The notes under the pieces were generated by a model, which was not told the DNA's origin, ran no database searches, and was given only the letters and a program-made list of their open reading frames with translations. A DNA stretch of 64,000 bases. Source: Mucilaginibacter pankratovii. Its GTDB lineage: Bacteria; Bacteroidota; Bacteroidia; Sphingobacteriales; Sphingobacteriaceae. Where the stretch lies: the NCBI RefSeq assembly GCF_014773265.1, contig NZ_JACWMY010000006.1, positions 62,001 to 126,000 of the forward strand. Direction: 5' to 3'. The stretch's first letter is position 1. The number at the start of each line of letters is the position of its first letter. Positions 1 through 64,000 of the stretch are shown piece after piece. The position numbers were made by a program, and so were the translations under genes.

Positions 1-1208
1 TGCTCATCTGCAGGTACCGGCACATACCAGCCATGGTTGTGTTTTATCGCGAAGGACAGTCCCACCAGTTCGCACTGGTTAGCATCGGTGCCGGTGGTTT
101 CGGTATCAAAACAAAAAGTTTTTTGTTCGCTCAGGATCCTGATCAGTTCGGCACGTTTTTCGAGGGTGTCGGCCAGGATATACTCGTGGGGTACGGTGTT
201 AATGTTTTTTACCTCTGGCTGGTTAGGCGCTTCGTAAATATCTTGCGTCTCTACGGTTAGCGTGGTGCGGGCACCGGCGACCGGCTCGCCAAACAGGTCG
301 GTTTGTACCGATACGGCGCGGGTTTCGGTAATGCTGAAGTCATCGCCAAAAACGCGACGACCAAGGGTACGGAACTCCAGTTCGGCAAAAAGCGGTTCTA
401 ATAAGTCTTTGCTTGGGGCGCACATTTCCAGTCCGGCCTCGTCCAGTTCAACAGGAGAGTTCAGGTTGATGGTAGCCAAACGTTTCGACATCAGTCCCTG
501 CTCTGCAAACGCTTCCACATTCTCGCGCAGCTTGCCTTTCAGTTCGTGACTGTGGGCTATGATCTCTTCAACTGAGCCGTATTGTTTGATAAGTGTCTTT
601 GCGGTTTTTTCGCCAACGCCCGGGATGCCGGGAATGCCGTCTACCGCATCGCCCCAGAGGCCAAGTATATCTATCACTTGTTCGGGGCGCTCTATTTCCC
701 ATTTGGCGAGCACTTCCTTTACGCCCAATATCTCCATGTCGTTACCCATACGGGCCGGTTTGTAGATGCGGATATTTTCTGATACCAGCTGCGCGAAATC
801 TTTATCGGGTGTCATACAGTAAACCTGGAAGCCCTTCTGCTCGGCTTTTTTGGCGAGAGTACCTATGATATCATCTGCTTCGTAACCATCAGATGTGATG
901 AGCGGGATGTTGAATCCAAGTACTACCTTAAATATATAGGGAAGGGCCTTGCTCAGGTCCTCGGGCATGCTTTCGCGGTGGGCCTTGTATTTTTCATATT
1001 CTACGTGGCGTTCGGTTGGGGCATCGGTATCAAAAACCACGGCCATATGGGTGGGTTTTTCCTTCTTCAATACATCCAGCAGGGTATTGGTAAAGCCCAT
1101 TACGGCAGAGGTATTTAAGCCGCCCGACGTAAAGCGCGGCGATTTACTTAATGCAAAATGCGCCCGGTAAATAAGGGCCATGCCATCCAATAGAAAAAGC
1201 TTCTTCAT
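1..1208 (-). CDS. polA: DNA polymerase I, N-terminal part (runs off the window)
   Basis: Replication and repair polymerase. Only the first 402 codons lie in the window; the polymerase domain is beyond base 1. The protein begins MKKLFLLDGMALIYRAHFAL, the usual start of the 5'-3' exonuclease (FEN-like) domain, which occupies about residues 1-290 and keeps the acidic motif YEADDIIGTLA and the helix-hairpin-helix GIPGVGEKTA. A 3'-5' exonuclease domain starts near residue 310 and shows the DxE pair (D368, E370) in FDTETTG, so proofreading is probably retained. The ATG at 1206-1208 is the natural start. The gene reads away from the repeat-filled gap that separates it from tag. Confidence 0.95.
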   Translation of the reverse strand, partial: MKKLFLLDGMALIYRAHFALSKSPRFTSGGLNTSAVMGFTNTLLDVLKKEKPTHMAVVFDTDAPTERHVEYEKYKAHRESMPEDLSKALPYIFKVVLGFNIPLITSDGYEADDIIGTLAKKAEQKGFQVYCMTPDKDFAQLVSENIRIYKPARMGNDMEILGVKEVLAKWEIERPEQVIDILGLWGDAVDGIPGIPGVGEKTAKTLIKQYGSVEEIIAHSHELKGKLRENVEAFAEQGLMSKRLATINLNSPVELDEAGLEMCAPSKDLLEPLFAELEFRTLGRRVFGDDFSITETRAVSVQTDLFGEPVAGARTTLTVETQDIYEAPNQPEVKNINTVPHEYILADTLEKRAELIRILSEQKTFCFDTETTGTDANQCELVGLSFAIKHNHGWYVPVPADE

Positions 1209-1215
1209 AATATTT

Positions 1216-1393
1216 GATTACACCGATTATTGATTGTGATTACACTGATTAAAAATGATTTCACAGATTGGTTGCCGATGTGTGTTTTCAAAAATACAAT
1301 TAATGTTTCCCTCCAGCCAAAATCTAAACAATCATTTTTTAATCGGTGTAATCCTCCTCCAATCGATGTAATCCCATAATAATCGGTGTAATC
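1216..1393. repeat. Palindromic array of 14-bp GATTACACCGATTA units
   Basis: Three 14-bp units in one orientation (1216-1229, 1238-1251, 1257-1270; consensus GATTACACCGATTA) face three units in the other orientation (1340-1353, 1360-1373, 1380-1393; consensus TAATCGGTGTAATC). Units recur every 19-22 bp. The whole could fold into a long hairpin with a loop of about 70 bases. The last unit overlaps the tag stop codon. It fills the gap between polA and tag, and is related in style to the repeats at 15150-15501. Confidence 0.75.
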
Positions 1394-1949
1394 ATCTAAA
1401 ACTACATTCCATCGTATGATCGTTCACCATGCCGGTGGCTTGCATGTGCGCGTAGCAAATTGTGCTGCCAAAAAAGTTAAAGCCGCGTTTTTTCATGTCC
1501 TTGCTTATTGCGTCAGATTCGGGCGAGGTGGCTTGCGGGCCGTTTTTAAGATGGTTGTCGATAGGCTTTCCATCCGGCATAAAACTGTACAGGTAATTAT
1601 TAAACGAGCCGAACTCCTTTTGCACATCTATAAAAAGCTGCGCGTTGCGGATAGCAGCGGTTATTTTTAGCTTGTTGCGGATGATACCTGCATCGTTCAT
1701 CAGGCGTTCTTTATCAGCAACGGTAAAAGCCGCTACTTTGTGCACATCAAAATCTGCGAAGGCCTTGCGGTAATTCTCGCGCCTGCGCAAAATAGTTATC
1801 CAGCTTAAACCGGCCTGGGCCGCTTCGAGGGTGAGGAATTCGAAGAGTATCTTGTCATCGTGTGTGGTTTTTCCCCATTCTTTATCGTGGTATTCCATGT
1901 AAAGAGGGTCGGTTCCGCACCAGCTGCAGCGGTGTAAGTCGATTGTCAT
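1392..1949 (-). CDS. tag: DNA-3-methyladenine glycosylase I
   Basis: Base-excision repair enzyme that removes 3-methyladenine from alkylated DNA. The 185-residue length is typical of Tag. The structural zinc ligands line up with those of E. coli Tag: C8 and H21 at the N-terminus (CSWC...YHDKEWG) and H178 and C182 at the C-terminus (NDHTMEC). The core motif LEAAQAGLSWITILRRRENY is present. It lies 8 bp downstream of a membrane-anchored protein of unknown function on the same strand and is probably co-transcribed with it. A second alkylation-damage protein is encoded at 5422-5754. Confidence 0.96.
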   Translation of the reverse strand: MTIDLHRCSWCGTDPLYMEYHDKEWGKTTHDDKILFEFLTLEAAQAGLSWITILRRRENYRKAFADFDVHKVAAFTVADKERLMNDAGIIRNKLKITAAIRNAQLFIDVQKEFGSFNNYLYSFMPDGKPIDNHLKNGPQATSPESDAISKDMKKRGFNFFGSTICYAHMQATGMVNDHTMECSFR

Positions 1950-1957
1950 GTAGCGTA

Positions 1958-2536
1958 TTAAAGTTTTAGTTCATCATTATGGGAGGATGTGTCTCGGACT
2001 ATGGGTAATCGTAATAGAACCTCTGTATTAAATCTCTTTATAACTCTTCTCTTTTCAAGGCTATCCAATTTAGACGTAACAGCGCATCGCCATTTGCCAT
2101 TATTTAAAGTCGAAACAATATCAATGTAGCCGATATCCCCGTTATATTGACCTTCAAAGCCCGCATGGTACCGATACCTCTGGATATTTATCCTGTAAAT
2201 CTCTACTGGGCTCTGAGTAAATAAAATGTCCTCGCCCTCATCTATGCAACAGCAAGAACATTTATCTACATTACCAAGGTCGGTAAATGAAGAGGACTCT
2301 TTTGCAATAACATATTTTGGATGCAAAACCTTAAATGAGTCAATCATTCTCTGCAAATCGAGGCCTTTTTCCCGATTAAAAAAAATACGCCCTTTTTCGT
2401 GGATACCGCAGCTTGGGTCTCTCAAATCTGAATTATGCCCGGCAAAGCCATCTGCAAACGCATTAAAAAAAGCAACGTAACCAACTACAAGCAGTACAAA
2501 AGCTATGAGAATGCCGAACAAGAGTTTAATGAGCAT
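1958..2536 (-). CDS. Membrane-anchored protein of unknown function
   Basis: I do not recognise the family. The 192-residue protein begins with one hydrophobic helix (about residues 4-26), followed by a soluble domain. Residues 93-97 form an unusual cysteine cluster (CSCCC) followed by acidic residues, which could bind metal or be oxidised. The gene lies 20 bp downstream of the AhpD-like gene and 8 bp upstream of tag, all on the minus strand, so it is probably part of a three-gene transcript. Its base composition is more AT-rich than its neighbours. The start ATG leaves a sensible N-terminal helix. Confidence 0.7.
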   Translation of the reverse strand: MLIKLLFGILIAFVLLVVGYVAFFNAFADGFAGHNSDLRDPSCGIHEKGRIFFNREKGLDLQRMIDSFKVLHPKYVIAKESSSFTDLGNVDKCSCCCIDEGEDILFTQSPVEIYRINIQRYRYHAGFEGQYNGDIGYIDIVSTLNNGKWRCAVTSKLDSLEKRRVIKRFNTEVLLRLPIVRDTSSHNDELKL

Positions 2537-2556
2537 ATACTAAGATACATTAATTG

Positions 2557-2916
2557 TTATTGTTTCAAACCGCCAACTGACTTCAACTCATCCCAATACT
2601 CCACAGCCCTGCGATAATGAGGTATCACTATCGAGCCGCCAACCAGGTTGGCTATCATAAATACCTCGTTCATTTCATCGTGCTTTACGCCGGCTTCGTG
2701 GCATTTGCCCAGGTGGTATTTAATGCAATCGTCGCAACGTAGCACCATACTGGCTACCAGGCCCAGCATTTCCTTGGTTTTTACGTCCAGCGCGCCATCG
2801 GCATAAGTGGTGGTATCAAGCGCGAAGAACCGCTTGATATTGGTATTGGCTGTTTCCATTATCCTATCGTTCATTTTGGTGCGATAGGCTTCAAAATCGT
2901 TTATTAATTGTCCCAT
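2557..2916 (-). CDS. Carboxymuconolactone decarboxylase / AhpD-like protein
   Basis: A 119-residue all-helical protein of the CMD/AhpD superfamily. It carries the redox motif CDDC (C61, C64) followed by H68, the arrangement of AhpD-type peroxidase partners rather than of true 4-carboxymuconolactone decarboxylases, which lack the cysteines. A thiol-based role in peroxide or oxidant defence is the likely function; the partner peroxidase is not visible nearby. It is the first gene of a probable minus-strand operon with the membrane protein at 1958-2536 and tag. Confidence 0.88.
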   Translation of the reverse strand: MGQLINDFEAYRTKMNDRIMETANTNIKRFFALDTTTYADGALDVKTKEMLGLVASMVLRCDDCIKYHLGKCHEAGVKHDEMNEVFMIANLVGGSIVIPHYRRAVEYWDELKSVGGLKQ

Positions 2917-2998
2917 AGATGGTTATAAAGTATAAAAACAAAAGTGTGTTTTAGCGGAAATTTTTACCTTTACCGTTATACAAACCTAAATCATAAAC

Positions 2999-4234
2999 AT
3001 GAAATATTTTTACCTGCTTTTACTATTAATCTTTACATCATCTGCGGCTACTTACGCACAAAGCAACTTTAAACCCGGGTATATAGTCGATTTGAAAGGG
3101 GATACTATTAGGGGCTCTGTTGATTCCCGCGAGTGGGATATTAACCCGGCCACTGTTATTTTCAGGTCGGCTAATGATAACCAGGAAAAAACCTATGCGG
3201 TTGCTGATATCAAAGCATTTGGCGTAGCAGGCAATGCTTATTTCGAAAAAGTTGAAGTGCCGGTAAGTTTAGATTATGTTGATGTGACAAAAGCATCAGC
3301 GCTTTTAAAAGATACCAGCGTTGTTCGTACCGTGTTTCTGAAAGTATTAACAACTGGTAATGTTGCTAACTTGTACAGCTATACCGACCTTATTAAAACC
3401 CGGTACTTTCTACAGGATAATGCTGCTAAACATGCAGAGGAATTGGTTTACCATGTTTACACCGACCAGAACGTAAGCTTTCTGAAAAAAGTAACCCGGT
3501 ACAAAACGCAATTGCAATATTTAGCCCAAAATGCTAAAATGGACAATGCTTCGCTTACGAACAAAATTCAAAATGCACAGTACGAACAAAACGATCTGGT
3601 AGGCATTGTGCGTACTATCAACCAGGAAAAAGGAGCCACTTTTACTGCAGAGAAATTGTTTACCACCCGGTTTTTCGTGGGCTTAAGTTTTGTAAACAGC
3701 GCATTAGGTTACAGTTTTGCAAACCCGTTTAATGAAAATACACTCAAACATTCGGCGCCTAAAATTGGCGCAGGTATCGACCTGATCTTCAATAAAAACA
3801 CCCAGAAAGTGTTTTTTAGGATAGAAGCCGGCTACAGCGAGAATAAGTATAACTTTACCATTGCAGAAAATTCGTTTTCGTCGCTGGCCTATTATATCAA
3901 TCAAAAAGCAATATCGTTACAGCCACAAATTATATACAATGTGTACTCGAAGGATAAATTGAAGGTGTTTATAGATGCCGGCTTTTTGTATAACTATTAT
4001 AATTATAATAACTACGACATTTATACCTATTCTAACAACCCGCCGGTAAAAGAAAAACGCCCTTATCTTACCTTTGAAAAATCATCCGTGCATATTCTTT
4101 TGAAAACCGGTGTTGTGATAAATAAGCATTTCGAACTTAACTTAGGTTATGTAACTAAATCGGAATTGTCTGCAAGTACGAATGTTGCTTTCTCCATGAG
4201 TGCATACCAGGCAGGGTTTAATTATTTATTTTAA
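2999..4234 (+). CDS. Secreted outer-membrane protein of unknown function
   Basis: A 411-residue protein with a clear signal peptide (residues 1-21, cleavage after TYAQ). After it comes GYIVDLKGDTIRGSVD, a motif common at the mature start of Bacteroidota surface proteins of unknown function. The C-terminal half alternates aromatic and polar residues (FFRIEAGYSENKYNF, LYNYYNYNNYDIYTY) and ends in ...AGFNYLF, as expected of an outer-membrane beta-barrel ending in an aromatic residue. No enzyme motif is visible. It is divergent from the AhpD-like gene; an 82-bp AT-rich gap holds both promoters. Confidence 0.72.
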   Translation: MKYFYLLLLLIFTSSAATYAQSNFKPGYIVDLKGDTIRGSVDSREWDINPATVIFRSANDNQEKTYAVADIKAFGVAGNAYFEKVEVPVSLDYVDVTKASALLKDTSVVRTVFLKVLTTGNVANLYSYTDLIKTRYFLQDNAAKHAEELVYHVYTDQNVSFLKKVTRYKTQLQYLAQNAKMDNASLTNKIQNAQYEQNDLVGIVRTINQEKGATFTAEKLFTTRFFVGLSFVNSALGYSFANPFNENTLKHSAPKIGAGIDLIFNKNTQKVFFRIEAGYSENKYNFTIAENSFSSLAYYINQKAISLQPQIIYNVYSKDKLKVFIDAGFLYNYYNYNNYDIYTYSNNPPVKEKRPYLTFEKSSVHILLKTGVVINKHFELNLGYVTKSELSASTNVAFSMSAYQAGFNYLF

Positions 4235-4247
4235 TATCAATTATTTT

Positions 4248-4631
4248 ATGGAAAGCTTATCCCCAAACATTTTTGTAACCGACATTAACAAAACCATTGA
4301 GTTTTACACCCTTTTAGGCTTTGGAGTGGCCATGAGCGTACCCGAAACCGGGCCCGGCCTGGTGTGGGCTATGATGGTGAAAGGCAATGTTACCATGATG
4401 TTCCAAAGCATGGAAAGCCTGGGCGAGGAACTGCCCCAAATAAAGCGTACCGACGGCGGCTCGCTGCTGTTGTACATCAAACTGAGCGGTATCCGTGCCT
4501 TTTTTGAGGATATTAAAGAAAAGGTTACCGTACTGAAAGGCCTGGAGAAAACCTTTTACGGCGCTACCGAGTTCTCCATCCTCGATAATAATAGCTACGT
4601 ATTAACCTTTGCCGAAGACGAAGCGGAATGA
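4248..4631 (+). CDS. VOC-family (glyoxalase-like) protein
   Basis: A 127-residue protein of the vicinal oxygen chelate fold, recognised from the start LSPNIFVTDINKTIEFYTLLGF, the standard first beta-alpha unit of glyoxalase / bleomycin-resistance proteins. The substrate cannot be told. An in-frame ATG lies upstream at 4200, inside the previous gene, but the ATG at 4248 starts exactly where the fold begins. The stop overlaps the start of the next VOC gene by 4 bp, so the two are translationally coupled and may form a heterodimer or act on related substrates. Confidence 0.85.
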   Translation: MESLSPNIFVTDINKTIEFYTLLGFGVAMSVPETGPGLVWAMMVKGNVTMMFQSMESLGEELPQIKRTDGGSLLLYIKLSGIRAFFEDIKEKVTVLKGLEKTFYGATEFSILDNNSYVLTFAEDEAE

Positions 4632-4990
4632 TAACCTTTAAACGGCTCGACCATTTTCACGTTTGTGTACCGCCCGAAAGGCTGGAGGAAGCACGCTTAT
4701 TTTACACCGAAGTTATCGGGCTGGAGATGATCTACCGGCCCGATGACCTGTTTTCTTCCGCAGGGTATTGGTTTAATATTGGCAGTGTGCAGCTGCATAT
4801 TGGGGTGGAACCGGCTTTGCCGCGCACCATTCGCCATGTGGCTATGGAGGTTACAGATATCGCGGCAGCAAGGGTGCAGCTGGAAAGCAATGGCGTGGAG
4901 ATAGTGGAGGAGCCCATCATCCCCGGCAGAACCCGCTTTGCCTTTATCGACCCGTTTGGCAACCGCATGGAGCTGCTGCAAATAATATAA
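4628..4990 (+). CDS. VOC-family (glyoxalase/dioxygenase-like) protein
   Basis: A second vicinal oxygen chelate protein (120 residues), starting at the ATG of an ATGA overlap with the previous gene. It begins LDHFHVCVPPERLEEARLFY and ends IDPFGNRMELLQ. Candidate metal ligands are the His in LDHFHV, a central His in QLHIGVE and the final Glu in RMELL, which fits an active metal enzyme of the lactoylglutathione lyase / dioxygenase superfamily. Substrate unknown. Confidence 0.87.
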   Translation: MITFKRLDHFHVCVPPERLEEARLFYTEVIGLEMIYRPDDLFSSAGYWFNIGSVQLHIGVEPALPRTIRHVAMEVTDIAAARVQLESNGVEIVEEPIIPGRTRFAFIDPFGNRMELLQII

Positions 4991-5057
4991 CCACTTATAG
5001 TTGTAGGAATTACACCAAGCGCTAAAACTTTAGTACCTTGCTTTTCCTTTAAAGGTT

Positions 5058-5465
5058 ATGAAAATACTTACCCCGGCAATGCATGGAACTGCAGATTACC
5101 TCATGGTGCTGTTCCTGTGGTCGGCCCCAACATTTTTTGTATTGCCCGATGACCTGGGGCGTTTTGCCTACTTGTTGGGGATAGCACATTTGGCTTTAAC
5201 AGTTTGTACCAATACCACCTCAGGCATATTCAGGTTTTTTTCCATGCCGTTGCACGGGCTGATAAAATTTTCTGTAAGCATAATTTTGGTGACCATCAGC
5301 TACACCATTTTTAAGTACGACGACCGCGCACGCGCTTTCTTCCTTACCTACGCCGTATTGCTGCTGGTGCTTTTTTTGGTGACGGATTACACCGGATCGG
5401 AAAGCAAAGTAGCCAGGAGGCTTAAAGGCTCAGCTCGATTGCCGGGTCCCAATACAGCGCTTTAA
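5058..5465 (+). CDS. Small integral membrane protein (SPW-repeat-like)
   Basis: A 135-residue protein with about four hydrophobic helices (roughly residues 12-28, 35-55, 65-85 and 92-110). The start MKILTPAMHGTADYLMVLF resembles small Bacteroidota membrane proteins related to the SPW repeat family; no function is known. Its C-terminal tail overlaps the 3' end of the convergent alkyltransferase-like gene by 44 bp, so the last 14 codons and the stop are shared on opposite strands. Confidence 0.75.
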   Translation: MKILTPAMHGTADYLMVLFLWSAPTFFVLPDDLGRFAYLLGIAHLALTVCTNTTSGIFRFFSMPLHGLIKFSVSIILVTISYTIFKYDDRARAFFLTYAVLLLVLFLVTDYTGSESKVARRLKGSARLPGPNTAL

Positions 5466-5754
5466 AGTTTTGCACCTGGTTATCTATTACCGTTATGCCT
5501 TCGTTTGCCAGCATCTGCTCCATGGTATCGCCACCAAAGTGGAACTTGCCTGTTAACAACCCCTGCCTGTTTACCACCCTGTGCGCGGGTACCGGCGGGT
5601 TTGCAGTTCCGCAGGCCATCATGGCGTAGCCCACAATTCTTGATGATTGCTTGCTGCCCAAATACGCCGCTATAGCACCGTAGGAGGTTACCCTGCCTTT
5701 GGGTATCAGCCGTACTACATCGTACACGTTATCGTAAAAGGTATAATCGGGCAT
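5422..5754 (-). CDS. Alkyltransferase-like protein (MGMT fold, no catalytic cysteine)
   Basis: A 110-residue protein with the DNA-binding domain of O6-methylguanine-DNA methyltransferase: IPKGRVTSYGAIAAYLG, the arginine-finger region SSRIVGYAM, and the active-site loop. The loop reads PAHRV at residues 56-60 where true methyltransferases have PCHRV, so alanine 57 replaces the alkyl-acceptor cysteine. Proteins of this class (ATL) bind O6-alkylguanine and flag it for nucleotide excision repair rather than repairing it directly. It follows trmB by 9 bp on the same strand and overlaps the convergent membrane protein gene at its 3' end. Confidence 0.9.
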   Translation of the reverse strand: MPDYTFYDNVYDVVRLIPKGRVTSYGAIAAYLGSKQSSRIVGYAMMACGTANPPVPAHRVVNRQGLLTGKFHFGGDTMEQMLANEGITVIDNQVQNFKALYWDPAIELSL

Positions 5755-5763
5755 CTGTTGGGT

Positions 5764-6411
5764 TTAAAACGAGAACTTAAGGTAGTTAATGTTTTTGTTA
5801 TGCTTTAAATATTTTTTCTCGTAATAGGTTTTAATGGAGAGCACCTCATCCGCAAATTCCGAATGGTACAGGTCCTCGGTTCTGGCATGGAGGGGAAGGT
5901 TTAGTTCCACAATCTTATCGGCAGTGTAAGCGTGCAGGCCGTCGTTATCGGTTTTAAGGTTTACGCAGCCGCCGGGTTTTAGCAGCACGCGGTATTTATC
6001 CAAAAAGCGTGGGGAAGTCAGCCTTTTCTTTTCGCGACTTAGCTGTGGTTGCGGATCGGGGAAGGTGATCCAGATCTCGTCCACTTCGCCGGGAGCGAAG
6101 TAATCGCTCAGGTTCTCTATCTGTATGCGCAGGAAAGCCACGTTGGGTACGCCATCCTCCAGCGCGGTTTTGGCACCACGCCAAATGCGGTTGCCCTTAT
6201 AATCCACCCCGATGAAGTTCTTATCCGGGAACAGTTGCGCCAGGTTTACCGTGTATTCGCCTTTACCGCAGGCCAGCTCCAGCACCACGGGGTTTTGGTT
6301 TTTAAAGAAGTCGGCAGCCCATTTACCCTGGTAAGGTTTGCCGGCGTCTAACTGTAGTACATTGCTAAACGTATCTATTTCGGCAAAGCGCCTAATTTTG
6401 TCTTTTCCCAT
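5764..6411 (-). CDS. trmB: tRNA (guanine-46-N7)-methyltransferase
   Basis: Transfers a methyl group from SAM to N7 of G46 in the tRNA variable loop. The 215-residue protein shows the SAM-binding stretch VLELACGKGEYTVNLAQ, the following acidic loop NFIGVDYKGNRIWRGA, and the TrmB signature ITFPDPQP, with the RLTSPRFLDKYRVLLKPGG block after it. Length is normal. It leads a two-gene minus-strand unit with the alkyltransferase-like gene. Confidence 0.96.
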   Translation of the reverse strand: MGKDKIRRFAEIDTFSNVLQLDAGKPYQGKWAADFFKNQNPVVLELACGKGEYTVNLAQLFPDKNFIGVDYKGNRIWRGAKTALEDGVPNVAFLRIQIENLSDYFAPGEVDEIWITFPDPQPQLSREKKRLTSPRFLDKYRVLLKPGGCVNLKTDNDGLHAYTADKIVELNLPLHARTEDLYHSEFADEVLSIKTYYEKKYLKHNKNINYLKFSF

Positions 6412-6510
6412 AAAGAGGCAAAAATAAAAAAAATAATGGGTTAAGGTTCTGTAGTGCGCTGTTAGGAGCGGAGTGTGGTTTATGCCAAGCCTGTGGATGT
6501 TACGTTTTTC

Positions 6511-6632
6511 GCGGTTGTTTATTTTTTAAAGCGCTCAAGAGGGCTTCGCCGTTCTTTTTTTCCGCAAAAGAAAAGTAACCAAAAGAAACTTAGCGCAGCG
6601 ACCTCATGAACACCTTAAAAATAAACAACCGT
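6511..6632. repeat. Inverted repeat forming a 120-bp potential hairpin
   Basis: The arm CGGTTGTTTATTTTTTAAA near 6511-6529 is matched in reverse complement by TTAAAAATAAACAACCG near 6615-6631. The stretch between holds the GC-rich segment GCGCTCAAGAGGGCTTCGCC and AAAAGTAACCAAAAG. No gene is recognisable. It opens the 760-bp gap between trmB and the CoA-binding gene. Confidence 0.6.
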
Positions 6633-7031
6633 GAATAAACTCCCGGCTTGGTTCCGCCCTATGAAAGTTAGTGATTTTGCAGTGCCTGTGCCACCCGTGC
6701 GTTCCCGAGGCCGGTTTTTTTGCGGGCTTTGTTGGGCCTGTTTATATTACTCGTGCAAATCAAATCCGATTAATCGTATAAATCTCATAAATCCCGGTTC
6801 AGACAATGGCAGCAGAAAAGCTTCGGGCGAAAGCGGGCAGAACGTGGTGGACAGTGGGCGGGAAGGGCATAGCAATACTCGCAGAAGGGTGGGGCAAGCG
6901 GGGCGCGACAGCAGGGCAAGATTTTGCAGCCCGTGAGTTCTGCCCGATTTGCAGGGCAAAGGCCCGTGCGGCAAAGAAGCCTCTCTGCTGTCTTGATTTT
7001 TTGGTTACTTTTTTATCAAGAAAAAAGTAAC
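6554..7031. repeat. Repeat-type intergenic element with AAGTAACCAAAA ends
   Basis: The left end carries AAAAGTAACCAAAAG (about 6571-6585); the right end carries TTTTTGGTTACTTTTTT (about 6998-7014), its imperfect inverse. Inside, at about 6760-6802, lies half of the dispersed element ending TAAATCCCGGTTCAGAC that recurs at 15150-15266. Short open frames occur on both strands (for example 6631-6936), but none has a recognisable motif and their composition is Cys/Arg/Ser-rich, so I regard the stretch as non-coding. Confidence 0.5.
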
Positions 7032-7171
7032 AGCCCTCCCGCGGCGAATGAGCGGGCCGATCCTTTCATTTAAGCATAAACCCATTCAAGCCCCTCAGTC
7101 AACCCCCTGTAAAAAGCCAACCACCCATCGCTACTGAAAAACCAAATCCCTACCTTGCACGTTATACCACC

Positions 7172-7537
7172 ATGGCCGATAAAAAAACATTGATACTGGG
7201 CGCCACGCCCGACGCAAGCCGATACGCTTACCTGGCCGCTAACCGACTGGTAAGCCGCGGCCACAGCATTGTAAACGTAGGCATCAAAACCGGCGAAGTA
7301 GCCGGCGTCCCCATCGAGAAGCCCGAAACCATCCACACCGATATTGATACCATAACCCTGTACGTCGGCCCGCAAAATCAGCCGCCCCTGTACGATTATA
7401 TCCTCAACACCAAACCCAAACGCATCATATTTAACCCCGGTACCGAAAACGCCGACCTCCGCCGCATGGCACACGAGCACGGCATTGCTACCGACTATGC
7501 CTGTACGCTGGTGCTGCTGAGTATTGGGCAGTATTGA
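7172..7537 (+). CDS. CoA-binding-domain protein
   Basis: A 121-residue single-domain protein of the CoA_binding_2 family, a Rossmann-like fold related to the N-terminal domain of succinyl-CoA synthetase. It shows LILGATPDASRYAYLAANRL, the glycine-rich nucleotide loop, then HSIVNVGIKTGEVAG, DTITLYVGPQNQ and RIIFNPGTEN. Members are small cytosolic proteins of unclear role, possibly binding CoA or NAD. It stands alone after the repeat region; TACCTTGC just upstream (7150-7157) could serve as a -7 box. Confidence 0.88.
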   Translation: MADKKTLILGATPDASRYAYLAANRLVSRGHSIVNVGIKTGEVAGVPIEKPETIHTDIDTITLYVGPQNQPPLYDYILNTKPKRIIFNPGTENADLRRMAHEHGIATDYACTLVLLSIGQY

Positions 7538-7635
7538 GAGGGGTAAAGGCGTTATGTGAGCGAACCTTAGGCATAGACCCGGCATACACTGTTTCTGAAT
7601 TAGAAACGCTATAAGAATATTTGTACATTAGGAAT

Positions 7636-8034
7636 GTGATACAAGTAACTTGTGCATTAATTGTAGACGATCAAAATCGTTTATTTGCTGCTCAGCGTAG
7701 TGAAAGTATGAACTTGCCTTTAAAGTGGGAGTTTCCCGGAGGTAAGATTGAACCCGACGAAACAACACAAGAATGTTTGATTAGAGAGATTTTTGAAGAA
7801 CTTAACATCACAATAAAGATTGTGAAAGACTTACCTACCAATATCCACAATTATCCCACCTTTGCGATAGCGCTTATTCCTTTTGTTTGTAATTATGTTA
7901 GCGGCGAATTAATTTTAAAAGAGCATGCTCAATTTAAATGGCTTCATAAAAATGAATTGTTAGATTTGGATTGGGCGGAAGCCGATATTCCAATTTTACA
8001 CCACTACTTAAACCTTATAAATGCCAAAAGTTGA
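7636..8034 (+). CDS. MutT-type Nudix hydrolase
   Basis: A (deoxy)nucleoside triphosphate pyrophosphohydrolase of about 132 residues. It opens VTCALIVDDQNRLFAAQRSE and carries a good Nudix box, GKIEPDETTQECLIREIFEE, with the catalytic Glu residues intact; the usual Gly near the end is Asn. A GTG at 7636 places the start directly before the first beta-strand; a TTG at 7621 in the same frame is possible. Its 3' end overlaps the helicase gene by 14 bp, implying translational coupling, and both are more AT-rich than the flanking genes. It may clean up an unusual nucleotide for, or produce a signal to, the helicase; that is inference. Confidence 0.9.
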   Translation: MIQVTCALIVDDQNRLFAAQRSESMNLPLKWEFPGGKIEPDETTQECLIREIFEELNITIKIVKDLPTNIHNYPTFAIALIPFVCNYVSGELILKEHAQFKWLHKNELLDLDWAEADIPILHHYLNLINAKS

Positions 8035-11000
8035 GTTAGGGCTTTACGAGCAATTAATTAACAAACTTATTGCAAATAAATTAAGCCTGTTAAGCACCGA
8101 ATCCTTTTTTATAAAAAGCACTATGCTTGATAAAGAGGAGGCCGCAAGATATTTAAGTCTGTATTTGTCCGAAACGATAAAGTTCGCATTGAATGAAATA
8201 AAGGACGATGATAAAACGCTTAAGCAAATCGAATTATCTAATAAAATTATTCAGCTATTGATTAACGAACTCCCGGGCGTTAATCTTTCTGATAATTTAA
8301 TTGATAATGAGGGCAAAATATTAGACGCTGTTTTTTCAAAATTAGACTCTCCCTTTGCCGACTTTAACAATAGAATCAAAGAAATCACCCCATATACCCG
8401 GCTAAGCCAAAGTGAGCTTTTTACAGGGAATAATGTAGGGATTTCGTTGGAAAGTGAAATTAAAAAAGAAATTCTTTCGTCCGATGAGATCTGTTGGCTG
8501 GTTTCATTTATTAAGTATTCTGGCATTCGTATTTTTAAGGAAGAACTGGAGGAATTTACTAATAGTGGTAGAAAATTGAGAATTATAACCACTTCTTATA
8601 TGGGGGCTACTGATGTAAAAGCGATTGAATTTCTTTCAAACCTGAAAAATACTCAGATAAAAGTATCTTATAACTCTGACCACGAGCGGCTGCATGCAAA
8701 AGCATATTTATTCATAAGAAATACTGGATTTACGACTGGTTACATAGGCTCTTCTAATATTTCAAGATCGGCATTAACCAATGGCTTGGAATGGAATTTA
8801 AAAGTAACATCTCGAGAGATAAATCACATCATTGATAAATTCAAAAAGACATTTGAAACCTATTGGGTAGATAAAGATTTTGAAAATTATGTATTTGGAG
8901 AAGATAAGCCACGGTTAACCGCGGCGCTAAAACAGCAGCGTTCTTCTGATAAGCAAAGCATAACCACTTTTTTCGACTTAAAGCCATTTCCTTATCAAGA
9001 GGAAATTTTAGAAAAACTACAATCTGAAAGGATAGTGCACGATAGGTTTAAAAATTTGCTGGTAGCAGCTACAGGAACGGGTAAAACTGTTATATCCGCA
9101 TTTGACTACCGGAATTTTAAGAACAATCATTCAAGGGCAAGGCTGCTGTTTGTTGCACATCGTAAAGAGATACTCGAACAGGCTCAGAACACTTTTCAGC
9201 ATGTATTAAAGAATGCAAATTTTGGAGAATTATGGGTTGACGGCCAAGAGCCTACAAACTACGACTTTGTTTTTGCGTCTGTTCAAACATTAACTAATCA
9301 AATCAGTAAGCTTAAATTATCACCCGCATTTTATGATTTTATAATTATCGATGAGGTTCATCACATTGCAGCATCAAGTTATCGCCCTATTCTTGCCCAA
9401 TTTGAACCTCAAATTTTGCTGGGCTTAACAGCAACTCCAGAGCGTGGTGACGGCGAAGATATTTTGAAAGACTTTTGCGGCGTAATAGCAGCGGAGATTC
9501 GGCTACCCGAAGCACTGAATAGAAAATTGCTTTCTCCTTTTCAATACTTTGCGTTGTCGGATAGTGTCGATTTATCAAAATTATCTTGGAAAAATGGACG
9601 GTATGAAATCAATGAACTATCGCGGCTTTATACAGAAGATGACAGGCGAATAGGCGACATCTTAGCTAATTGTGATAAGTACTTAACAGATGTTCATGAC
9701 GTTAGAGCTTTAGGGTTTTGTGTCAGTATAGATCACGCACGATATATGGCTGAACAATTTACTGTTGCAGGATTAAAAGCCGATTATTTAACAAGTGAAA
9801 ACTCTATTAATCGTGCCGAGATACGGGAGAGACTACGTACTAAAGAAATCAATTATTTATTTGTTAGGGATATCTTTAATGAAGGTGTTGATATCCCCGA
9901 AATTGATACGGTGTTATTCCTCCGCCCTACAGAAAGTTTAACTATTTTTTTACAACAATTAGGTAGAGGTCTTCGCCTCGCTCCCAATAAAGATTGTTTA
10001 ACGGTGCTTGACTTTGTAGGCAACGCACGACCAGAATATGACTTTGAGCATAAGTTTAGAGCTTTAGTTGGAAAGACTCAAACATCTATAATTAAAGAAA
10101 TTGAAGACGAATTCCCGCACTTGCCGCTGGGGTGCTCAATTGTTTTAGAAAAGAAGGCAAAAGAAGTAATCCTAAAAAACATAAGGGCGGCAATTGGATT
10201 TAATAGAAGGCAATTAGTCAATAAAATTCAAAACTTTAAACATCAATCAACGCTGTCGTTATCGCTCAAAAACTTTATTGAATTTCAAAATATTGACGTT
10301 CAATTAATCTATAAAAAGGATAATTGGAACAGGCTATGTGTAGAAGCTGGGATGATTAATAATTTCATCGAACCAAATGAAACTGAAATTACTGGATGTA
10401 TCAAAAGGTTGTTGAGATGCAATTCAATTAGCTATCTGAGATTTTTAAAGAATTTGATTGAAAATAATTTCAGAATAAACGCATTAAATGAAGAAGAGGA
10501 TTTAATGTTATTGATGTTTCATTATGATGTTTGGCAAAAAGCTGGATCTCAATTGGACTTAGAGTCTATAAATGAAAGCATGGATCAAATTGCCCAAAAT
10601 CCAGTAGTCTTATCAGAGCTTTTGGAAGTGATAAACTATTTAATCTCAAAAATTGACTTCATAGAAAAGTCGGTTAACTTGACTTTCAAGTTGCCATTAA
10701 AAATCCATAGCAGATATAATAGAAGTGAAATATTAGTGGCAACGGGCTTGCATACATTTGATAAAGCATCATCTAACAGAGAAGGAGTTGCAGCAAATAA
10801 AGCGTTGAACATAGAGTCTTTATTTATCACGCTTAAAAAATCTGAAAAAGAATATTCGCCATCTACCTTGTACGATGATTATGCCATTAACGAAAAGCTA
10901 TTTCATTGGCAATCGCAAAATGCAACCGCACCTGAGTCGCCTAAAGGGCTTTCATATATTAATCATTGCTCTCAGCATAAAGTTATATTGCTATTTGTTC

Positions 11001-11167
11001 GCGAGCAGAATGATGATGAATACGGCTTTACAATGCCCTATGTGTTTTTAGGTGCGGCGGACTATATAAAATCGAGTGGATCAAAGCCAATGAATATCGA
11101 ATGGGAATTAAAAGAACCGATGCCAGCATACATTTGGAAAGAAAGCGGGAAATTGGCTATTGGTTAA
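8021..11167 (+). CDS. PLD-domain / SF2 helicase / DUF3427 protein, candidate defence effector
   Basis: A 1048-residue multidomain protein. Residues about 110-290 form a phospholipase-D-like nuclease domain with the motif HAKAYLF (H225, K227) and GSSNIS (243-248), as in NgoFVII-type restriction enzymes. Residues about 320-670 are a DEAD/DEAH helicase core: Walker A GTGKT (352-356), DEVH (444-447), TATPERGDG, and motif VI QQLGRGLR (645-652). The remainder is the long C-terminal region typical of DUF3427 proteins. Architectures of this type sit in prokaryotic defence islands and are thought to track along and cut foreign DNA. Strong AT richness and the coupled Nudix gene suggest acquisition as a unit. 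No transposase or methyltransferase is adjacent. Confidence 0.9.
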   Translation: MPKVELGLYEQLINKLIANKLSLLSTESFFIKSTMLDKEEAARYLSLYLSETIKFALNEIKDDDKTLKQIELSNKIIQLLINELPGVNLSDNLIDNEGKILDAVFSKLDSPFADFNNRIKEITPYTRLSQSELFTGNNVGISLESEIKKEILSSDEICWLVSFIKYSGIRIFKEELEEFTNSGRKLRIITTSYMGATDVKAIEFLSNLKNTQIKVSYNSDHERLHAKAYLFIRNTGFTTGYIGSSNISRSALTNGLEWNLKVTSREINHIIDKFKKTFETYWVDKDFENYVFGEDKPRLTAALKQQRSSDKQSITTFFDLKPFPYQEEILEKLQSERIVHDRFKNLLVAATGTGKTVISAFDYRNFKNNHSRARLLFVAHRKEILEQAQNTFQHVLKNANFGELWVDGQEPTNYDFVFASVQTLTNQISKLKLSPAFYDFIIIDEVHHIAASSYRPILAQFEPQILLGLTATPERGDGEDILKDFCGVIAAEIRLPEALNRKLLSPFQYFALSDSVDLSKLSWKNGRYEINELSRLYTEDDRRIGDILANCDKYLTDVHDVRALGFCVSIDHARYMAEQFTVAGLKADYLTSENSINRAEIRERLRTKEINYLFVRDIFNEGVDIPEIDTVLFLRPTESLTIFLQQLGRGLRLAPNKDCLTVLDFVGNARPEYDFEHKFRALVGKTQTSIIKEIEDEFPHLPLGCSIVLEKKAKEVILKNIRAAIGFNRRQLVNKIQNFKHQSTLSLSLKNFIEFQNIDVQLIYKKDNWNRLCVEAGMINNFIEPNETEITGCIKRLLRCNSISYLRFLKNLIENNFRINALNEEEDLMLLMFHYDVWQKAGSQLDLESINESMDQIAQNPVVLSELLEVINYLISKIDFIEKSVNLTFKLPLKIHSRYNRSEILVATGLHTFDKASSNREGVAANKALNIESLFITLKKSEKEYSPSTLYDDYAINEKLFHWQSQNATAPESPKGLSYINHCSQHKVILLFVREQNDDEYGFTMPYVFLGAADYIKSSGSKPMNIEWELKEPMPAYIWKESGKLAIG

Positions 11168-11220
11168 AACTTCACTTATCTCCGATTGCCCACCTCCCCA
11201 CATCCGGCTAATTTAGCCTT

Positions 11221-11541
11221 ATGCCAAATGTTAAATTCTCCTACCGGTACCGTGATGCCGGAAACTATAAAAATCATAGCTGGGTTATTTTCGCCGATCC
11301 CGATAATGTAGAGTTATCAGCTTTAGAGGAGCTTATCCAATCCAAAATCATCGATAGTACCTATTTCTACGTAGACCAATGGCAACTGCCCGATCTCCAC
11401 TTCTCCACATGGAATAACCAATTAGACCACACCTGGCACGAGTTCGAATCTATCGAATACACCAACGAAGCACCGAATGCAAAATTCAATTTAACCGGAT
11501 TTATGGCCATCATAAAAAAGGTAAAACCATTTACATGGTAA
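11221..11541 (+). CDS. Small protein of unknown function
   Basis: I do not recognise this 106-residue protein. It starts MPNVKFSYRYRDAGNYKNHS and is rich in aromatic, Asp and His residues (VIFADPDNVELSALEE, YVDQWQLPDLHFSTWN), with no signal peptide or membrane segment, so it is probably cytosolic. It begins 53 bp after the helicase stop on the same strand, and its base composition is closer to the downstream genes than to the helicase. Co-transcription with the defence candidate is possible but not supported by coupling. Confidence 0.65.
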   Translation: MPNVKFSYRYRDAGNYKNHSWVIFADPDNVELSALEELIQSKIIDSTYFYVDQWQLPDLHFSTWNNQLDHTWHEFESIEYTNEAPNAKFNLTGFMAIIKKVKPFTW

Positions 11542-11577
11542 ATTCCTTACTTTAGCATTAACCAATCCCGGTTTGCC

Positions 11578-11949
11578 ATGAAAAAACTATTTTGCATCGT
11601 CGCTCTGCTGCTAAGCGTATCCACCCTTGCCTTTTCGCAAAAGATACAGCATCCCAAACAAGCCATGACGGATGCGCAGGCAAAGGCCATCCTTGCCGAC
11701 ATGCAGCAAAAAGGCAGCGACGCCGAAAAGGTAGAGGCGCTAAAGGCGGGGGTAAAGGATAAGGGCATCACGGTAGAGCAACTCATGCTGTTGCTCAACC
11801 AGTTCTCGGCAGACGAAGGCAAATTAACCTGTGCCAAGTTTGCCTTTGCCTACACCGTAAACTATAAAAAGTACGACAAAATACAAGACCTCTTTGGCGA
11901 CGAAGCCAGCAAACGCGAACTGGAGGATTTTGTAAAAAAGAATAAGTAG
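11578..11949 (+). CDS. DUF4476-containing secreted protein
   Basis: A 123-residue protein with a signal peptide (about residues 1-21, ending LAFSQ). The mature part matches the DUF4476 pattern of Bacteroidota proteins: ILADMQQKGSDAEKVEALKA, then ITVEQLMLLLNQFS, then KYDKIQDLFGDEASKRELED, a compact helical domain of unknown function in the periplasm. It stands 36 bp after the preceding small gene. A perfect palindrome at 11962-11989 follows the stop. Confidence 0.85.
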   Translation: MKKLFCIVALLLSVSTLAFSQKIQHPKQAMTDAQAKAILADMQQKGSDAEKVEALKAGVKDKGITVEQLMLLLNQFSADEGKLTCAKFAFAYTVNYKKYDKIQDLFGDEASKRELEDFVKKNK

Positions 11950-11961
11950 GGGAACGGCCAA

Positions 11962-11989
11962 ATCATTTTCGTGGTGCCACGAAAATGAT
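11962..11989. repeat. Perfect 13-bp-arm palindrome after the DUF4476 gene
   Basis: ATCATTTTCGTGG and CCACGAAAATGAT are separated by two bases, giving a strong hairpin 12 bp past the DUF4476 stop. No T-run follows, so it is not a classical terminator; it could stabilise the 3' end or bind a protein. Confidence 0.6.
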
Positions 11990-12005
11990 CAAATTATGTA
12001 ACCGT

Positions 12006-12115
12006 CATGTTGGACTTGTTTCAACACCCCATCATAAAAGTAGCCAAATGCTTATCCGCTTTGCATGCCGACAACCTGTCCTGTGGGGTGCCGAAATAAA
12101 TTCGGCATGACGTGG
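12006..12115. repeat. Dispersed inverted-repeat element, copy 1
   Basis: The left arm (CATGTTGGACTTGTTTCAAC then ACCCCA) pairs imperfectly with the right arm (TGGGGTGCCGAAATAAATTC then GGCATGAC). The element at 24593-24683 has the same arm consensus, TGCCGAACTTGTTTxGGCACCCCA, with a different interior. A small non-autonomous palindromic repeat is likely. No gene lies in 11950-12469. Confidence 0.6.
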
Positions 12116-12151
12116 GAGGGCACATCCACTCCGCTTTTTTTGCCGTCCCCG

Positions 12152-12256
12152 CAGGGTCTCTTGAAAAGGACCCTGCGGAGCGTGATCTCGTTCTTGCCCA
12201 ATAAGCGGCCGTCCTGAAGCGCAGGGTCCTCTGCGAGAGACCCTGCGGCGACGTTA
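12152..12256. repeat. GC-rich palindromic repeat with GCAGGGTC arms
   Basis: GCAGGGTCTCTTGAAAAGGA followed by CCCTGCGG at the left is echoed by CGCAGGGTCCTCTGCGAGAG followed by ACCCTGCGG at the right. Each half is itself a hairpin and the halves are related, so several alternative folds are possible. Non-coding. Confidence 0.55.
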
Positions 12257-12285
12257 AAGCCGGCAACTAAACAAGCCGGTTTTGT

Positions 12286-12371
12286 GTAAACCCTCATTTT
12301 TTATAAATAATTGATTTTTAAATAGTTAATAAAAGTTAACATGAAAATGTGTAAACTTTTGTAAACTTTTT
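12286..12371. repeat. 85-bp dispersed AT-rich repeat, copy A
   Basis: Begins GTAAACCCT, contains TAATTGATTT and AGTTAACATG, and ends TGTGTAAACTTTTGTAAACT followed by TTTT. A near-identical block lies at 46327-46410 in an unrelated intergenic region. GTAAACTTTT occurs twice in tandem with a 10-bp period. It lies about 100 bp upstream of the amidase start. Confidence 0.65.
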
Positions 12372-12469
12372 GTCCGGGCCCGGCGCGCCACCCAACCCTG
12401 TTTTTAGCGCTCCGCGAACAGAAACCGGCATTGTATGTTACTAACCATATTTCCCTATTTTTACCGTGC

Positions 12470-13294
12470 ATGAAAAACACTTACTTCCTCCTTCTCGCCG
12501 CTATTATCCTGTCGTCCTGTTCGCCCAAGGTTATCAAACCCTTCGAGGCTACCAACAAAGTTTACGCTACCACTACCGACAGCCTGATAGCCGTAGTGCA
12601 AAAGCAAGACACGGTTGCCCTGCTGGATAGCCTGGGCAAACCCATCGCCAGCGAGTGGGTGGCCACCGTGAATTTTAACCTGCGCAAACCCAACTACGTC
12701 ATCATCCACTATACCGCGCAGGATTCGCTGGCACAAACGCTAAAAACCTTCACGCTGGTAAAGCCGCAGGTGAGCGCCCATTATGTGATCAGTAAAGACG
12801 GCAAAATTGTACACATGCTGAACGATTACCTGCGCGCCTGGCATGCCGGCATCAGCAAATGGGGCAGCGTTACCGATATGAACAGCTGCTCGATAGGGAT
12901 AGAACTTGACAATACGGGTAAAGAACCCTTCGCGAAGGCGCAAATGAACAGCCTGCTGGTGCTATTGGCGCAGCTGAAGAAAACCTACAATATTCCCGCA
13001 GCTAACTTCATCGGTCACGCCGACATTGCCCCTCCCCGCAAACCCGACCCAGGCATCCTGTTCCCATGGGCTTTGCTGGCCAAAAAAGGTTTCGGCCAAT
13101 GGGCAGATGTGGAGCAGCAACCCGCTCCCGAAGGGTTTGATTACGTTACCGCCCTGCGCCTCATCGGGTACGATACCAGCAACCTCCCCGCCGCCATCAG
13201 CGCCTTTAAACGCCATTTTGTACAAACGGATGATCTGCCTGTGCTAAGTTGCTGCGATATGGATGTGTTGTATAATGTGTATAGGAAGTACTGA
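12470..13294 (+). CDS. N-acetylmuramoyl-L-alanine amidase, lipoprotein
   Basis: A peptidoglycan amidase of the Amidase_2 (PGRP-like) family, about 274 residues. The start at 12470 gives a lipoprotein signal MKNTYFLLLAAIILSSC, with the acylated Cys at residue 17; an upstream ATG at 12431 would spoil it. The catalytic domain shows NYVIIHYTAQDS (zinc His), SAHYVISKDGKIVHML, AWHAG (His), SIGIELDN and FIGHADIAPPRKPDPG (zinc His and Asp/Lys region). It should cut the bond between MurNAc and L-Ala at the outer membrane or periplasm, in wall recycling or remodelling. A hairpin terminator lies between it and the convergent glnS. Confidence 0.93.
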   Translation: MKNTYFLLLAAIILSSCSPKVIKPFEATNKVYATTTDSLIAVVQKQDTVALLDSLGKPIASEWVATVNFNLRKPNYVIIHYTAQDSLAQTLKTFTLVKPQVSAHYVISKDGKIVHMLNDYLRAWHAGISKWGSVTDMNSCSIGIELDNTGKEPFAKAQMNSLLVLLAQLKKTYNIPAANFIGHADIAPPRKPDPGILFPWALLAKKGFGQWADVEQQPAPEGFDYVTALRLIGYDTSNLPAAISAFKRHFVQTDDLPVLSCCDMDVLYNVYRKY

Positions 13295-13348
13295 GACGGA
13301 AGGTAAAAGCCGAAAGGTTAAAGGTAGCTTCGGGTCTTGTAAAACAAA

Positions 13349-13380
13349 AAAGGCGAAAAGTCCTCAAACCTTTCGCCTTT
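13349..13380. terminator. Bidirectional hairpin terminator between amidase and glnS
   Basis: AAAGGCGAAA and TTTCGCCTTT pair around a 12-base loop, flanked by A-rich sequence on the left and T-rich on the right, so the hairpin can end both convergent transcripts. Confidence 0.75.
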
Positions 13381-13398
13381 TACCTTTAAGCTTTCACC

Positions 13399-15057
13399 TT
13401 ATTTCTTCACCCACCCATCCTTCAGCGTAACCGTACGGTTAAATACCAGTTTATCGGCGGTTGAATTTTTATCCAGCGTGAAATAACCTTTACGCATAAA
13501 CTGCACCGGGGTGCCAATTTTGGCGTTGGCCAGGTCGGGTTCTATATAGGCCGTGGTTAATACCTGCAGGCTGTTGGGGTTAATATAATCTTTAAAATCG
13601 CCGTCCTCGCTGCTCGGGTCTTCTACCTGGAAAAGGCGGTCGTACAGGCGCACTTCGGCAGTTTTGCCGTGTTCTACGCTCACCCAATGGATGGTACCTT
13701 TAACGTTGATACCGCTGGTATCGTTACCACTTTGCGATTCGGGGATGTACGAGCAATGGATCTCGGTAATATTGCCATCCGCATCCTTCACCACACTTTC
13801 GCCTTTTATGATGTAAGCGTTTTTGAGGCGCACCATCCCGCCAATACTCAGGCGGAAATATTTCTTGGCAGGCACTTCCATAAAGTCCTCGCGCTCAATC
13901 CAGATCTCTCCGCCGAACGGAAACTCACGGCTGCCGTCGCCACCTTCTGCCTCGGGATTATTCTCGCCGTGGAAGGTTTCGGTTTGCCCTTCGGGATAGT
14001 TGGTAATTACCAGCTTCACCGGGTCTAAAACGGCCATACGGCGCCAGGCGGTTTTGTTCAAATCCTCGCGGATGCAGAACTCCAGCAGGCCCACGTCAAT
14101 CATGTTCTCGCGCTTAGCAACGCCAATACGCTCGCAAAACTCGCGGATGCTGGCAGGCGTGTAACCACGGCGCCGCAAACCGCTTATGGTAGGCATACGC
14201 GGGTCGTCCCAACCGTCTACATGGCCATCCTCTACCAGTTGCAGCAGCTTGCGCTTGCTCATTACCGTATAGTTCAGGTTCAAACGGGCAAACTCGTATT
14301 GCTTGCTCGGGAACAGGTTCAGTTTCTCTATAAACCACTCGTACAGCGGGCGGTGGGGGATAAACTCCACCGTGCAAATAGAGTGCGTAATTTCTTCAAT
14401 GGCATCGCTTTGCCCGTGTGCAAAATCGTACATCGGGTAAATGCACCAGGCATCGCCCGTGCGGTGATGGTGGGCATGCTTAATGCGGTACATCAATGGG
14501 TCGCGCAGTTGCATGTTTGGTGCGGCAAGGTCAACCTTGGCACGCAACACTTTCGCGCCATCGGGGTATTTACCGGCCTTCATATCGGCAAACAGCTGCA
14601 GGTTCTCTTCCACGCTGCGGTTGCGGTATTCGTTACCTACGCCTGGTTCGGTAGGGGTGCCTTTTTGTACGGCAATTTCCTCGGCGGTGCTATCGTCCAC
14701 GTAGGCAAGGCCTTGTTTAATTAGCTCGACGGCCAAGTCGTATAGTTTATCAAAATAGTCAGATGCATAAAGTTCTTCGGCCCAGTCGAAGCCCAGCCAT
14801 TTTACATCTTCCTTAATACTGTCAACATATTCCACATCCTCTTTTACAGGGTTGGTATCGTCGAAACGCAGGTTGGTTTTGCCGCCGTAACGCTGGGCAA
14901 GCCCAAAGTTAAGGCATATCGATTTGGCGTGCCCGATATGCAAATAGCCATTAGGCTCGGGCGGGAAACGGGTTAAAACCCTGCCGCCGTTCTTACCTTC
15001 GGCAATATCGCCCTCAACAATTTCCTCTATAAAATTCAGTGATCTTTCTTCGCTCAT
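13399..15057 (-). CDS. glnS: Glutaminyl-tRNA synthetase
   Basis: Class I aminoacyl-tRNA synthetase that charges tRNA-Gln with glutamine. The 552 residues match the bacterial enzyme. Visible motifs are [16 protein letters not shown] (the HIGH signature, near residue 31), [10 protein letters not shown], the substrate-pocket region [15 protein letters not shown], and VMSKRKL (the KMSKS loop). The C-terminal beta-barrel anticodon-binding part is complete. It is a single-gene unit: a bidirectional terminator lies after it and repeat-rich DNA before it. Confidence 0.98.
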
Positions 15058-15060
15058 GGT

Positions 15061-15145
15061 GTATCAAACAGGCTGCAAAAGTACGGAGAATTTCGGAAAG
15101 CGATGTGCAGATGTGCAGATTTCAGATGTGCAGATAAAGCTGCGG
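15061..15145. repeat. Short tandem GATGTGCAGAT repeats upstream of glnS
   Basis: GATGTGCAGAT recurs three times within about 40 bases (around 15101-15136), partly overlapping. The promoter of glnS must lie here or just beyond. No gene is seen in 15058-15630. Confidence 0.5.
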
Positions 15146-15149
15146 ATAT

Positions 15150-15266
15150 GTCTGAACCGGGATTTAACCGATTTGTGCGATTAGTTGGATTTTTGGTATT
15201 GGAGATATTCAAAATCTGATACATCCGAAAATCCGCTTAATCCCGGTTCTGACTATGATGGCGATG
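15150..15266. repeat. Dispersed palindromic element with TCTGAACCGGGATT ends
   Basis: The left end TCTGAACCGGGATTTAACCG is mirrored by the right end TTAATCCCGGTTCTGAC. Inside, GATT-containing units recur on both sides, as in the array at 1216-1393. A half copy lies at about 6760-6802. Confidence 0.65.
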
Positions 15267-15365
15267 CCTGCGGCCCGGGCTATGCGCTGCAACTCCTCAT
15301 TTCGCGTTGCTGATAGAAGCAACTCTCCATTCCGGGGTTTCCGCTCCTATCCCTATCGCATTTTT

Positions 15366-15501
15366 TCTGAACCGTTGATTTTACTGATTAAATGATTTCG
15401 TTGATTGTCTGAACCATGATTTACAGGATGAAAGGATTTCATGATTCTTTAGTTTTTAAAATCACGAAAATCCCTTCATCCTGTAAATCACGTTTCAGAC
15501 A
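15366..15501. repeat. Dispersed palindromic element with GTCTGAACCATGATT ends
   Basis: GTCTGAACCATGATTTACAG then GATGAAAGGATTTCATGATT pairs with AATCACGAAAATCCCTTCAT then CCTGTAAATCACGTTTCAGAC. A partial unit (CTGAACCGTTGATTTTACTG) precedes it. It shares the (C)TGAACC cap and the GATTTnnnnGATT rhythm with the element at 15150-15266. Confidence 0.7.
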
Positions 15502-15630
15502 AAAGAACCTGCAAAGCTCTGTGCCTCTCTGCGCCTTCTCTGTGCCCTCTGTGGTTAAAAAACGCGTTTATAGCCAATGATGTAAACAGAAACAATTTCT
15601 TACTTTTACACCAACCAACCGCCGTTTACC

Positions 15631-16053
15631 ATGAGCGATACCCAATTTAACCGCCCCATTCGTGTTTTAGTAGCCAAAGTAGGGCTGGATGGGCACGACC
15701 GCGGTGCCCGCATTATCGCTACCACCCTGCGCGATGCCGGCATGGAAGTGATCTACACCGGTCTGCGCCAGACACCGGAAATGGTGGTGAACACCGCCCT
15801 GCAGGAAGATGTGGACGCCATCGGCATCAGCATCCTCTCCGGTGCACACATGACAGTTTTTCCCAAAGTGCTGGCGCTCATTAAACAAAAAGGGATGGAC
15901 GATGTACTGCTCACAGGCGGCGGCATTATCCCTGCCGATGATATGGCCGAACTAAAGAAATTGGGCGTAGGCGAACTCTTCCCGCCAGGCACCAGCACGG
16001 CAGATATTGTAAAATACATTACAAACTGGGTACACGCCAACCGTAACTTTTAA
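15631..16053 (+). CDS. Stand-alone cobalamin-binding domain (methylmalonyl-CoA mutase C-terminal type)
   Basis: A 140-residue B12-binding domain. The signature DGHDRG (residues 20-25, with H22 the lower axial cobalt ligand) is followed by GISILSGAH and LLTGGGIIP, the nucleotide-tail-binding loops. This is the small-domain module of methylmalonyl-CoA mutase, encoded on its own; the mutase catalytic part is not in the window, so the partner must be elsewhere. The next gene, an enoyl-CoA hydratase homologue, starts 10 bp later, which suggests a role in short-chain acyl-CoA metabolism. TTACTTTTAC at about 15600 may be part of the promoter. Confidence 0.92.
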
Positions 16054-16063
16054 TACCACCAAC

Positions 16064-16846
16064 ATGGACTACCAAAATCTACTGATAACAACCAAAGGGC
16101 GCATCCAATACATCACCATCAACCGCGAAAGCAAACTCAACGCCCTCAATAAACAAACCCTTCAGGAACTGCACGCTGCGTTTACGGCTGCTTTTAATGA
16201 TGCTGAAGTAGGTGGCATTATCATCACCGGTGCCGGCCCAAAGGCCTTTGTTGCTGGTGCAGATATCGCCGAATTTGCCGGTGTAAATATTGAGGGCGGC
16301 CGTGCAATAGCGCAAGATGGGCAAACCAGTGTGTTTGATGTAATTGCCAATGGGAACAAGCCGGTAATTGCCGCTGTAAATGGTTTCGCCTTGGGCGGAG
16401 GTTTGGAACTGGCCATGGCATGCCACATCCGTATAGCAAGCGATAACGCCAAAATGGGCCTGCCCGAAGTTACTCTGGGTTTGATCCCCGGTTACGGCGG
16501 TACACAGCGTTTAACCCAACTGGTTGGCCGCGGCAAAGCACTGGAGATGATCATGACGGCGGATATGATAACCGCTGCCGAAGCATTACAATCAGGCTTA
16601 GTGAACCACGTCGTTTTTCAGGACGATCTGCTGCCCAAAGCAGAAGAAATTCTTAATAAAATACTTGCCCGCGCACCCCTGGCGTTGGCGTCGGCTATAA
16701 AGGCCGTAAACGCGGCATCGATAGATGGTGTTAACGGTTTTGAAGTAGAGATAGCCGAGTTTGCCAATTGCTTCGGCACCGAAGATTTTACCGAAGGGGT
16801 TGCAGCATTTATAGGCAAACGCAAACCCGAATTTAAAGGAAAGTAA
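16064..16846 (+). CDS. Enoyl-CoA hydratase / crotonase-family protein
   Basis: A 260-residue crotonase-fold protein that acts on acyl-CoA thioesters. It shows AFVAGADIAEF (acyl-CoA pocket), GFALGGGLELAMACH and LPEVTLGLIPGYGGTQRL. Both catalytic glutamates of true hydratases are in place (E115, E135), which favours hydration of 2-enoyl-CoA over an isomerase or synthase role. It is coupled to the B12-binding protein upstream. Confidence 0.94.
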   Translation: MDYQNLLITTKGRIQYITINRESKLNALNKQTLQELHAAFTAAFNDAEVGGIIITGAGPKAFVAGADIAEFAGVNIEGGRAIAQDGQTSVFDVIANGNKPVIAAVNGFALGGGLELAMACHIRIASDNAKMGLPEVTLGLIPGYGGTQRLTQLVGRGKALEMIMTADMITAAEALQSGLVNHVVFQDDLLPKAEEILNKILARAPLALASAIKAVNAASIDGVNGFEVEIAEFANCFGTEDFTEGVAAFIGKRKPEFKGK

Positions 16847-16886
16847 GAACCTGATGCAAGATTACCGGCTAATTTTAAACTATAAG

Positions 16887-17453
16887 ATGTTTCGCTCAAT
16901 CGCTGCGGTGCTTGCGATAATGTCCTTTTTGTGTATGGAGCCAGGTGCAGCATGTGCGCAATTCACCAGCAAAGTACAATTCAGCATCGGGCCCGATGTT
17001 GGTGTAGTAACAGGCACGCTTGCCAATACCCATACTGCAATGTTTGGCGGTTCGGTGCAGGTAGGGTTGCCGCTCAACAGAAGGCTTTATTTTACTATTG
17101 ATGGTGGTTATAATTACTTTTTGGGCAAAAGGCAATCCGAGGCACAACCGCCAAACATTCCGGAGGTAAATTATATCGGTGTAAAGTCGGTGCCGGCAAA
17201 GCTAGGGTTAAAGTATTATCTCAGTTCGATATGGTTTGTACAGGGCGAAGCAGGGGCAGCTTTCTTTTCCGGCACCCCGCGCACATCGTACGAAGCGGGA
17301 ACGGCTTTTGTGTATTCGCCTCAAATTGGAGTGGAGTTGCCTGCAGGCAGCCATCGCATTATAGCATCACTACGCTACCAATCCACTCTCCCCAAAGCAA
17401 ATAATGCAGTTAAAGTAAGTTTCCTGGGGCTGCATGCGGGCTTTTGCTTTTAA
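16887..17453 (+). CDS. Small outer-membrane beta-barrel protein (paralogue 1)
   Basis: A 188-residue protein with a signal peptide (about residues 1-25, ending ACAQ) and eight or so amphipathic strands. It shares the pattern SIGPDVGVVTG..., LFVTINAGYN-like strand, VKSVPAKLGLKYYLSSIWFVQGEAGAAF and YSPQIGVELPAG with the next gene, so the two are paralogues. The ATG at 16887 is preferred over 16854 because it begins the signal peptide. It follows the enoyl-CoA hydratase by 40 bp. Function unknown; barrels of this size are usually structural or small-solute proteins. Confidence 0.82.
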   Translation: MFRSIAAVLAIMSFLCMEPGAACAQFTSKVQFSIGPDVGVVTGTLANTHTAMFGGSVQVGLPLNRRLYFTIDGGYNYFLGKRQSEAQPPNIPEVNYIGVKSVPAKLGLKYYLSSIWFVQGEAGAAFFSGTPRTSYEAGTAFVYSPQIGVELPAGSHRIIASLRYQSTLPKANNAVKVSFLGLHAGFCF

Positions 17454-17766
17454 GTAAGCTGCTTACAGAAGGCAGATTCATAGTTATTCAAACCAAAATA
17501 AATAGCCAGTAGCCTTTTTTACGCATTTTTCACCCCAAAGCGCGTCCCAACAGTTTAATTGTACCCCTCATAAATATTACCCAAAAACAACCGTTCCATC
17601 TCTTCTTTACACTATCCTGACCATTTGCTCCATTGGGTCAAAAAATAAATTATTGTTAATCAAACGATTGGGTTAACCTTACAATAGGATGAAAAATCGT
17701 ATATGTTTTCATTCCTTACTTTGCCCTGTGCCAAACAAAAAAGCACAGGTTTAAATTTATAAGATC
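17454..17766. promoter_or_regulatory. 313-bp non-coding region with probable promoter of barrel paralogue 2
   Basis: No gene is seen. CCTTACTTTGCCC at about 17713-17725 resembles the Bacteroidota -7 box (TAnnTTTG) and lies about 45 bp upstream of the next start codon. The preceding 100 bp are AT-rich. Confidence 0.4.
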
Positions 17767-18366
17767 ATGAAAAACGCATTAAAAATCACAACACTTGCAT
17801 TAGCTTTCGCCGGATTATCATTTGCTGCAAAAGCACAAACATCTACCACAACTTCAACAACAACTTCGGGCGGCATACGCTACAGCATTGGCGTTGATGC
17901 CGGTGTCCCAACGGGCAAATTCAACGACGCTTTTAAATGGAACTTAGGCGGTTCGGTACAGGCGGATATCCCTGTGGCAAACCAGTTATTTGTAACCATT
18001 AATGCGGGCTACAACAACGTATTCGGCGAAACCATCACAGGTTTAGTTGGAGGCCCGTCGAGCACTGTAGAGGTTCCAAACCTGCAATTACTGCCTGTTA
18101 AAGCCGGTTTAAAATTCTTCCCGGTAGCTAATTTCTACATCCAGGGCGAAGCCGGCGCGGCATTTTTGCTTAACAAATCAGATTTCTACAACGATAAATC
18201 TGTAGCATTTGTTTACGCTCCGCAAATTGGTGTACAGTTCCCGGTAAGTGCAAATGGCAATTTTATTGATGCCGGTATCCGTTACGAAGGTACCACCAAA
18301 TACAGCAGTGCATTTGATGCCAGCAAAGTAAACTTTGTAGGTGTACGCTTAGCTTACGGTTTCTAA
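17767..18366 (+). CDS. Small outer-membrane beta-barrel protein (paralogue 2)
   Basis: A 199-residue protein with a signal peptide (residues 1-23, cleavage after AKAQ), a Thr/Ser linker, then a barrel: IRYSIGVDAGVPTGKFNDAF, LFVTINAGYNNVFGE, LLPVKAGLKFFPVANFYIQG, VYAPQIGVQFPV, and the C-terminal strand FVGVRLAYGF ending in Phe as most outer-membrane barrels do. Codon usage is regular and the promoter looks strong, so it may be abundant. It is clearly paralogous to the gene upstream and to the fragment downstream. Confidence 0.88.
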   Translation: MKNALKITTLALAFAGLSFAAKAQTSTTTSTTTSGGIRYSIGVDAGVPTGKFNDAFKWNLGGSVQADIPVANQLFVTINAGYNNVFGETITGLVGGPSSTVEVPNLQLLPVKAGLKFFPVANFYIQGEAGAAFLLNKSDFYNDKSVAFVYAPQIGVQFPVSANGNFIDAGIRYEGTTKYSSAFDASKVNFVGVRLAYGF

Positions 18367-18403
18367 TATCGCCCTACATTTACTATCACCGAAAAACAAT
18401 AAA

Positions 18404-18436
18404 AACGGGGAGGCTCAACAGCTTCCCCGTTTTTTG
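18404..18436 (+). terminator. Rho-independent terminator of the barrel gene
   Basis: AACGGGGA and TTCCCCGTT pair around GGCTCAACAGC and are followed by a T-rich tract. It ends the transcript of the barrel gene 40 bp upstream and directly abuts the truncated third copy. Confidence 0.85.
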
Positions 18437-18441
18437 TTTTT

Positions 18442-18765
18442 ACTGGTTTAAAGGATGCGCCATCGTATGCTACATCTGCCGATCTGCAGGTGCTTCCAAT
18501 AAAGGCCGATCTCCGGTATTTTTTAGAGCCCAATTTTTATATCCAGGGAGATGCCGGTGTTGCCATCATCTTGAACAGGGCCGATCTTAGTTACACCTAC
18601 TCCAGCAGGTTTACTTATTCGCCGCAAATGGGGGTATTATTTGCGGCAGGAGCAAAAAACTTTATAGGCCCGGGCATCCGGTACCGGGCAACCGGTAAAT
18701 ACGATGCGGAGGACCCCGCAAGCAAGTATGGCTTCCTGGGGCGGTGTGTAGCCTATGGGTTTTAA
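18442..18765 (+). pseudogene. N-terminally truncated third barrel paralogue
   Basis: From 18442 the reading frame continues without a start: TGLKDAPSYATSADLQVLPI aligns with TGLVGGPSS...NLQLLPV of the gene just upstream, and the match runs through NFYIQGDAG, YSPQMGVLF and the final FLGRCVAYGF. The signal peptide and the first half of the barrel are absent, replaced by the terminator of the upstream gene. A GTG at 18490 could start a 91-residue peptide, but that could not be exported. It looks like the remnant of a tandem duplication that lost its 5' half. Confidence 0.82.
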
Positions 18766-18938
18766 CTGAAAGGCAATAAGGAAGCTTTTACAGGGATGAT
18801 TGTGAACGGCCTTTAGGGGGCTTTCGCTATTAAACTTATTCCAATTTTTTTTCGGCAACATTTAATTATTTCGAAAAAATTAACAATTATTTGTACCTTA
18901 CCTACCTATTACGCTACCTAACAACTGTTTTTTCCGAT

Positions 18939-20375
18939 ATGAAGACGATTCTCATCATTGATGACGAGGTTAATGTAGGGCTGTTGCTTTCTAAGTTCTT
19001 AAAACGCAACGGTTTCGATGTAGATACTGCCACCAACGGCGGTAGCGGAATGGAGTGCCTGAAGAACAAAGAATACAATCTGGTGCTTTGCGATTTTAGG
19101 CTGGAGGATACCGATGGGCGCGAAATGCTCAAAAACATCAAAGCGCTGTATCCAAAAACAGGCGTAGTTATCATCACCGGCTACTCGGATATTAAAATGG
19201 CGGTAGAGCTTATTAAAATGGGGGCCTACGATTATATCACCAAGCCCCTCTACCCCGACGAGATCTTAAACACGATTAACAAAGCCATCGAAACGCAATA
19301 TGCGTTGCAGGAAATGGCAGGTAACGATTACAGCAGCGATAAGCCTCAAAAGGAAAGCAAGAAACAAATATTATCCGGCGAGTTTGTTGTGGGTACCAGT
19401 CGTGCTTCTAAAGAATTATTAAAACAGATAGAACTGGTTGCGCCAACCAATTACAGCGTTATTATATTGGGTGAAAGCGGTACAGGGAAAGAGTCTGTTG
19501 CCAAGAGTATCCACTTAAACAGCCTGCGCGCCAACCAACCATTTATAGCGATGGATTGCGGCTCGCTCACCAAAGAGCTTGCCGCGAGTGAGTTCTTCGG
19601 GCACGAAAAGGGCTCGTTCACCGGCGCTTTTGCAACTAAGATAGGCCACTTTGAAATGGCCAATGGCGGCACGCTTTTTTTAGATGAAGTGGGTAATCTT
19701 TCTTACGAGATACAGGCTGCTTTATTACGTACCGTACAGGAGCGCAAGGTAAAACGCATAGGCAGCACAAAAGAGATAGATTTGGATGTGCGCATTATAA
19801 TAGCCACCAACGAGAATTTACAGGATGGCATTGCCAAGGGCAGGTTCCGCGAGGACCTGTACCATCGTTTTAACGAATTTAGTATTCAGATGCCGCCGCT
19901 GCGCGATCGTGGTAACGACATTATGATGCTGGCCGAGTACTTCCTGAAAATAGCTAACCGCGAACTGGACAGGAACGTAACCACTTTTTCGCCCGAGGTG
20001 ATAGAGTGCTTTATGAACTACCGCTGGCAGGGCAACATACGCGAACTGAAGAACGTAGTGCGCCGTGCAACTTTATTAACAGAGGGAACTGAAGTGGGGA
20101 TGAAAACCCTCCCGCTGGAGATCTCTAACTTTAAAGTTACCGCTTACGAATCTCAGGGGAATAACGGCTATGGCAATGGGGCGTCGGCACAGCCACAGCC
20201 CGATGTAAAGGAGGCGCCTAAGCACGACCTTAAAAACGCGGCGCTTGGTGCCGAGCACGATACCATATTAAAAGTGCTGCGCGAAGTGAACTTTAATAAA
20301 ACAAAGGCTGCCGAGATCTTAAACATCGACCGTAAAACGCTCTACAATAAAATGAAGGCCATCAACCTTAAATAA
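18939..20375 (+). CDS. Sigma-54-dependent response regulator (NtrC family)
   Basis: A 478-residue transcription activator. The receiver domain (1-120) has the acidic pair D8/D9, phospho-acceptor D52, T80 and K102. The AAA+ domain has Walker A GESGTGKES (from 178) and the sigma-54 contact loop GSFTGA at 225-230, where Ser replaces the first Ala of GAFTGA. A Fis-type helix-turn-helix ends the protein (VNFNKTKAAEILNIDRKTLY). The ATG at 18939 starts the receiver strand exactly. Five bases after its stop begins a free-standing HisKA-like domain. No full kinase is nearby. Confidence 0.95.
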   Translation: MKTILIIDDEVNVGLLLSKFLKRNGFDVDTATNGGSGMECLKNKEYNLVLCDFRLEDTDGREMLKNIKALYPKTGVVIITGYSDIKMAVELIKMGAYDYITKPLYPDEILNTINKAIETQYALQEMAGNDYSSDKPQKESKKQILSGEFVVGTSRASKELLKQIELVAPTNYSVIILGESGTGKESVAKSIHLNSLRANQPFIAMDCGSLTKELAASEFFGHEKGSFTGAFATKIGHFEMANGGTLFLDEVGNLSYEIQAALLRTVQERKVKRIGSTKEIDLDVRIIIATNENLQDGIAKGRFREDLYHRFNEFSIQMPPLRDRGNDIMMLAEYFLKIANRELDRNVTTFSPEVIECFMNYRWQGNIRELKNVVRRATLLTEGTEVGMKTLPLEISNFKVTAYESQGNNGYGNGASAQPQPDVKEAPKHDLKNAALGAEHDTILKVLREVNFNKTKAAEILNIDRKTLYNKMKAINLK

Positions 20376-20380
20376 TATTT

Positions 20381-20596
20381 ATGGCAGCCTCTACCGGTAA
20401 CACGCCCGATGCTGATACGCTTTTGATGCTGAAGCACGATATCAAAAATCAACTATCTAACATCCACCTGGCAATAGAGGGTTTACGTTATGAGGTTGAG
20501 GACCTGGATGGCGATACCGGCCTGTATATCCAAAGCATGTTATCATCGGCCCAAAAGATTGATAAGCTGCTGGATATTATACAAACAGATATTTAA
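20381..20596 (+). CDS. Free-standing HisKA-like dimerisation/phospho-acceptor domain
   Basis: A 71-residue protein resembling only the two-helix DHp domain of histidine kinases. The first helix carries an H-box, LKHDIKNQLSNIHLA, with H19 as the candidate phospho-histidine; the second helix, YIQSMLSSAQKIDKLLDIIQ, matches the pattern of HisKA helix 2. There is no sensor and no ATP-binding domain. It starts 5 bp after the response regulator, so the two are surely co-transcribed. It may act as a phosphotransfer or phosphatase partner, or as a dimeric docking brake on the regulator. The assignment rests on motif reading. Confidence 0.75.
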   Translation: MAASTGNTPDADTLLMLKHDIKNQLSNIHLAIEGLRYEVEDLDGDTGLYIQSMLSSAQKIDKLLDIIQTDI

Positions 20597-20672
20597 TTTC
20601 AAATAGGCCCTCACTACTAAAACTTTTTAGGCTTTGTTTGTTTATATAGCACACTTAAGGCTTTTCACGGGC

Positions 20673-21716
20673 ATGTCCATCTTTAACTATAAGCAGCGCA
20701 ATAACATCGTATTGGTAAGCATCATTGTGCTTGGCTGCTTTTTGCTTTACGCTTTAAGCGAATTGTTCAGTTCTATCCTGGGAGCCATTGTGCTGTTCAC
20801 CATCTTCCGCCCGTTTTTTTTGTGGATGGTGGAGAAGAAGAACCTCAATGCCACATTCGCGGCGCTTATCATTATCTTCATCTCGCTTATTGTTATTGTA
20901 ATCCCTTTCCTCTCGTTAAGTATTATGGTGATAGGGAAGATAGGCAGCATCAATAAAGATGCTATCCATATCGACCAATGGACCGCTAAGATAGATGCCT
21001 TTACCGGCGCCAATTTAAACCAGCCGCATTTTGCCGAGGAGACCCTGCAAAAACTGGGCGCTTACGGTGCCGATCTGTTCCCATCGATATTGGGCAGCGC
21101 CGTGAGCATTATACTTACCTTATTGGTAATGTACTTTTTAATGTACTTTATGTTTACTCAAATGCGCGCATTTGAAACCGGGCTGCTTAAATATGCTCCC
21201 TTTCGCGAACAACACGCGCTTAAATTTGCCCAGGCCCTGCGCGATTCTACCTTCTCCAACGTATTGGGGCAGGGTATCATCGCTATAACACAGGGCGTAT
21301 TGCTGGCTATGGGTTTTTACGCCTTTGAGATCCCCGATGCTATTTTTTGGGGTGTAATAGGTGTATTCCTCTCGTTTTTACCGGTTGTTGGCGCACCCAC
21401 TATGTGTATACCCGCCAGTATCATATTTTTTGCAGACGGGCATAACTTAAAAGGAGTACTGCTGCTGGCTTATGGCCTGTTGTTTATAGGCAACGTAGAT
21501 AATGTACTGCGCGTTATCATCAACAAGAGGGTGGGTAATACGCACCCTATTATCTCGGTGATAGGAGTATTTATCGGATTGCCACTTTTTGGAATACTTG
21601 GCCTGGTTTTTGGGCCTGTGTTGCTGTCTTATTTCTTATTATTGCTGGAGATATACGAAACCAACAGACTTGCTGCCGACAGGCTGGAGCGAATAAGAAC
21701 CGGGGTGGACACGTAA
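20673..21716 (+). CDS. AI-2E family transporter (PF01594)
   Basis: A 347-residue integral membrane protein with about eight helices. It shows the N-terminal paired helices LGCFLLYALSELFSSILGAI, a hydrophilic periplasmic-type domain (about residues 95-150), and the family signature of the C-terminal half: FWGVIGVFLSFLPVVGAP, LLFIGNVDNVLRVIINKRVG and GVFIGLPLFGILGLVFGPVL. Members export small molecules or ions; the substrate is unknown here and the AI-2 name is historical. The ATG at 20673 is preferred over a TTG at 20634. Confidence 0.92.
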   Translation: MSIFNYKQRNNIVLVSIIVLGCFLLYALSELFSSILGAIVLFTIFRPFFLWMVEKKNLNATFAALIIIFISLIVIVIPFLSLSIMVIGKIGSINKDAIHIDQWTAKIDAFTGANLNQPHFAEETLQKLGAYGADLFPSILGSAVSIILTLLVMYFLMYFMFTQMRAFETGLLKYAPFREQHALKFAQALRDSTFSNVLGQGIIAITQGVLLAMGFYAFEIPDAIFWGVIGVFLSFLPVVGAPTMCIPASIIFFADGHNLKGVLLLAYGLLFIGNVDNVLRVIINKRVGNTHPIISVIGVFIGLPLFGILGLVFGPVLLSYFLLLLEIYETNRLAADRLERIRTGVDT

Positions 21717-21831
21717 CAATATATAGCTGTTGAACGTTATTAGTATATTGCAAAAAATGCGTTTTAAACTATCGCAGCAAATAAATTTGATAATTAATAA
21801 AACAAATATTCAACTTAAAAATTAATACAAT

Positions 21832-22098
21832 ATGAACGATAACACAAAAGTAGTTGTCGCGCTGCTGGCAGGATTAGCAGCAGGAGCGGCACTTGGAATT
21901 TTATTTGCACCCGAAAGAGGTACAGAGACCCGTGACAAACTTTCAGACTCATTAAAGAACCTGGGCGATACCATAAAAGAAACCGCCTCTAACGAGCTTG
22001 ACAGGTTGCTGAACCTGAAAGATACCGTGGTAGAGAACATTAAAAGCAAAGTAAAATCTACCGAAGAAGAGTACCAGGACGACCTGGAGCACGCATAA
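21832..22098 (+). CDS. YtxH-domain protein
   Basis: An 88-residue protein with one N-terminal membrane helix (VVVALLAGLAAGAALGILFA) that runs straight into APERGTETRDKL, the YtxH signature, and a charged helical tail. Such proteins are often induced by envelope or general stress. It opens a three-gene unit with a holin-like protein and a protein of unknown function, spaced 46 and 3 bp. Confidence 0.9.
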   Translation: MNDNTKVVVALLAGLAAGAALGILFAPERGTETRDKLSDSLKNLGDTIKETASNELDRLLNLKDTVVENIKSKVKSTEEEYQDDLEHA

Positions 22099-22144
22099 TT
22101 ACCTTTGCGGGTTAAAATTTAGGCCCTAAACATTATCCCGATCT

Positions 22145-22483
22145 ATGGAAACAAAGAAAGAACAGGCTCGCCCGATTATTGAACAGGCGACAGAATACGT
22201 TGACACGCGCTTAAAGCTTTTAAAGTTAGAAGTGATTGAACGCAGCACATCAATAATAGCTAACGTTGTTGTAGAGCTTATCGTTGTTGTTACTCTTGTG
22301 CTTACATTTTTGTTCGCAAGTTTTACGCTGGCGCTGTTCCTTGGCGACGTGTTCCATTCCAACTGGAAAGGGTTTGGTTTGGTGGCGCTGTTATATCTGC
22401 TTATTGCAGTGATTTTAATGGTGGCTAAAAAACCAATTGAGCGCCCTATTGTTAACATATTGGTAAGAAAGCTATTTAAATAA
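22145..22483 (+). CDS. Holin-X-like small membrane protein
   Basis: A 112-residue protein with an amphipathic N-terminal helix (YVDTRLKLLKLEVIE) followed by two membrane helices (about residues 36-64 and 72-96), the pattern of Phage_holin_3_6 / Holin-X proteins found in many bacterial chromosomes. Despite the name these are not phage lysis proteins. It lies between the YtxH gene and a gene of unknown function, a common trio in Bacteroidota. Confidence 0.82.
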   Translation: METKKEQARPIIEQATEYVDTRLKLLKLEVIERSTSIIANVVVELIVVVTLVLTFLFASFTLALFLGDVFHSNWKGFGLVALLYLLIAVILMVAKKPIERPIVNILVRKLFK

Positions 22484-22486
22484 GAT

Positions 22487-22930
22487 ATGGACATCCTGAT
22501 ACAAAATGTAAACGACCTGAAGGTGGAGATAGCAAGATTGAAAAATCTGGAGGTTGACCAGGCTGTTGCTTTAAAGGCACGCTTCAGCAGCCCGGCAGCT
22601 ATTTTTTCCACAGCCATGTCGCTGTTTCCAAAATCTCCGACGGTTGACGGGGTTAAAAGCGAAAGCTTTTTTAGCCAGGATTTTTTAGGGCTCATCTCCA
22701 GGATAGCATTGCCATTAACGTTAAACAAAACCATATTTAAGCATTCGAACTTTTTGGTGAAAACGCTGGTGGGGATTTTATCGCAAAAAGCATCACACTA
22801 TATTAGCGAAGATTCCGTTACCGGGATTTGGGGTAAAGCCAAAGCACTATTTAGTAAATTCACAAAAAAGGCAGCCGAGCCTAAGGTAGAGATAGCTGTA
22901 CCTATTACCGCGCCTTACGATAAATATTAA
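22487..22930 (+). CDS. Conserved-context protein of unknown function
   Basis: A 147-residue protein starting 3 bp after the holin-like gene. Residues 1-35 are a charged helix (ILIQNVNDLKVEIARLKNLE) likely to coil; a mildly hydrophobic stretch (IALPLTLNKTIFKHSNFLVK, LVGILSQKASHYI) follows, and the C-terminus is Lys/Ala-rich. It is probably a peripheral partner of the two membrane proteins. A hairpin terminator follows at 22967. Confidence 0.75.
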   Translation: MDILIQNVNDLKVEIARLKNLEVDQAVALKARFSSPAAIFSTAMSLFPKSPTVDGVKSESFFSQDFLGLISRIALPLTLNKTIFKHSNFLVKTLVGILSQKASHYISEDSVTGIWGKAKALFSKFTKKAAEPKVEIAVPITAPYDKY

Positions 22931-22966
22931 ATAAAACATTCAGGCCTTGTTGCGAAACATGGCTTT

Positions 22967-23007
22967 AAAGGGATAGGCTTTAGATAGCTTATCCCTTTTG
23001 TTTTTTA
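22967..23007 (+). terminator. Terminator of the YtxH/holin operon
   Basis: AAAGGGATA and TATCCCTTT pair around GGCTTTAGATAGCT and lead into a TTTGTTTTTT tract. Confidence 0.8.
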
Positions 23008-23060
23008 TTACTTGGATATTTTCGGTAGTGTCTCAGTTTGAACGTTAAGCAATATATTTG

Positions 23061-23420
23061 CTACACGTTAATATAAGATACCGCAATTTGTTTACTATTT
23101 ATTTTTATTCCGATGCCAGTCTGATGTAAGCCATCAGTGTTTTTCCATTCAAATTCGTATGCTTCATGATTTTTATTTTCAGTAATTATTAAATCACATT
23201 CTATCGCCTTCTCGGGTTCTCCAATTGTCTCAATATACCTGGATTTATAGTGTCCTTCAATATCCTTTTCTCCTTCCTTGAGAGGTCCTCTTTTTGCAAT
23301 TTCATTACTGATTTTAAAATCATCTGAACTTGCATATATTCCGCTCAATATTAGCACTCGCATATTATCGACGATAATATCATAAACTATAACACCATGA
23401 AATAAAGCCATATTTTCCAT
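23061..23420 (-). CDS. Small protein of unknown function
   Basis: I do not recognise it. The open frame extends to 23495, but the first 25 codons overlap the upstream promoter region of the sigma factor gene and look non-native; starting at the ATG at 23420 gives about 119 residues, MENMALFHGVIVYD.... The rest is mostly beta-type and charged (RYIETIGEPEKAIECDLIIT, EAYEFEWKNTDG) with no signal peptide. The region is AT-rich relative to its neighbours, which suggests a recent arrival. It is convergent with the holin-like operon. Confidence 0.55.
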   Translation of the reverse strand: MENMALFHGVIVYDIIVDNMRVLILSGIYASSDDFKISNEIAKRGPLKEGEKDIEGHYKSRYIETIGEPEKAIECDLIITENKNHEAYEFEWKNTDGLHQTGIGIKINSKQIAVSYINV

Positions 23421-23607
23421 ATTAATGATATAAAAGTAATAAAATACCACGTAATGTGCAGCCAGTGTAGCCGCTGACGAGGGCGAAAAATGCATTTAAT
23501 ATGGATTGCACTTTCTTGCCATCAAAAAAAATAAAAAATAGTTTAAAATGTTTTTCGGGCACAGTCGTCTTTATATTTAAACACTCATACAATTGCAAAG
23601 CGTAGTA

Positions 23608-24168
23608 ATGCCCCAGGATAAAAACAGCCACATCATACACACTATTAAAGCGTATGGTAAAAGTCTGTTGGGGTTTATTCGTAAGCGGGTGAAAAGCGAT
23701 GCCGATGCCGAAGACATTCTGCAGGATGTTTGGTACCAGTTTAGCAATGTGGTAAACTCGGAGCCGATAGAGCAAACAAGCGCATGGCTGTACCGTGTTG
23801 CACGCAACAAAATAACGGATAAGCATAAAAAGCATACCGAAACCCTTTTGGACGATATGCTGGGCAACGATGCCGGGGATGACGATGACGCGCCGGACTT
23901 TAGCGACATCCTGCTCACCGAGGCCCGCACGCCCGAGACGGAGTACATACGCAACCTGTTTTGGGAACAACTCTTTTTAGCGCTTGATGAATTGCCCGAG
24001 CTGCAGCGGCAGGTATTCATCTGGCACGAACTGGATAGTGTTCCCTTCGAAGAAATTGCTAAGCGTACAGGCGAAAACATCAACACGCTGGTGTCGCGCA
24101 AGCGATATGCGGTGCTGCATTTACGCGGGCGTTTAAAGCAATTGTATGATGAAATTAATGATTATTGA
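23608..24168 (+). CDS. RNA polymerase ECF-type sigma factor
   Basis: A 186-residue sigma-70 family protein with region 2 (DADAEDILQDVWYQF, then TSAWLYRVARNKITD) and region 4 (LPELQRQVFIWHELDSVPFE, then EIAKRTGENINTLVSRKRYA) joined by an acidic linker (GDDDDAPDFSD). The ATG at 23608 is used; a TTG at 23593 is in frame. The next gene starts 14 bp after its stop and encodes a small membrane protein, the position where an anti-sigma factor is usually found, though that protein has no recognised anti-sigma domain. Confidence 0.93.
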   Translation: MPQDKNSHIIHTIKAYGKSLLGFIRKRVKSDADAEDILQDVWYQFSNVVNSEPIEQTSAWLYRVARNKITDKHKKHTETLLDDMLGNDAGDDDDAPDFSDILLTEARTPETEYIRNLFWEQLFLALDELPELQRQVFIWHELDSVPFEEIAKRTGENINTLVSRKRYAVLHLRGRLKQLYDEINDY

Positions 24169-24182
24169 TAAAAACTATTGAA

Positions 24183-24584
24183 ATGAATATAAAATATAGA
24201 AATAAACTATTCTTAATTCCATTGGGAATAGCGGCGATATTAGCCCTTGTAAGTTATGTAGTAATGCAGCTGTGGAACCACTTGCTGCCAGGGATACTGC
24301 ACGTAGGCACTATTACCTTTTGGCAGGCCATGGGTATATTTATACTGAGTAAAATACTCTTTGGTTTTGGCGGAAAAGGCGGCCCCGGCGGTGGGCCCCC
24401 ATGGATGCGCCGCAAGCAAATGATGGAAGAACGCTTTAAAGGTATGACCCCCGAAGAACGAGACCATTTTAAAGCTCAATGGAAAGACCGCTGTGGCTGG
24501 GGAAGAAAAGGCGAAGGCTGGATGGGTAAAAATGATATCAAGGGCGATAAACCGGAGGCTGATTTTAAAGAAGAGGCTAAATAA
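24183..24584 (+). CDS. Small membrane protein encoded with the sigma factor
   Basis: A 133-residue protein with two membrane helices (about residues 9-30 and 39-59), a Gly/Pro-rich segment (FGFGGKGGPGGGPPWMRRKQ) and a charged C-terminal half containing MTPEERDHFKAQW. The MTPEER-type helix recalls periplasmic stress proteins of the Spy/ZraP kind, but that is a weak resemblance. Its place directly after an ECF sigma gene makes a regulatory partner plausible. ATG at 24183; a TTG further upstream is less likely. Confidence 0.78.
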   Translation: MNIKYRNKLFLIPLGIAAILALVSYVVMQLWNHLLPGILHVGTITFWQAMGIFILSKILFGFGGKGGPGGGPPWMRRKQMMEERFKGMTPEERDHFKAQWKDRCGWGRKGEGWMGKNDIKGDKPEADFKEEAK

Positions 24585-24592
24585 ACAATCCG

Positions 24593-24683
24593 TTATGCCG
24601 AACTTGTTTGGCACCCCATTGTATGCCGGCTACAGGCATGCGTAGTGCTTACCAGTTGGGGTACTAAAACAAGTTCGGCATAA
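24593..24683. repeat. Dispersed inverted-repeat element, copy 2
   Basis: TTATGCCGAACTTGTTT followed by GGCACCCCA pairs with TGGGGTACTA followed by AAACAAGTTCGGCATAA; arms of about 26 bp with few mismatches. The same arms, with a different interior, occur at 12006-12115. It sits between the sigma-factor unit and the frameshifted gene. Confidence 0.7.
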
Positions 24684-24705
24684 TTTAAAGTAAAACAACA
24701 AACCT

Positions 24706-24917
24706 ATGGATGTGCTGATATTTAAAACGAGTGTTGCTACGCCGGGGCAGGCAAGCCGCCTACAGCCGCTGTTAAGCGCACTGTCGGATATTAAAAGATA
24801 CACGTTCGATCTGGAAGACTGCGACCGCGTGCTCGCATCGTAAGTAGCCGAATCGAACCACAAACCATTAAACACATACTGAGGATGGCGGGCTTTAGCT
24901 GCGAGGAGCTGGTTTGA
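24706..24917 (+). pseudogene. Small HMA-like protein gene broken by a one-base frameshift
   Basis: From the ATG at 24706 the frame reads MDVLIFKTSVATPGQASRLQ... to DCDRVLAS and stops at 24841. From 24840 another frame continues SSRIEPQTIKHILRMAGFSC to a stop at 24915. Adding one C after the GTGCTC near 24832 restores DCDRVLRIVSSRIEP and a 70-residue protein that aligns along its length with the intact product of 51721-51945 (LLFKT, DTEDEDCVLRVISRN). The fold pattern is that of small ferredoxin-like (heavy-metal-associated-like) domains without the CxxC. It is either a real frameshift or a base missed in sequencing. Confidence 0.8.
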
Positions 24918-24946
24918 AACTGCGGTAAGAGCCTCACCTAAACGGC

Positions 24947-25040
24947 GAAGCCGTCATGAAATATCCTCTCCTTTGGAGAGGACTTTGAGATGCATCTGTA
25001 GATTTGAGCCCTCTCCTTTGGAGAGGGCAGGGTGAGGCTA
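24947..25040. repeat. Repeat with two CTCTCCTTTGGAGAG palindromes
   Basis: TCCTCTCCTTTGGAGAGGA (24964-24982) and CCCTCTCCTTTGGAGAGGG (25009-25027) are near-perfect palindromes 45 bp apart. Flanking GAGGCT/AGCCTC sequences also pair. Non-coding. Confidence 0.65.
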
Positions 25041-25109
25041 CCAATATCGGCTTAAAACTTGCAGTCTTCTCTTTTACTGCCTGTTGCTATCTGCAAACTG
25101 CCAACTTCC

Positions 25110-25592
25110 TCAGCCCGCTATCCTGTTCAGCAGAGCCAGTTGCCCGCTGTGGTAAACGTGGTGTTGTATCAATCCTTCTATAAGCGCGCGATAACTGACG
25201 CCTGTACCCAGTTCGCGGTTGCGTTTATCATTGGTAGGCGCATCCCATTTATCTTCCGGAAAATCTTCTATCACGCCGCCTAAAGTAACGTTGGCCAGTT
25301 TAAAGCTGTTGATAAGCTGCTGCCATTTTCGTTCGTCGGGCGTGCCCGGGTTTGGCCAGTCGCCGCCTGCGGGTTCGCCGGCAAGCTGCCCCTGCATTCG
25401 GGCGGTGGTTTCTAAAGTCCAGCCCAGCATGTGCAGGATTATGCCTGCTATATTATGCACAGAGCCCGGCGGCGTTTCATAGGTGGCCTCAAAGGAGATG
25501 TTATCAATAATGTCATACGTGTTTGGCCCGTACCATGGGTCGCCGCTGAGGATGCTTTGCAGCGATGCGTTTAGTTTTTGGGAAGTGCTCAT
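25110..25592 (-). CDS. DinB-family protein
   Basis: A 160-residue four-helix protein of the DinB / YfiT superfamily, with the metal-binding histidines in NIAGIILHMLGW and IQHHVYHSGQLALL. Members are often thiol (bacillithiol- or mycothiol-type) transferases, or of unknown function; they are unrelated to the DinB polymerase. Single-gene unit, with no clear partner; the FAD enzyme downstream is 70 bp or more away on the same strand. Confidence 0.88.
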   Translation of the reverse strand: MSTSQKLNASLQSILSGDPWYGPNTYDIIDNISFEATYETPPGSVHNIAGIILHMLGWTLETTARMQGQLAGEPAGGDWPNPGTPDERKWQQLINSFKLANVTLGGVIEDFPEDKWDAPTNDKRNRELGTGVSYRALIEGLIQHHVYHSGQLALLNRIAG

Positions 25593-25662
25593 GGTTGGTT
25601 AAACGTATGTATATCAGGTTAAGTTTGCCGGAGGCTTGATTAACTGTATCACGTAACGCTCT

Positions 25663-27216
25663 CTAAACATCAAGATACTTCCGCACCCCATTAGCGCAGT
25701 TCACCCCATCTATCGCGGCAGAAATAATCCCCCCGGCATAACCCGCGCCTTCTCCGCATGGGAATAAGCCGGCAACTTGCGGATGCTGGTAGGTTTCCCT
25801 GTCCCTCGGTACTTTTATGGGCGATGAGGTGCGCGATTCTACACCCACCAAAATAGCCTCATTGGTATAGTAGCCCTTCATTTTGCGGCCAAAGGCGGGG
25901 AGGGCTTTGCGTAGGCGCGCGTGGATCCAATCTGGCAGTACCTCAATTAAATCTACACTTTTACAGCCAGGCAAGTAAGAGTTTATGGGCAGATCGGCAG
26001 ATACACGTCGTTCCACAAAATCAACCATACGCTGAGCCGGTGCCACCAGGTTGCCGCCGCCTGCTTTAAAGGCCAGGTGCTCCGCCCGCTGCTGAAAGTC
26101 CAGCATGCGGAACGGGTCGGCCATATCGCCTTTTACATCTTCCATATTGATCTGTACCACGGTGCCCGAGTTGGCAAAAGGATTGTTTCGTTTGCTTGGG
26201 CTCCAGCCATTTACTACTATCTCGTCGGCAGCGGTAGCGCATGGGGCTATGATACCTCCCGGGCACATGCAAAAGGAGAATACGCCACGGTCGTCTACCT
26301 GCTCTACTAAATTATAATAAGAAGGCGGCAGGTCTGGTCCGCGGTATTCGCAATGGTATTGGGCGCGGTCGATAATTTCTTGTGGGTGTTCTATCCGCAC
26401 ACCAAGGGCGAAGGGTTTGGCCTCTATCAAAATATTCTGCGCATGTAACATCCGGAAAACATCGTGCGCGGAGTGGCCGGTAGCCAGTATCACCGCATCA
26501 GCCATTAACTTTTCGCCATTGGCCAGTTGCACGCCTTGTATCTTTCCGAACGATACCAATAAAGAAGTTACTTTAGTATCAAACAATACCTCGCCGCCTG
26601 CATTCAAAATGCTTTCGCGCATGGCGGTGATGATCTGCGGAAGTTTGTTGGTGCCGATGTGCGGGCGGGCATCCACCAAAATATCTTCGGTAGCGCCATG
26701 AGCCACAAAGGTTTTTAGCACGCCTGTAACATCGCCGCGCTTGGTACTGCGGGTATAAAGCTTTCCGTCGGAATAAGTGCCCGCGCCGCCCTCACCAAAG
26801 CAATAGTTCGATTCGGGATTTACCAGGCCTTGCTTGTTGATATTGGCCAGGTCGCGGCGGCGCTGTTTAACATCCTTACCGCGTTCTAATATGATGGGTT
26901 TTAAACCTTGTTCTATACACTGCAGCGCAGCAAACAAACCAGCCGGGCCTGCGCCTACTATAATAACCGGTTTGGCATCCTTTACATTTTTATATTGATG
27001 ATTGTAGATCTCGGGCAAGTACGGCTCGTCGATATAAATACTCAGCTGCATCCGGTATAATACCTTGCGACCGCGCGCATCTATTGAGCGCTTGAGCACC
27101 TTAATGCCCTTTATTCTTTTCTGCGGGATATTAATGGCTGCCGATGCAAGGGCTGTTAAAACCGCCTCGTCTTCCTGCTGCCCGGGCGGGCAAACAATTT
27201 CTGCTTCTTTTATCAT
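25663..27216 (-). CDS. FAD-dependent oxidoreductase (COG2509-like)
   Basis: A 517-residue flavoprotein. The dinucleotide-binding motif VIIVGAGPAGLFAALQC lies near residue 100, after an N-terminal region of about 90 residues typical of this group; VILATGHSAHDVF and GLFPCGEGAGYAGGIISAA are the second FAD contacts. The family is annotated as uncharacterised FAD-dependent dehydrogenases, distantly like the BaiN/HI0933 proteins. The frame is open to 27300, but the upstream part (MTKANCPLQTANRK...) looks like translated promoter DNA; the ATG at 27216 is the sensible start. Confidence 0.9.
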   Translation of the reverse strand: MIKEAEIVCPPGQQEDEAVLTALASAAINIPQKRIKGIKVLKRSIDARGRKVLYRMQLSIYIDEPYLPEIYNHQYKNVKDAKPVIIVGAGPAGLFAALQCIEQGLKPIILERGKDVKQRRRDLANINKQGLVNPESNYCFGEGGAGTYSDGKLYTRSTKRGDVTGVLKTFVAHGATEDILVDARPHIGTNKLPQIITAMRESILNAGGEVLFDTKVTSLLVSFGKIQGVQLANGEKLMADAVILATGHSAHDVFRMLHAQNILIEAKPFALGVRIEHPQEIIDRAQYHCEYRGPDLPPSYYNLVEQVDDRGVFSFCMCPGGIIAPCATAADEIVVNGWSPSKRNNPFANSGTVVQINMEDVKGDMADPFRMLDFQQRAEHLAFKAGGGNLVAPAQRMVDFVERRVSADLPINSYLPGCKSVDLIEVLPDWIHARLRKALPAFGRKMKGYYTNEAILVGVESRTSSPIKVPRDRETYQHPQVAGLFPCGEGAGYAGGIISAAIDGVNCANGVRKYLDV

Positions 27217-27589
27217 GGTTTTCGCCGGGTTTTTATCCCGGATGCTGCAAAGATAGTTTTTTCGGTTGGCAGTTTGCAGCGGGCAGTTTGCTTTAGTCAT
27301 GCATTTTCCAAGCGTATTTCAAGCGTATTTAAGGTGTTTTGGCGGGACATTACACCGTGAAAACACCCACTTTACAATTTTTTAACGCGCCATTGTATCA
27401 CAATTATTTTCGCTTCCGTAAGGCTGTTTACTTAGTGTGAAGGGTACACAAAAAAATAACGTACGCTAAAGAACGCTAACTGTACGGAAGCGAACAGTTT
27501 AAAATCGCTTATAAAATTAATTAGCTGAAATTCAACAACTTGCAAAAATGGTTGAGTTTTGGCATATACCGAATCACGACAATATCACT

Positions 27590-28159
27590 ATGACACCGAA
27601 CACCGACACAAAATTAAGCACCCTTTGGGAAGGATGCTTACAGAACGACAGAAAGCAACAGGAACAGTTGTATAAAATGCTTGCTCCTAAAATGCTGGCC
27701 GTATGTATGCGCTATGCAAAAGATAAAGATGAGGCCCAGGATATCCTGCAGGAAGGATTTATAAAAATGTTTAAAAACATGAAAAACTACCGCGGCGAAG
27801 GCAGCCTGGAAGGGTGGATCCGCCGTATTATGGTACACAGCGCTATATCACGCTACCGCAAAGCAAAAACTATGGTATTGGTTGATGACTTTGCCGAGCA
27901 GAACATCCCGGTGAGTAACAGCTACAACGCAAATGGTTTAGAAGCGCAGGAATTGATGCAAATGGTACAGGAGCTGCCAAAAACCTACCGCTCTGTATTT
28001 AATATGTACGCAATTGAAGGTTACTCGCACCAGGAAATAGGCAGCAGTTTGGGTATGTCTGAATTATTATCGCGCACCACACTGCACCGTGCCCGTGCCA
28101 TTTTAAAAGACAAGTTGAACAGCTTAGCAACAAGAGAGCGCCATTGCCTGGCAGGTTGA
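27590..28159 (+). CDS. RNA polymerase ECF-type sigma factor
   Basis: A sigma-70 family factor of about 189 residues: region 2 CMRYAKDKDEAQDILQEGFI, then GSLEGWIRRIMVHSAISRYR, and region 4 LPKTYRSVFNMYAIEGYSHQ, then EIGSSLGMSELLSRTTLHRA. An in-frame ATG at 27548 would add 14 residues; the ATG at 27590 is preferred because the added stretch has no family resemblance. In this phylum such factors are often house-keeping-like regulators of envelope genes. No anti-sigma gene follows. Confidence 0.93.
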   Translation: MTPNTDTKLSTLWEGCLQNDRKQQEQLYKMLAPKMLAVCMRYAKDKDEAQDILQEGFIKMFKNMKNYRGEGSLEGWIRRIMVHSAISRYRKAKTMVLVDDFAEQNIPVSNSYNANGLEAQELMQMVQELPKTYRSVFNMYAIEGYSHQEIGSSLGMSELLSRTTLHRARAILKDKLNSLATRERHCLAG

Positions 28160-28396
28160 TCTCATCCCCCGAAGATTAACTTTTACAACCGATTTATTGA
28201 TTACCTGGCACGGCTGCCGGAATGATCAATAAATCAACATCAGCGGCAAATTCCCCCTGGCCCTGGTAAAATAAAATTTCTCCCCCAAATTTATTTCTAT
28301 TGCAAAAGGCTGCTAATAGCTTATTGTTCAGGTGCTATTTTATTAATAGCTACTTTGTATTTACTTTTATACAGCCATTTTATATGCACTGGTTAT
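28160..28396. other. Non-coding gap between sigma factor and VOC genes
   Basis: No gene is seen in these 237 bp. The left part contains TGATTACCTGGCACGGCTGC and related short inverted words (ATTTATTGATTACC / AATGATCAATAAATC at about 28192-28236), a possible weak hairpin terminator for the sigma gene. Confidence 0.4.
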
Positions 28397-28777
28397 ATGA
28401 AGGTAAAAAAGTTTATTCGCAACGGGCCGCACCTGCCGGTAAAAAACCTGGGCGAAACCATCGCCTGGTATCGCGATGTGCTGGGCTTTTACGATGAATG
28501 GAGCTTTGGCGATAAGGATGGCGGCGTCCGGCGCGATGAGATGCGGCTGCTTTTTGCCGAGGACCCTAACTTTACAGCAGACATAAACAACGCGACGCAC
28601 CGGCTGCCGCTGATGTGGTTTGTGGAGGATATTGAAGATATTTATGCGGAGTTTAAACAAAGAGGTATTGTATTAGCCGATGAATTGAAACAGCACCCTT
28701 ACGGCTTAAAAGAGTTTGCATTTGTAGATATCAACGGATATTATATAAGAGTTGCCGAAGGGTTTACCACCGGGTAG
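28397..28777 (+). CDS. VOC-family (glyoxalase-like) protein
   Basis: A 126-residue glyoxalase / bleomycin-resistance superfamily protein: FIRNGPHLPVKNLGETIAWY, then LGFYDEWSFG, LMWFVEDIEDIYAEFKQRG and EFAFVDINGYYIRVAE. The final metal-ligand Glu position is filled by Arg/Val, so catalytic metal binding is doubtful. The ATG at 28397 starts the fold; the ATG at 28355 lies in a leader of low quality. The third VOC protein in the window and not close to the other two in sequence. Confidence 0.85.
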   Translation: MKVKKFIRNGPHLPVKNLGETIAWYRDVLGFYDEWSFGDKDGGVRRDEMRLLFAEDPNFTADINNATHRLPLMWFVEDIEDIYAEFKQRGIVLADELKQHPYGLKEFAFVDINGYYIRVAEGFTTG

Positions 28778-28896
28778 CTATTGGTATGATGTACCTTAAA
28801 TAAGCGGATGATGAAACAAAACCTGTTTTAATGCCCTAACGGGTTACCGACCTCCATAAACTGACCGCTGTTTGTTAAAGCTACAAATGTTTGATC

Positions 28897-29601
28897 ATGA
28901 ACAAATTCATCACCGCCATAAAAAATATCGACATTGAAGCTATTGAAAGGTTGCTGACGAAGGAGCCACAATGGCTTACCTGGGCAGAAGAGGATGGTAA
29001 AAATGCCTTGCATTATTTAGGCGGCGTTGTTATTGCCAGCCGCCCGGGTAAGGAGGAAGCGAGCTTACAAATACTTCGGCTATTTGTAGAGAACGGCATG
29101 GATATTAATGCCATTCACCGGATAAAGGATGGCTGCGGCTATTTCCCCGCTACGCCGCTTTGGTATGCCTATACACGCGGGCGCAACAAAACGCTCTACA
29201 CCTGGCTTTTAAATAATGGCGCCAACCCGGGTAACTGTATGTTTGCCATAGCCTGGTATGATGATGCGGAGGCTGCGGAGCTGTTTAAATATCATGGGGC
29301 TGATATTGATGATGCCTCTATCGGCGAAACGCCGGTAATGGCCGCTATTAACTGGAAAAAATTTGCGGTAGCCGAATGGTTCTTAAAAAACGGAGCGAAT
29401 GCCAATACCGCAGATAAGGACGGTAATACCTGCCTGCATCAGGCGGTAAAAAGGAAATATCCGCCAAAAATTATTGAACTGCTACTGAAATACGGCGCAG
29501 ATCCTAACCAGGAGAACAAGGCCGGTGCATCGCCAAAAAGTATTGCCCGGCAGCAGCGCCCGCCCGTATTAATGGCGCTTTTTGATAAAGCCGTATCATA
29601 A
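28897..29601 (+). CDS. Ankyrin-repeat protein
   Basis: A 234-residue cytosolic protein made of ankyrin repeats: GKNALHYLGG, LRLFVENGMDINAI, PLWYAYTRGRNKTLYTWLLN, ETPVMAAINWKKFAVAEWFL, GNTCLHQAVKRKYPPKIIEL, LLKYGADPNQENKAG. About six repeats. Such proteins bind other proteins; no catalytic domain is attached. The ATG at 28897 is used, with a TTG two codons earlier. Confidence 0.9.
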   Translation: MNKFITAIKNIDIEAIERLLTKEPQWLTWAEEDGKNALHYLGGVVIASRPGKEEASLQILRLFVENGMDINAIHRIKDGCGYFPATPLWYAYTRGRNKTLYTWLLNNGANPGNCMFAIAWYDDAEAAELFKYHGADIDDASIGETPVMAAINWKKFAVAEWFLKNGANANTADKDGNTCLHQAVKRKYPPKIIELLLKYGADPNQENKAGASPKSIARQQRPPVLMALFDKAVS

Positions 29602-29662
29602 TAACAACTTAACATACCGGTTAAACTAAGGCCGTAGCTTTATAGTATCAAAAAAGAAAACT

Positions 29663-29827
29663 ATGGAAGCGGGATACAGCACAATTGACCTGGTGATGCT
29701 GGCTATAGCAGCATTTGTGATTTGGGTAGCCATGCGCACGCCAAAAAGGGAAAGCATATCAAAAGAAGAGAAACTTCAGTATAAAATAAAACGCAAAAGC
29801 CGTCGCGGTCACCCGGTTCCTTATTGA
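29663..29827 (+). CDS. 54-residue single-pass membrane protein
   Basis: A short gene, MEAGYSTIDLVMLAIAAFVI..., with one membrane helix (about residues 8-26) followed by a very basic tail (KYIKIK-like, KRKSRRGHPVPY). It lies 62 bp after the ankyrin gene and ends 7 bp before the glycosyltransferase start, so it is probably co-transcribed with the latter. Family not recognised. Confidence 0.6.
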   Translation: MEAGYSTIDLVMLAIAAFVIWVAMRTPKRESISKEEKLQYKIKRKSRRGHPVPY

Positions 29828-29834
29828 GTAAGCG

Positions 29835-31043
29835 ATGATGAGCCAATACGCGGATTTTGAGCCGGCCGTTATCGAACGCAAGGTTAGGGTGGTTTTTTTT
29901 GCGGAGATATTAACGGAGGGACTGGATGGTGCCATACGTACCATGTATCAGCTTGTCGACCGTATTGACCGGGGAAGGTTTGAGTTTTTGTTTGTTTATG
30001 GCGATGGGCCAGCAAACATCCGCGGATTTGAGAGCATTAAGGTACCCACCCTAAACCTGCCCATAAATGCGGGGTATTCTATGGCGCTGCCTGTTTTCGC
30101 GCAAAGCAGGTTGAGGGATGCATTGCAGCAATTCGCGCCCGATGTAGTGCATATTGCAACGCCATCGCTGTTGGGTACTTTTGGTTTGAATTACGCGGTG
30201 CAACACAAACTGCCGGTAATTTCCATCTATCACACCCACTTTATCTCCTATATAGATTATTACTTTAAACGTGCCCCGTTTTTAATAAACAGCATGAAGC
30301 AGCTGCTGGCGGCCAACCATAAGGCGTTTTATAACCAATGCCACAAGGTTTACGTTCCCTCTGAAAGTATCGAAGCAGAACTAAGCGCCATAGGTATAGC
30401 ACCGCAGCGGATGCAGTTGTGGAAACGCGGCATCGATACAAAATTATTTTCGCCCTATAAAAAAAACAAGAACACCTTGCATAAACTTACCGGGAACGGC
30501 AACCCCGGTATTTTGTTTGCCAGCAGGCTGGTTTGGGAAAAGAATTTGGAAACCCTGTTTGAAATATACGACGAACTGCAAGCCCAGGGCCCACCTGTAA
30601 ATTTTATAATTGCGGGCGACGGCGCAGCTTTAAAGGCCTGTAAAGCCCGGATGCCCAAGGCCATTTTTACCGGCAAGGTTAATCATAACCAGCTGGCGGT
30701 ATTGTACGCCTCTGCGGATGTTTTTCTGTTCCCCTCTGTATCCGAAACTTACGGAAACGTAGTGCTGGAGGCCATGGCTTCGGGCCTGCCCTGCGTAATA
30801 GCCGATGGAGGGGGCTCTAAAGATTTTATTGACCAGGGCGTAAATGGCTTTAAATGCCAGCCCTATAATGCCAAGGAATACGCCGGCAAAATACGCCTGT
30901 TATTGGCCAGCGATGCCATGCGGGCCCAGTTTATTGAGGAGGGGCTACAGTATAGCAGTAAATTTAGTTGGGATGAACTGGCGGCAACCTATTTTGATGA
31001 CGTTGATGCGTTAGCCGGCAAAAATGTATTAACCGCTGTATAG
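29835..31043 (+). CDS. Glycosyltransferase, GT4-type (GT-B fold)
   Basis: A 402-residue retaining glycosyltransferase. The N-terminal half binds the acceptor (EGLDGAIRTMYQLVDRID, SIYHTHFISYIDYYFK); the C-terminal half binds the sugar nucleotide (ILFASRLVWEKNLETLFEIY, FIIAGDGAALKACKAR, and PSVSETYGNVVLEAMASGLP with the E-x7-E pair E304/E312). It resembles mannosyl- or sulfoquinovosyl-transferases that make glycolipids. That would fit a phosphate-sparing role near the Pho-box-like array, but the substrate is not shown by sequence. Confidence 0.9.
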   Translation: MMSQYADFEPAVIERKVRVVFFAEILTEGLDGAIRTMYQLVDRIDRGRFEFLFVYGDGPANIRGFESIKVPTLNLPINAGYSMALPVFAQSRLRDALQQFAPDVVHIATPSLLGTFGLNYAVQHKLPVISIYHTHFISYIDYYFKRAPFLINSMKQLLAANHKAFYNQCHKVYVPSESIEAELSAIGIAPQRMQLWKRGIDTKLFSPYKKNKNTLHKLTGNGNPGILFASRLVWEKNLETLFEIYDELQAQGPPVNFIIAGDGAALKACKARMPKAIFTGKVNHNQLAVLYASADVFLFPSVSETYGNVVLEAMASGLPCVIADGGGSKDFIDQGVNGFKCQPYNAKEYAGKIRLLLASDAMRAQFIEEGLQYSSKFSWDELAATYFDDVDALAGKNVLTAV

Positions 31044-31074
31044 TTGGTTGTTGTGTTAGGATAAATCGGGGTAC

Positions 31075-31157
31075 TTAACACAGGGGTAACATAAACGCTT
31101 TGTTATGGTAATACACTGGTAACACTGGGCTAACACGGACGTAATACTTTTGTTACG
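31075..31157 (+). promoter_or_regulatory. 11-bp-phased TAACA array and -7 box (TonB receptor promoter)
   Basis: Hexamers begin at 31075 TTAACA, 31086 GTAACA, 31108 GTAATA, 31119 GTAACA, 31130 CTAACA, 31141 GTAATA and 31152 GTTACG. All are in the same 11-bp phase; only the 31097 position is missing. TACTTTTG at 31145-31152 fits the Bacteroidota -7 box TAnnTTTG, so the array takes the place of the -33 element. The geometry is that of a PhoB-type activator site, inferred, not shown. Confidence 0.75.
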
Positions 31158-31171
31158 ATAAATTAAGTCAC

Positions 31172-33955
31172 GTGAAAAAAATTATATACGCAACAGTTCT
31201 ATTCGTCCTTGCCACATTTTCTGCAACCACTTTGCTGGCTCAAAACACCGGCAAAATTGTGGGTAAGGTAATTGACCAAAAAACAAGCGAAACCTTAATA
31301 GGCGCTACCGTAAGTATAGAAGGCACCACCAAAGGTGCTGCTACTGATGTGGACGGCCATTACTCTTTGGGTGGCATAGCTCCAGGCCGCTACACCATAT
31401 TAGTACGTTACATGGGGTACTCCACAAAATCTATTTCTGATATCGAAGTGAAGGCAAACGTTGCCACCCCGCTTGATGTTACTCTTGCCCCATCGGCAAC
31501 AACGGCCCTAAGCGAGGTCGTTATTAAAGCTACCTACCGCCAGGAATCGGTGAACGCGCTGTACGCTATTCAAAAAAACAGTGTATCCATATCTGATGGT
31601 ATTTCTTCGGAACTGATCCGCAGATCGCCGGACAGAAACACCAGCGATGTATTAAAACGCGTAAGCGGCACCACCATACAGGATAATAAATTTGTGGTAG
31701 TGCGCGGCTTAAGCGATCGTTACAACAGTGCATCGTTAGATGGCGCGCCGCTGCCAAGCACCGAGCCAAACCGTAAAGCGTTTTCGTTTGATATCGTGCC
31801 ATCCAGCCTGATAGATAATATCATCATCAGCAAAACAGCCAGCCCGGATCTTCCAGGCGATTTTGCTGGCGGTAACGTACAGATCCTGACCAAAGACATC
31901 CCCGATAATAACTTTTTAACCGTAGGCATTGGCTATTCATACAATACCCAAAGCACTTTTAAAGATTTTCAGGCCGGTTTCCGTAGCACAAGCGATTATT
32001 TCGCTTTTGATGATGGTACCCGTAAGCTGGTAAGCAATTTCCCCACCAGCACCGAAATATTAAACAATCAGGTAAGTAAGCCCCGCAACATACAAGCTAT
32101 CCAAAGCCTTAATAACGATTTCAGTATTTATAAAAGCAAAGCTTTACCGGGCCAAAACTACCAGATAACCTGGGGTAACGTTGCCGAGATAGGCAAAAAC
32201 AAAAACCGTTTTGGTACTACCGTTGCTTTAACATACCGCAACAGCCAAACCATTATTCCGGATTTGCAGCAACAATTTGATAACTACGATTATCATAGCG
32301 AACAAAACAAGTTTTCAACCAATATTGGGGCATTAGCCAACTTCGCTTACAGCTTCGGTAAAAACAAGATCACCTTTAAAAACTTGTACAATCGTATATT
32401 AGACGACCAGTTCACTTACCGTACAGGTTCGAACTCGGGAACCACATCGTCTGATAATAAATTCTACGCTTTCGATCTTTTGGAGAAAGGCTTGTTTAAA
32501 ACAACCCTGGAAGGCGAGCACGGCCTGGGCGCAAAAACCTCTAAAATTAAATGGAACCTGGGCTTCAGTAACATACTGAATGATCAGCCCGATCAGAAAA
32601 AAATAAACTACAAGCAAGGCAACCCGGGCGAACCGTATTATGCTACAGTGAGCAGCCTGGCTAAAGAGAACGCCCGTTTGTTCTCTCACTTAACAGAAAA
32701 TATTTATTCGGGCAAGGTAGATTACAACCTGCCGGTGAGCTTGTTTAAACAAAGTAACTTGAAAATAGGTGTCAGCTCCCAATACCGCGACAGGAAATTC
32801 GATGCCAGGTTTATAGGTTTAGTAATAGACGAGAATAACGACAATTACGATATCAACGCTATTTTGCAAAGGCCTATCCAAACGCTGTTTGGCCCTAATT
32901 TGATCAAAGCGGGCCTTTATAATTTGGATGAGATCCCCAATCTTACCGATAGGTACACTGCAAACAGCCTAACCAATGCTGGTTATGCCATGTTGGATAG
33001 CAAAATTGGAGAGAATGTACGCGTAGTTTACGGTTTAAGGGTAGAGAAGTTTAACCTGAATGTAGAGACAGAAGACCCTAACCAGCCGAAAGTGAAATTG
33101 GATAACACCGATTTCCTGCCATCGGTAAACTTTACTTACGCGCTTACTAAAAAGGCAAACTTCCGAGCATCATATTACCGTTCAGTTGCAAGGCCGGAGT
33201 TTAGGGAGCTTTCTTTATTCTCTTATTACGATTACGAGATGCTGGCTTCGGTACAGGGTAATCCAAACTTAAAACGTACTGTAATTGACAATGCCGACTT
33301 GAGGTATGAGTTTTATCCTTCTGCCGGCCAAATATTCTCGGTATCGGCGTTCTATAAAAAATTCCAAAACGCAATAGAGCCCTTAATTTCGGATGAGAAT
33401 TCATCAACTACCATTAGCTACTTCAACTCCAAATCGGCCTATGTATATGGTGTTGAATTAGAGGCACGTAAAGCGCTTGATTTTATTGATGGCAGCAATT
33501 TCTTTAAAAACAGTACAGCGTATGTAAATGCGTCGTTCACCAAGTCAAGAGTAACAAACCCAAATGATGGCGTGCCGCGTTTAGAAACAAAGCGTGCCCT
33601 GGTTGGCCAATCGCCTTACGTGATTAATGCTGGTTTAACCCATACCGAATTGGATAACAAATTATCATTCAATCTCCTGTTCAACAGGTTAGGCAAAAGG
33701 ATATTTTATGCAGGCGGAACCAGGTTTAGCAGCGTGTACGAGTTACCAAGAAGCGTGCTCGATTTCCAGGTGGGTTACAAGGTTCTGAAAAGCAAAGGAG
33801 AGATTAAATTAGGCGGTAGCGACCTGCTGAATGCGAAGTATAATTTCCAATACCAACTGGATGGAAAGCCATATAATTTCTCTGGAACGGGCTCCACTTT
33901 CAAAAGGTACACGCCAGGCACAAGTTACTCATTATCATTTAATTACACGTTTTAA
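31172..33955 (+). CDS. TonB-dependent outer-membrane receptor
   Basis: A 927-residue receptor. Signal peptide (1-23, ending LLAQ), a carboxypeptidase-D-like domain (about 28-105: GKVIDQKTSETLIGATVSIE...), a plug domain (about 120-230, with DVLKRVSGTTIQDNKFVVVR and GLSDRYNSASLDGAPLPS) and a C-terminal barrel ending SLSFNYTF. It starts with GTG at 31172, about 13 bp after the predicted transcription start. The family imports large or scarce ligands with TonB energy. The 11-bp array upstream and the similar one before the lipoprotein downstream suggest a common regulon, perhaps phosphate starvation. No SusD partner is present. Confidence 0.95.
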   Translation: MKKIIYATVLFVLATFSATTLLAQNTGKIVGKVIDQKTSETLIGATVSIEGTTKGAATDVDGHYSLGGIAPGRYTILVRYMGYSTKSISDIEVKANVATPLDVTLAPSATTALSEVVIKATYRQESVNALYAIQKNSVSISDGISSELIRRSPDRNTSDVLKRVSGTTIQDNKFVVVRGLSDRYNSASLDGAPLPSTEPNRKAFSFDIVPSSLIDNIIISKTASPDLPGDFAGGNVQILTKDIPDNNFLTVGIGYSYNTQSTFKDFQAGFRSTSDYFAFDDGTRKLVSNFPTSTEILNNQVSKPRNIQAIQSLNNDFSIYKSKALPGQNYQITWGNVAEIGKNKNRFGTTVALTYRNSQTIIPDLQQQFDNYDYHSEQNKFSTNIGALANFAYSFGKNKITFKNLYNRILDDQFTYRTGSNSGTTSSDNKFYAFDLLEKGLFKTTLEGEHGLGAKTSKIKWNLGFSNILNDQPDQKKINYKQGNPGEPYYATVSSLAKENARLFSHLTENIYSGKVDYNLPVSLFKQSNLKIGVSSQYRDRKFDARFIGLVIDENNDNYDINAILQRPIQTLFGPNLIKAGLYNLDEIPNLTDRYTANSLTNAGYAMLDSKIGENVRVVYGLRVEKFNLNVETEDPNQPKVKLDNTDFLPSVNFTYALTKKANFRASYYRSVARPEFRELSLFSYYDYEMLASVQGNPNLKRTVIDNADLRYEFYPSAGQIFSVSAFYKKFQNAIEPLISDENSSTTISYFNSKSAYVYGVELEARKALDFIDGSNFFKNSTAYVNASFTKSRVTNPNDGVPRLETKRALVGQSPYVINAGLTHTELDNKLSFNLLFNRLGKRIFYAGGTRFSSVYELPRSVLDFQVGYKVLKSKGEIKLGGSDLLNAKYNFQYQLDGKPYNFSGTGSTFKRYTPGTSYSLSFNYTF

Positions 33956-33968
33956 TAATAAGCCATTT

Positions 33969-34018
33969 GTTATTATTTAGTTAACACAGTGTTAACACCA
34001 TATCTATTACTTTGTTAA
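33969..34018 (+). promoter_or_regulatory. 11-bp-phased GTTAACA repeats before the lipoprotein gene
   Basis: GTTATTA at 33969, GTTAACA at 33980 and GTTAACA at 33991 are spaced exactly 11 bp. TACTTTG at 34008-34014 is a near -7 box, and the start codon follows at 34038. GTTAACACAGTGTTAAC (33980-33996) is also a perfect palindrome, so the site could bind either a tandem or a dimeric regulator. Confidence 0.68.
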
Positions 34019-34037
34019 AAATCGAAAGAGTTCAGTT

Positions 34038-35486
34038 ATGAAAAAATCATTATTATTTTTAGTACTTGGCACCACCATATTGATGGCATCGTGCAGTAAA
34101 AAAGAAGCAGTTATCGATCCGGATCCTCCCATTGTAGTTGTTCCAACAACCGCTGTTGAAGTAACTGGCGACATTGCTACCAGCACTACCTGGACCGCTG
34201 ACAAAATTTATACACTTAAAGGTTTTGTGTACGTTACAAACGGCGCAACACTTACTATAGAAGCCGGTACAATTGTTAAAGGCGATAAAGCAAGCAAAGG
34301 TACTTTGATCATTACCCGCGGCGCAAAGATCAGCGCTATTGGTACTGTTGATAAACCAATTGTATTTACTTCATCATTTGCTGTGGGCACTCGTTCATCT
34401 GGTGATTGGGGTGGTATCATCCTGTTGGGTAAAGCGCCGGTTAACCAGAGCGATAACACGCCTATCGAAGGTGGTTTGGATGCAAAAGGCGACGCTGCCA
34501 AATACATCCAGTACGGCGGTACTGATGCTGCTGACAACTCAGGTACTTTAAAATATGTGCGTATTGAGTACGCAGGTATCCCTTTTTCACCAGATAATGA
34601 GATCAACGGCCTTACAATGGGTGGTGTTGGCTCAGGTACAACACTTGATTATATCCAGATCTACCGCTCGGGCGATGATTCATTTGAGTGGTTTGGTGGC
34701 TCGGTAAACGCTAAACACTTATTATCTATCGGTGCTTTAGATGATGATTTTGATACCGATTTTGGTTACTCGGGTAAGGTGCAGTTTGGTATCGCTCAGC
34801 GTTACCCTTCTATCGCTGATAACTCTGGTTCAAACGCGTTCGAGTCGGATAATGATGGTTCTGGTTCTGATAAAGTACCACAAACTTCGGCTGTTTTCTC
34901 AAACATGACCTTATTAGGCCCAGCATCAGGTGCTGCAACTCCTTCAAACATCAGTGCTAACTTTCAGCATGGTGCACAGCTTCGCCGTAACACTGCAGAG
35001 AGCATCTTAAACTCTGTATTCGCAGGTTTTATGGAAGGTATCTACATTGACGATTCCAAAGTAACAACTGCTGGTTCAACTTCAACCAACTATACTGCTG
35101 GTCGTTTAGTGTTCGAAAACAACCTGATCTACGGTAGTAACAGGAAGAGCAATGAAGTAAAAGGCGACAACGCTGTTCAAAAAGCCATCTTCGAAGCAAC
35201 TTTGAGAGCTAACAACACTTTCCTTGCAACTTCATTTGCTGATGCATTGATCACATCGCCGTTTAAATTCTCATCTGACTTTGCTAACGCAGGCACTCCG
35301 GATTTTAAGGATGTAGCGGGTTCGCCATCGGCTTCAGGTGCATTATTTACTAATGCAAAAGTTAATATCGCATTCTTTGATAAAGTTACTTTCCGTGGTG
35401 CTGTTGGTGATACCGACTGGACTGCCGGCTGGACTAACTTTAACCCACAGGTTATGCCTTACACCACCCCTGGTGCTGTAAAATAA
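34038..35486 (+). CDS. Surface lipoprotein with repeated beta-structure
   Basis: A 482-residue protein with a lipoprotein signal (LFLVLGTTILMASC, acylated C19), then a Pro/Asp/Val-rich spacer and a long domain: WTADKIYTLKGFVYVTNGAT, LTIEAGTIVKGDKASKGTLI, IVFTSSFAVGTRSSGDWGGI. The pattern suggests a right-handed beta-helix on the cell surface. Homologues in Bacteroidota are common next to TonB receptors and lack a known activity. It shares the 11-bp array with the receptor upstream, so it is likely the surface partner of that system. The last 56 bp are duplicated at 39239-39295. Confidence 0.85.
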   Translation: MKKSLLFLVLGTTILMASCSKKEAVIDPDPPIVVVPTTAVEVTGDIATSTTWTADKIYTLKGFVYVTNGATLTIEAGTIVKGDKASKGTLIITRGAKISAIGTVDKPIVFTSSFAVGTRSSGDWGGIILLGKAPVNQSDNTPIEGGLDAKGDAAKYIQYGGTDAADNSGTLKYVRIEYAGIPFSPDNEINGLTMGGVGSGTTLDYIQIYRSGDDSFEWFGGSVNAKHLLSIGALDDDFDTDFGYSGKVQFGIAQRYPSIADNSGSNAFESDNDGSGSDKVPQTSAVFSNMTLLGPASGAATPSNISANFQHGAQLRRNTAESILNSVFAGFMEGIYIDDSKVTTAGSTSTNYTAGRLVFENNLIYGSNRKSNEVKGDNAVQKAIFEATLRANNTFLATSFADALITSPFKFSSDFANAGTPDFKDVAGSPSASGALFTNAKVNIAFFDKVTFRGAVGDTDWTAGWTNFNPQVMPYTTPGAVK

Positions 35487-35487
35487 T
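35432..35487 (+). repeat. Direct repeat, copy 1 (3' end of the lipoprotein gene)
   Basis: Starts GACTAACTTTAACCCACAGG and ends GTGCTGTAAAATAAT, including the stop codon. It matches 39239-39295 with about three substitutions and one inserted base. The two copies enclose the barrel and DUF5977 genes. Confidence 0.85.
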
Positions 35488-35507
35488 AGTAGAAATTTAA
35501 AATTGAT

Positions 35508-35540
35508 AAAAATGGCTTTCCAATCCGGGAGGCCATTTTT
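35508..35540 (+). terminator. Terminator after the lipoprotein gene
   Basis: AAAAATGGC and GCCATTTTT pair around TTTCCAATCCGGGAG, followed by an AT-rich tract. Confidence 0.8.
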
Positions 35541-35569
35541 ATTTATTAATATTTATATTATAAATACTT

Positions 35570-38146
35570 ATGCACAAGTGGCTTTTTGTTTTATTATGGT
35601 TGATTAACGTAAGTACTGTTTTTGCACAAAATGATAAGAAATTACTAATACAAGGTACGCTTAGAGATTCTACTAATGATAAAGTTATTGCTAAGGAATA
35701 TTTTAATGTTGATATAAATGGCAAATTGATAAGTTTAAGAACTGACGGCCAAGGCAAATTTGTTTCAAACGTAAGTTCCGACCATTTTACTCAATTCGAA
35801 TTTAGGGTAAACGGTTACCAGTACAAAAGGATAAAACCCAGTAGGTTAAAAAGTGACACATTGGATTTTAAATTTATTAACCTATCGCCTAAAGTAACTG
35901 CGCTGAAAGAGGTTGTTATTAAGGCAACAAAGAGGTATCGAGATACGGTTAGAATCGATTTTTCAAAGGAAAAGTTCGAGAGATTTACTATGGTAAATGA
36001 GATATTTGCCGGTAAGAGTGGATTTAGTAGCAGTAACGGCACATTGTATTATAACGGTAAGATAGTAAGCGATATAAGCGTAAACGGAGGTGAGTTTTTT
36101 GGGAAAAAGAATTTGGATGTATATAAAACGTTACCTGCGTTGGTAATTGGTAATATCGAGATCACAGAAACAAACATTGATAGTTTAACTAACGCAACGG
36201 TTTTAAATCCCATAATTAAAGTGGATTTAAAGTTGAAAGAAAAATATAGAAGCGCGGTTTTTGGCGATCTAAGCGCTGGGGTCGGAACATCAGATAGATA
36301 CCTCGGTTATGCGGAATTATTTAAATATAATGGGAATGAGCAAATATCTTTAGCAGCGAATGCTAATAATATTAACCTGGTTGATAACACGCTTTTAGAC
36401 CGGAATGTAAGTTTTACGGCTAATGGTAGCGATTCTAAAACAAACTTTTTAGACCTTAGCTACAGAAATTTTATCCGGAAGAAAATTGAATTCAGGTTTT
36501 CTGCAAAAGGGGTAATGCAGAATAGAACTTCTGACCTTAAAACTGAACGACGAGATGAACTGATCGATCAGGTGTCTTCCACAAGCGTTGTTTCAAACTT
36601 TAAACAATTTGATATACAGCGGGCTGGGGCAATAATTAATTATAAGATAAATGAAAGCAGTAATTTAAGCTATAGCCAAAATTTTACGTATAACGACAAT
36701 CGACAAATAGATTCATCGCAGTATTTAATTGACGCTAACAACACACAAAGCTTATCAATATTAAATAAAAACAGAGCAACTTACGGGTATGCATTAACGG
36801 GTGACCTAAAATATCAAAAGCAGTTTATAAGTGCAAAAGGACGCTTTATAGGTTTAGGTATAGGTTACAACAGTGAGCGTAATACCGTTAACGAAAATAG
36901 CCGGGTATTTGCTTTACTTGGCCAGGGAATGGATACATACTACGTGCAAGGAAAAAGGCAATTAAGCACACTGGGGTTTGCCGGTAATATTGATTACCAT
37001 CATCCTGTTTTAGAAGATGGCTCGCTGCAATTCTCTGCGGCATTTAAAACCGAACGGTTAAATTTTACTACTAATTTAGATTCGGATACAATAAAAATAA
37101 GTAACGAGTTTCCTACAAATATTCTTAATAATATTTACAAATCGGGGATTAAATTTTATAAAATATTTAATGTTATTACAATTGATGCGTTGATAAGTGG
37201 GAGCTTTAACAGCCGGGTTGTTAAGGAATTCATTGCAACCCGGGAATATCATTTTGCACACCCGGTTATCGACGTTAAGGCTAACTACAAAATAAATAAG
37301 AAGAACGATTTTGTTGTTAACGTTGGAGTAGCCCCTGTTTACCCAGAGGTTAATCAACTAACAGGTATTGGAAATAGTTTTGATCTGATCAGCCAGCGGC
37401 AAGGGAACGCCGGCATTAAGCCTGAGTTGAAGAGCAGCTTTAATATCGCATACAATGCGAGGAAATCGGATTCGCTGAACCTGAGTATTAGCGGTTTTGT
37501 TGAGCATTATAGCGCTAAGTTCGGCGATAATGTGATAATTAAACCCAATACTTATCAGATTGGATTTGTTGACAATATTGGGAATTCAATATCCAGTCAG
37601 CTATCGGTTACATGGAATAAGACCTTTAAAACGATTGGTGCTTACAGCTACACAACCAAAGTAGGCTATGAGGAATTGCCGGTTATCGTAAATCAGCAGC
37701 GCTATAGCAATAAAAATAAATATATAGGTCAAAGCATTACTACATCCTTTACAATAATTAAAAAGTACGTTTATATTGCGCCAAATCTGAATATTACTTT
37801 TAATAACTATACATATCAAAACGGCGGCTCCAAAATATTGACGATTATCTATAGCGATAAATTCTCTTTTTCTTTTAAAAGCTTGCAGCTTAATTTATAC
37901 CCCGTATCAAATTTCAATTATAACGCTGGGATTAATAAATCTTTTACGTGGGCATTAAATAGTGATGTTAATATGAACATACTTAAAAAGCGCGGCACCA
38001 TTTGGTTAAGAGGGTACGACATCTTCAATTCATTTAAATATTACAGTAATTATGTTGGCGCTAATTACGTGCAAACCGCAAAATTCGCCGGATTAAATCG
38101 ATATATTATCGTGGGATTAATTTTAAAGGTTAATAATATTAATTAA
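35570..38146 (+). CDS. Outer-membrane beta-barrel protein, TonB-receptor-like
   Basis: An 858-residue protein with a signal peptide (1-20, ending VFAQ), a carboxypeptidase-D-like domain (about 27-110), a short plug-like stretch (LKEVVIKATKRYRDTVRIDF, GTLYYNGKIVSDISVNGGEF) and a large barrel of about 650 residues. The architecture is that of the receptor-like outer-membrane barrel family. It differs from its neighbours in strong AT richness and in codon use, and lies between two copies of the lipoprotein gene's 3' end, so it looks imported. It is followed 73 bp later by the DUF5977 gene, its probable partner. Confidence 0.88.
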   Translation: MHKWLFVLLWLINVSTVFAQNDKKLLIQGTLRDSTNDKVIAKEYFNVDINGKLISLRTDGQGKFVSNVSSDHFTQFEFRVNGYQYKRIKPSRLKSDTLDFKFINLSPKVTALKEVVIKATKRYRDTVRIDFSKEKFERFTMVNEIFAGKSGFSSSNGTLYYNGKIVSDISVNGGEFFGKKNLDVYKTLPALVIGNIEITETNIDSLTNATVLNPIIKVDLKLKEKYRSAVFGDLSAGVGTSDRYLGYAELFKYNGNEQISLAANANNINLVDNTLLDRNVSFTANGSDSKTNFLDLSYRNFIRKKIEFRFSAKGVMQNRTSDLKTERRDELIDQVSSTSVVSNFKQFDIQRAGAIINYKINESSNLSYSQNFTYNDNRQIDSSQYLIDANNTQSLSILNKNRATYGYALTGDLKYQKQFISAKGRFIGLGIGYNSERNTVNENSRVFALLGQGMDTYYVQGKRQLSTLGFAGNIDYHHPVLEDGSLQFSAAFKTERLNFTTNLDSDTIKISNEFPTNILNNIYKSGIKFYKIFNVITIDALISGSFNSRVVKEFIATREYHFAHPVIDVKANYKINKKNDFVVNVGVAPVYPEVNQLTGIGNSFDLISQRQGNAGIKPELKSSFNIAYNARKSDSLNLSISGFVEHYSAKFGDNVIIKPNTYQIGFVDNIGNSISSQLSVTWNKTFKTIGAYSYTTKVGYEELPVIVNQQRYSNKNKYIGQSITTSFTIIKKYVYIAPNLNITFNNYTYQNGGSKILTIIYSDKFSFSFKSLQLNLYPVSNFNYNAGINKSFTWALNSDVNMNILKKRGTIWLRGYDIFNSFKYYSNYVGANYVQTAKFAGLNRYIIVGLILKVNNIN

Positions 38147-38219
38147 TTGTTATGTTATTAATTTTAATGAAAAGCGAATTGTTTAAACATTAAGTTTGAC
38201 TAAATATTTAAATATAACC

Positions 38220-39134
38220 ATGAAAAAAATCTTATCACTCTTTGCTTTACTAATCTGTTACGCAGGTAGCTTTGCGCAGACTTTATCTCCGTCAGCTTCA
38301 ACGTTTGAGTCGGACACCTATTACACTATCACAGTGAATGGCGAAACTAACTCTGCGTATTTAAATAATATTTCATACCCCAGAACAGACAACACTTCGC
38401 CAACATTCAATGGTACTAATTATTTAACTGCTGATGGCATTGGTCAAACCAATCTGTTTATGCAATACCAAGTTCCTGCGAGCAAAACCCAATTTACATT
38501 TAAAGTAACTAACGTAAACACTATAAATATGCAGGTTACATTTTCTTTTAATGTAAGTGGCCCAGGCATACCTTCAAAAAAGTTGACGTTTACCGTTAAT
38601 GTAAAGCCTAAGGCGGCAATTTTCTATAACGTTGCTAAAACACAGTTTTTTACGAAAAATAATTGCGGTACAGGGTACACGGGAACCAGTGTTGCATATA
38701 GCGTACCTGCAAATAAATACAACTCAACCACTCAAGCGGATGCCGATCAGAAGGCTCAAAATGAGATTAATGCTAATGGACAAGCGCAGGCTAATGCAAA
38801 CGGTTCTTGTTTTATAGATTATAGTCATTGGTTTACGAGTTGGGATCATTCTATGAGATACAATGGAAGTGATTGGTCAACCGACATGTATTGGAATAAA
38901 GACTTAGTCGCTACGACTACTGTTACTATACAAGTTTACCAAAGTGGGGTATTTAAAGGCGTTGTAGCCACAGGGGTTCCAAACACAGGGCACGCATTTT
39001 TAGATTTTACGCCATACTTAACTTTACATGCTCCTAATGCTCATACATTTGAAAATGTGTCGTTAAAAATTATTTCAGATAGCAACACGGCCATTTCTGA
39101 TTTTTCTGATACTTATGATATGCAAGTAGATTAG
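38220..39134 (+). CDS. Secreted DUF5977-containing protein
   Basis: A 304-residue secreted protein. Signal peptide at 1-20 (ending GSFAQ), an Ig-like N-terminal part (about 25-130), then one DUF5977 unit near residues 138-200: FFTKNNCGTGYTGTSVAYSV, PANKYNSTTQADADQKAQNE, QAQANANGSC. DUF5977 units occur in large Bacteroidota surface proteins; here there is one. The C-terminal part is again beta-rich. The ATG at 38220 starts the signal peptide. The gene shares the AT-rich composition of the barrel gene upstream and closes the inserted segment. Confidence 0.85.
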   Translation: MKKILSLFALLICYAGSFAQTLSPSASTFESDTYYTITVNGETNSAYLNNISYPRTDNTSPTFNGTNYLTADGIGQTNLFMQYQVPASKTQFTFKVTNVNTINMQVTFSFNVSGPGIPSKKLTFTVNVKPKAAIFYNVAKTQFFTKNNCGTGYTGTSVAYSVPANKYNSTTQADADQKAQNEINANGQAQANANGSCFIDYSHWFTSWDHSMRYNGSDWSTDMYWNKDLVATTTVTIQVYQSGVFKGVVATGVPNTGHAFLDFTPYLTLHAPNAHTFENVSLKIISDSNTAISDFSDTYDMQVD

Positions 39135-39238
39135 CGCTCACTTATATTGAAGACTTATAGATGTTTACACACAATATTGGCCGTTGGTGGATGGCTGCTG
39201 TTTCATTAGTTAACCAAATTGATTTGTAATATCGTTTA
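39135..39238. other. Non-coding tail of the inserted cassette
   Basis: About 100 bp between the DUF5977 stop and the second direct repeat. No gene and no inverted repeat or integrase site is recognisable; composition is AT-rich like the cassette. Confidence 0.4.
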
Positions 39239-39295
39239 GACTAACTTTAACCCACAGGTTATGCCCTACACCACCTCCGGGTGCTGTAAAATAAT
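39239..39295 (+). repeat. Direct repeat, copy 2 (decayed 3' end of the lipoprotein gene)
   Basis: GACTAACTTTAACCCACAGG ... GTGCTGTAAAATAAT, the partner of 35432-35487, with an extra base in CACCTCCGGGTG that breaks the reading frame. It is not attached to any coding sequence. It is followed by its own terminator. Confidence 0.85.
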
Positions 39296-39311
39296 CGCAA
39301 TAAAATATCAC

Positions 39312-39346
39312 AAAAAGACTGCCTCATCATATGAGGCAGCTTTTTT
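39312..39346 (+). terminator. Terminator after the second direct repeat
   Basis: CTGCCTCAT (39319) and ATGAGGCAG (39331) pair around a three-base loop, with A-run before and T-run after. Possibly the original terminator of the lipoprotein gene before the cassette arrived. Confidence 0.8.
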
Positions 39347-39376
39347 ACTTAAATAAAAGATAGCGCAGTTGAATAG

Positions 39377-39976
39377 ATGAGTTTTTTACATGTACATTTT
39401 AGTGAGATAGATACCCAGATATCGCAGTTTGCGAGGGCCATTGCTTTGCCTATACGCGTTTTTATCCTGCGGATGATAGCCGAGAACGGCAACAGCCTAA
39501 GCAAGCAGGCTTTTTATACCACCGCCTTTAATACAAAAACCATAAACAAGCACATACAGGAATTGCGCGGGCTGGGCATCATCAAAGCCAAAACCGTAAA
39601 AGCCGAGGTAACTTATTGTATCGACGAAAAGCTGTTCGGGCAAATGTCGGCCAACTTTAGTACGTTCTTTGAGCAAAACGCCTTGCCGGGTGAGGATCCG
39701 GCAAACGCAAACCCATCCCAGGCGGTAGCCCGTCCGTCGGATTTAATGAATTTTACCAATTTTGGTGCTTATATCAAAGATCATCGACTGGAGCTGAACC
39801 TCTCGCAGGCAACCCTCGCAGCAAAAATAAACATAGACCGCGCCCTGCTCAGCCGGATAGAGACAGGGAAAAAAGAGCTGAATACAGATAGGTTACCATT
39901 GCTTGCCAAAGCACTTTACCTCGATGTTGATGAATTAAGGGATGCAGAACATAAATTGAGTAAGGGAACTGCTTGA
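39377..39976 (+). CDS. Fusion regulator: winged helix plus XRE-type HTH
   Basis: A 199-residue DNA-binding protein with two different binding domains. Residues about 8-85 look like an ArsR/winged-helix domain (LPIRVFILRMIAENGNSLSK, TINKHIQELRGLGIIKAKTV); residues about 125-190 are an XRE/HTH_3 domain (IKDHRLELNLSQATLAAKIN, RALLSRIETGKKELNTDRLP). A Pro/Ala-rich linker joins them. It lies between the imported cassette and the second large receptor. It has no cognate array of its own, and may regulate the neighbouring surface genes. Function not known. Confidence 0.85.
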   Translation: MSFLHVHFSEIDTQISQFARAIALPIRVFILRMIAENGNSLSKQAFYTTAFNTKTINKHIQELRGLGIIKAKTVKAEVTYCIDEKLFGQMSANFSTFFEQNALPGEDPANANPSQAVARPSDLMNFTNFGAYIKDHRLELNLSQATLAAKINIDRALLSRIETGKKELNTDRLPLLAKALYLDVDELRDAEHKLSKGTA

Positions 39977-40010
39977 AAAGAACAGTAATTCACTTTAGAC
40001 CCATCTTTTG

Positions 40011-40125
40011 TTAACATTGAATTAATAAAAGAACGGATCACGCATGTACACAGCGTAGTTAAATATAATCCTCCCATAACATTGGGTTAACATTGTAGCC
40101 GAACCTTTGTGGTGTTAAAATAACA
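40011..40125 (+). promoter_or_regulatory. 11-bp-phased TTAACA repeats before the second receptor
   Basis: TTAACA at 40011 and TTAATA at 40022 are 11 bp apart; ATAACA at 40076 and TTAACA at 40087 are again 11 bp apart. AACCTTTG at 40102-40109 fits seven of eight bases of the -7 box, and the start codon is at 40129. The second pair sits just where an activator would replace the -33 element, as at 31075-31157. Confidence 0.65.
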
Positions 40126-40128
40126 CAA

Positions 40129-43100
40129 ATGAAAAAGCTATACTTTATACTGATCACTTTACTTTTTGCCACAGCCGCAAACGCACAAATAACTACTGCC
40201 GTTATCAGCGGTAAGGTGGTAGATCAAAAAGGAATTTCTTTACCGGGTGTATCTATCTCGGTTATAAACACCAGCACGGGCACACGCTACGGCTCACAAA
40301 CAAATGCCGAAGGGCGCTACACCATCCCCAACTTAAACGCGGGTGGCCCCTACACCATTAGTGCTACCTTTATCGGTTACAAAAAGGATGAACGCACCGA
40401 TATCAACTTACAATTGGGCAGTGCTACTTTCAACTTTTTACTGGTAGATGAAACCACTTCGCTTAAAGAAGTAAAGGTTGTTGCCACAAACGGTGCAAGC
40501 AAAACAGGCGCAAGCACACGCATCAGCGCAAATCAGATCCGCAACCTGCCTACCATCAACCGCAGCCTGCAGGATCTTACCCGTACTACACCGCAAAGCA
40601 ATAACAACTCGTTCCAGGGTGCCAACTACCGTTACAATAACGTAACGCTTGATGGAGCCATTAACAACGATGCGATAGGCTTTAGCCCGTCATTAGGCGG
40701 CCAGTCTAACGCTTCGGGCCAGGTGGGCAGCAGTACCCGTACCAGTCCGGTATCGTTAGATGCGATACAGGATATACAGGTGCTGGTAGCCCCATATGAC
40801 ATAAAAATTGGTAACGTTTTGGGCGGCAGTATCAACGCGGTAACCCGCAGCGGTACAAACGATGTCACCGGTTCTATTTACGGCTATGGCCGCGGTGCCT
40901 TCCTGGTAGGCCCAAACAATTCTAAAGTTGCATTGGGTGGCGATGGCTCAAGCCTGCCATCGTCTTTCCACGATTATCAAACCGGGATCCGCTTAGGTTT
41001 CCCGCTGATCAAAAATAAATTATTCTTCTTCACCAACGAAGAAATTGCCCGCCGGCAGGATCCCGTTATCAGGGGCCTTGATCACAACGGTTCAGCTAAT
41101 ATATTAAGCCAGGCTGATGGTGATAAAATTGTTACTGCATTTAAAGCATTTACTACCGATGCTGCCCATCCAAATGGCATTGACCCGGGAACGTATAACA
41201 ACACATCTATCTTCTCGCGCAGCAACAAATACTTTAACCGTATCGACTGGAACATCAACGATAAAAACCAGTTAACCCTACGTAACAACACTATCTCGTC
41301 AACCGCTACTAACTTAGAGCGCGATCAGCAGAACTTCCGTTTCGGCGGCATCGACTATACATCGCATAACAACTCCAGCTCAACTGTTGCCGAATTGAAA
41401 TCTCGTTTTAGCAACAATGTAAGCAACAGTTTAGTATTGGGTTACTCAAACGTGCATGACTACCGCGACCCGAACTCTAACCCCGCTTTGCCGCAGATAG
41501 AAATTACCGGTAACACACCGGGTACCACCATCTTTTTGGGTACCGACCGTGAGGCTGCCATATTTGATATGCGCCAAAAAACTACCGAGTTTACCGATAA
41601 CCTTACCTTAATAAAGGGAAAGCACACCTTTACCTTTGGTACACACAACGAGTTTTACGATATCACCTACAATTTTGTAAACGCCTGGAACGGCCGTATC
41701 GCTTACAGCAGCATCGCTAACTTCCTGGCCAATAACCCTTCACGTACACGTGCCAATTATAATTACATAAACAACACCCGCGATTATATTATGGCCAACC
41801 CATCGGCAAGGTTTAAAGTAAACCTGCTTAGCCTTTACGGCCAGGACGAGATACACCTTACCGATAACTTTAAGCTTACCGCGGGTATCCGTTTTGACTA
41901 TGCCGATGTGCCAAACACACAGCCGCTAAGCACCAAAACAACCAATGCACCAGTTGATGTAAATTACGGCAACACTTTTACCTATACAAAACCTGCTGAT
42001 ATTAAAAACAACTACTTGGGCAACGTGCAAATAAACCCAAGGGTATCTTTTAACTATGATATCAATGGCGACCAAACAGCTATATTGCGTGGTGGCACAG
42101 GCTTCTTTACCGGCCGTGTACCATTCGCTTGGTTTGGTTACGCGTTTTATAACAATGGCGATACTTACGGCGCTTACGATAAAAAGCCAACCGCAGCAGC
42201 ACCCATTACCCCGGGTACCAACCCTGTACAGGCACCGGTTAATGGCGGCTTAGGTTATGTAACACAACAAACCAACCCGGCACCAAACGTAAGCGCCACC
42301 GGCCCAACCCAGGTTGACTTAATTGACAATAACTTTAAAATGCCGCAGGTATGGCGTACTAACTTAGCTTACGATTATACCACTGCCGATAAATGGAAAT
42401 TTACGGTGGAAGGGATCTACACCAAAGTTATCCGCGATTTGAAATTCCAGCAGGTAAACATTACCGACCAGGTAACTTACTACCCGTATGACGTAGATAA
42501 ACAGCAGCCGATATTTGTGAACAAAGGCGTTAACCCATCGTACACCAATGCCTACCTGTTATCAAACACCAACCAGGGTTACCGTTACAGCTTAACTGCG
42601 CAGGTAGCCAAAACATTCCCTTTTGGCTTGAATGCATCGGTAGCTTATACTTACGGACACTCTAAAGATATCACCAACGGTATCCGTAACTCCATGGAAA
42701 GCAACTGGCAGCTGAATCAGGCGCTTAATCCAAACAGCCCTGTGTTAGCCAACTCTAATTTCGATATCCGTAACCGCATCGTATCAACCCTTAACTATAT
42801 GGTTAACTGGGGTGGCAATCAAAACTTAACCGCCAACTTTACCTTCTTCCTGAGTGCGCAATCGGGTAACCCGTATTCGTACGGCTTCCTGCCAAGTGCT
42901 ATAGACGGTACTGGCCAGCAGGTTAGCTTAGCCTACATCCCTAAAACAGGCGAAACGGTCAACTTCTTTAGCGACGTTGCCGGTGGCCAAACCGCGGTGC
43001 AACAGGCAGCTGCGTTTGATGCCTTTATAGATAAGGATAAATACCTGTCTACCCGCCGTGGGCAGTTCACCCAGCGTAACGCTGCGTTTACGCCGTGGAA

Positions 43101-43413
43101 CAATAACCTTGATTTCCGTTTCTCACAGGACTTTAAATTCGGGAAAGGTAAACGTAAGCAGGTGATCACCTTTACTTACGATATTGTGAACTTAACCAAC
43201 CTGCTGAACAAAAACTGGGGACAATATTACTTCTCGGCCAATACGTTCAACTCAACTGCGAGTGTGGGCTTAACGCCTAAAACAACACCGGCCTTTGGTT
43301 CGGTAGCGTCAACATATCCTAAGTACACCTTCAGCGATCCGGGTGTGCCATATTCTGTAGACCTGTTTGCTTCGCGCTGGCAGATGCAGTTTGGCTTGCG
43401 CTACGCGTTCTAA
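40129..43413 (+). CDS. TonB-dependent receptor, Oar-like
   Basis: A 1094-residue outer-membrane protein. Signal peptide (1-19, ending ANAQ), a carboxypeptidase-D-like domain (about 25-105, KVVDQKGISLPGVSISVINT), a plug with NRSLQDLTRTTPQSNNNSFQ and VTLDGAINNDAIGFSPSLGG, and a long barrel ending MQFGLRYAF. It belongs to the Oar-like group without a SusD partner. A terminator follows at 43441. The upstream TTAACA pairs tie it to the two other array-controlled genes. Confidence 0.95.
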   Translation: MKKLYFILITLLFATAANAQITTAVISGKVVDQKGISLPGVSISVINTSTGTRYGSQTNAEGRYTIPNLNAGGPYTISATFIGYKKDERTDINLQLGSATFNFLLVDETTSLKEVKVVATNGASKTGASTRISANQIRNLPTINRSLQDLTRTTPQSNNNSFQGANYRYNNVTLDGAINNDAIGFSPSLGGQSNASGQVGSSTRTSPVSLDAIQDIQVLVAPYDIKIGNVLGGSINAVTRSGTNDVTGSIYGYGRGAFLVGPNNSKVALGGDGSSLPSSFHDYQTGIRLGFPLIKNKLFFFTNEEIARRQDPVIRGLDHNGSANILSQADGDKIVTAFKAFTTDAAHPNGIDPGTYNNTSIFSRSNKYFNRIDWNINDKNQLTLRNNTISSTATNLERDQQNFRFGGIDYTSHNNSSSTVAELKSRFSNNVSNSLVLGYSNVHDYRDPNSNPALPQIEITGNTPGTTIFLGTDREAAIFDMRQKTTEFTDNLTLIKGKHTFTFGTHNEFYDITYNFVNAWNGRIAYSSIANFLANNPSRTRANYNYINNTRDYIMANPSARFKVNLLSLYGQDEIHLTDNFKLTAGIRFDYADVPNTQPLSTKTTNAPVDVNYGNTFTYTKPADIKNNYLGNVQINPRVSFNYDINGDQTAILRGGTGFFTGRVPFAWFGYAFYNNGDTYGAYDKKPTAAAPITPGTNPVQAPVNGGLGYVTQQTNPAPNVSATGPTQVDLIDNNFKMPQVWRTNLAYDYTTADKWKFTVEGIYTKVIRDLKFQQVNITDQVTYYPYDVDKQQPIFVNKGVNPSYTNAYLLSNTNQGYRYSLTAQVAKTFPFGLNASVAYTYGHSKDITNGIRNSMESNWQLNQALNPNSPVLANSNFDIRNRIVSTLNYMVNWGGNQNLTANFTFFLSAQSGNPYSYGFLPSAIDGTGQQVSLAYIPKTGETVNFFSDVAGGQTAVQQAAAFDAFIDKDKYLSTRRGQFTQRNAAFTPWNNNLDFRFSQDFKFGKGKRKQVITFTYDIVNLTNLLNKNWGQYYFSANTFNSTASVGLTPKTTPAFGSVASTYPKYTFSDPGVPYSVDLFASRWQMQFGLRYAF

Positions 43414-43440
43414 ATAAAGCAATAACATTTTATACAAAAG

Positions 43441-43468
43441 CGCCTGGCTTATGCCGGGCGTTTTTTTT
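43441..43468 (+). terminator. Terminator after the Oar-like receptor
   Basis: CGCCTGGC and GCCGGGCG pair (one G-T) around TTAT, followed by eight Ts. Confidence 0.88.
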
Positions 43469-43504
43469 GAAAATGCTTGTAAAACCGTATTCCCCAAATA
43501 ATAC

Positions 43505-44497
43505 TTATGCCATGCGCCCTGCTTTTTCAACCAGGTTTTTGGTTGCGGTTGTACCTGCGTAATCGTCTGGATACTTAGCGTCTTTGCTGTACATTTTCAG
43601 CAGGCCACCTTCGTACTCAATGCTCACCCAGCCCTTAAAGCCCGATTGCTTGATGATCTTAAACATCTTGTAAAAATCGGTTTCGGGGTCGTTACCATCC
43701 GCCTCAAAAAAGTGCGATTTGGCATGTACGCCTTTTGCGTAGGGCATCAGTTCGGTTATGCCTTTGTATTTATCGTATTCTTCCAGGCACTTGGTTTCCA
43801 TGTATCCGGCAATGTCGTTGGTTTTTGGTTTGGTGCGGTTGATGCAGAAATTGCCAAAATCAGCTAACACGCCACAGTGCTTGCTGTTCACCTGTTTCAT
43901 TACATCTGCCAGCCAGGCGCCATTGCAGGAGATGCCCACGTGGTTCTCTACAATAACATCTATCTTGCTTTTTTTGCCGTACTCTATTAGCTTGCCTAAA
44001 CTGTCTACTGCTGCTTTAGCAACATCGGCAGGGTTGCCATCGCCTTCCACATTTACACGGATCATGGGGCAGCCTAAGGTGGCGGCTGCATCTATCCATT
44101 TATAGTGGTTCTCAACGGCCTTTAAACGGACTGTTTCGTTCAGATCGCCCAGTACGCCTTCGCCATCTATCATAATGCGCAGGTTATAGCTGCCATTATC
44201 CGCGGCGCGTTGTTTCAGGTCGGCCAGGTATTGCGCGTCCGTTGCTTTATTGGCGAAGAACATCGAGCAGTAATCTAAACCGGGTATACCCAGCTCTTTT
44301 GCCTTTGCCGCAAAATCCAACGGTTTTAATTTCCCTGTCCAAAACTGGCTGGCGAAGGAGAATTGCGAAACGGCAATCTTAAAGAACAGTTCTTTGCTGG
44401 TATTGGCATACAAATATTCGGGCAGGGTGGCTGCCAGGCCAAGGCCGGCCGCGCCCATAGCGGTTTGCCTGATAAAGTCTCTGCGGTTGGTTTTCAT
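43505..44497 (-). CDS. Sugar phosphate isomerase/epimerase-like protein, Tat-exported
   Basis: A 330-residue TIM-barrel protein of the AP_endonuc_2 family. The Tat signal is MKTNRRDFIRQTAMGAAGLG with the twin arginines R5/R6 in the RRDFIRQ motif. Metal-binding positions are plausible in VENHVGISC, LADFGNF, VHAKSHFF and VSIEYEGG. Such proteins act on sugars or sugar acids in the periplasm. It is divergently transcribed from a Nudix-wHTH regulator; the shared 123-bp gap holds a palindrome that may control both. Confidence 0.9.
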   Translation of the reverse strand: MKTNRRDFIRQTAMGAAGLGLAATLPEYLYANTSKELFFKIAVSQFSFASQFWTGKLKPLDFAAKAKELGIPGLDYCSMFFANKATDAQYLADLKQRAADNGSYNLRIMIDGEGVLGDLNETVRLKAVENHYKWIDAAATLGCPMIRVNVEGDGNPADVAKAAVDSLGKLIEYGKKSKIDVIVENHVGISCNGAWLADVMKQVNSKHCGVLADFGNFCINRTKPKTNDIAGYMETKCLEEYDKYKGITELMPYAKGVHAKSHFFEADGNDPETDFYKMFKIIKQSGFKGWVSIEYEGGLLKMYSKDAKYPDDYAGTTATKNLVEKAGRMA

Positions 44498-44555
44498 GAT
44501 GTTGGCTTACTGGTTAGTAGGTTTATAAAAATGAAGGTAGATACAATATTTTATT

Positions 44556-44576
44556 ATTTAGTGAAATTTACTAAAT
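44556..44576. promoter_or_regulatory. Palindromic operator between isomerase and regulator genes
   Basis: ATTTAGT and ACTAAAT form perfect 7-bp arms around a 7-bp spacer (GAAATTT), 44 bp upstream of the regulator start and 58 bp upstream of the isomerase start. Its place and symmetry fit an operator for the adjacent NrtR-type regulator. Confidence 0.65.
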
Positions 44577-44620
44577 AAATTTTAAGCCAAATTTAAACCG
44601 GAGGAATGTTAATTTAGCGC

Positions 44621-45397
44621 ATGGTTACGCAGGAGCAGATAGAAGATTTTATACTGAACGGGCATAAGGAGTACGTTCCGCATGTATCGTTAGATTGCGC
44701 GATTTTTGGTTACCACGAACAGCAGCTAAAACTGTTGCTGATAAAACACAAAGCTGTATTCGGCTGGTGCCTGCCCGGCGGCTATATTAAACGCACCGAG
44801 AAACTGGTAGAGGCCGCCGCCCGAAACGTGAAGGAACGCACCGGCGTGGATAACCTTTTTTTGCAGCAGTTTAAAACCTTTGGCGACCCAAACCGCGCTA
44901 AATTTGATGAATTTGACGAGGAAAAGTGGGGGCAAATTTTAGGCGTAAAAGTGAGCCGCAACAACTGGCTGATAGACCAAACCATCTCCGTTGGTTTTTA
45001 TTCGATAACCGATTTTTCGCGGACGGTTTTACAGCCCGATATGATGAGCATAGATTGCGAATGGTTTGACATAGATAACCTGCCTGCGCTGGAATTCGAC
45101 CACGACGAGATGGTACGCGAAGCCCTGCACACCATGCGCATACACCTGTACCATTACCCCATCGGTTACAATATGCTCCCAGAGAAATTCACGCTGACCG
45201 AGATCCACGCGCTGTACGAAACCCTGCTGGGTAAAAAACTCGATATCAGCAATTTTCCCAAGAAATTAATAGCGCTTGGGCTGCTGATCAAGCTCGACGA
45301 AAAGCGCAGCATTGGTCCGCACCGTTCGCCGCATTTGTACAGCTTTGATAAGGAACGCTATGATGAGGCACTTAAAAATGGCGTGGTTTTAAGCTGA
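44621..45397 (+). CDS. NrtR-type transcriptional regulator (Nudix domain plus winged helix)
   Basis: A 258-residue regulator. The N-terminal Nudix domain (about 20-150) keeps the fold (SLDCAIFGYHEQQLKLLLIK, LPGGYIKRTEKLVEAAARNV) but its Nudix box reads RNVKERTG where enzymes have REVxEExG, so two catalytic acids are missing and it should sense a ligand rather than cut it. The C-terminal part (about 170-245) is a winged helix (FTLTEIHALYETLLGKKLDI, SNFPKKLIALGLL). Bacteroidota relatives control sugar use; the divergent isomerase supports that. The start fits the palindrome upstream. Confidence 0.9.
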   Translation: MVTQEQIEDFILNGHKEYVPHVSLDCAIFGYHEQQLKLLLIKHKAVFGWCLPGGYIKRTEKLVEAAARNVKERTGVDNLFLQQFKTFGDPNRAKFDEFDEEKWGQILGVKVSRNNWLIDQTISVGFYSITDFSRTVLQPDMMSIDCEWFDIDNLPALEFDHDEMVREALHTMRIHLYHYPIGYNMLPEKFTLTEIHALYETLLGKKLDISNFPKKLIALGLLIKLDEKRSIGPHRSPHLYSFDKERYDEALKNGVVLS

Positions 45398-45414
45398 TTG
45401 TTTTATTTTTGAAT

Positions 45415-46245
45415 ATGAGAAAATTGCTGCTGTTGTTTGCCGTATTGTTTACCTGCAACTTATTAAATGCCCAGGTTGCTTCCATTGCCAAGGGCGAGCG
45501 TTACCCGCTTAATATTGGTATTATTGATCATGTGCAATCGGCGGTGCTTAATGAAGGCCGTACGCTTAATATTTACCTGCCCGATGGTTACGATAAAGAC
45601 ACCACCACTAAATACCCGGTAATTTATTTGCTGGACGGCTCTAAGGACGAGGATTTTATCCATGTGGTTGGCGTTGTACAGTTTTTAACCATGATACAAG
45701 CCATGCCCAATAGCATTGTAGTGGGCATAGCCAATGTAGACCGCAAGCGCGATTTTACCTACCCATCTACCAGCAAGGCCGACGTGAAATTGGTGCCCAC
45801 ATCTGGCGGTTCGGCAAAGTTCATGATTTTTTTAGAGACCGAACTGCAGCCGCATATCCAAAAGTTTTATAAGGTAAGCAGCAGTAAAACCCTCATCGGG
45901 CAATCCCTCGGCGGCTTACTGGCAACAGAGGTGCTACTAAAGAAACCATCGCTGTTCAACCAATACATCATTGTAAGGCCAAGCCTTTGGTGGGATACCG
46001 AAACCCTGCTGAACGGCGCTGTTGCCATGCGCCGCTCGCATTCCTACAAAGGCATCAAAGCGTACCTGGCCGTAGGTAGCGAAGGCCCGCAAATGATAGG
46101 GGACGCTAAGAAGCTCTCTCAAATATTAAAGGCCGACAGGGATTTAAAGTCCACCTATAGCTATCTCCCTAAAGAGGATCATCTCACCATTTTGCACAAT
46201 GCCGTTTATGAAGCCTTGCTGGCCCTGAATAAAAAGGCCCGGTAA
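45415..46245 (+). CDS. Secreted esterase, alpha/beta hydrolase (Esterase D/Fes type)
   Basis: A 276-residue secreted hydrolase. Signal peptide (1-20, ending LLNAQ), then the PF00756 pattern: GRTLNIYLPDGYDKDTTTKY, PVIYLLDGSKDEDFIHVVGV, the nucleophile elbow GQSLGGLLA with S164, and the catalytic His in KEDHLTI (H256). It may cleave acyl groups from sugars or siderophore esters. It lies 17 bp after the regulator gene on the same strand and is probably in its operon. The ATG at 45415 is used. Confidence 0.9.
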   Translation: MRKLLLLFAVLFTCNLLNAQVASIAKGERYPLNIGIIDHVQSAVLNEGRTLNIYLPDGYDKDTTTKYPVIYLLDGSKDEDFIHVVGVVQFLTMIQAMPNSIVVGIANVDRKRDFTYPSTSKADVKLVPTSGGSAKFMIFLETELQPHIQKFYKVSSSKTLIGQSLGGLLATEVLLKKPSLFNQYIIVRPSLWWDTETLLNGAVAMRRSHSYKGIKAYLAVGSEGPQMIGDAKKLSQILKADRDLKSTYSYLPKEDHLTILHNAVYEALLALNKKAR

Positions 46246-46326
46246 AAAGCCGTCCCGAACGCTCAGGGCGTCTTATCCTGGTTTGTGTTTCCCGGCACAT
46301 CAACTGCTTAAAAAGGCGTTTTTTAT

Positions 46327-46410
46327 GTAAACCCTGTAAAAAAGCAACTAATTGATTTATAGATATTTATAAAGTTAACATGTGAATTGTGTAAACTTTT
46401 GTAAACTTTT
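46327..46410. repeat. 85-bp dispersed AT-rich repeat, copy B
   Basis: Matches 12286-12371: GTAAACCCT, TAATTGATTT, AAGTTAACATG, and TGTGTAAACTTTTGTAAACT. It lies between the convergent esterase and hexosaminidase genes. The rest of 46246-46459 is a GC-rich stretch without a gene. Confidence 0.65.
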
Positions 46411-46459
46411 TCACCCTAATTTTAAACGCGTTTGCCGCGAAAAACGCGGGATGTCTGTC

Positions 46460-48778
46460 TCAATAAAACAAACTTGTAGCTTCAATTTCACCTTTGGCGG
46501 CATCGCCCGGCTCGGTCATATATATCCGTAATGGTGTTTGCTTTACCCTGCTGCCCGGCGTTTGTACTGGTGCCTGGTAAATATATTTCACCTTTATTTT
46601 GTGGAGGCCTTCGGCCAGCGGCAGCATGTATTCGGTTTCGGTAAGTTTTTCGCCGTCGATAAATAGCTGCGTATCGGTGTAGGATGCCTGCGAAAAATTG
46701 TAGCTGCCATCTTCGGGGATATCGATATAGCCATCATACACAATACCGAAGTATGGGTTATCCTTCTTAAAGGTCTCTGCGTTTAGTTTATCCACCGTTG
46801 CCGAATCTGTTAACATAACATAATCCAGCTGGTCCGGCGAGGTAAAACGGCCTTTTACCAGTTTGTACTTGAGGCCCGGTTTGCCGTTGGCATAGGTGGT
46901 AGCAGGTATCAACGGGCGATTGTACATCAGCACACGGGTAGCAATGCTGCGCCTGCCGGTCGGCGTTATAACACGCGCCTTAAACTCCCGCTTCTCGTTG
47001 GCAGGGATAATGATGGTTACCGGGGAAACGTACTCCAGGTCGGTATCCAGCGGGTCGCGGCCGTTGAGGGTGTAATATATTTTAGCGCCCGGCACAACTG
47101 ATGTTGGCGTATAAGTAAATTTAGGGCCGAAGAGGATGGTATCTATCACGGCAAAAGGTGTGGGCACGCGGTAATTATAACCCTTAGCATCCAACCGGGC
47201 AAAATGATTGGCCAGGCGTACATCGGCAAAGTTGTCGTAATTCTTATTCTCCGGTTTGGTCCATGCTACCTCGGATAAGGCAAACAGCCTCGGCAGGATT
47301 TGGTACTGCAGCTTGGCCATGGTGGGTACATACTCCGTCCACAGGTTGCCCTGGGTGCCCATTACATATTTCTGCTCATCGGGCGTGAGCTGTTTAGAAA
47401 CCGGGTCGTACTCGTAGGTTTCTTTCAGCACGGCGTACCTGCCGAACGACACCGGCTCCTGCGGCGAGCCGCTTTGGTAATGGTCGAAATAATTGCCGGT
47501 GGTTTGCGGCGTCATGATCACGTTGTGATGCTGGCGTGCTGCCCCAATGCCACCTTCTTCGCCCTGCCAGCTCATTACTACGGCATTTGGGGCAAGTCCG
47601 CCCTCCAGGATCTCGTCCCAGCCTATCATGGTGCGGCCTTTGCCGTTAATGAATTTCTCCATCCGCTGGATAAAGTAGCTTTGCACCTCCTTCTCATCCT
47701 TCAGGCTTTTCTCCTTCATCAAATTCTGCACAAATGCCGATTCTTTCCAGGGCTGTTTATTGGCCTCATCGCCACCCACGTGGATATATTTACTCGGGAA
47801 CAGCGCCATCACCTCGGTAAGCACATTCTCTAAAAAGGTAAAAGTTTCTTCGGTAGGGCAGTAGATTCCGTTGATGCTGCGCGCCGGATTCTTAAGGTCA
47901 GCCGGTTCGCAGCGTAGCTCGGGGTAAGCGCGCAATGCCGCATCTGAGTGGGCAGGCATTTCAATTTCGGGGATCACGTTGATGTAGCGGTCGGCGGCAA
48001 ATTTAACCACATCGCGAATCTCGTCTTGTGTGTAAAAACCGCCGTAGCTCAGGCTGTCGGGCCAGTCGCGGTTGTTGCCATACATGGTTTGCTGGCGGTA
48101 GCCGCCAACCTCGGTTAGTTTGGGATACTTTTTGATCTGGATGCGCCAGCCCTGCCCGTCTACCAAATGCCAGTGGAAGGTGTTGAGCTTATAAGCGGCC
48201 AGCAATTCTATCACCTCCTTCACCTGCGCTACGTTAAAAAAATGTCGTGATACATCCAGCATCATGCCACGGTAGCCAAACCTTGGGGCATCCTCAATGG
48301 TTACGCAAGGCAGCGATTCGGTAGGCGAGGTTTCTGCGGGGAGTAACTGTATCAGCGTTTGTACGCCGTAGAACAAGCCCGCACCCTTGCCAATAATCGT
48401 TATCTTTTTTGGGGTGATGCTGAGTTTATAACCCTCGGCAGGCAGTTTATCGGCACCAACTGAAGTTAGTATAAGCCCTGTAGCCGTTTTTGCTTTACGG
48501 TTGTATTTGGAGATCTTGTTAGTAAAGTGCCGGTTGTTTTTCAGGAAATCCTTCAGGAACAAAATGGTTTTATCGGTAGGTTTATCTGCTTTTATTTGCG
48601 TTGATGCATTGAAGCGGAACATGCCCGCTGCTTTTTTTAGCGAAGCCGGAGCGGGAATGATGCCCATATACGGGTCATCGGCAACGGCCTGGGCAAATGC
48701 CGTATTAACCTGTAAAAAAACAAAGAGGGCAATAAATGCGGATAAAATCCTGATTTTTTGAGAGATATTGATGTTCAT
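46460..48778 (-). CDS. Beta-N-acetylhexosaminidase, GH20
   Basis: A 772-residue secreted glycosidase that removes terminal GlcNAc/GalNAc from glycans or chitin fragments. Signal peptide (about 1-29, ending AFAQ), a GH20b N-terminal domain, the catalytic barrel with FRYGRGMM-like start (FGYRGMMLDVSRHFF), NTFHWHLVDGQGWRIQIKKY, and the catalytic pair in YIHVGGDEANK (D337, E338), then a chitobiase-C-type domain (PGAKIYYTLNGRDP) and a PA14-like C-terminal domain (YDGYIDIPEDGSYNFSQASY). Probably anchored or periplasmic. Single gene, convergent with the esterase. Confidence 0.96.
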   Translation of the reverse strand: MNINISQKIRILSAFIALFVFLQVNTAFAQAVADDPYMGIIPAPASLKKAAGMFRFNASTQIKADKPTDKTILFLKDFLKNNRHFTNKISKYNRKAKTATGLILTSVGADKLPAEGYKLSITPKKITIIGKGAGLFYGVQTLIQLLPAETSPTESLPCVTIEDAPRFGYRGMMLDVSRHFFNVAQVKEVIELLAAYKLNTFHWHLVDGQGWRIQIKKYPKLTEVGGYRQQTMYGNNRDWPDSLSYGGFYTQDEIRDVVKFAADRYINVIPEIEMPAHSDAALRAYPELRCEPADLKNPARSINGIYCPTEETFTFLENVLTEVMALFPSKYIHVGGDEANKQPWKESAFVQNLMKEKSLKDEKEVQSYFIQRMEKFINGKGRTMIGWDEILEGGLAPNAVVMSWQGEEGGIGAARQHHNVIMTPQTTGNYFDHYQSGSPQEPVSFGRYAVLKETYEYDPVSKQLTPDEQKYVMGTQGNLWTEYVPTMAKLQYQILPRLFALSEVAWTKPENKNYDNFADVRLANHFARLDAKGYNYRVPTPFAVIDTILFGPKFTYTPTSVVPGAKIYYTLNGRDPLDTDLEYVSPVTIIIPANEKREFKARVITPTGRRSIATRVLMYNRPLIPATTYANGKPGLKYKLVKGRFTSPDQLDYVMLTDSATVDKLNAETFKKDNPYFGIVYDGYIDIPEDGSYNFSQASYTDTQLFIDGEKLTETEYMLPLAEGLHKIKVKYIYQAPVQTPGSRVKQTPLRIYMTEPGDAAKGEIEATSLFY

Positions 48779-48893
48779 TATAAGGCAGATGTGAGATACT
48801 GCTGGCTAATTTAAGAATTATGGCGCAGGATTTACTTTTGGGTATAGTAACAAATGCTTGACAACCTTATCTTTACCCCCTCAATAATATTTT

Positions 48894-49760
48894 ATGCTCG
48901 ATATCTGTTGTATAGGCCACATTACGCTCGATAAAGTTGTAACCCCACGCGCGGTGATGCACATGGCCGGCGGTACCGCTTTTTACTTTTCGCATGCTAT
49001 GCGTAATATGGATGTGAAGTATAGCCTGGTTACCGCCCTTGCCAAAACCGAAATGCAAAGCGTTACCGACTTACAGGAATTGGGCATTGAAGTAAAGGCC
49101 CTGCCAAGCAAACACACCGTTTATTTCGAAAATATTTACGGCGAGAACCAGGACAACCGTACCCAGCGCGTGCTGCAAAAAGCGGATGCTTTTAGCGTTG
49201 CCGACCTGGCCGATACCGAAGCCATTATCTTCCACCTTGGCCCTTTACTGGCAGATGATATCCCTACCGAGCTTATTAAAAACCTGTTTGGCCGGGGCAA
49301 TGTTTCCTGTGATGCACAGGGTTATTTACGCGAGGTTATTGAAAAAGGCGTACACGCTATCGACTGGGCGGATAAAAAAGAAGCCCTGCAATATATTGAC
49401 GTATTAAAAGTAAACGAGCACGAATTGGAGGTGCTTACCGGCACCGCAGATATTGTTGAAGGTGCGCAGATCCTGAACGAATGGGGTGTAAAAGAAGTGG
49501 TGATCACCCTCGGCAGCATGGGCTCGGTAATTTTTTACGACCGTACCTTTTACGAGATCCCCGCCTATAAACCTACTGAAGTGGTTGATGCCACCGGCTG
49601 CGGCGACACCTACATGGCCGGCTACCTGTACCGCCGCATTAAAGGCGACGATGTGTACGAGGCCGGCAAATTCGCCTCTGCCATGGCAGGATTAAAGATA
49701 GAGAACGCCGGGCCGTTTAAAGGGACAGCGGAGGATGTGAGGGCGATGATGGGGAGGTAG
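48894..49760 (+). CDS. PfkB-family carbohydrate kinase
   Basis: A 288-residue sugar or nucleoside kinase. The family motif DATGCGDTYMAGYLYRR has the anion-hole residues and the catalytic base D238 (D232 begins the motif). MAGGTAFYFSHAMRNM near the N-terminus is the first PfkB signature. The substrate cannot be read off. The N-terminus is short for the family but complete. It is divergent from the GH20 gene, with a 115-bp gap that holds both promoters. Confidence 0.92.
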   Translation: MLDICCIGHITLDKVVTPRAVMHMAGGTAFYFSHAMRNMDVKYSLVTALAKTEMQSVTDLQELGIEVKALPSKHTVYFENIYGENQDNRTQRVLQKADAFSVADLADTEAIIFHLGPLLADDIPTELIKNLFGRGNVSCDAQGYLREVIEKGVHAIDWADKKEALQYIDVLKVNEHELEVLTGTADIVEGAQILNEWGVKEVVITLGSMGSVIFYDRTFYEIPAYKPTEVVDATGCGDTYMAGYLYRRIKGDDVYEAGKFASAMAGLKIENAGPFKGTAEDVRAMMGR

Positions 49761-49794
49761 TGTTGTTGGGATAAACCCTATCTTCAGAAACCAA

Positions 49795-50373
49795 ATGAGA
49801 CTAACTAAAACCATTATCACCAGCCTGATTCTTGTTATGGCCCTGCTACAGGGGCCGTTGATATATTACTATGCCAATGGCTTTGGTGGATTTTTGACTT
49901 TGTATCCGTACATGTTAGCCGGGTTTTTGTTGTCAGTTTACCTTTTCGTAAAACTAAATCATAAGGAATCAAATACGCTGTTCATTAAGATAGGTTGCAT
50001 CACTGGGATTATATTGGGTATTGCCACGTTGCTTAGTGAAGATGTGATTGAATACCTCGACTGGACTTTAAGAAGAGGGACGAGGGATCAAATAGTTAAG
50101 CAGGTGAAAGATGAAAAACGTAGCGGAGGGCATTTAAACGACGGTTATTTTCCGCCAATTTCTAACGGTGGCAACAACATAGTTGTAGAAAAGCTAATCG
50201 ATAAAACAGTATCAGTTACGTTTTTCATTAACCCCGGACTTCTTGATCATTACTCTGCATTTCTATACACCAACGATCCTGAAAAAATGAAGTCAGTACA
50301 AGAAAGGATAACTTCCGGCAAACACAAAGGCTTTGCAAAATTAGATACGAATTGGTATCGGGTAAATTATTAA
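49795..50373 (+). CDS. Membrane protein of unknown function
   Basis: A 192-residue protein with three N-terminal membrane helices (about residues 7-26, 30-52 and 63-82) and a soluble C-terminal domain of about 100 residues with QVKDEKRSGGHLNDGYFPPI and TVSVTFFINPGLLDHYSAFL. Not recognised. It starts 34 bp after the kinase stop; a terminator follows. Confidence 0.7.
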   Translation: MRLTKTIITSLILVMALLQGPLIYYYANGFGGFLTLYPYMLAGFLLSVYLFVKLNHKESNTLFIKIGCITGIILGIATLLSEDVIEYLDWTLRRGTRDQIVKQVKDEKRSGGHLNDGYFPPISNGGNNIVVEKLIDKTVSVTFFINPGLLDHYSAFLYTNDPEKMKSVQERITSGKHKGFAKLDTNWYRVNY

Positions 50374-50406
50374 ACCCCTCTCTGGCATGCGCCGAAAGGG
50401 GTTTAA
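50370..50406. terminator. Bidirectional terminator
   Basis: TTAAACCCCT and AGGGGTTTAA pair perfectly around a 17-base loop between two convergent genes; the left arm contains the stop codon of the membrane protein gene. Confidence 0.75.
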
Positions 50407-50430
50407 CAGACTAATATACTTTGCGGTTTC

Positions 50431-51714
50431 TTAAAACCCCTCACTCAAGACCGCTTCGCCCTCCGGTATCACTACCTTTTTATTTTCCATTCGTTTTTTA
50501 GTGAGCTGATCTACCCGCCAGAGGGTGAAGATGCTGAGCATTGAGATGCCTACAATTACGTAACCTACTACGTTGTAATTTACCAGCGGCGCGCCTTTTG
50601 ATGGCTGCGATACGATGGTCCCGGCAACGGCCGCGGCTATACCACCGGCTATTTGCTGCAGCGATGCGTTAATACTCATGAAAGCGCCACGGTCGGCCAT
50701 CTCGGGGATGGCGCTGGTAAGGGCGCTGGATGGGATCATGCGGCTCATGATGCCCATCATCATCAGGATGTTGAGCGCCATCACCAGCCAAAGCGGGGTA
50801 ACGGTAAGGTTGGTATATACTACGCACATTACCATCATCCAAACCGATGCTACGGCGAAGATCTTAAACTTATCTATCTTATCGCTCAGCTTGCCAATTA
50901 ACGGCATAATAAACAGCGAACTTACGCCCGATACCATAAACAGCATAGGCAACTGGTGATTGGTTATCCCCAGGTTATTAATAGCAAACGCGCTCCCGAA
51001 GGGCATCATCATAAAACCACCTATGGATAGCAGGGCCGTGGCGGTAAAACCAACCCGGTAATCGGCCTTAGCAACGGTGTGAAGCAGGTGTTCAAAGGCC
51101 GATTTGTCGCGCTGTACCGCCAGGTGAGCGGTGATAGGTTTCAAGTATAAGGCTATCGCGATGGCAATGGCAACACTCAGGCCCGCCACCATCCAAAACG
51201 GTGCTTCCCAGCTCCAAAGGTTGGCAAGGTACAGGCCGATAGGTACCCCCAAAACTTGGCTCCCGCCGAAACCCATCTGTATAAAACCCATTACCCGGCC
51301 GCGTTGCTGCAGTGCAAACATATCGGTAATAATAGCCATAGAGATAGAGCCGATAACCCCGCCGAATAAACCGGTGATGATACGTGCCGCTACCAATACG
51401 GCGTACGATTGTGCCATGCCACAAAAGATGGTACCGAGGATAAAGCCGCAGTAGAAGAACAGCAGCAGTTTTTTACGGTCGAACCTGTCGGCGAAACCGG
51501 CAGTAAGCAGGCCCGAGATCCCGGCGCTGAATGCGTAGGCCGATACCGCGAAGCCAAAAGCCTGTGGTTTAAGACTGAGCGATTTCATCAGCATATCGCC
51601 CAGCGGCGACATCACCATAAAATCAAGTATCACCGTAAACTGGGTAATGGCTAAAATAAATATAACGAATTTTTGGTAGCCGCTAAACGGTACCGCAGGT
51701 TGTCGTGCTTGCAT
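50431..51714 (-). CDS. MFS transporter, drug-efflux type
   Basis: A 427-residue major facilitator protein with 12 predicted helices. Motif A between helices 2 and 3 reads GLLTAGFADRFDRKKLLLFF, and FVIFILAITQFTVILDFMVM and VAARIITGLFGGVIGSISMA are typical of drug/H+ antiporters of the AraJ/Bcr type. It is the last gene of a TetR / small protein / MFS unit, 6 bp after the small gene, so an inducible efflux pump is the natural reading. Confidence 0.92.
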   Translation of the reverse strand: MQARQPAVPFSGYQKFVIFILAITQFTVILDFMVMSPLGDMLMKSLSLKPQAFGFAVSAYAFSAGISGLLTAGFADRFDRKKLLLFFYCGFILGTIFCGMAQSYAVLVAARIITGLFGGVIGSISMAIITDMFALQQRGRVMGFIQMGFGGSQVLGVPIGLYLANLWSWEAPFWMVAGLSVAIAIAIALYLKPITAHLAVQRDKSAFEHLLHTVAKADYRVGFTATALLSIGGFMMMPFGSAFAINNLGITNHQLPMLFMVSGVSSLFIMPLIGKLSDKIDKFKIFAVASVWMMVMCVVYTNLTVTPLWLVMALNILMMMGIMSRMIPSSALTSAIPEMADRGAFMSINASLQQIAGGIAAAVAGTIVSQPSKGAPLVNYNVVGYVIVGISMLSIFTLWRVDQLTKKRMENKKVVIPEGEAVLSEGF

Positions 51715-51720
51715 GTTTGG

Positions 51721-51945
51721 TTATGTTAGTTCACAGCATTCGTAGCCGTGATAATTTATCAGTTCTATAATTTGAGTGTGGCAAAGGTTGCGCGATATCA
51801 CCCGCAGCACGCAATCTTCATCCTCGGTATCAACGCTCCATTTTTCTACTCCCGGCGTATTGCTTAGCATGGCACATACCAGGGCCTTATCTGCATCCTG
51901 GCTGATGTTGGTTTTAAAAAGCAATATGTGATTAAAATCTTCCAT
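51721..51945 (-). CDS. Small HMA-like protein in the efflux operon
   Basis: A 74-residue protein, MEDFNHILLFKTNISQDADK..., with a beta-alpha-beta-beta-alpha-beta pattern similar to heavy-metal-associated domains but no CxxC metal motif; it does have a CC pair near the C-terminus (YECCELT). Its sequence matches the frameshifted gene at 24706-24917. The ATG at 51945 is preferred over a longer frame to 52059, which would overlap TetR. It may be a ligand carrier or regulator of the pump. Confidence 0.75.
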   Translation of the reverse strand: MEDFNHILLFKTNISQDADKALVCAMLSNTPGVEKWSVDTEDEDCVLRVISRNLCHTQIIELINYHGYECCELT

Positions 51946-52016
51946 TTTATCTTTTTTGCAGGCCCGCTGTTTGTGTTGACGATTGAGACCGCAAAACATT
52001 GGACAACCGGGCAATT

Positions 52017-52607
52017 TTATTTTTTTAAAGCCTTCACCACCAGGTCGAAGGTTTTCCACAACACCTCATCGGTTAGTTTAAATGGCATCCCGCCCAGGCT
52101 TTGGCCTTCATAATCAAACCGGGCCAGCGCGTAAAGCGGCGAAAACGCTACCGACCAATAGGTTTCAAAAGGCACCTTTTCTATCTCACCGCGTTCTATT
52201 ACGTTATGCATAAACTTGCCCATCATTTGTTTAAATTCCTTCAAAAAACCGGCAAGGAACCTTTCCTGGTAGCTGGAGCTGCGCAGCTGATCAAAAAACA
52301 TACTCAGGTTGGGTTGCTCTTTCATAAACCGGTAACGGTTTTTCCATTGCACGCGAAGGCCCTCTTCAAATGATGCGTCCGGGTCGAAACCTTTAATAAG
52401 GGCGTCGCTAAAAAGCTTGCCGCCATCTGATGCTATGTTGATGATCAGGTCATCCCTATCCTTATAATAAATGTAAAGGGTAGCTACCGATATGCCGCAG
52501 GCTTTGGCCAGTTTATTCATGCTGAAGCCCTCCATGCCGCTTTTTACGATCATCTCTATCGCGGTTTCTCTAACAAGTTGTTCTTTACTATTATCTCTTG
52601 TACGCAT
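52017..52607 (-). CDS. TetR/AcrR-family repressor
   Basis: A 196-residue repressor. The N-terminal HTH (KEQLVRETAIEMIVKSGMEG, then MNKLAKACGISVATLYIYYK) is followed by a helical ligand-binding domain. It leads the operon with the small protein and MFS pump, and a perfect 20-bp palindrome lies 23 bp before its start codon, the expected place for autoregulation. Confidence 0.95.
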   Translation of the reverse strand: MRTRDNSKEQLVRETAIEMIVKSGMEGFSMNKLAKACGISVATLYIYYKDRDDLIINIASDGGKLFSDALIKGFDPDASFEEGLRVQWKNRYRFMKEQPNLSMFFDQLRSSSYQERFLAGFLKEFKQMMGKFMHNVIERGEIEKVPFETYWSVAFSPLYALARFDYEGQSLGGMPFKLTDEVLWKTFDLVVKALKK

Positions 52608-52630
52608 ACGGTGTTTAATACGCTACAAAT

Positions 52631-52650
52631 ATAAATGAATATTCATTTAT
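52631..52650. promoter_or_regulatory. TetR operator palindrome
   Basis: ATAAATGAATATTCATTTAT is a perfect 20-bp inverted repeat, 23 bp upstream of the TetR start codon, in an AT-rich promoter region. Strong candidate operator for the repressor and its efflux operon. Confidence 0.82.
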
Positions 52651-52701
52651 TTATAAAATATATTTTAACCTTTTTGATAAATAAGGATAAGAAAAGATGA
52701 A

Positions 52702-53013
52702 TTACACCTGCTGTAAAGAATTGCCGTAAAGCGAGACGCCGGGATTTATGCGGTGATTGAAAAGCCGCCTGCTTAATTTGGCTTTAAGCGCCGAGGCTTT
52801 AATTTTATTTAGCTGCCGGTTAAGGTAATTTTGGCAGAGCAATAAAACGGTTAGCGCAGATAGTATTTCAATAATAGGGCTGAGGCTGGGAGGTGTTTGT
52901 TGTATCGTGGCTTGTTGTGCTGCCTTGCCGGGGTGGCGGGTATGGGCTGGTTGGCCAACAATATTTAAAACTGATAAAAGTAAAATGAGAGCGATTAAAA
53001 TACGGATGATCAT
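52702..53013 (-). CDS. Small membrane protein of unknown function
   Basis: A 103-residue protein with an N-terminal hydrophobic helix or signal (IIRILIALILLLSVLNIVG), a Pro/Gln/Thr-rich linker, a second helix (IIEILSALTVLLLCQNYLN) and a very basic C-terminus (KIKASALKAKLSRRLFNHRI). Not recognised; the composition is consistent with a real membrane protein. It is transcribed towards the TetR operon. Confidence 0.6.
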   Translation of the reverse strand: MIIRILIALILLLSVLNIVGQPAHTRHPGKAAQQATIQQTPPSLSPIIEILSALTVLLLCQNYLNRQLNKIKASALKAKLSRRLFNHRINPGVSLYGNSLQQV

Positions 53014-53274
53014 TTTAAATTAAGTATCACGGATAACCAACGCGGGCTATCTATTGATTGTGATAAGGTTTAGGGGCGCAATAAAGATAAGCTACGTTTG
53101 GCTAATAAAAAATACGTAGAAGTACCCGATTTTCACCCTTTTTTTAGGGTGAAAACACGGTATGAAATATCAAATAAAATGTAGAAGTAGTTTTGTAACA
53201 ATTACCCGGGTTTGTACTTTGCTTTAAACTTTCGCCTTATATTAGCTTTATAAACCGCTAACCATCAACCTTAA
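53014..53274. promoter_or_regulatory. Upstream region of the deacetylase with hairpin and repeats
   Basis: A perfect hairpin, TTTTCACCCT / AGGGTGAAAA (53130-53155, T6 loop), lies between two copies of GTAGAAGTA (53116-53124 and 53181-53189). The promoter of the polysaccharide deacetylase is expected here. No gene is seen in these 261 bp. Confidence 0.55.
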
Positions 53275-54594
53275 ATGAAACACCTATTATTACCAGCCAT
53301 CGTGCTTGTATTATTTGCAGGCCTTGCAAAAGCGCAGTCGCCCGGCGAAACTATCATCACCCGCTGGCCGGATGATAAGAAAGGCGCTGTGTCTATCACC
53401 TTTGATGATGGTTCTGTAAACCAGTTTAAGCAGGCTTTACCCGTGCTGAACAGGTTAAACCTGAAGGCCACCTTTTTTATTATTACGGGGCAGATACCCG
53501 GATCCAGGTACGCCGGTAAGTTTATTGGCCGCCCCGTAAAAACCATTATTGCCGAAACTGCCACAGTGCCAACCGATAAGGATAATTTTTATGAACGTGC
53601 CTCGGCGGCGGGCTACCTGGGTTTGATAGGCCCGCTCGATTACCATTACAAGGCCGGCTCGCTGGTAGATGCCGGTAAGCTAACCGAAGCTTATACGGTG
53701 ATGGATGAGCTGTACCAAAAAGTACGTAACAACGAATTTAAGCCCGGCGTTCAGCATAATACCGAGTATATTGATGCCCATGGCACAACCTGGGCAGATA
53801 TACGCCGGTACGCTAAGCAGGGGCACGAGTTTGCCAGCCACATGGTAACTCATCCCCGCCTGGCCGCGCTTGATGAAGCTAATATGCTTTACGAAATGCA
53901 AAGCAGCCGCCTGGACATTTTGAGGGAATTGGGCGCGCGGTACACCTTTTCTGCCGAAGGCCCTTTTGGTACCGAGAACGAGCGGGTGATGCAATACCTG
54001 TACAAGGTTTACCCCGCCTTACGTAACCGGATGCCCGAGCCCTGGTTAAAGGAGATCAGCCGGGGCAACCGCAGTAACCCGGGTAGTACCGATAAAAAAT
54101 ATATCCAGTTTCAGCGCGGGGCAACTACCAAAACACCCATGCCCATGATGAAGGCCTGGGTAGATACCACCGCAAATAAAGATAATACCTGGCTGGTGCT
54201 TACCTTCCACGGCGTTGACGGCATTGGCTGGGAAGCGTTAACCCACCAACAGCTTGACGAGTACTTTAGCTACATTAAGGCCAAAGATAAACTATGGGTA
54301 GCCACATTTGGCGATGCAACGCGTTATATCCGCGAACGGCAGAGTGCAAGCGTTAAATCCTTTGGCAATAATGGCAGCATAACGGTAAGCCTTAGCCACC
54401 CGTTAAATAAAGCTATGTACAACCTGCCGCTTACCCTTAAAACGTATGTACCCGCAGGCTGGAAAAAAGTAAAGGTAAGCCAGGGCACTAAAACAAGTAT
54501 GGTTGTGCCGGTTGCGCAGCAGGGCGGGGCCGCGCGTTACGTGCTGTATAAAGCCTATGCCAATGCTTCGCCGGTAAGGCTAAGAGCCATGTAA
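53275..54594 (+). CDS. Secreted polysaccharide deacetylase (NodB homology)
   Basis: A 439-residue secreted protein that should remove acetyl groups from a glycan. Signal peptide (1-20, ending AKAQ), then the NodB domain: GAVSITFDDGSVNQFKQALP (metal ligands D44/D45 region), LKATFFIIT, and the His pair in FASHMVTHP (H189, H193). The C-terminal third (about 350-430) is beta-rich and could bind carbohydrate. Single gene with a 5' region rich in inverted repeats. It is in the same stretch as GH20 and the amidase-type wall enzymes. Confidence 0.92.
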   Translation: MKHLLLPAIVLVLFAGLAKAQSPGETIITRWPDDKKGAVSITFDDGSVNQFKQALPVLNRLNLKATFFIITGQIPGSRYAGKFIGRPVKTIIAETATVPTDKDNFYERASAAGYLGLIGPLDYHYKAGSLVDAGKLTEAYTVMDELYQKVRNNEFKPGVQHNTEYIDAHGTTWADIRRYAKQGHEFASHMVTHPRLAALDEANMLYEMQSSRLDILRELGARYTFSAEGPFGTENERVMQYLYKVYPALRNRMPEPWLKEISRGNRSNPGSTDKKYIQFQRGATTKTPMPMMKAWVDTTANKDNTWLVLTFHGVDGIGWEALTHQQLDEYFSYIKAKDKLWVATFGDATRYIRERQSASVKSFGNNGSITVSLSHPLNKAMYNLPLTLKTYVPAGWKKVKVSQGTKTSMVVPVAQQGGAARYVLYKAYANASPVRLRAM

Positions 54595-54598
54595 AAAC

Positions 54599-54790
54599 CT
54601 ACACTCCCAATACGTTGCGCGTGCCGTATGAGCCTAACACGTACGAGCGCTTGTAACAGCTGCCGCATTCGTACCGCTTTACAGGTAGAAAAAAAAGCAA
54701 TGTTTTCATCCAAAACGGCCTCTTTGCCCTTCGGTTTAGGATGCCCACGGTGCATTTGGGGCATTTGATCTTGTTGTTCTTTGTTTCCAT
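54599..54790 (-). CDS. Small zinc-ribbon protein
   Basis: A 63-residue protein with two cysteine pairs, CPKC near residue 10 and CGSC near residue 42, the spacing of a zinc ribbon, separated by a hydrophobic segment (WMKTLLFFLPV). Role unknown. It is convergent with the deacetylase, 4 bp from its stop. Confidence 0.65.
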   Translation of the reverse strand: METKNNKIKCPKCTVGILNRRAKRPFWMKTLLFFLPVKRYECGSCYKRSYVLGSYGTRNVLGV

Positions 54791-55332
54791 AAGGGGTCTT
54801 TGTAAACGTTAAACTTTAATTATTATCACCAGTTGCCAACGTCTTGCAATGGGCTTAGTAGTACCGCATTGCCTCGTAGCAATTAAAAAGAAATTGTTTT
54901 ACAGGTAGTAGCCTGCTTCGATACGTTGCAGCACGTTTGCATACAACAGAAAAATAAATGGAGTGCAGATGGCGATAGATATATCGGGCAAGGCCATAGC
55001 CCTGCTCTTCGCCGTTAAAACGATGCTTTTCCCAATGGAAACCAGCACTCGTTTAATATTTTGCAGCCCGTGCGTAATCGCAGTAACTTGCAAAACCGTA
55101 TTAGTGATACCCAACTCCTTGTGCGGTGAGTGCAGCCGGGAGTTGTTATTTATACGATAAAGATACAGTTTTATTGCGTATTAGTTAACCGGTATTTTAA
55201 TTAATTTATAGCAGTGCAAAAAGCGAATTTTACTACCGGTTAGAAACCAAATATGGGTTTAATGTAACTAAAACGAAAATTTGAGGGGTGGACAAAATCA
55301 GGACAAATAGAGACGCCCCAAGTAAAGCGACT
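54791..55332. other. 540-bp region without a supported gene
   Basis: A 71-codon open frame (54899-55114, minus) and one on the plus strand exist, but neither has a recognisable motif; the minus one has a weak hydrophobic stretch (AICTPFIFLLYANVL). I treat the region as non-coding, AT-rich toward the right end. Confidence 0.45.
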
Positions 55333-57117
55333 TTATAATTTTGCTATGGTATCTTCAATTTCGTTACCGGCCTCCAGCTCCATTTTTTTGCGCAAGCGCT
55401 GTTTGGCTTTCTTTATCCCATCGGTGGTAATGCCCAGCATGCCGGCCATTTCGCGGTTATTAAGGTTAAGTTTTATAAGGGCCATCAGCCGGGTGTCGGT
55501 CCCGGTAAGGTGCGGGTATTTGTTGCGCAGGCGATAAAAAAACGCAGGGTGCACTTTGGTAAAAAGCTTTTTAAATTCGCCCCAGTTTTCATCCGTCATG
55601 ATATGGGCCTTCATCATATTATCCAGCTCTCGTGCGTCGCCTTCGCTGCTGAATTTTAGTTGCAGTTTCTCCACCTCGGTTTTAAACTCCTCTATCAATA
55701 GATTCTTCTGCATCAGGTTTTCGGTGTAGCCATGCAGGGCAAGCGCGGCGTTGTTCAGCTCCTCATCAAGCCGTAACTTTTCTGATGTCAGTAGCTCCTG
55801 ATCCTTTTTGGCTTTTAGCCGCTGCCTGTTGTAAATGAGGATACTGATCACCATCAAAAGCAATAGCACAATAATAACAGTGTTCCGTTTGTACGCGCCA
55901 ATTTCACCGTTTATCTTTAATTTGTTTAGTTGGGCCTTGCTTTTATCCAGCTCCCATTGCAAACGCACGCGCTCAACCTCGGCAAGGTTATCGCGGTTTT
56001 CCAGGCTATCCTTGGCCGCGCTATATTTTTTATTGAACAGGTTAGATTGGGCCATTTGGCCAAGTTTTTCATACAACGATGCCTTCAACCCGTAATAGGT
56101 AACGCGGTATCGCAACACATCCTCGCGCGATTGGTTCAGCAGATCGTAGGCCAGGGCAAGCTGTTGCGATGCCCGGCCAAGGCTGTCGGCCTCCAGGCTT
56201 ATTTTTACCAGGCGTAGCATTGCCGTAGCTGCATTAATAATTTGGTTGTATTGTAACGATACTTTGTAATCTGTTTGGATAAGTGGCAGAGCCTTTTTGT
56301 ACTGGCTCTGCATAAAATATATCGACCCTATGTTGCCTGTAGTGATGCCTACCCATACCGTATCGTGCGCGGCCTTCGCCATACTTAAAGCCTCATCAAA
56401 GTACTGCATTGCGGTTTTAAACTGCTGCGTACTCCGGTAGGTAAGGCCCATGGTGTTTAAAGTGTTTATGCGCGATCGGGACGACGGCTGCTGATACTTT
56501 AAGGTCTGTTTCAGGTTTTCGCGGGCGTTATCATAATCGCCAATGGCGTAGTAAAAATCGGCTACTTCAGAAAAGTAGGCGCCCATATCCGGCACCTTGT
56601 CAAAACCAATTTCGCGGAATTTTTCCTGCGAGAATAAAAAGTACCGGCAGGCGGAGATGTTTTGTTTGTAGATGAACAAGTAAACCGCTTTGCGGTGCAT
56701 ATATATGGCGGTTTCAAGAGGCAGTGCATGTTCCTCGGCAAATAATATGGCTTTCTCGTAATATGAATTACTTAATGGATTATATCTGCGGTTTACCGAA
56801 TAGTAATCGGCACGCATATCAAATATGGCACACTCCAGCGGCAGATCGGCCAGTTCTTTGGCTATGCCGGTAAGGTTGTCCAGGCTTTTCATGGCGTCCT
56901 GTTCGGCCATATTACGGCAATTGATCTTGTAGCGCAGGCGCGCCTCGTCAACCCGTTTATTTTCGGGCAGGTTTTTGATGGGGGCAAACAGGCCAGGTAT
57001 GTAGGCTGATGGTTTATTTTGAACGGCAGCTTTGAAACCGGATAGAGAAAGCGCGGCAAAAAACAATGCCAATACCAGCAGAGCGCCTTTTGATCTATTT
57101 AAACATTTAGGGGTCAA
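55333..57117 (-). CDS. Membrane-bound TPR protein with C-terminal HTH-like domain
   Basis: A 594-residue protein. Signal peptide or anchor (about 10-30), tetratricopeptide repeats (about 90-330; YYAIGDYDNARENLKQTLKY, TMGLTYRSTQQFKTAMQYFD, NIGSIYFMQSQYKKALPLIQ), one membrane helix (about 413-433, VIIVLLLLMVISILIYN), a coiled coil (about 434-500) and a helix-turn-helix-like end (LMALIKLNLNNREMAGMLGI, TTDGIKKAKQRLRKKM) similar to LuxR-type regulators. The layout, periplasmic TPR sensor to cytoplasmic DNA-binding end, fits a one-component membrane regulator of the kind common in Bacteroidota. Single gene. Confidence 0.85.
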   Translation of the reverse strand: MTPKCLNRSKGALLVLALFFAALSLSGFKAAVQNKPSAYIPGLFAPIKNLPENKRVDEARLRYKINCRNMAEQDAMKSLDNLTGIAKELADLPLECAIFDMRADYYSVNRRYNPLSNSYYEKAILFAEEHALPLETAIYMHRKAVYLFIYKQNISACRYFLFSQEKFREIGFDKVPDMGAYFSEVADFYYAIGDYDNARENLKQTLKYQQPSSRSRINTLNTMGLTYRSTQQFKTAMQYFDEALSMAKAAHDTVWVGITTGNIGSIYFMQSQYKKALPLIQTDYKVSLQYNQIINAATAMLRLVKISLEADSLGRASQQLALAYDLLNQSREDVLRYRVTYYGLKASLYEKLGQMAQSNLFNKKYSAAKDSLENRDNLAEVERVRLQWELDKSKAQLNKLKINGEIGAYKRNTVIIVLLLLMVISILIYNRQRLKAKKDQELLTSEKLRLDEELNNAALALHGYTENLMQKNLLIEEFKTEVEKLQLKFSSEGDARELDNMMKAHIMTDENWGEFKKLFTKVHPAFFYRLRNKYPHLTGTDTRLMALIKLNLNNREMAGMLGITTDGIKKAKQRLRKKMELEAGNEIEDTIAKL

Positions 57118-57244
57118 TGTGTAGTTCAGTTGAGCAACTAAATATAAGCATTTTACGGCCCTCCCGAAACTGGAAATTCAATCGATTTCTAATTATTAGG
57201 CATTTTAGCAATTGTTTAAACCTATAATTAAGAATGGTTTAATA

Positions 57245-58534
57245 TTACGCTTCCTTAGCCGCAGCGGGTGTTTGTATTTGATTTAACGATAGCGGTATGA
57301 GGCTTTTGGTTTTGAGGTAGGTGATAGTTACGATGGCCAAAGTCATACTGCCGCCAAATATTACCGCCGGAATAGTGCCCAGCAATCGCGCCGCCGTGCC
57401 CGATTCAAAAGCACCTATTTCGTTAGACGAACCGATGAACATTGCGTTTACTGCCGATACCCGGCCACGCATATGATCGGGCGTTAACAGCTGCATAATG
57501 GTGCCACGGATAATTACGCTTACGCTATCAAAAGCGCCCTCGGTAAATAAAAAGATAAGCGACAAGTAAAAACTGCGTGATAAACCAAAGCAAATGATGG
57601 AAAGGCCAAAGCCGGTTACCGCAATAAGCAAATTGCGCCATGGCCTGCCCATAGGCGAAAACCTGGCCATAGCCAGCATGGTTAATACCGCGCCCAGCGA
57701 TGTGGTGGCGCGCATAATGCCCAGGCCCTCGGCACCAACCTTTAATATCTCGTTGGCAAAAACGGGCAGAAGCGCGACAGCGCCACCAAAAAATACCGAG
57801 AACAGATCCAGGCTCATGGCGCCTATCATCATTTTGCTGTTGAATACAAACTTTATCCCTTCCGACAGGCTTTTCCAAATATTTTCCTTGGGCACAAAAA
57901 TAGGCGGGTAAGATCTAAGCAGGTAAATAAGCACCAGCGATATAGCCAGGAAAACAAGGATAACCGCAAACGTGACCGAGATACCCAGGTAGCCGTAAAT
58001 AAGCCCGCCCGCGGCCGGCCCCAAAATTGATGCAATCTGCCAGGTACTGCTGCTCCAGGTAGCGGAGTTGGTGTAAATTTCTTTAGGCACGCTTTGCGTG
58101 TAAATAACAAAGGTGGCCGGGCCGTAAAATGCACGCGCAACACCGTTAAAAAATATCATTACATAAATGGTTGGCACCACCCAGCTTGTGTGGATGTAAT
58201 TGCCTGCGCCCTTTAATGTAATTAAAAACATCACCAGCGAAGAGATAAACACACCGATGAATATCAGCAACAGCATTTTACGCTTTTCGGATTTATCGGC
58301 TATGTAGCCGCCGTAAAGCGCTATACCAACCGCGGGGATAGCTTCGCAAAGCCCAACAAGGCCAAGGGCGAAGGGGTCTTTAGTGAGATGGTAAATATAA
58401 AAGCCGATGATAACGGCCTGCATCTGGTAAGCAAAAGTGAAGCAAAAACGCATGCCGATATAAGATCTGAAATCCTTGTATCGTAGTGCTGCAAAAGTTT
58501 CTATCCGGGGGCTTGTACTATCTTCTTCGGGCAT
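57245..58534 (-). CDS. MFS transporter (EntS-like)
   Basis: A 429-residue transporter with about 12 helices, beginning TFAALRYKDFRSYIGMRFCF and with the motif A-like loop ALYGGYIADKSEKRKMLLLI. The first helices and the loop TPDHMRGRVSAVNAMFIGSS near the last third place it in the EntS/multidrug MFS_3 group. Substrate unknown. It lies 125 bp downstream of the M28 peptidase and is separated from it by a terminator, so it has its own promoter. Confidence 0.9.
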   Translation of the reverse strand: MPEEDSTSPRIETFAALRYKDFRSYIGMRFCFTFAYQMQAVIIGFYIYHLTKDPFALGLVGLCEAIPAVGIALYGGYIADKSEKRKMLLLIFIGVFISSLVMFLITLKGAGNYIHTSWVVPTIYVMIFFNGVARAFYGPATFVIYTQSVPKEIYTNSATWSSSTWQIASILGPAAGGLIYGYLGISVTFAVILVFLAISLVLIYLLRSYPPIFVPKENIWKSLSEGIKFVFNSKMMIGAMSLDLFSVFFGGAVALLPVFANEILKVGAEGLGIMRATTSLGAVLTMLAMARFSPMGRPWRNLLIAVTGFGLSIICFGLSRSFYLSLIFLFTEGAFDSVSVIIRGTIMQLLTPDHMRGRVSAVNAMFIGSSNEIGAFESGTAARLLGTIPAVIFGGSMTLAIVTITYLKTKSLIPLSLNQIQTPAAAKEA

Positions 58535-58619
58535 TTATGAGGTATTTGTGTTGAGGCCTGCAATTTACAAACCTGTGTTTTATTATGGTAATTGTAATGG
58601 TATTGTGGCTTTAATTTAA

Positions 58620-58646
58620 CAAAAAAGGCGCGGTGTATGCCGCGCC
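58620..58646 (-). terminator. Terminator of the M28 peptidase gene
   Basis: On the minus strand GGCGCGG / CCGCGCC pair around CATACA and run into six Ts. Confidence 0.85.
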
Positions 58647-58659
58647 TCGTATGCTTTGT

Positions 58660-60039
58660 TTATAAGCCGTGCTGGTCTATCAAATAAACCAGGGCTGCTA
58701 TGGCGCCTGCACCCAGTTCAAGTTCGCGTTTGTTTACGTTCTCAAACACATCGTTTGGCGTATGGTGGATATCGAAATACCGTTGCGAATCGGGCCGGAA
58801 ACCGATCAGGACGATGGATGGTATGGTTTCCTTCAGCGGGCCTATATCGGTGCCGCCGCCGCCGGCTACCAGCCTGTCGGCTTCGTAGGGTTCAAAAAGC
58901 GCTTTGTATTTATCATTAATAGCCTTTAACTGTGCCGCCGGGATTGCCTGGAAGCTGAAACCGCGCGGGGTGAAACCACCTTCGTCGGTCTCTATAGCGG
59001 CAATGTGCTCTTCTTTGTTTTGGGCGGCAACTTCGGCGTATTTAAGGCCGCCTTTGTGGCCATTCTCCTCGTTCATAAAAAACACCGCACGTACCGAGTT
59101 TTTGGGTTTGTAACCAACGGCTTTAAATATGCGCAGTACCTCTACAGATTGCATTACGCCGGTACCATCATCATGCGCGCCCTCGGCCAGGTCCCACGAA
59201 TCGAGGTGGCCGCCAACGGTGATAAATTTATTGGGGTTTTCGCTGCCGGTAATTTCGCCGATAACGTTGTATGATTTTACATCGGGCAAGGTTTGGCAGC
59301 TTTGTTTAAAATAGAATTTTATCAAAGGCAACTTGCGTAATTTTAACATAGCGCTAAGTTTGTTTGCCGCCAGGGTAGAGATAGCCGCTGCTGGGATCTT
59401 ACGGCCGCCTTCGGCATACACGGTGCCGCCTGTGTGCGGGTAATCGTCAAGCGCGGGGGTTATGGAGCGTACGATGGCGCCAACAGCGCCGTATTTAGCA
59501 GCTGCCGATGGGCCCGCAAAGCGTTGAATCCCCGCTGCGCCGTAACCTGCACCTGTTTCTATAAAACGCGGATCAAAGGGGCCGTTAAAAAAAACGATCT
59601 TGCCTTTTACCACGCTTTCGCCAAGAGCATCAAGCTCTTTTAGACTTTTCACCTCAACAATGTTGGCGGTGATACCAGCCGAAGGCGTACCAACCGACAT
59701 GCCCAGCGCCGCTATGGGCACCTTAATGCGTGTTTTGCCATCAATAATAAAGCCTTCCTCCTTTGCGCCACGAACCCAGTGCGGCACCATTACTTCCTGC
59801 AGGTAAACCTTATCAAAGCCATAGCTATCCATCAGCTTTTTACTCCACGTTACAGATTTTTCTGCACCAGCGGAGCCGCTTAAGCGCTGCCCGATGCTTT
59901 TACACAGGTAACGCAGGTTTTCGTAGCATTGGCCGTTTACAAGGGCCTCGTCATACAGTTTGCGTATCATTAACGAGTCCTGTGCTTTTACAGTGGTAGC
60001 GGCAAAAAATAAAGAGAGGAGCAGTATGGATTTCTTCAT
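58660..60039 (-). CDS. M28-family zinc metallopeptidase
   Basis: A 459-residue secreted aminopeptidase. Signal peptide (about 1-19, ending VKAQ), a protease-associated-type insert (about 120-230, GAAGIQRFAGPSAAAKYGAV) and the peptidase domain: GGHLDSWDLAEGAHDDGTG with zinc ligands H278 and D290 and D280 nearby, the catalytic pair in NEENGHKGG, the Asp in ETDEGGF, and the His in DIHHTPND. It is complete and probably active, cleaving N-terminal residues in the periplasm. Confidence 0.94.
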   Translation of the reverse strand: MKKSILLLSLFFAATTVKAQDSLMIRKLYDEALVNGQCYENLRYLCKSIGQRLSGSAGAEKSVTWSKKLMDSYGFDKVYLQEVMVPHWVRGAKEEGFIIDGKTRIKVPIAALGMSVGTPSAGITANIVEVKSLKELDALGESVVKGKIVFFNGPFDPRFIETGAGYGAAGIQRFAGPSAAAKYGAVGAIVRSITPALDDYPHTGGTVYAEGGRKIPAAAISTLAANKLSAMLKLRKLPLIKFYFKQSCQTLPDVKSYNVIGEITGSENPNKFITVGGHLDSWDLAEGAHDDGTGVMQSVEVLRIFKAVGYKPKNSVRAVFFMNEENGHKGGLKYAEVAAQNKEEHIAAIETDEGGFTPRGFSFQAIPAAQLKAINDKYKALFEPYEADRLVAGGGGTDIGPLKETIPSIVLIGFRPDSQRYFDIHHTPNDVFENVNKRELELGAGAIAALVYLIDQHGL

Positions 60040-60088
60040 GGAAAAGAGTGTTTGAACAAAAATAGTATTTGTATTGGAAAAACCTCAG

Positions 60089-62197
60089 TTACGAGATCTT
60101 ATCCCAGCTTAATCCTTCATTTTTTGTTTGGAAGGGCTGGTTGAGCAGCAGGTTTTCGGGGAGGGCAAGCTGAGGGTCTTTCTCCAGGATACCTTCTACG
60201 CATTTGCGGGCTTTTATCAACAGTTCCTGGTCGGTAGCGAGGTTGGCAACTTTCAGGTCGAGCACGCCGCTTTGCTGGGTGCCTTCGATGTTGCCGGGGC
60301 CGCGCAGCTGCATATCTATCTCCGCTATCTCAAAACCATTATTGGTTTTTACCATGGTGTTGATGCGTACGCGGCCATCGTTACTGAGTTTTGGGCTGGT
60401 CATCAGGATACAGTACGATTGCTCGGCGCCTCGCCCTACACGCCCCCGGAGCTGGTGTAATTGCGACAGCCCGAAGCGCTCTGCATTTTCTATGATCATT
60501 ACCGATGCATTGGGCACATTTACGCCAACTTCTATCACAGTGGTGGCCACCATTATCTGCGTTTCGCCTTTAATGAAACGCTGCATTTCAAAATCTTTAT
60601 CTGCTGCGGCCATTTTTCCATGCACAACGCTGATGCGGAATTGCGGTAAAGGAAACTCGCGACTCATAGTTTCCGTGCCATCCATCAGGTTTTTCAGATC
60701 CAGTTTTTCGCTTTCCTGTATCAGGGGGTATACTACGTACACCTGGCGGCCTTTGGCTATCTCCTGTTTCATAAAACCAAACATGCGCAGGCGCTGTGCC
60801 TCGTAAAAGTGTTTAGTCTCTATCGGCTTACGCCCGGCAGGTAATTCATCAATTACGGATACATCCAGGTCGCCGTACAATGTCATGGCCAGGGTACGGG
60901 GGATGGGGGTAGCGGTCATCACCAGCACATGTGGGGGGATGATGTTCTTGCGCCAAAGCTTTGCGCGCTGTTCCACACCAAAACGGTGCTGCTCGTCTAT
61001 CACCACCAAGCCCAGGTTTTGGTATTGTACTTTATCTTCTATAAGGGCGTGGGTGCCTATCAGTATTTTAAGGCTGCCATCTTCCAGCTTTTCGTGAATA
61101 ACCCTGCGTTTTTTTTGCGGTACCGAGCCGGTAAGCAGCGCCACTTCCACAAAGTCATCGCCCACCAGGCTTTTAATGGTTTGATAATGCTGGTTGGCCA
61201 GTATCTCCGTAGGCGCCATAATGCAGGTTTGAAAGCCATTATCTATGGCGATGAGCATGCTCATCAGCGCTACCACCGTTTTGCCACTGCCTACATCGCC
61301 CTGCAGCAGGCGGTTCATTTGCACGCCGCGCTGCGTATCTATACGGATCTCTTTTAAAACACGTTTTTGCGAATTGGTAAGCTCAAAAGGTAGTTTATGG
61401 TGATAAAACTCGTTAAAGTAATTGCCTACCGTTCCAAAAATATTGCCCTTGAACTTTGATGCCCTCGTAAGTTTGTTTTTCAGCAGTTTTAATTGCAGGA
61501 AAAATAGCTCCTCGAATTTTAAGCGATGGATAGCTTCATTCAGCTGAGCGGCATTATCCGGGAAGTGAATATTACGATAGCTATCGGCACGGGGCGCCAG
61601 CTTAAAGCGGTTTAACAGGTAGGCAGGGAGGTTCTCCTGAATGTCTTTCGCGCACTGATCCAGCAAGCCCGCAATGAGTTTTTGCAGCCCTTTACTGTCT
61701 AAAGTAAATTGCTCAAGGTTTTTGGTAGAGTTGTAAGCGGGTTGCAGGGTAAGTGCACCGCGCTGCTGGGTTGCACCAGAGTTGTAAAGCTCCATTTCGG
61801 GATGAGCCATCTGAGCCTTGCCGTTAAAAAAGCCGGGCTTGCCAAACAGTACATATACCTTACCGGGGATGAGGTTTTTCTCTACCCATTTAATGCTTTG
61901 GAACCACACCAGCTCTATAATGCCGGTATCGTCCTTGGCTTGTGCCACCAGGCGTTTAGTGTGCTTTTCGCCTATGATCTCTTTCGAGGCCAGCCGTGCC
62001 AGCACCTGCACATAAGGCATATCCGGCTGGATATCCTTTATCTTATAAAACCGTGTACGGTCTATATACTTATACGGAAAGTGTTTGAGCAGATCCTCAA
62101 ACGTAAAAATTTGCAGCTCTTTTTTAAGCACCTCCGCTCGGGCAAGGCCTACACCTTTTAAATACTCGATGGGTGTTTGAAAAGCTTGACTGTTCAA
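60089..62197 (-). CDS. recG: ATP-dependent DNA helicase RecG
   Basis: Helicase that reverses stalled forks and processes Holliday junctions. The 702-residue protein is of normal length: N-terminal wedge domain, Walker A GDVGSGKT (K306), DEQH box (401-404) in VIDEQHRFGVEQRAKL, and motif VI QLHQLRGRVGRG. It ends the minus-strand pair that starts with the RidA gene (11 bp apart). Confidence 0.97.
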   Translation of the reverse strand: MNSQAFQTPIEYLKGVGLARAEVLKKELQIFTFEDLLKHFPYKYIDRTRFYKIKDIQPDMPYVQVLARLASKEIIGEKHTKRLVAQAKDDTGIIELVWFQSIKWVEKNLIPGKVYVLFGKPGFFNGKAQMAHPEMELYNSGATQQRGALTLQPAYNSTKNLEQFTLDSKGLQKLIAGLLDQCAKDIQENLPAYLLNRFKLAPRADSYRNIHFPDNAAQLNEAIHRLKFEELFFLQLKLLKNKLTRASKFKGNIFGTVGNYFNEFYHHKLPFELTNSQKRVLKEIRIDTQRGVQMNRLLQGDVGSGKTVVALMSMLIAIDNGFQTCIMAPTEILANQHYQTIKSLVGDDFVEVALLTGSVPQKKRRVIHEKLEDGSLKILIGTHALIEDKVQYQNLGLVVIDEQHRFGVEQRAKLWRKNIIPPHVLVMTATPIPRTLAMTLYGDLDVSVIDELPAGRKPIETKHFYEAQRLRMFGFMKQEIAKGRQVYVVYPLIQESEKLDLKNLMDGTETMSREFPLPQFRISVVHGKMAAADKDFEMQRFIKGETQIMVATTVIEVGVNVPNASVMIIENAERFGLSQLHQLRGRVGRGAEQSYCILMTSPKLSNDGRVRINTMVKTNNGFEIAEIDMQLRGPGNIEGTQQSGVLDLKVANLATDQELLIKARKCVEGILEKDPQLALPENLLLNQPFQTKNEGLSWDKIS

Positions 62198-62208
62198 TTT
62201 TTACTAAT

Positions 62209-62589
62209 TCAGGGCTTTAACGCAATTACCGAGATCTCTACATTAACACCTTTTGGCAAGCCAGCTACCTGCACGGTTTCGCGGGCGGGGAAGTTTGCGG
62301 TAAAGTACGAGCCGTACACCTCATTCACCTGCGCAAAGGTTTGCATATCGGTTAAAAAAATGGTTGTTTTAATAATGTTGTCGAAACCAACGCCGGCTTC
62401 ATCTAATATGCCTTTCAAATTCTCCATAACCAGTTTTGCTTCATCGGTTATGCCGGTGGTTACAATTTCGCCGGTGGCTGGGTTCATGGGGATCTGCCCG
62501 GATACAAAAAGCAAACCGCCTGCGGCTACTGCCTGGCTGTATGGGCCAATAGGGGCCGGGGCATTTTTAGTATTGATGATCGTTTTCAT
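62209..62589 (-). CDS. RidA-family protein
   Basis: A 126-residue protein of the RidA/YjgF/UK114 family, which hydrolyses reactive imine/enamine intermediates. IGPYSQAVAAGGLLFVSGQI, the trimer signature, is present, and the catalytic arginine is R103 in FPARETVQV. Gene symbol withheld as the family has several paralogues. It starts the pair with recG. Confidence 0.93.
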   Translation of the reverse strand: MKTIINTKNAPAPIGPYSQAVAAGGLLFVSGQIPMNPATGEIVTTGITDEAKLVMENLKGILDEAGVGFDNIIKTTIFLTDMQTFAQVNEVYGSYFTANFPARETVQVAGLPKGVNVEISVIALKP

Positions 62590-62625
62590 TAGGATAATTA
62601 TTAAAAGCGCGGGTTAGGTAAAAGA

Positions 62626-62769
62626 TTATTTCTTCAGAATAAACCAATAGATAAGCTTATAGATGATGCCCAGCAAAAACATGCTGATAGCAATAGCATT
62701 GATAATATGCATCACCTTAAGGTTAAAACTGGTAGGCCGGTTAGGGTCCTTTTTTCGGAAGAAGTACAT
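62626..62769 (-). CDS. 47-residue single-pass membrane protein
   Basis: MYFFRKKDPNRPTSFNLKVM begins the protein, followed by one membrane helix (about 20-42, INAIAISMFLLGIIYKLIYW) and KK at the end. Basic N-terminus, hydrophobic middle. Too short for most gene finders, but with the right composition. Located between ridA and the OmpA-family gene, both on the same strand. Confidence 0.65.
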   Translation of the reverse strand: MYFFRKKDPNRPTSFNLKVMHIINAIAISMFLLGIIYKLIYWFILKK

Positions 62770-62783
62770 AGTGCAAATTTAAC

Positions 62784-62818
62784 AAAAAAAAGAAAGCCCC
62801 GGGTTATCCGGGGCTTTC
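62784..62818 (-). terminator. Terminator of the OmpA-family gene
   Basis: On the minus strand GAAAGCCCC and GGGGCTTTC pair around GGATAACCC and lead into a run of Ts. Confidence 0.88.
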
Positions 62819-62845
62819 GCTTAATAATATTATTCTAAAGGAATA

Positions 62846-64000
62846 TTATTTTTTGGTGAATGACACACGACGGTTAAGTACGCGGCCTTCTTCAGTTGAG
62901 TTATCAGCAATTGGGCTGGTTTCGCCGTAAGCTTTAACTTTTACTTTAGATGCAGTAACACCAGAGTTAACTAAGTAAGTTTTTACAGAGTTAGCACGGT
63001 CACGTGATAACGACATGTTGTGAGCAGCAGTACCTTCAGATGAAGCGTAACCGTTTACCTGTACAGTTGCACCAGAAGCACGTAAGTCAGCTGAAGTTGC
63101 ATCTAATGCAGGGTAAGATGAAGTACGTAATACTGAGCTGTCAAATTCAAACTGGATGTTTGAGTAAGCAGTACCTTTAGCTGAATCTATCGGAGCAGCA
63201 GCAGCTGGGAACACGATAACGCAACCAGAACCATCAACTACGCTACCGGCAGGAGTGTTAGGGCATTTGTCGAATTGATCAGCAACACCGTCACCGTCAG
63301 AATCTTTCTTCAAATCAGTAACAGCGTTTTCAACGTTAGTTACACGAGTTTTAAGAGCTTCAACTTCTCTGCGCAGTTGTTCGTCGTACAATTCGTCGTA
63401 CATCATAGCTACAGGGTTAACCCAGTCTAAGTTTGGTTTGCCTTTGCCACCTAAAGTGAACTCTAAACCAGCGTAACCGTAAGAGAATTTATCTCTTGTA
63501 TCGCGCTGAGTAGCAGTACCATCAAAGTTGTAACCATCAATAAAGTTCATGGTGTAACCTAAGTTAAGGGCAACCGCATCGGTTAATTTAAATTTAACAC
63601 CAGCACCGATAGGGATAATTAATTCCTTAACAGTCCTTTTAGAGGTGCCGCTACCTGGTTGGCCAGGAGTAGTTGGGTTACCGTTAGCATCGTTTAAGTA
63701 GAAATTGTAAGCGCCTGTACCTGCATTGTACTGAGCAACAGTTTCTGCGTAGCTTGGTTTGTAGAAAGCTAAACCAGCACCACCGGTGATGAAGAAGTTA
63801 ATTGCGTTTTTACGACGGATGTAATCGATAGTAGCAACGTTAACAACACCACTTAAAGTAGCAGAGTAAAATTTAGTTGCGAAAGCAGTTCTGCTGCCGA
63901 TTTGTTGTGGGTTACCGTTATCGTCATTTCTGCCTTTAACTTGTCCGCCGTGTAAATCTAATTGTAAGCCGAATGAGTGAGCTAACTGAGAACGCAAAGA
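62846..64000 (-). CDS. OmpA-family outer-membrane protein, C-terminal part
   Basis: The open frame runs off the window on its 5' side, so the signal peptide and start are missing. Present are an N-terminal barrel half (GAGVKFKLTDAVALNLGYTM), a coiled-coil-like stretch (EQLRREVEALKTRVTNVENA), a thrombospondin-3 type calcium repeat (DSDGDGVADQFDKCPNTPAG) and the OmpA peptidoglycan-binding domain (FEFDSSVLRTSSYPALDATS, LSRDRANSVKTYLVNSGV, RVLNRRVSF). It anchors the outer membrane to the wall and is usually abundant. Confidence 0.94.
   Translation of the reverse strand, partial: SLRSQLAHSFGLQLDLHGGQVKGRNDDNGNPQQIGSRTAFATKFYSATLSGVVNVATIDYIRRKNAINFFITGGAGLAFYKPSYAETVAQYNAGTGAYNFYLNDANGNPTTPGQPGSGTSKRTVKELIIPIGAGVKFKLTDAVALNLGYTMNFIDGYNFDGTATQRDTRDKFSYGYAGLEFTLGGKGKPNLDWVNPVAMMYDELYDEQLRREVEALKTRVTNVENAVTDLKKDSDGDGVADQFDKCPNTPAGSVVDGSGCVIVFPAAAAPIDSAKGTAYSNIQFEFDSSVLRTSSYPALDATSADLRASGATVQVNGYASSEGTAAHNMSLSRDRANSVKTYLVNSGVTASKVKVKAYGETSPIADNSTEEGRVLNRRVSFTKK

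Follow-up and report, generated by a model that had tools for sequence, protein, structure and literature searches.

Probable Pho boxes built of 11-bp TAACA-type repeats upstream of three surface-protein genes in Mucilaginibacter pankratovii

Three surface-protein genes of Mucilaginibacter pankratovii, encoding a TonB-dependent receptor, a lipoprotein, and an Oar-like receptor, are preceded by hexamers that recur every 11 bp. Which regulator reads these repeats, and to which signal does it respond? We analyzed the 64,000-nucleotide stretch that carries the three promoters (the window), the rest of the genome, and related genomes. An earlier note on this DNA had proposed that one OmpR/PhoB-type regulator controls all three genes, possibly for phosphate scavenging. 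The conserved pattern and its target genes support that proposal, from which we infer PhoB as the regulator and a response to phosphate. The arrays are most probably Pho boxes of the Bacteroidota, bound by PhoB in place of a -33 element and switched on at phosphate scarcity. Bacteroidota play an important part in the turnover of organic phosphorus (PMC8115612). The low-phosphate regulon studies of the phylum that we found in the open literature, on Flavobacterium and Bacteroides, give no binding site in their accessible text.

Repeat arrays in the three promoters

Read in register, the three promoters share TAACA-type hexamers at 11-bp steps, as had been claimed (Table 1). In the receptor promoter, six of the seven reported positions carry a hexamer (31075 TTAACA, 31086 GTAACA, 31108 GTAATA, 31119 GTAACA, 31130 CTAACA, and 31141 GTAATA); position 31097 reads GCTTTG, which is no hexamer. 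The lipoprotein promoter has two good repeats out of the three reported (TTAACA at 33981 and 33992), the third (33970 TTATTA) being weak, with two mismatches. Both pairs reported for the Oar-like promoter (40011 TTAACA/40022 TTAATA and 40076 ATAACA/40087 TTAACA) are present, with 65 bp between their starts, which puts them out of the 11-bp phase by one base. In 2000 dinucleotide shuffles per intergenic region, the chance of an equal number of 11-bp pairs is 0.0005 for the receptor, 0.019 for the lipoprotein, and 0.0005 for the Oar-like promoter.

The constant position of the -7 element holds in all three promoters: TTTG (31149, 34011, and 40106) starts exactly 19 bp from the start of the last strong hexamer (31130, 33992, and 40087, respectively). 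Of the three, only the receptor promoter has a perfect TAnnTTTG. A weight matrix of 45 positions, trained on 56 sites of other genomes, has no TTTG-type -33 element in its consensus, in agreement with the earlier reading. When both strands of the window are scanned with this matrix, the three promoters rank first to third (receptor 32.2, Oar-like 30.5, lipoprotein 19.0), compared with maxima of 5.9 in the reversed window and 14.7 in 20 mononucleotide shuffles (one strand each).

Table 1 Features of the three promoters and of the upstream glycosyltransferase unit (window coordinates).
Feature	Position	Strand	Remarks
Candidate weaker Pho box (TTAACA/GTTAAA)	29609..29642	+	-7 TAGCTTTA; weight-matrix score 11.8
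54-codon ORF between candidate box and glycosyltransferase	29663..29827	+	
GT4-type glycosyltransferase	29835..31043	+	Profile matches
Putative Pho-box array, TonB-receptor promoter	31075..31152	+	Six hexamers and -7 TACTTTTG ending at 31152; 0 mismatches in own-genome scan
TonB-dependent receptor, GTG start	31172..33955	+	CarbopepD_reg_2, Plug, TonB barrel; Pfam/NCBIfam
Putative Pho box, lipoprotein promoter	33981..34014	+	Two TTAACA, 11 bp, -7 TTACTTTG; 1 mismatch in own-genome scan
Surface lipoprotein, predicted beta-helix	34038..35486	+	No Pfam match
Upstream hexamer pair TTAACA/TTAATA, Oar-like promoter	40011..40027	+	11 bp apart
Putative Pho box ATAACA-N5-TTAACA, Oar-like receptor promoter	40076..40109	+	-7 AACCTTTG; 1 mismatch in own-genome scan
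Oar-like outer-membrane receptor	40129..43413	+	CarboxypepD_reg, OMP_b-brl_4

A receptor homolog lies within 72 of 80 lipoprotein loci. The top fold matches of the lipoprotein are for the most part parallel beta-helix proteins, at TM-scores of about 0.1–0.4. In some Flavobacteriia the lipoprotein homologs lie near phoBR; homologs of about 50% identity have phoB- and phoR-like genes nearby at loci L105, L108, L110, L113, and L123 (gene order read in three). In favour of a Pho-box reading, phoBR is divergent from the receptor–lipoprotein pair in Halpernia/Chryseobacterium loci. Among homolog loci of the Oar-like receptor, the best weight-matrix score is at least 20 in 7 of the 10 examined.

The fourth-best site of the window precedes the glycosyltransferase unit, and its score lies below the best of the 20 shuffles. 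Upstream of the glycosyltransferase orthologs at L049 and L054 the scores are 11.6 and 16.2. The earlier note had suggested that this enzyme could fit phospholipid replacement. The idea is partly supported: besides the weaker fourth box, a metallophosphatase gene of the same genome carries an exact pair at 11 bp, its TTTG lying at +30; the gene belongs to PF12850, which is also the Pfam family of PlcP (PMC8115612). LpxH-type models match this metallophosphatase as well, below cut-off, and the matches of the glycosyltransferase to glycolipid-synthase models are far below the cut-offs of those models.

Conservation of the pattern and the genes behind it

The exact pattern TAACA-N6-TAACA-N9-TAnnTTTG occurs in 127 of the 151 family genomes, compared with 1/151 for a 10-bp spacing, 2/151 for a 12-bp spacing, and 2/151 for the pattern read backwards. 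The 11-bp pattern is kept in relatives, and the gap between the last TAACA unit and the -7 box is 9 in the main site class. Because the motif is so specific, the Pho regulon should be readable straight from sequence in many genomes.

Behind 70 classed sites, the DUF47-PiT phosphate transporter operon is found most often (32), followed by receptor homologs (17, one weak) and DUF2490 (4); metallophosphatase, lipoprotein, nuclease, and phosphodiesterase genes account for one each. The 13 unmatched sites were named by eye as ECF sigma (6), GDPD, PHO4, metallophosphatase, SusC, M23, and TPR, and one is without an ORF. The tally is not a random sample, because 40 extra family sites were hand-picked among the matches listed, the second 20 skewed away from PiT-looking sites. 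The enrichment at receptor and phosphate genes that had been set as a test in advance is borne out, the genes behind the pattern being mostly phosphate-transport genes and receptor homologs.

Independently of the motif, 68 loci with a usable receptor were fetched via the lipoprotein. Upstream of the receptor, TAACA pairs are spaced by 11 bp in 22 loci and by 33 bp in 22, and every other spacing (6–40) occurs at most three times; the distances to TTTG have maxima at 19, 30, and 52. These 68 belong to the 74 of 80 homolog loci used in the weight-matrix survey, six with too little upstream sequence having been dropped. The receptor-upstream score is at least 10 in 31/39 Sphingobacteriales-type loci and 14/29 others, compared with 0/210 controls inside receptor genes. 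The weight-matrix and spacing counts are not independent, since named loci are related and some training genomes are probably of the same species.

Several observations count against a Pho-box reading. No receptor site scores 10 or more in 8/39 Sphingobacteriales-type loci and 15/29 others; four of the eight (L050, L051, L056, and L090) are Mucilaginibacter, and L070 is siteless at least partly through a called-start artefact, its likely twin L260 having an exact site. Opposite-strand arrays at 11 bp occur in 7/68 loci. The lipoprotein has its own box (score at least 10) in a minority of homolog loci, 6/41 and 4/33. Scores are low for four of the five flavobacterial receptors linked to phoBR (L108 -10.4, L110 -6.6, L113 and L123 3.2; L105 14.2).

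Across the phylum the exact pattern is found in 25/296 genomes and backwards in 0/296. The claim that the strict pattern holds throughout the phylum is rejected, because outside the family it is sparse (18/288 genomes). Behind some phylum sites lie PstS, Porin_O_P (a phosphate-type porin), metallophosphatase, and receptor homologs, with one locus classed in each of the 18 out-of-family genomes; PstS and the porin are single out-of-family cases. The PstS (L213) scores 256.4 bits against the TIGR02136 cut-off of 206.6. In the own genome, no pstS gene is above the family cut-off, and one weak match lies, by eye, in an ExbD/TonB-like cluster.

In its own genome, M. pankratovii has nine sites with 0–1 mismatch. 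Besides the three window promoters, they precede the PiT operon and another DUF47 gene, the gene of a non-specific endonuclease lipoprotein, a DUF2490 gene, and, at C33:219231 and C11:695319, two ECF-sigma/FecR/SusCD loci carrying phosphoesterases. When two mismatches are allowed, phosphodiesterases join the genes behind the sites; there are 14 two-mismatch sites, and the surroundings of five were read. The bare pair TTAACA-N5-TTAACA was tried as a predictor and discarded as poor: its one-mismatch matches are just mildly enriched (52+56 versus 40+33 backwards), and 7 of 30 inspected places lie inside ORFs. Four of the eight exact bare pairs precede the PiT operon, the lipoprotein, an Oar-like paralog (C11:86837-90160, TTTG at +30), and the metallophosphatase; the other four (C5:46996, C6:181942, C29:299865, and C30:355346) have no gene of Pho kind behind them.

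The candidate regulator and the alternatives

The candidate PhoB gene (C11:101290-101979) and a phoR-like gene lie away from the window locus. By flavobacterial best match the candidate is the probable PhoB ortholog, at 239–261 bits, whereas the runner-up among eight own regulators reaches no more than 131. It scores 229.5 bits against the NCBIfam equivalog cut-off of 296.2 (TIGR02154), and the PhoR candidate 231.8 against 334.2 (phoR_proteo), both below. An 11-bp pair lies upstream of all 16 phoB genes located, out of 18 loci, and the probable M. pankratovii ortholog has its own array. A point against the Pho-box reading is that the array at phoB is a palindrome as well and lacks the usual TTTG spacing.

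As in Pho boxes, the arrays are 11-bp direct repeats just upstream of -7 in place of -33; they stand before phosphate-uptake and phosphoester-cleaving genes, and relatives keep them at the homologous genes. Under phosphate scarcity, a PhoR-type kinase would phosphorylate the PhoB-type candidate. Head-to-tail PhoB dimers would then occupy the tandem TAACA half-sites, 11 bp apart on one DNA face and directly upstream of -7. Bound PhoB would replace the missing -33 element and recruit the Bacteroidota housekeeping sigma factor, the reader of TAnnTTTG. We infer the binding, the sigma contact, activation rather than repression, and phosphate as the signal. Since the same 11-bp switch precedes phosphate-import genes in relatives, phosphate shortage very probably turns on all three surface-protein genes, those of the TonB receptor, the lipoprotein, and the Oar-like receptor. 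The PiT operon, the nuclease, phosphodiesterases, and the ECF-sigma/SusCD phosphate-utilisation loci would be co-activated.

A different member of the OmpR/PhoB family, answering another envelope or nutrient signal, is unlikely to be the reader of the arrays. Nine own-genome matches span almost the full length of the PhoB model, so the genome has further OmpR-type regulators that could favour tandem repeats, and many targets are outer-membrane proteins. However, the phosphate transporter operon is the commonest target, a PhoR-like kinase gene ends directly before the box of the PiT operon, the probable phoB gene has an array of its own, and PstS and a phosphate-type porin lie behind the pattern in other families. 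That PhoB binds mainly as a repressor is very improbable: PhoB-family regulators can activate or repress (PMC4415409), but the boxes lie 9 bp before -7, comparable to 10 bp before -10 in E. coli (PMC1906773), and in Flavobacterium the corresponding genes are induced when phosphate is depleted (PMC8115612). A chance origin from AT-rich promoter DNA and the -7 consensus, as the bare pairs inside ORFs or lacking a fitting gene might suggest, can be dismissed for the set, though not for a single weak site like 29609: matches collapse at altered spacings, and in the loci retrieved independently of the motif the spacing peaks only at 11 and 33 bp.

A wider proposal has an even chance of being right. 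Several Bacteroidota families would use a Pho-box code of their own, a TAACA-type 11-bp array on one helical face, 19, 30, or 52 nt away from the TAnnTTTG -7, and PhoB would also drive ECF-sigma/anti-sigma genes. Phosphate hunger would then arm the SusCD-type loci for phosphate utilisation in two stages, first through PhoB and then through a substrate-sensing sigma. The motif makes this cascade directly testable and points to a likely physiological role for surface receptors and lipoproteins of unknown substrate.

Comparison with known systems

The E. coli Pho box consists of tandem 11-nt direct repeats, two units making one box (PMC4415409), and lies 10 bp upstream of -10 (PMC1906773). The window arrays are alike in their 11-nt tandem repeats near the core promoter, with a gap of 9 bp to -7, but their half-site is TAACA-like rather than CTGTCAT-like, and the core promoter is the Bacteroidota TAnnTTTG. 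The cyanobacterial SphR box has at least three CTTAACCT repeats, 8 bp plus a 3-bp linker giving an 11-bp period (PMC1906773). The Mucilaginibacter-type consensus ctTAACAtt is very close to it, although phylum and core promoter differ and two strong units are enough at most sites here. The PhoP box of Bacillus subtilis likewise has TT(A/T/C)ACA-type units that recur about every 11 bp, whereas PhoP belongs to a regulator lineage different from that of our candidate.

Within the Bacteroidota, PhoB of Bacteroides fragilis binds the pstC promoter in gel shifts (PMC3547664), a case of PhoB on a phosphate-gene promoter as proposed here, although M. pankratovii has no pstS above cut-off; the accessible text gives no binding-site sequence. 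Putative Pho boxes are marked in plcP clusters of marine bacteria (PMC4796936), and in the accessible open-licence literature we found no Bacteroidota Pho-box consensus. The main text of the F. johnsoniae phoBR study, as available, mentions no pho box, promoter, or motif (PMC8115612).

A close parallel is that phoBR operon, which clusters a glycosyltransferase, PhoB, PhoR, a TBDT, and a beta-helix lipoprotein and is induced by low phosphate, the TBDT and lipoprotein above all (PMC8115612). The window likewise clusters a glycosyltransferase with a receptor–lipoprotein pair, but its phoB and phoR-like gene lie elsewhere and its glycosyltransferase is GT4, not pf04101. Judged by its fold matches and by the phoBR-linked homologs, the window lipoprotein, a predicted beta-helix protein encoded next to a TonB receptor, may be of the same kind as the FI/FII/FIII lipoproteins of F. 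johnsoniae. F. johnsoniae also has SusCD-type PUS loci with phosphoesterases (PMC8115612), which the ECF-sigma/FecR/SusCD loci of M. pankratovii match in combining SusCD with phosphoesterases.

Architecture of the three promoters

The promoters of the TonB receptor, lipoprotein and Oar-like receptor genes share TAACA-type hexamers at 11-bp spacing, as an earlier note had proposed, and an in-register reading bears out its coordinates. Its hexamer counts were slightly generous. The receptor promoter contains seven in-register 11-bp positions, with hexamers at six rather than the claimed seven, and the third repeat of the lipoprotein promoter is weak, leaving two strong hexamers; the two pairs of the Oar-like promoter stand. 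The -7 element lies at a constant place, as proposed: in all three promoters, the first base of TTTG lies 19 nt downstream of the first base of the last strong hexamer. Compared with shuffled sequences, the 11-bp pairs give P = 0.0005 (receptor), 0.019 (lipoprotein) and 0.0005 (Oar-like). A 45-position weight matrix (PWM), trained on 56 sites from genomes other than this one, ranks the three promoters 1–3 within the window. The top match of the lipoprotein among named records is from Mucilaginibacter gilvus (85%), in a search that may exclude the window's own record.

Surface-protein genes of the window preceded by TAACA-type hexamers at 11-bp spacing
Gene	Position	Last strong hexamer start	TTTG start
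TonB receptor	31172-33955	31130	31149
Lipoprotein	34038-35486	33992	34011
Oar-like receptor	40129-43413	40087	40106

A bare hexamer pair is weakly informative by itself, and four of the eight exact bare pairs found in the genome (6.37 Mb in 34 contigs, including the window) have no fitting gene behind them. The full pattern TAACA-N6-TAACA-N9-TAnnTTTG occurs there with at most two mismatches at 23 sites, versus 9 for the pattern read backwards; nine of the 23, including all three window promoters, have 0–1 mismatch. Across 151 Sphingobacteriaceae genomes, the exact pattern is present in 127 and its backwards version in 2, and the phase controls give 2 (12-bp spacing) and 1 (10-bp spacing). Beyond the family, 18 of 288 genomes carry the exact pattern; the backwards pattern occurs in none of the 296 genomes of the phylum set.

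Conservation upstream of receptor homologs

In 68 loci retrieved via the lipoprotein, and thus independently of the motif, the stretch upstream of the receptor gene contains exact TAACA pairs at 11-bp spacing in 22 loci and at 33-bp spacing in 22; each of the remaining spacings between 6 and 40 bp is seen in three loci at most. The distance from hexamer to TTTG is 19 nt in 34 cases, 30 nt in 24 and 52 nt in 12, with at most one case for each other distance; these values differ by 11-bp steps, placing the hexamers on roughly the same face of the helix. An 11-bp pair on the opposite strand is found in 7 of the 68 loci, one of which precedes a Porin_O_P gene. In Pontibacter fetidus, the Porin_O_P gene at L122:3549-4742 is divergent from the receptor gene and has its own opposite-strand array.

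A receptor site with a PWM score of at least 10 is missing in 8 of 39 Sphingobacteriales-type loci and in 15 of 29 others. The eight include at least one artefact, locus L070, where the box straddles the called start and the likely counterpart locus L260 has an exact site. Four Mucilaginibacter loci (L050, L051, L056 and L090) show no clear array upstream of the receptor gene and instead have in common a similar stretch around gaaccattgGTAAC, which perhaps serves a different regulator. Among flavobacterial loci, four of five receptors linked to phoBR have low PWM scores, indicating that in this group the box has diverged or a box of this kind is absent. The lipoprotein has its own box in a minority of relatives (6/41 and 4/33 loci), so in most of them it may be transcribed from the receptor promoter.

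Genes behind the sites

Three of the nine 0–1 mismatch sites lie directly upstream of the surface-protein genes of the window. The others directly precede a DUF47(PhoU_div)-PHO4 operon for phosphate transport, another DUF47 gene, the gene of a non-specific endonuclease lipoprotein, a gene for a DUF2490 protein and two ECF-sigma genes. At both ECF loci (C33:219231-219821 and C11:695319-695918; regions L164, L165, L287 and L288), the Pho-box-like promoter stands ahead of the sigma gene, and the genes run on into FecR, a TonB-plug/SusC-type receptor and SusD, with phosphoesterase genes in both. Among the two-mismatch sites, one stands just upstream of a phosphodiesterase-family gene (contig C7) and another lies 239 bp upstream of a second such gene (C28). 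An exact TTAACA pair with TTTG at +30 precedes an Oar-like paralog (C11) and a metallophosphatase (C34), which may be PlcP-like or LpxH-like.

Of 70 classed family sites, 32 precede the DUF47-PiT operon, 17 receptor homologs (one weak) and 4 DUF2490 genes, with single sites before a metallophosphatase, a lipoprotein, an endonuclease and a phosphodiesterase. Thirteen are unmatched; by eye, six of these are ECF sigma-like and one each GDPD-like, PHO4-like and metallophosphatase-like. Beyond the family, one locus was classed per matching genome (n = 18). Receptor homologs account for seven of these; an Oar-like receptor, a PstS (above cut-off), a Porin_O_P and a metallophosphatase each occur once. 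The remaining loci comprise a kinase, an ABC protein, a TetR regulator, a glycerophosphotransferase-like protein and three of no clear class.

Several further arrays were observed. By eye, a long 11-bp array precedes a DUF2490 gene (C5:1594-2325), and homologs in the genus (L225, L269, L271-L273) have the exact pattern as well; the protein may be a phosphate-related surface protein that has so far escaped recognition. The gene of a lysine-rich 105-aa protein lacking a Pfam match (C28:433568-433885, region L043) adjoins the second DUF47 gene and has a four-unit 11-bp array upstream, with TTTG two bases away from the usual places. At 29609-29827 of the window, a weak Pho-box-like site lies upstream of a 54-codon ORF, itself just upstream of the glycosyltransferase gene; this box is supported by two relatives only (L049 and L054).

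Candidate regulator and comparison with known Pho systems

The earlier reading of the arrays as Pho-box-like sites of one OmpR/PhoB-type regulator is well supported, and we read them as Bacteroidota-type Pho boxes, putative PhoB sites. The top PhoB match in the genome is C11:101290-101979, with a score under the equivalog cut-off. PhoB-like proteins occur near the receptor–lipoprotein pair in 5 of 80 loci, all flavobacterial (L105, L108, L110, L113 and L123), and all five match C11:101290-101979 best, at 239–261 bits; among the eight regulators of this genome that were compared, the runner-up reaches no more than 131. phoB-phoR is divergent from receptor–lipoprotein in all three flavobacterial loci whose gene order was read. 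The phoB promoter itself contains TTAACA-N5-TTAATA-N5-TTAACC, and an 11-bp pair is present at all 16 locatable phoB loci (of 18), all of one genus; there the site is palindromic as well, with a different -7 spacing. The end of a PhoR-like kinase gene immediately precedes the PiT-operon box.

The promoters have the layout of a classical activator box, with tandem half-sites on one face 9 bp ahead of the -7 box and no -33 motif in the site consensus. Phosphorylated PhoB dimers would bind the half-sites head-to-tail and stand in for the contact that the sigma factor makes at -33; extra units, as in the six-hexamer receptor promoter, could increase affinity or response range. More widely, the boxes may represent a Bacteroidota code through which PhoB also governs ECF-sigma/SusCD loci.

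A Bacteroidota Pho-box consensus was not found in the open-licence PMC literature searched. According to the available parts of a Flavobacterium johnsoniae study, the phoBR operon includes a glycosyltransferase, a TBDT and lipoprotein FII (Table 1 lists FC 8.02 for the TBDT and 9.91 for FII; the text speaks of log2FC), and low phosphate also induces PlcP, nucleases and SusCD-type PUS loci (PMC8115612); 'pho box', 'promoter' and 'motif' are absent from its main text. PhoB of Bacteroides fragilis was shown to bind the promoter region of pstC, and the available part of that report gives no binding-site sequence (PMC3547664). The Pho-box consensus differs between species (PMC4415409). In E. coli, the box lies 10 bp ahead of the -10 element; in the window promoters it lies 9 bp ahead of the -7 element. 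The cyanobacterial box, CTTAACCT, bears a striking likeness to the Bacteroidota-type box described here (PMC1906773).
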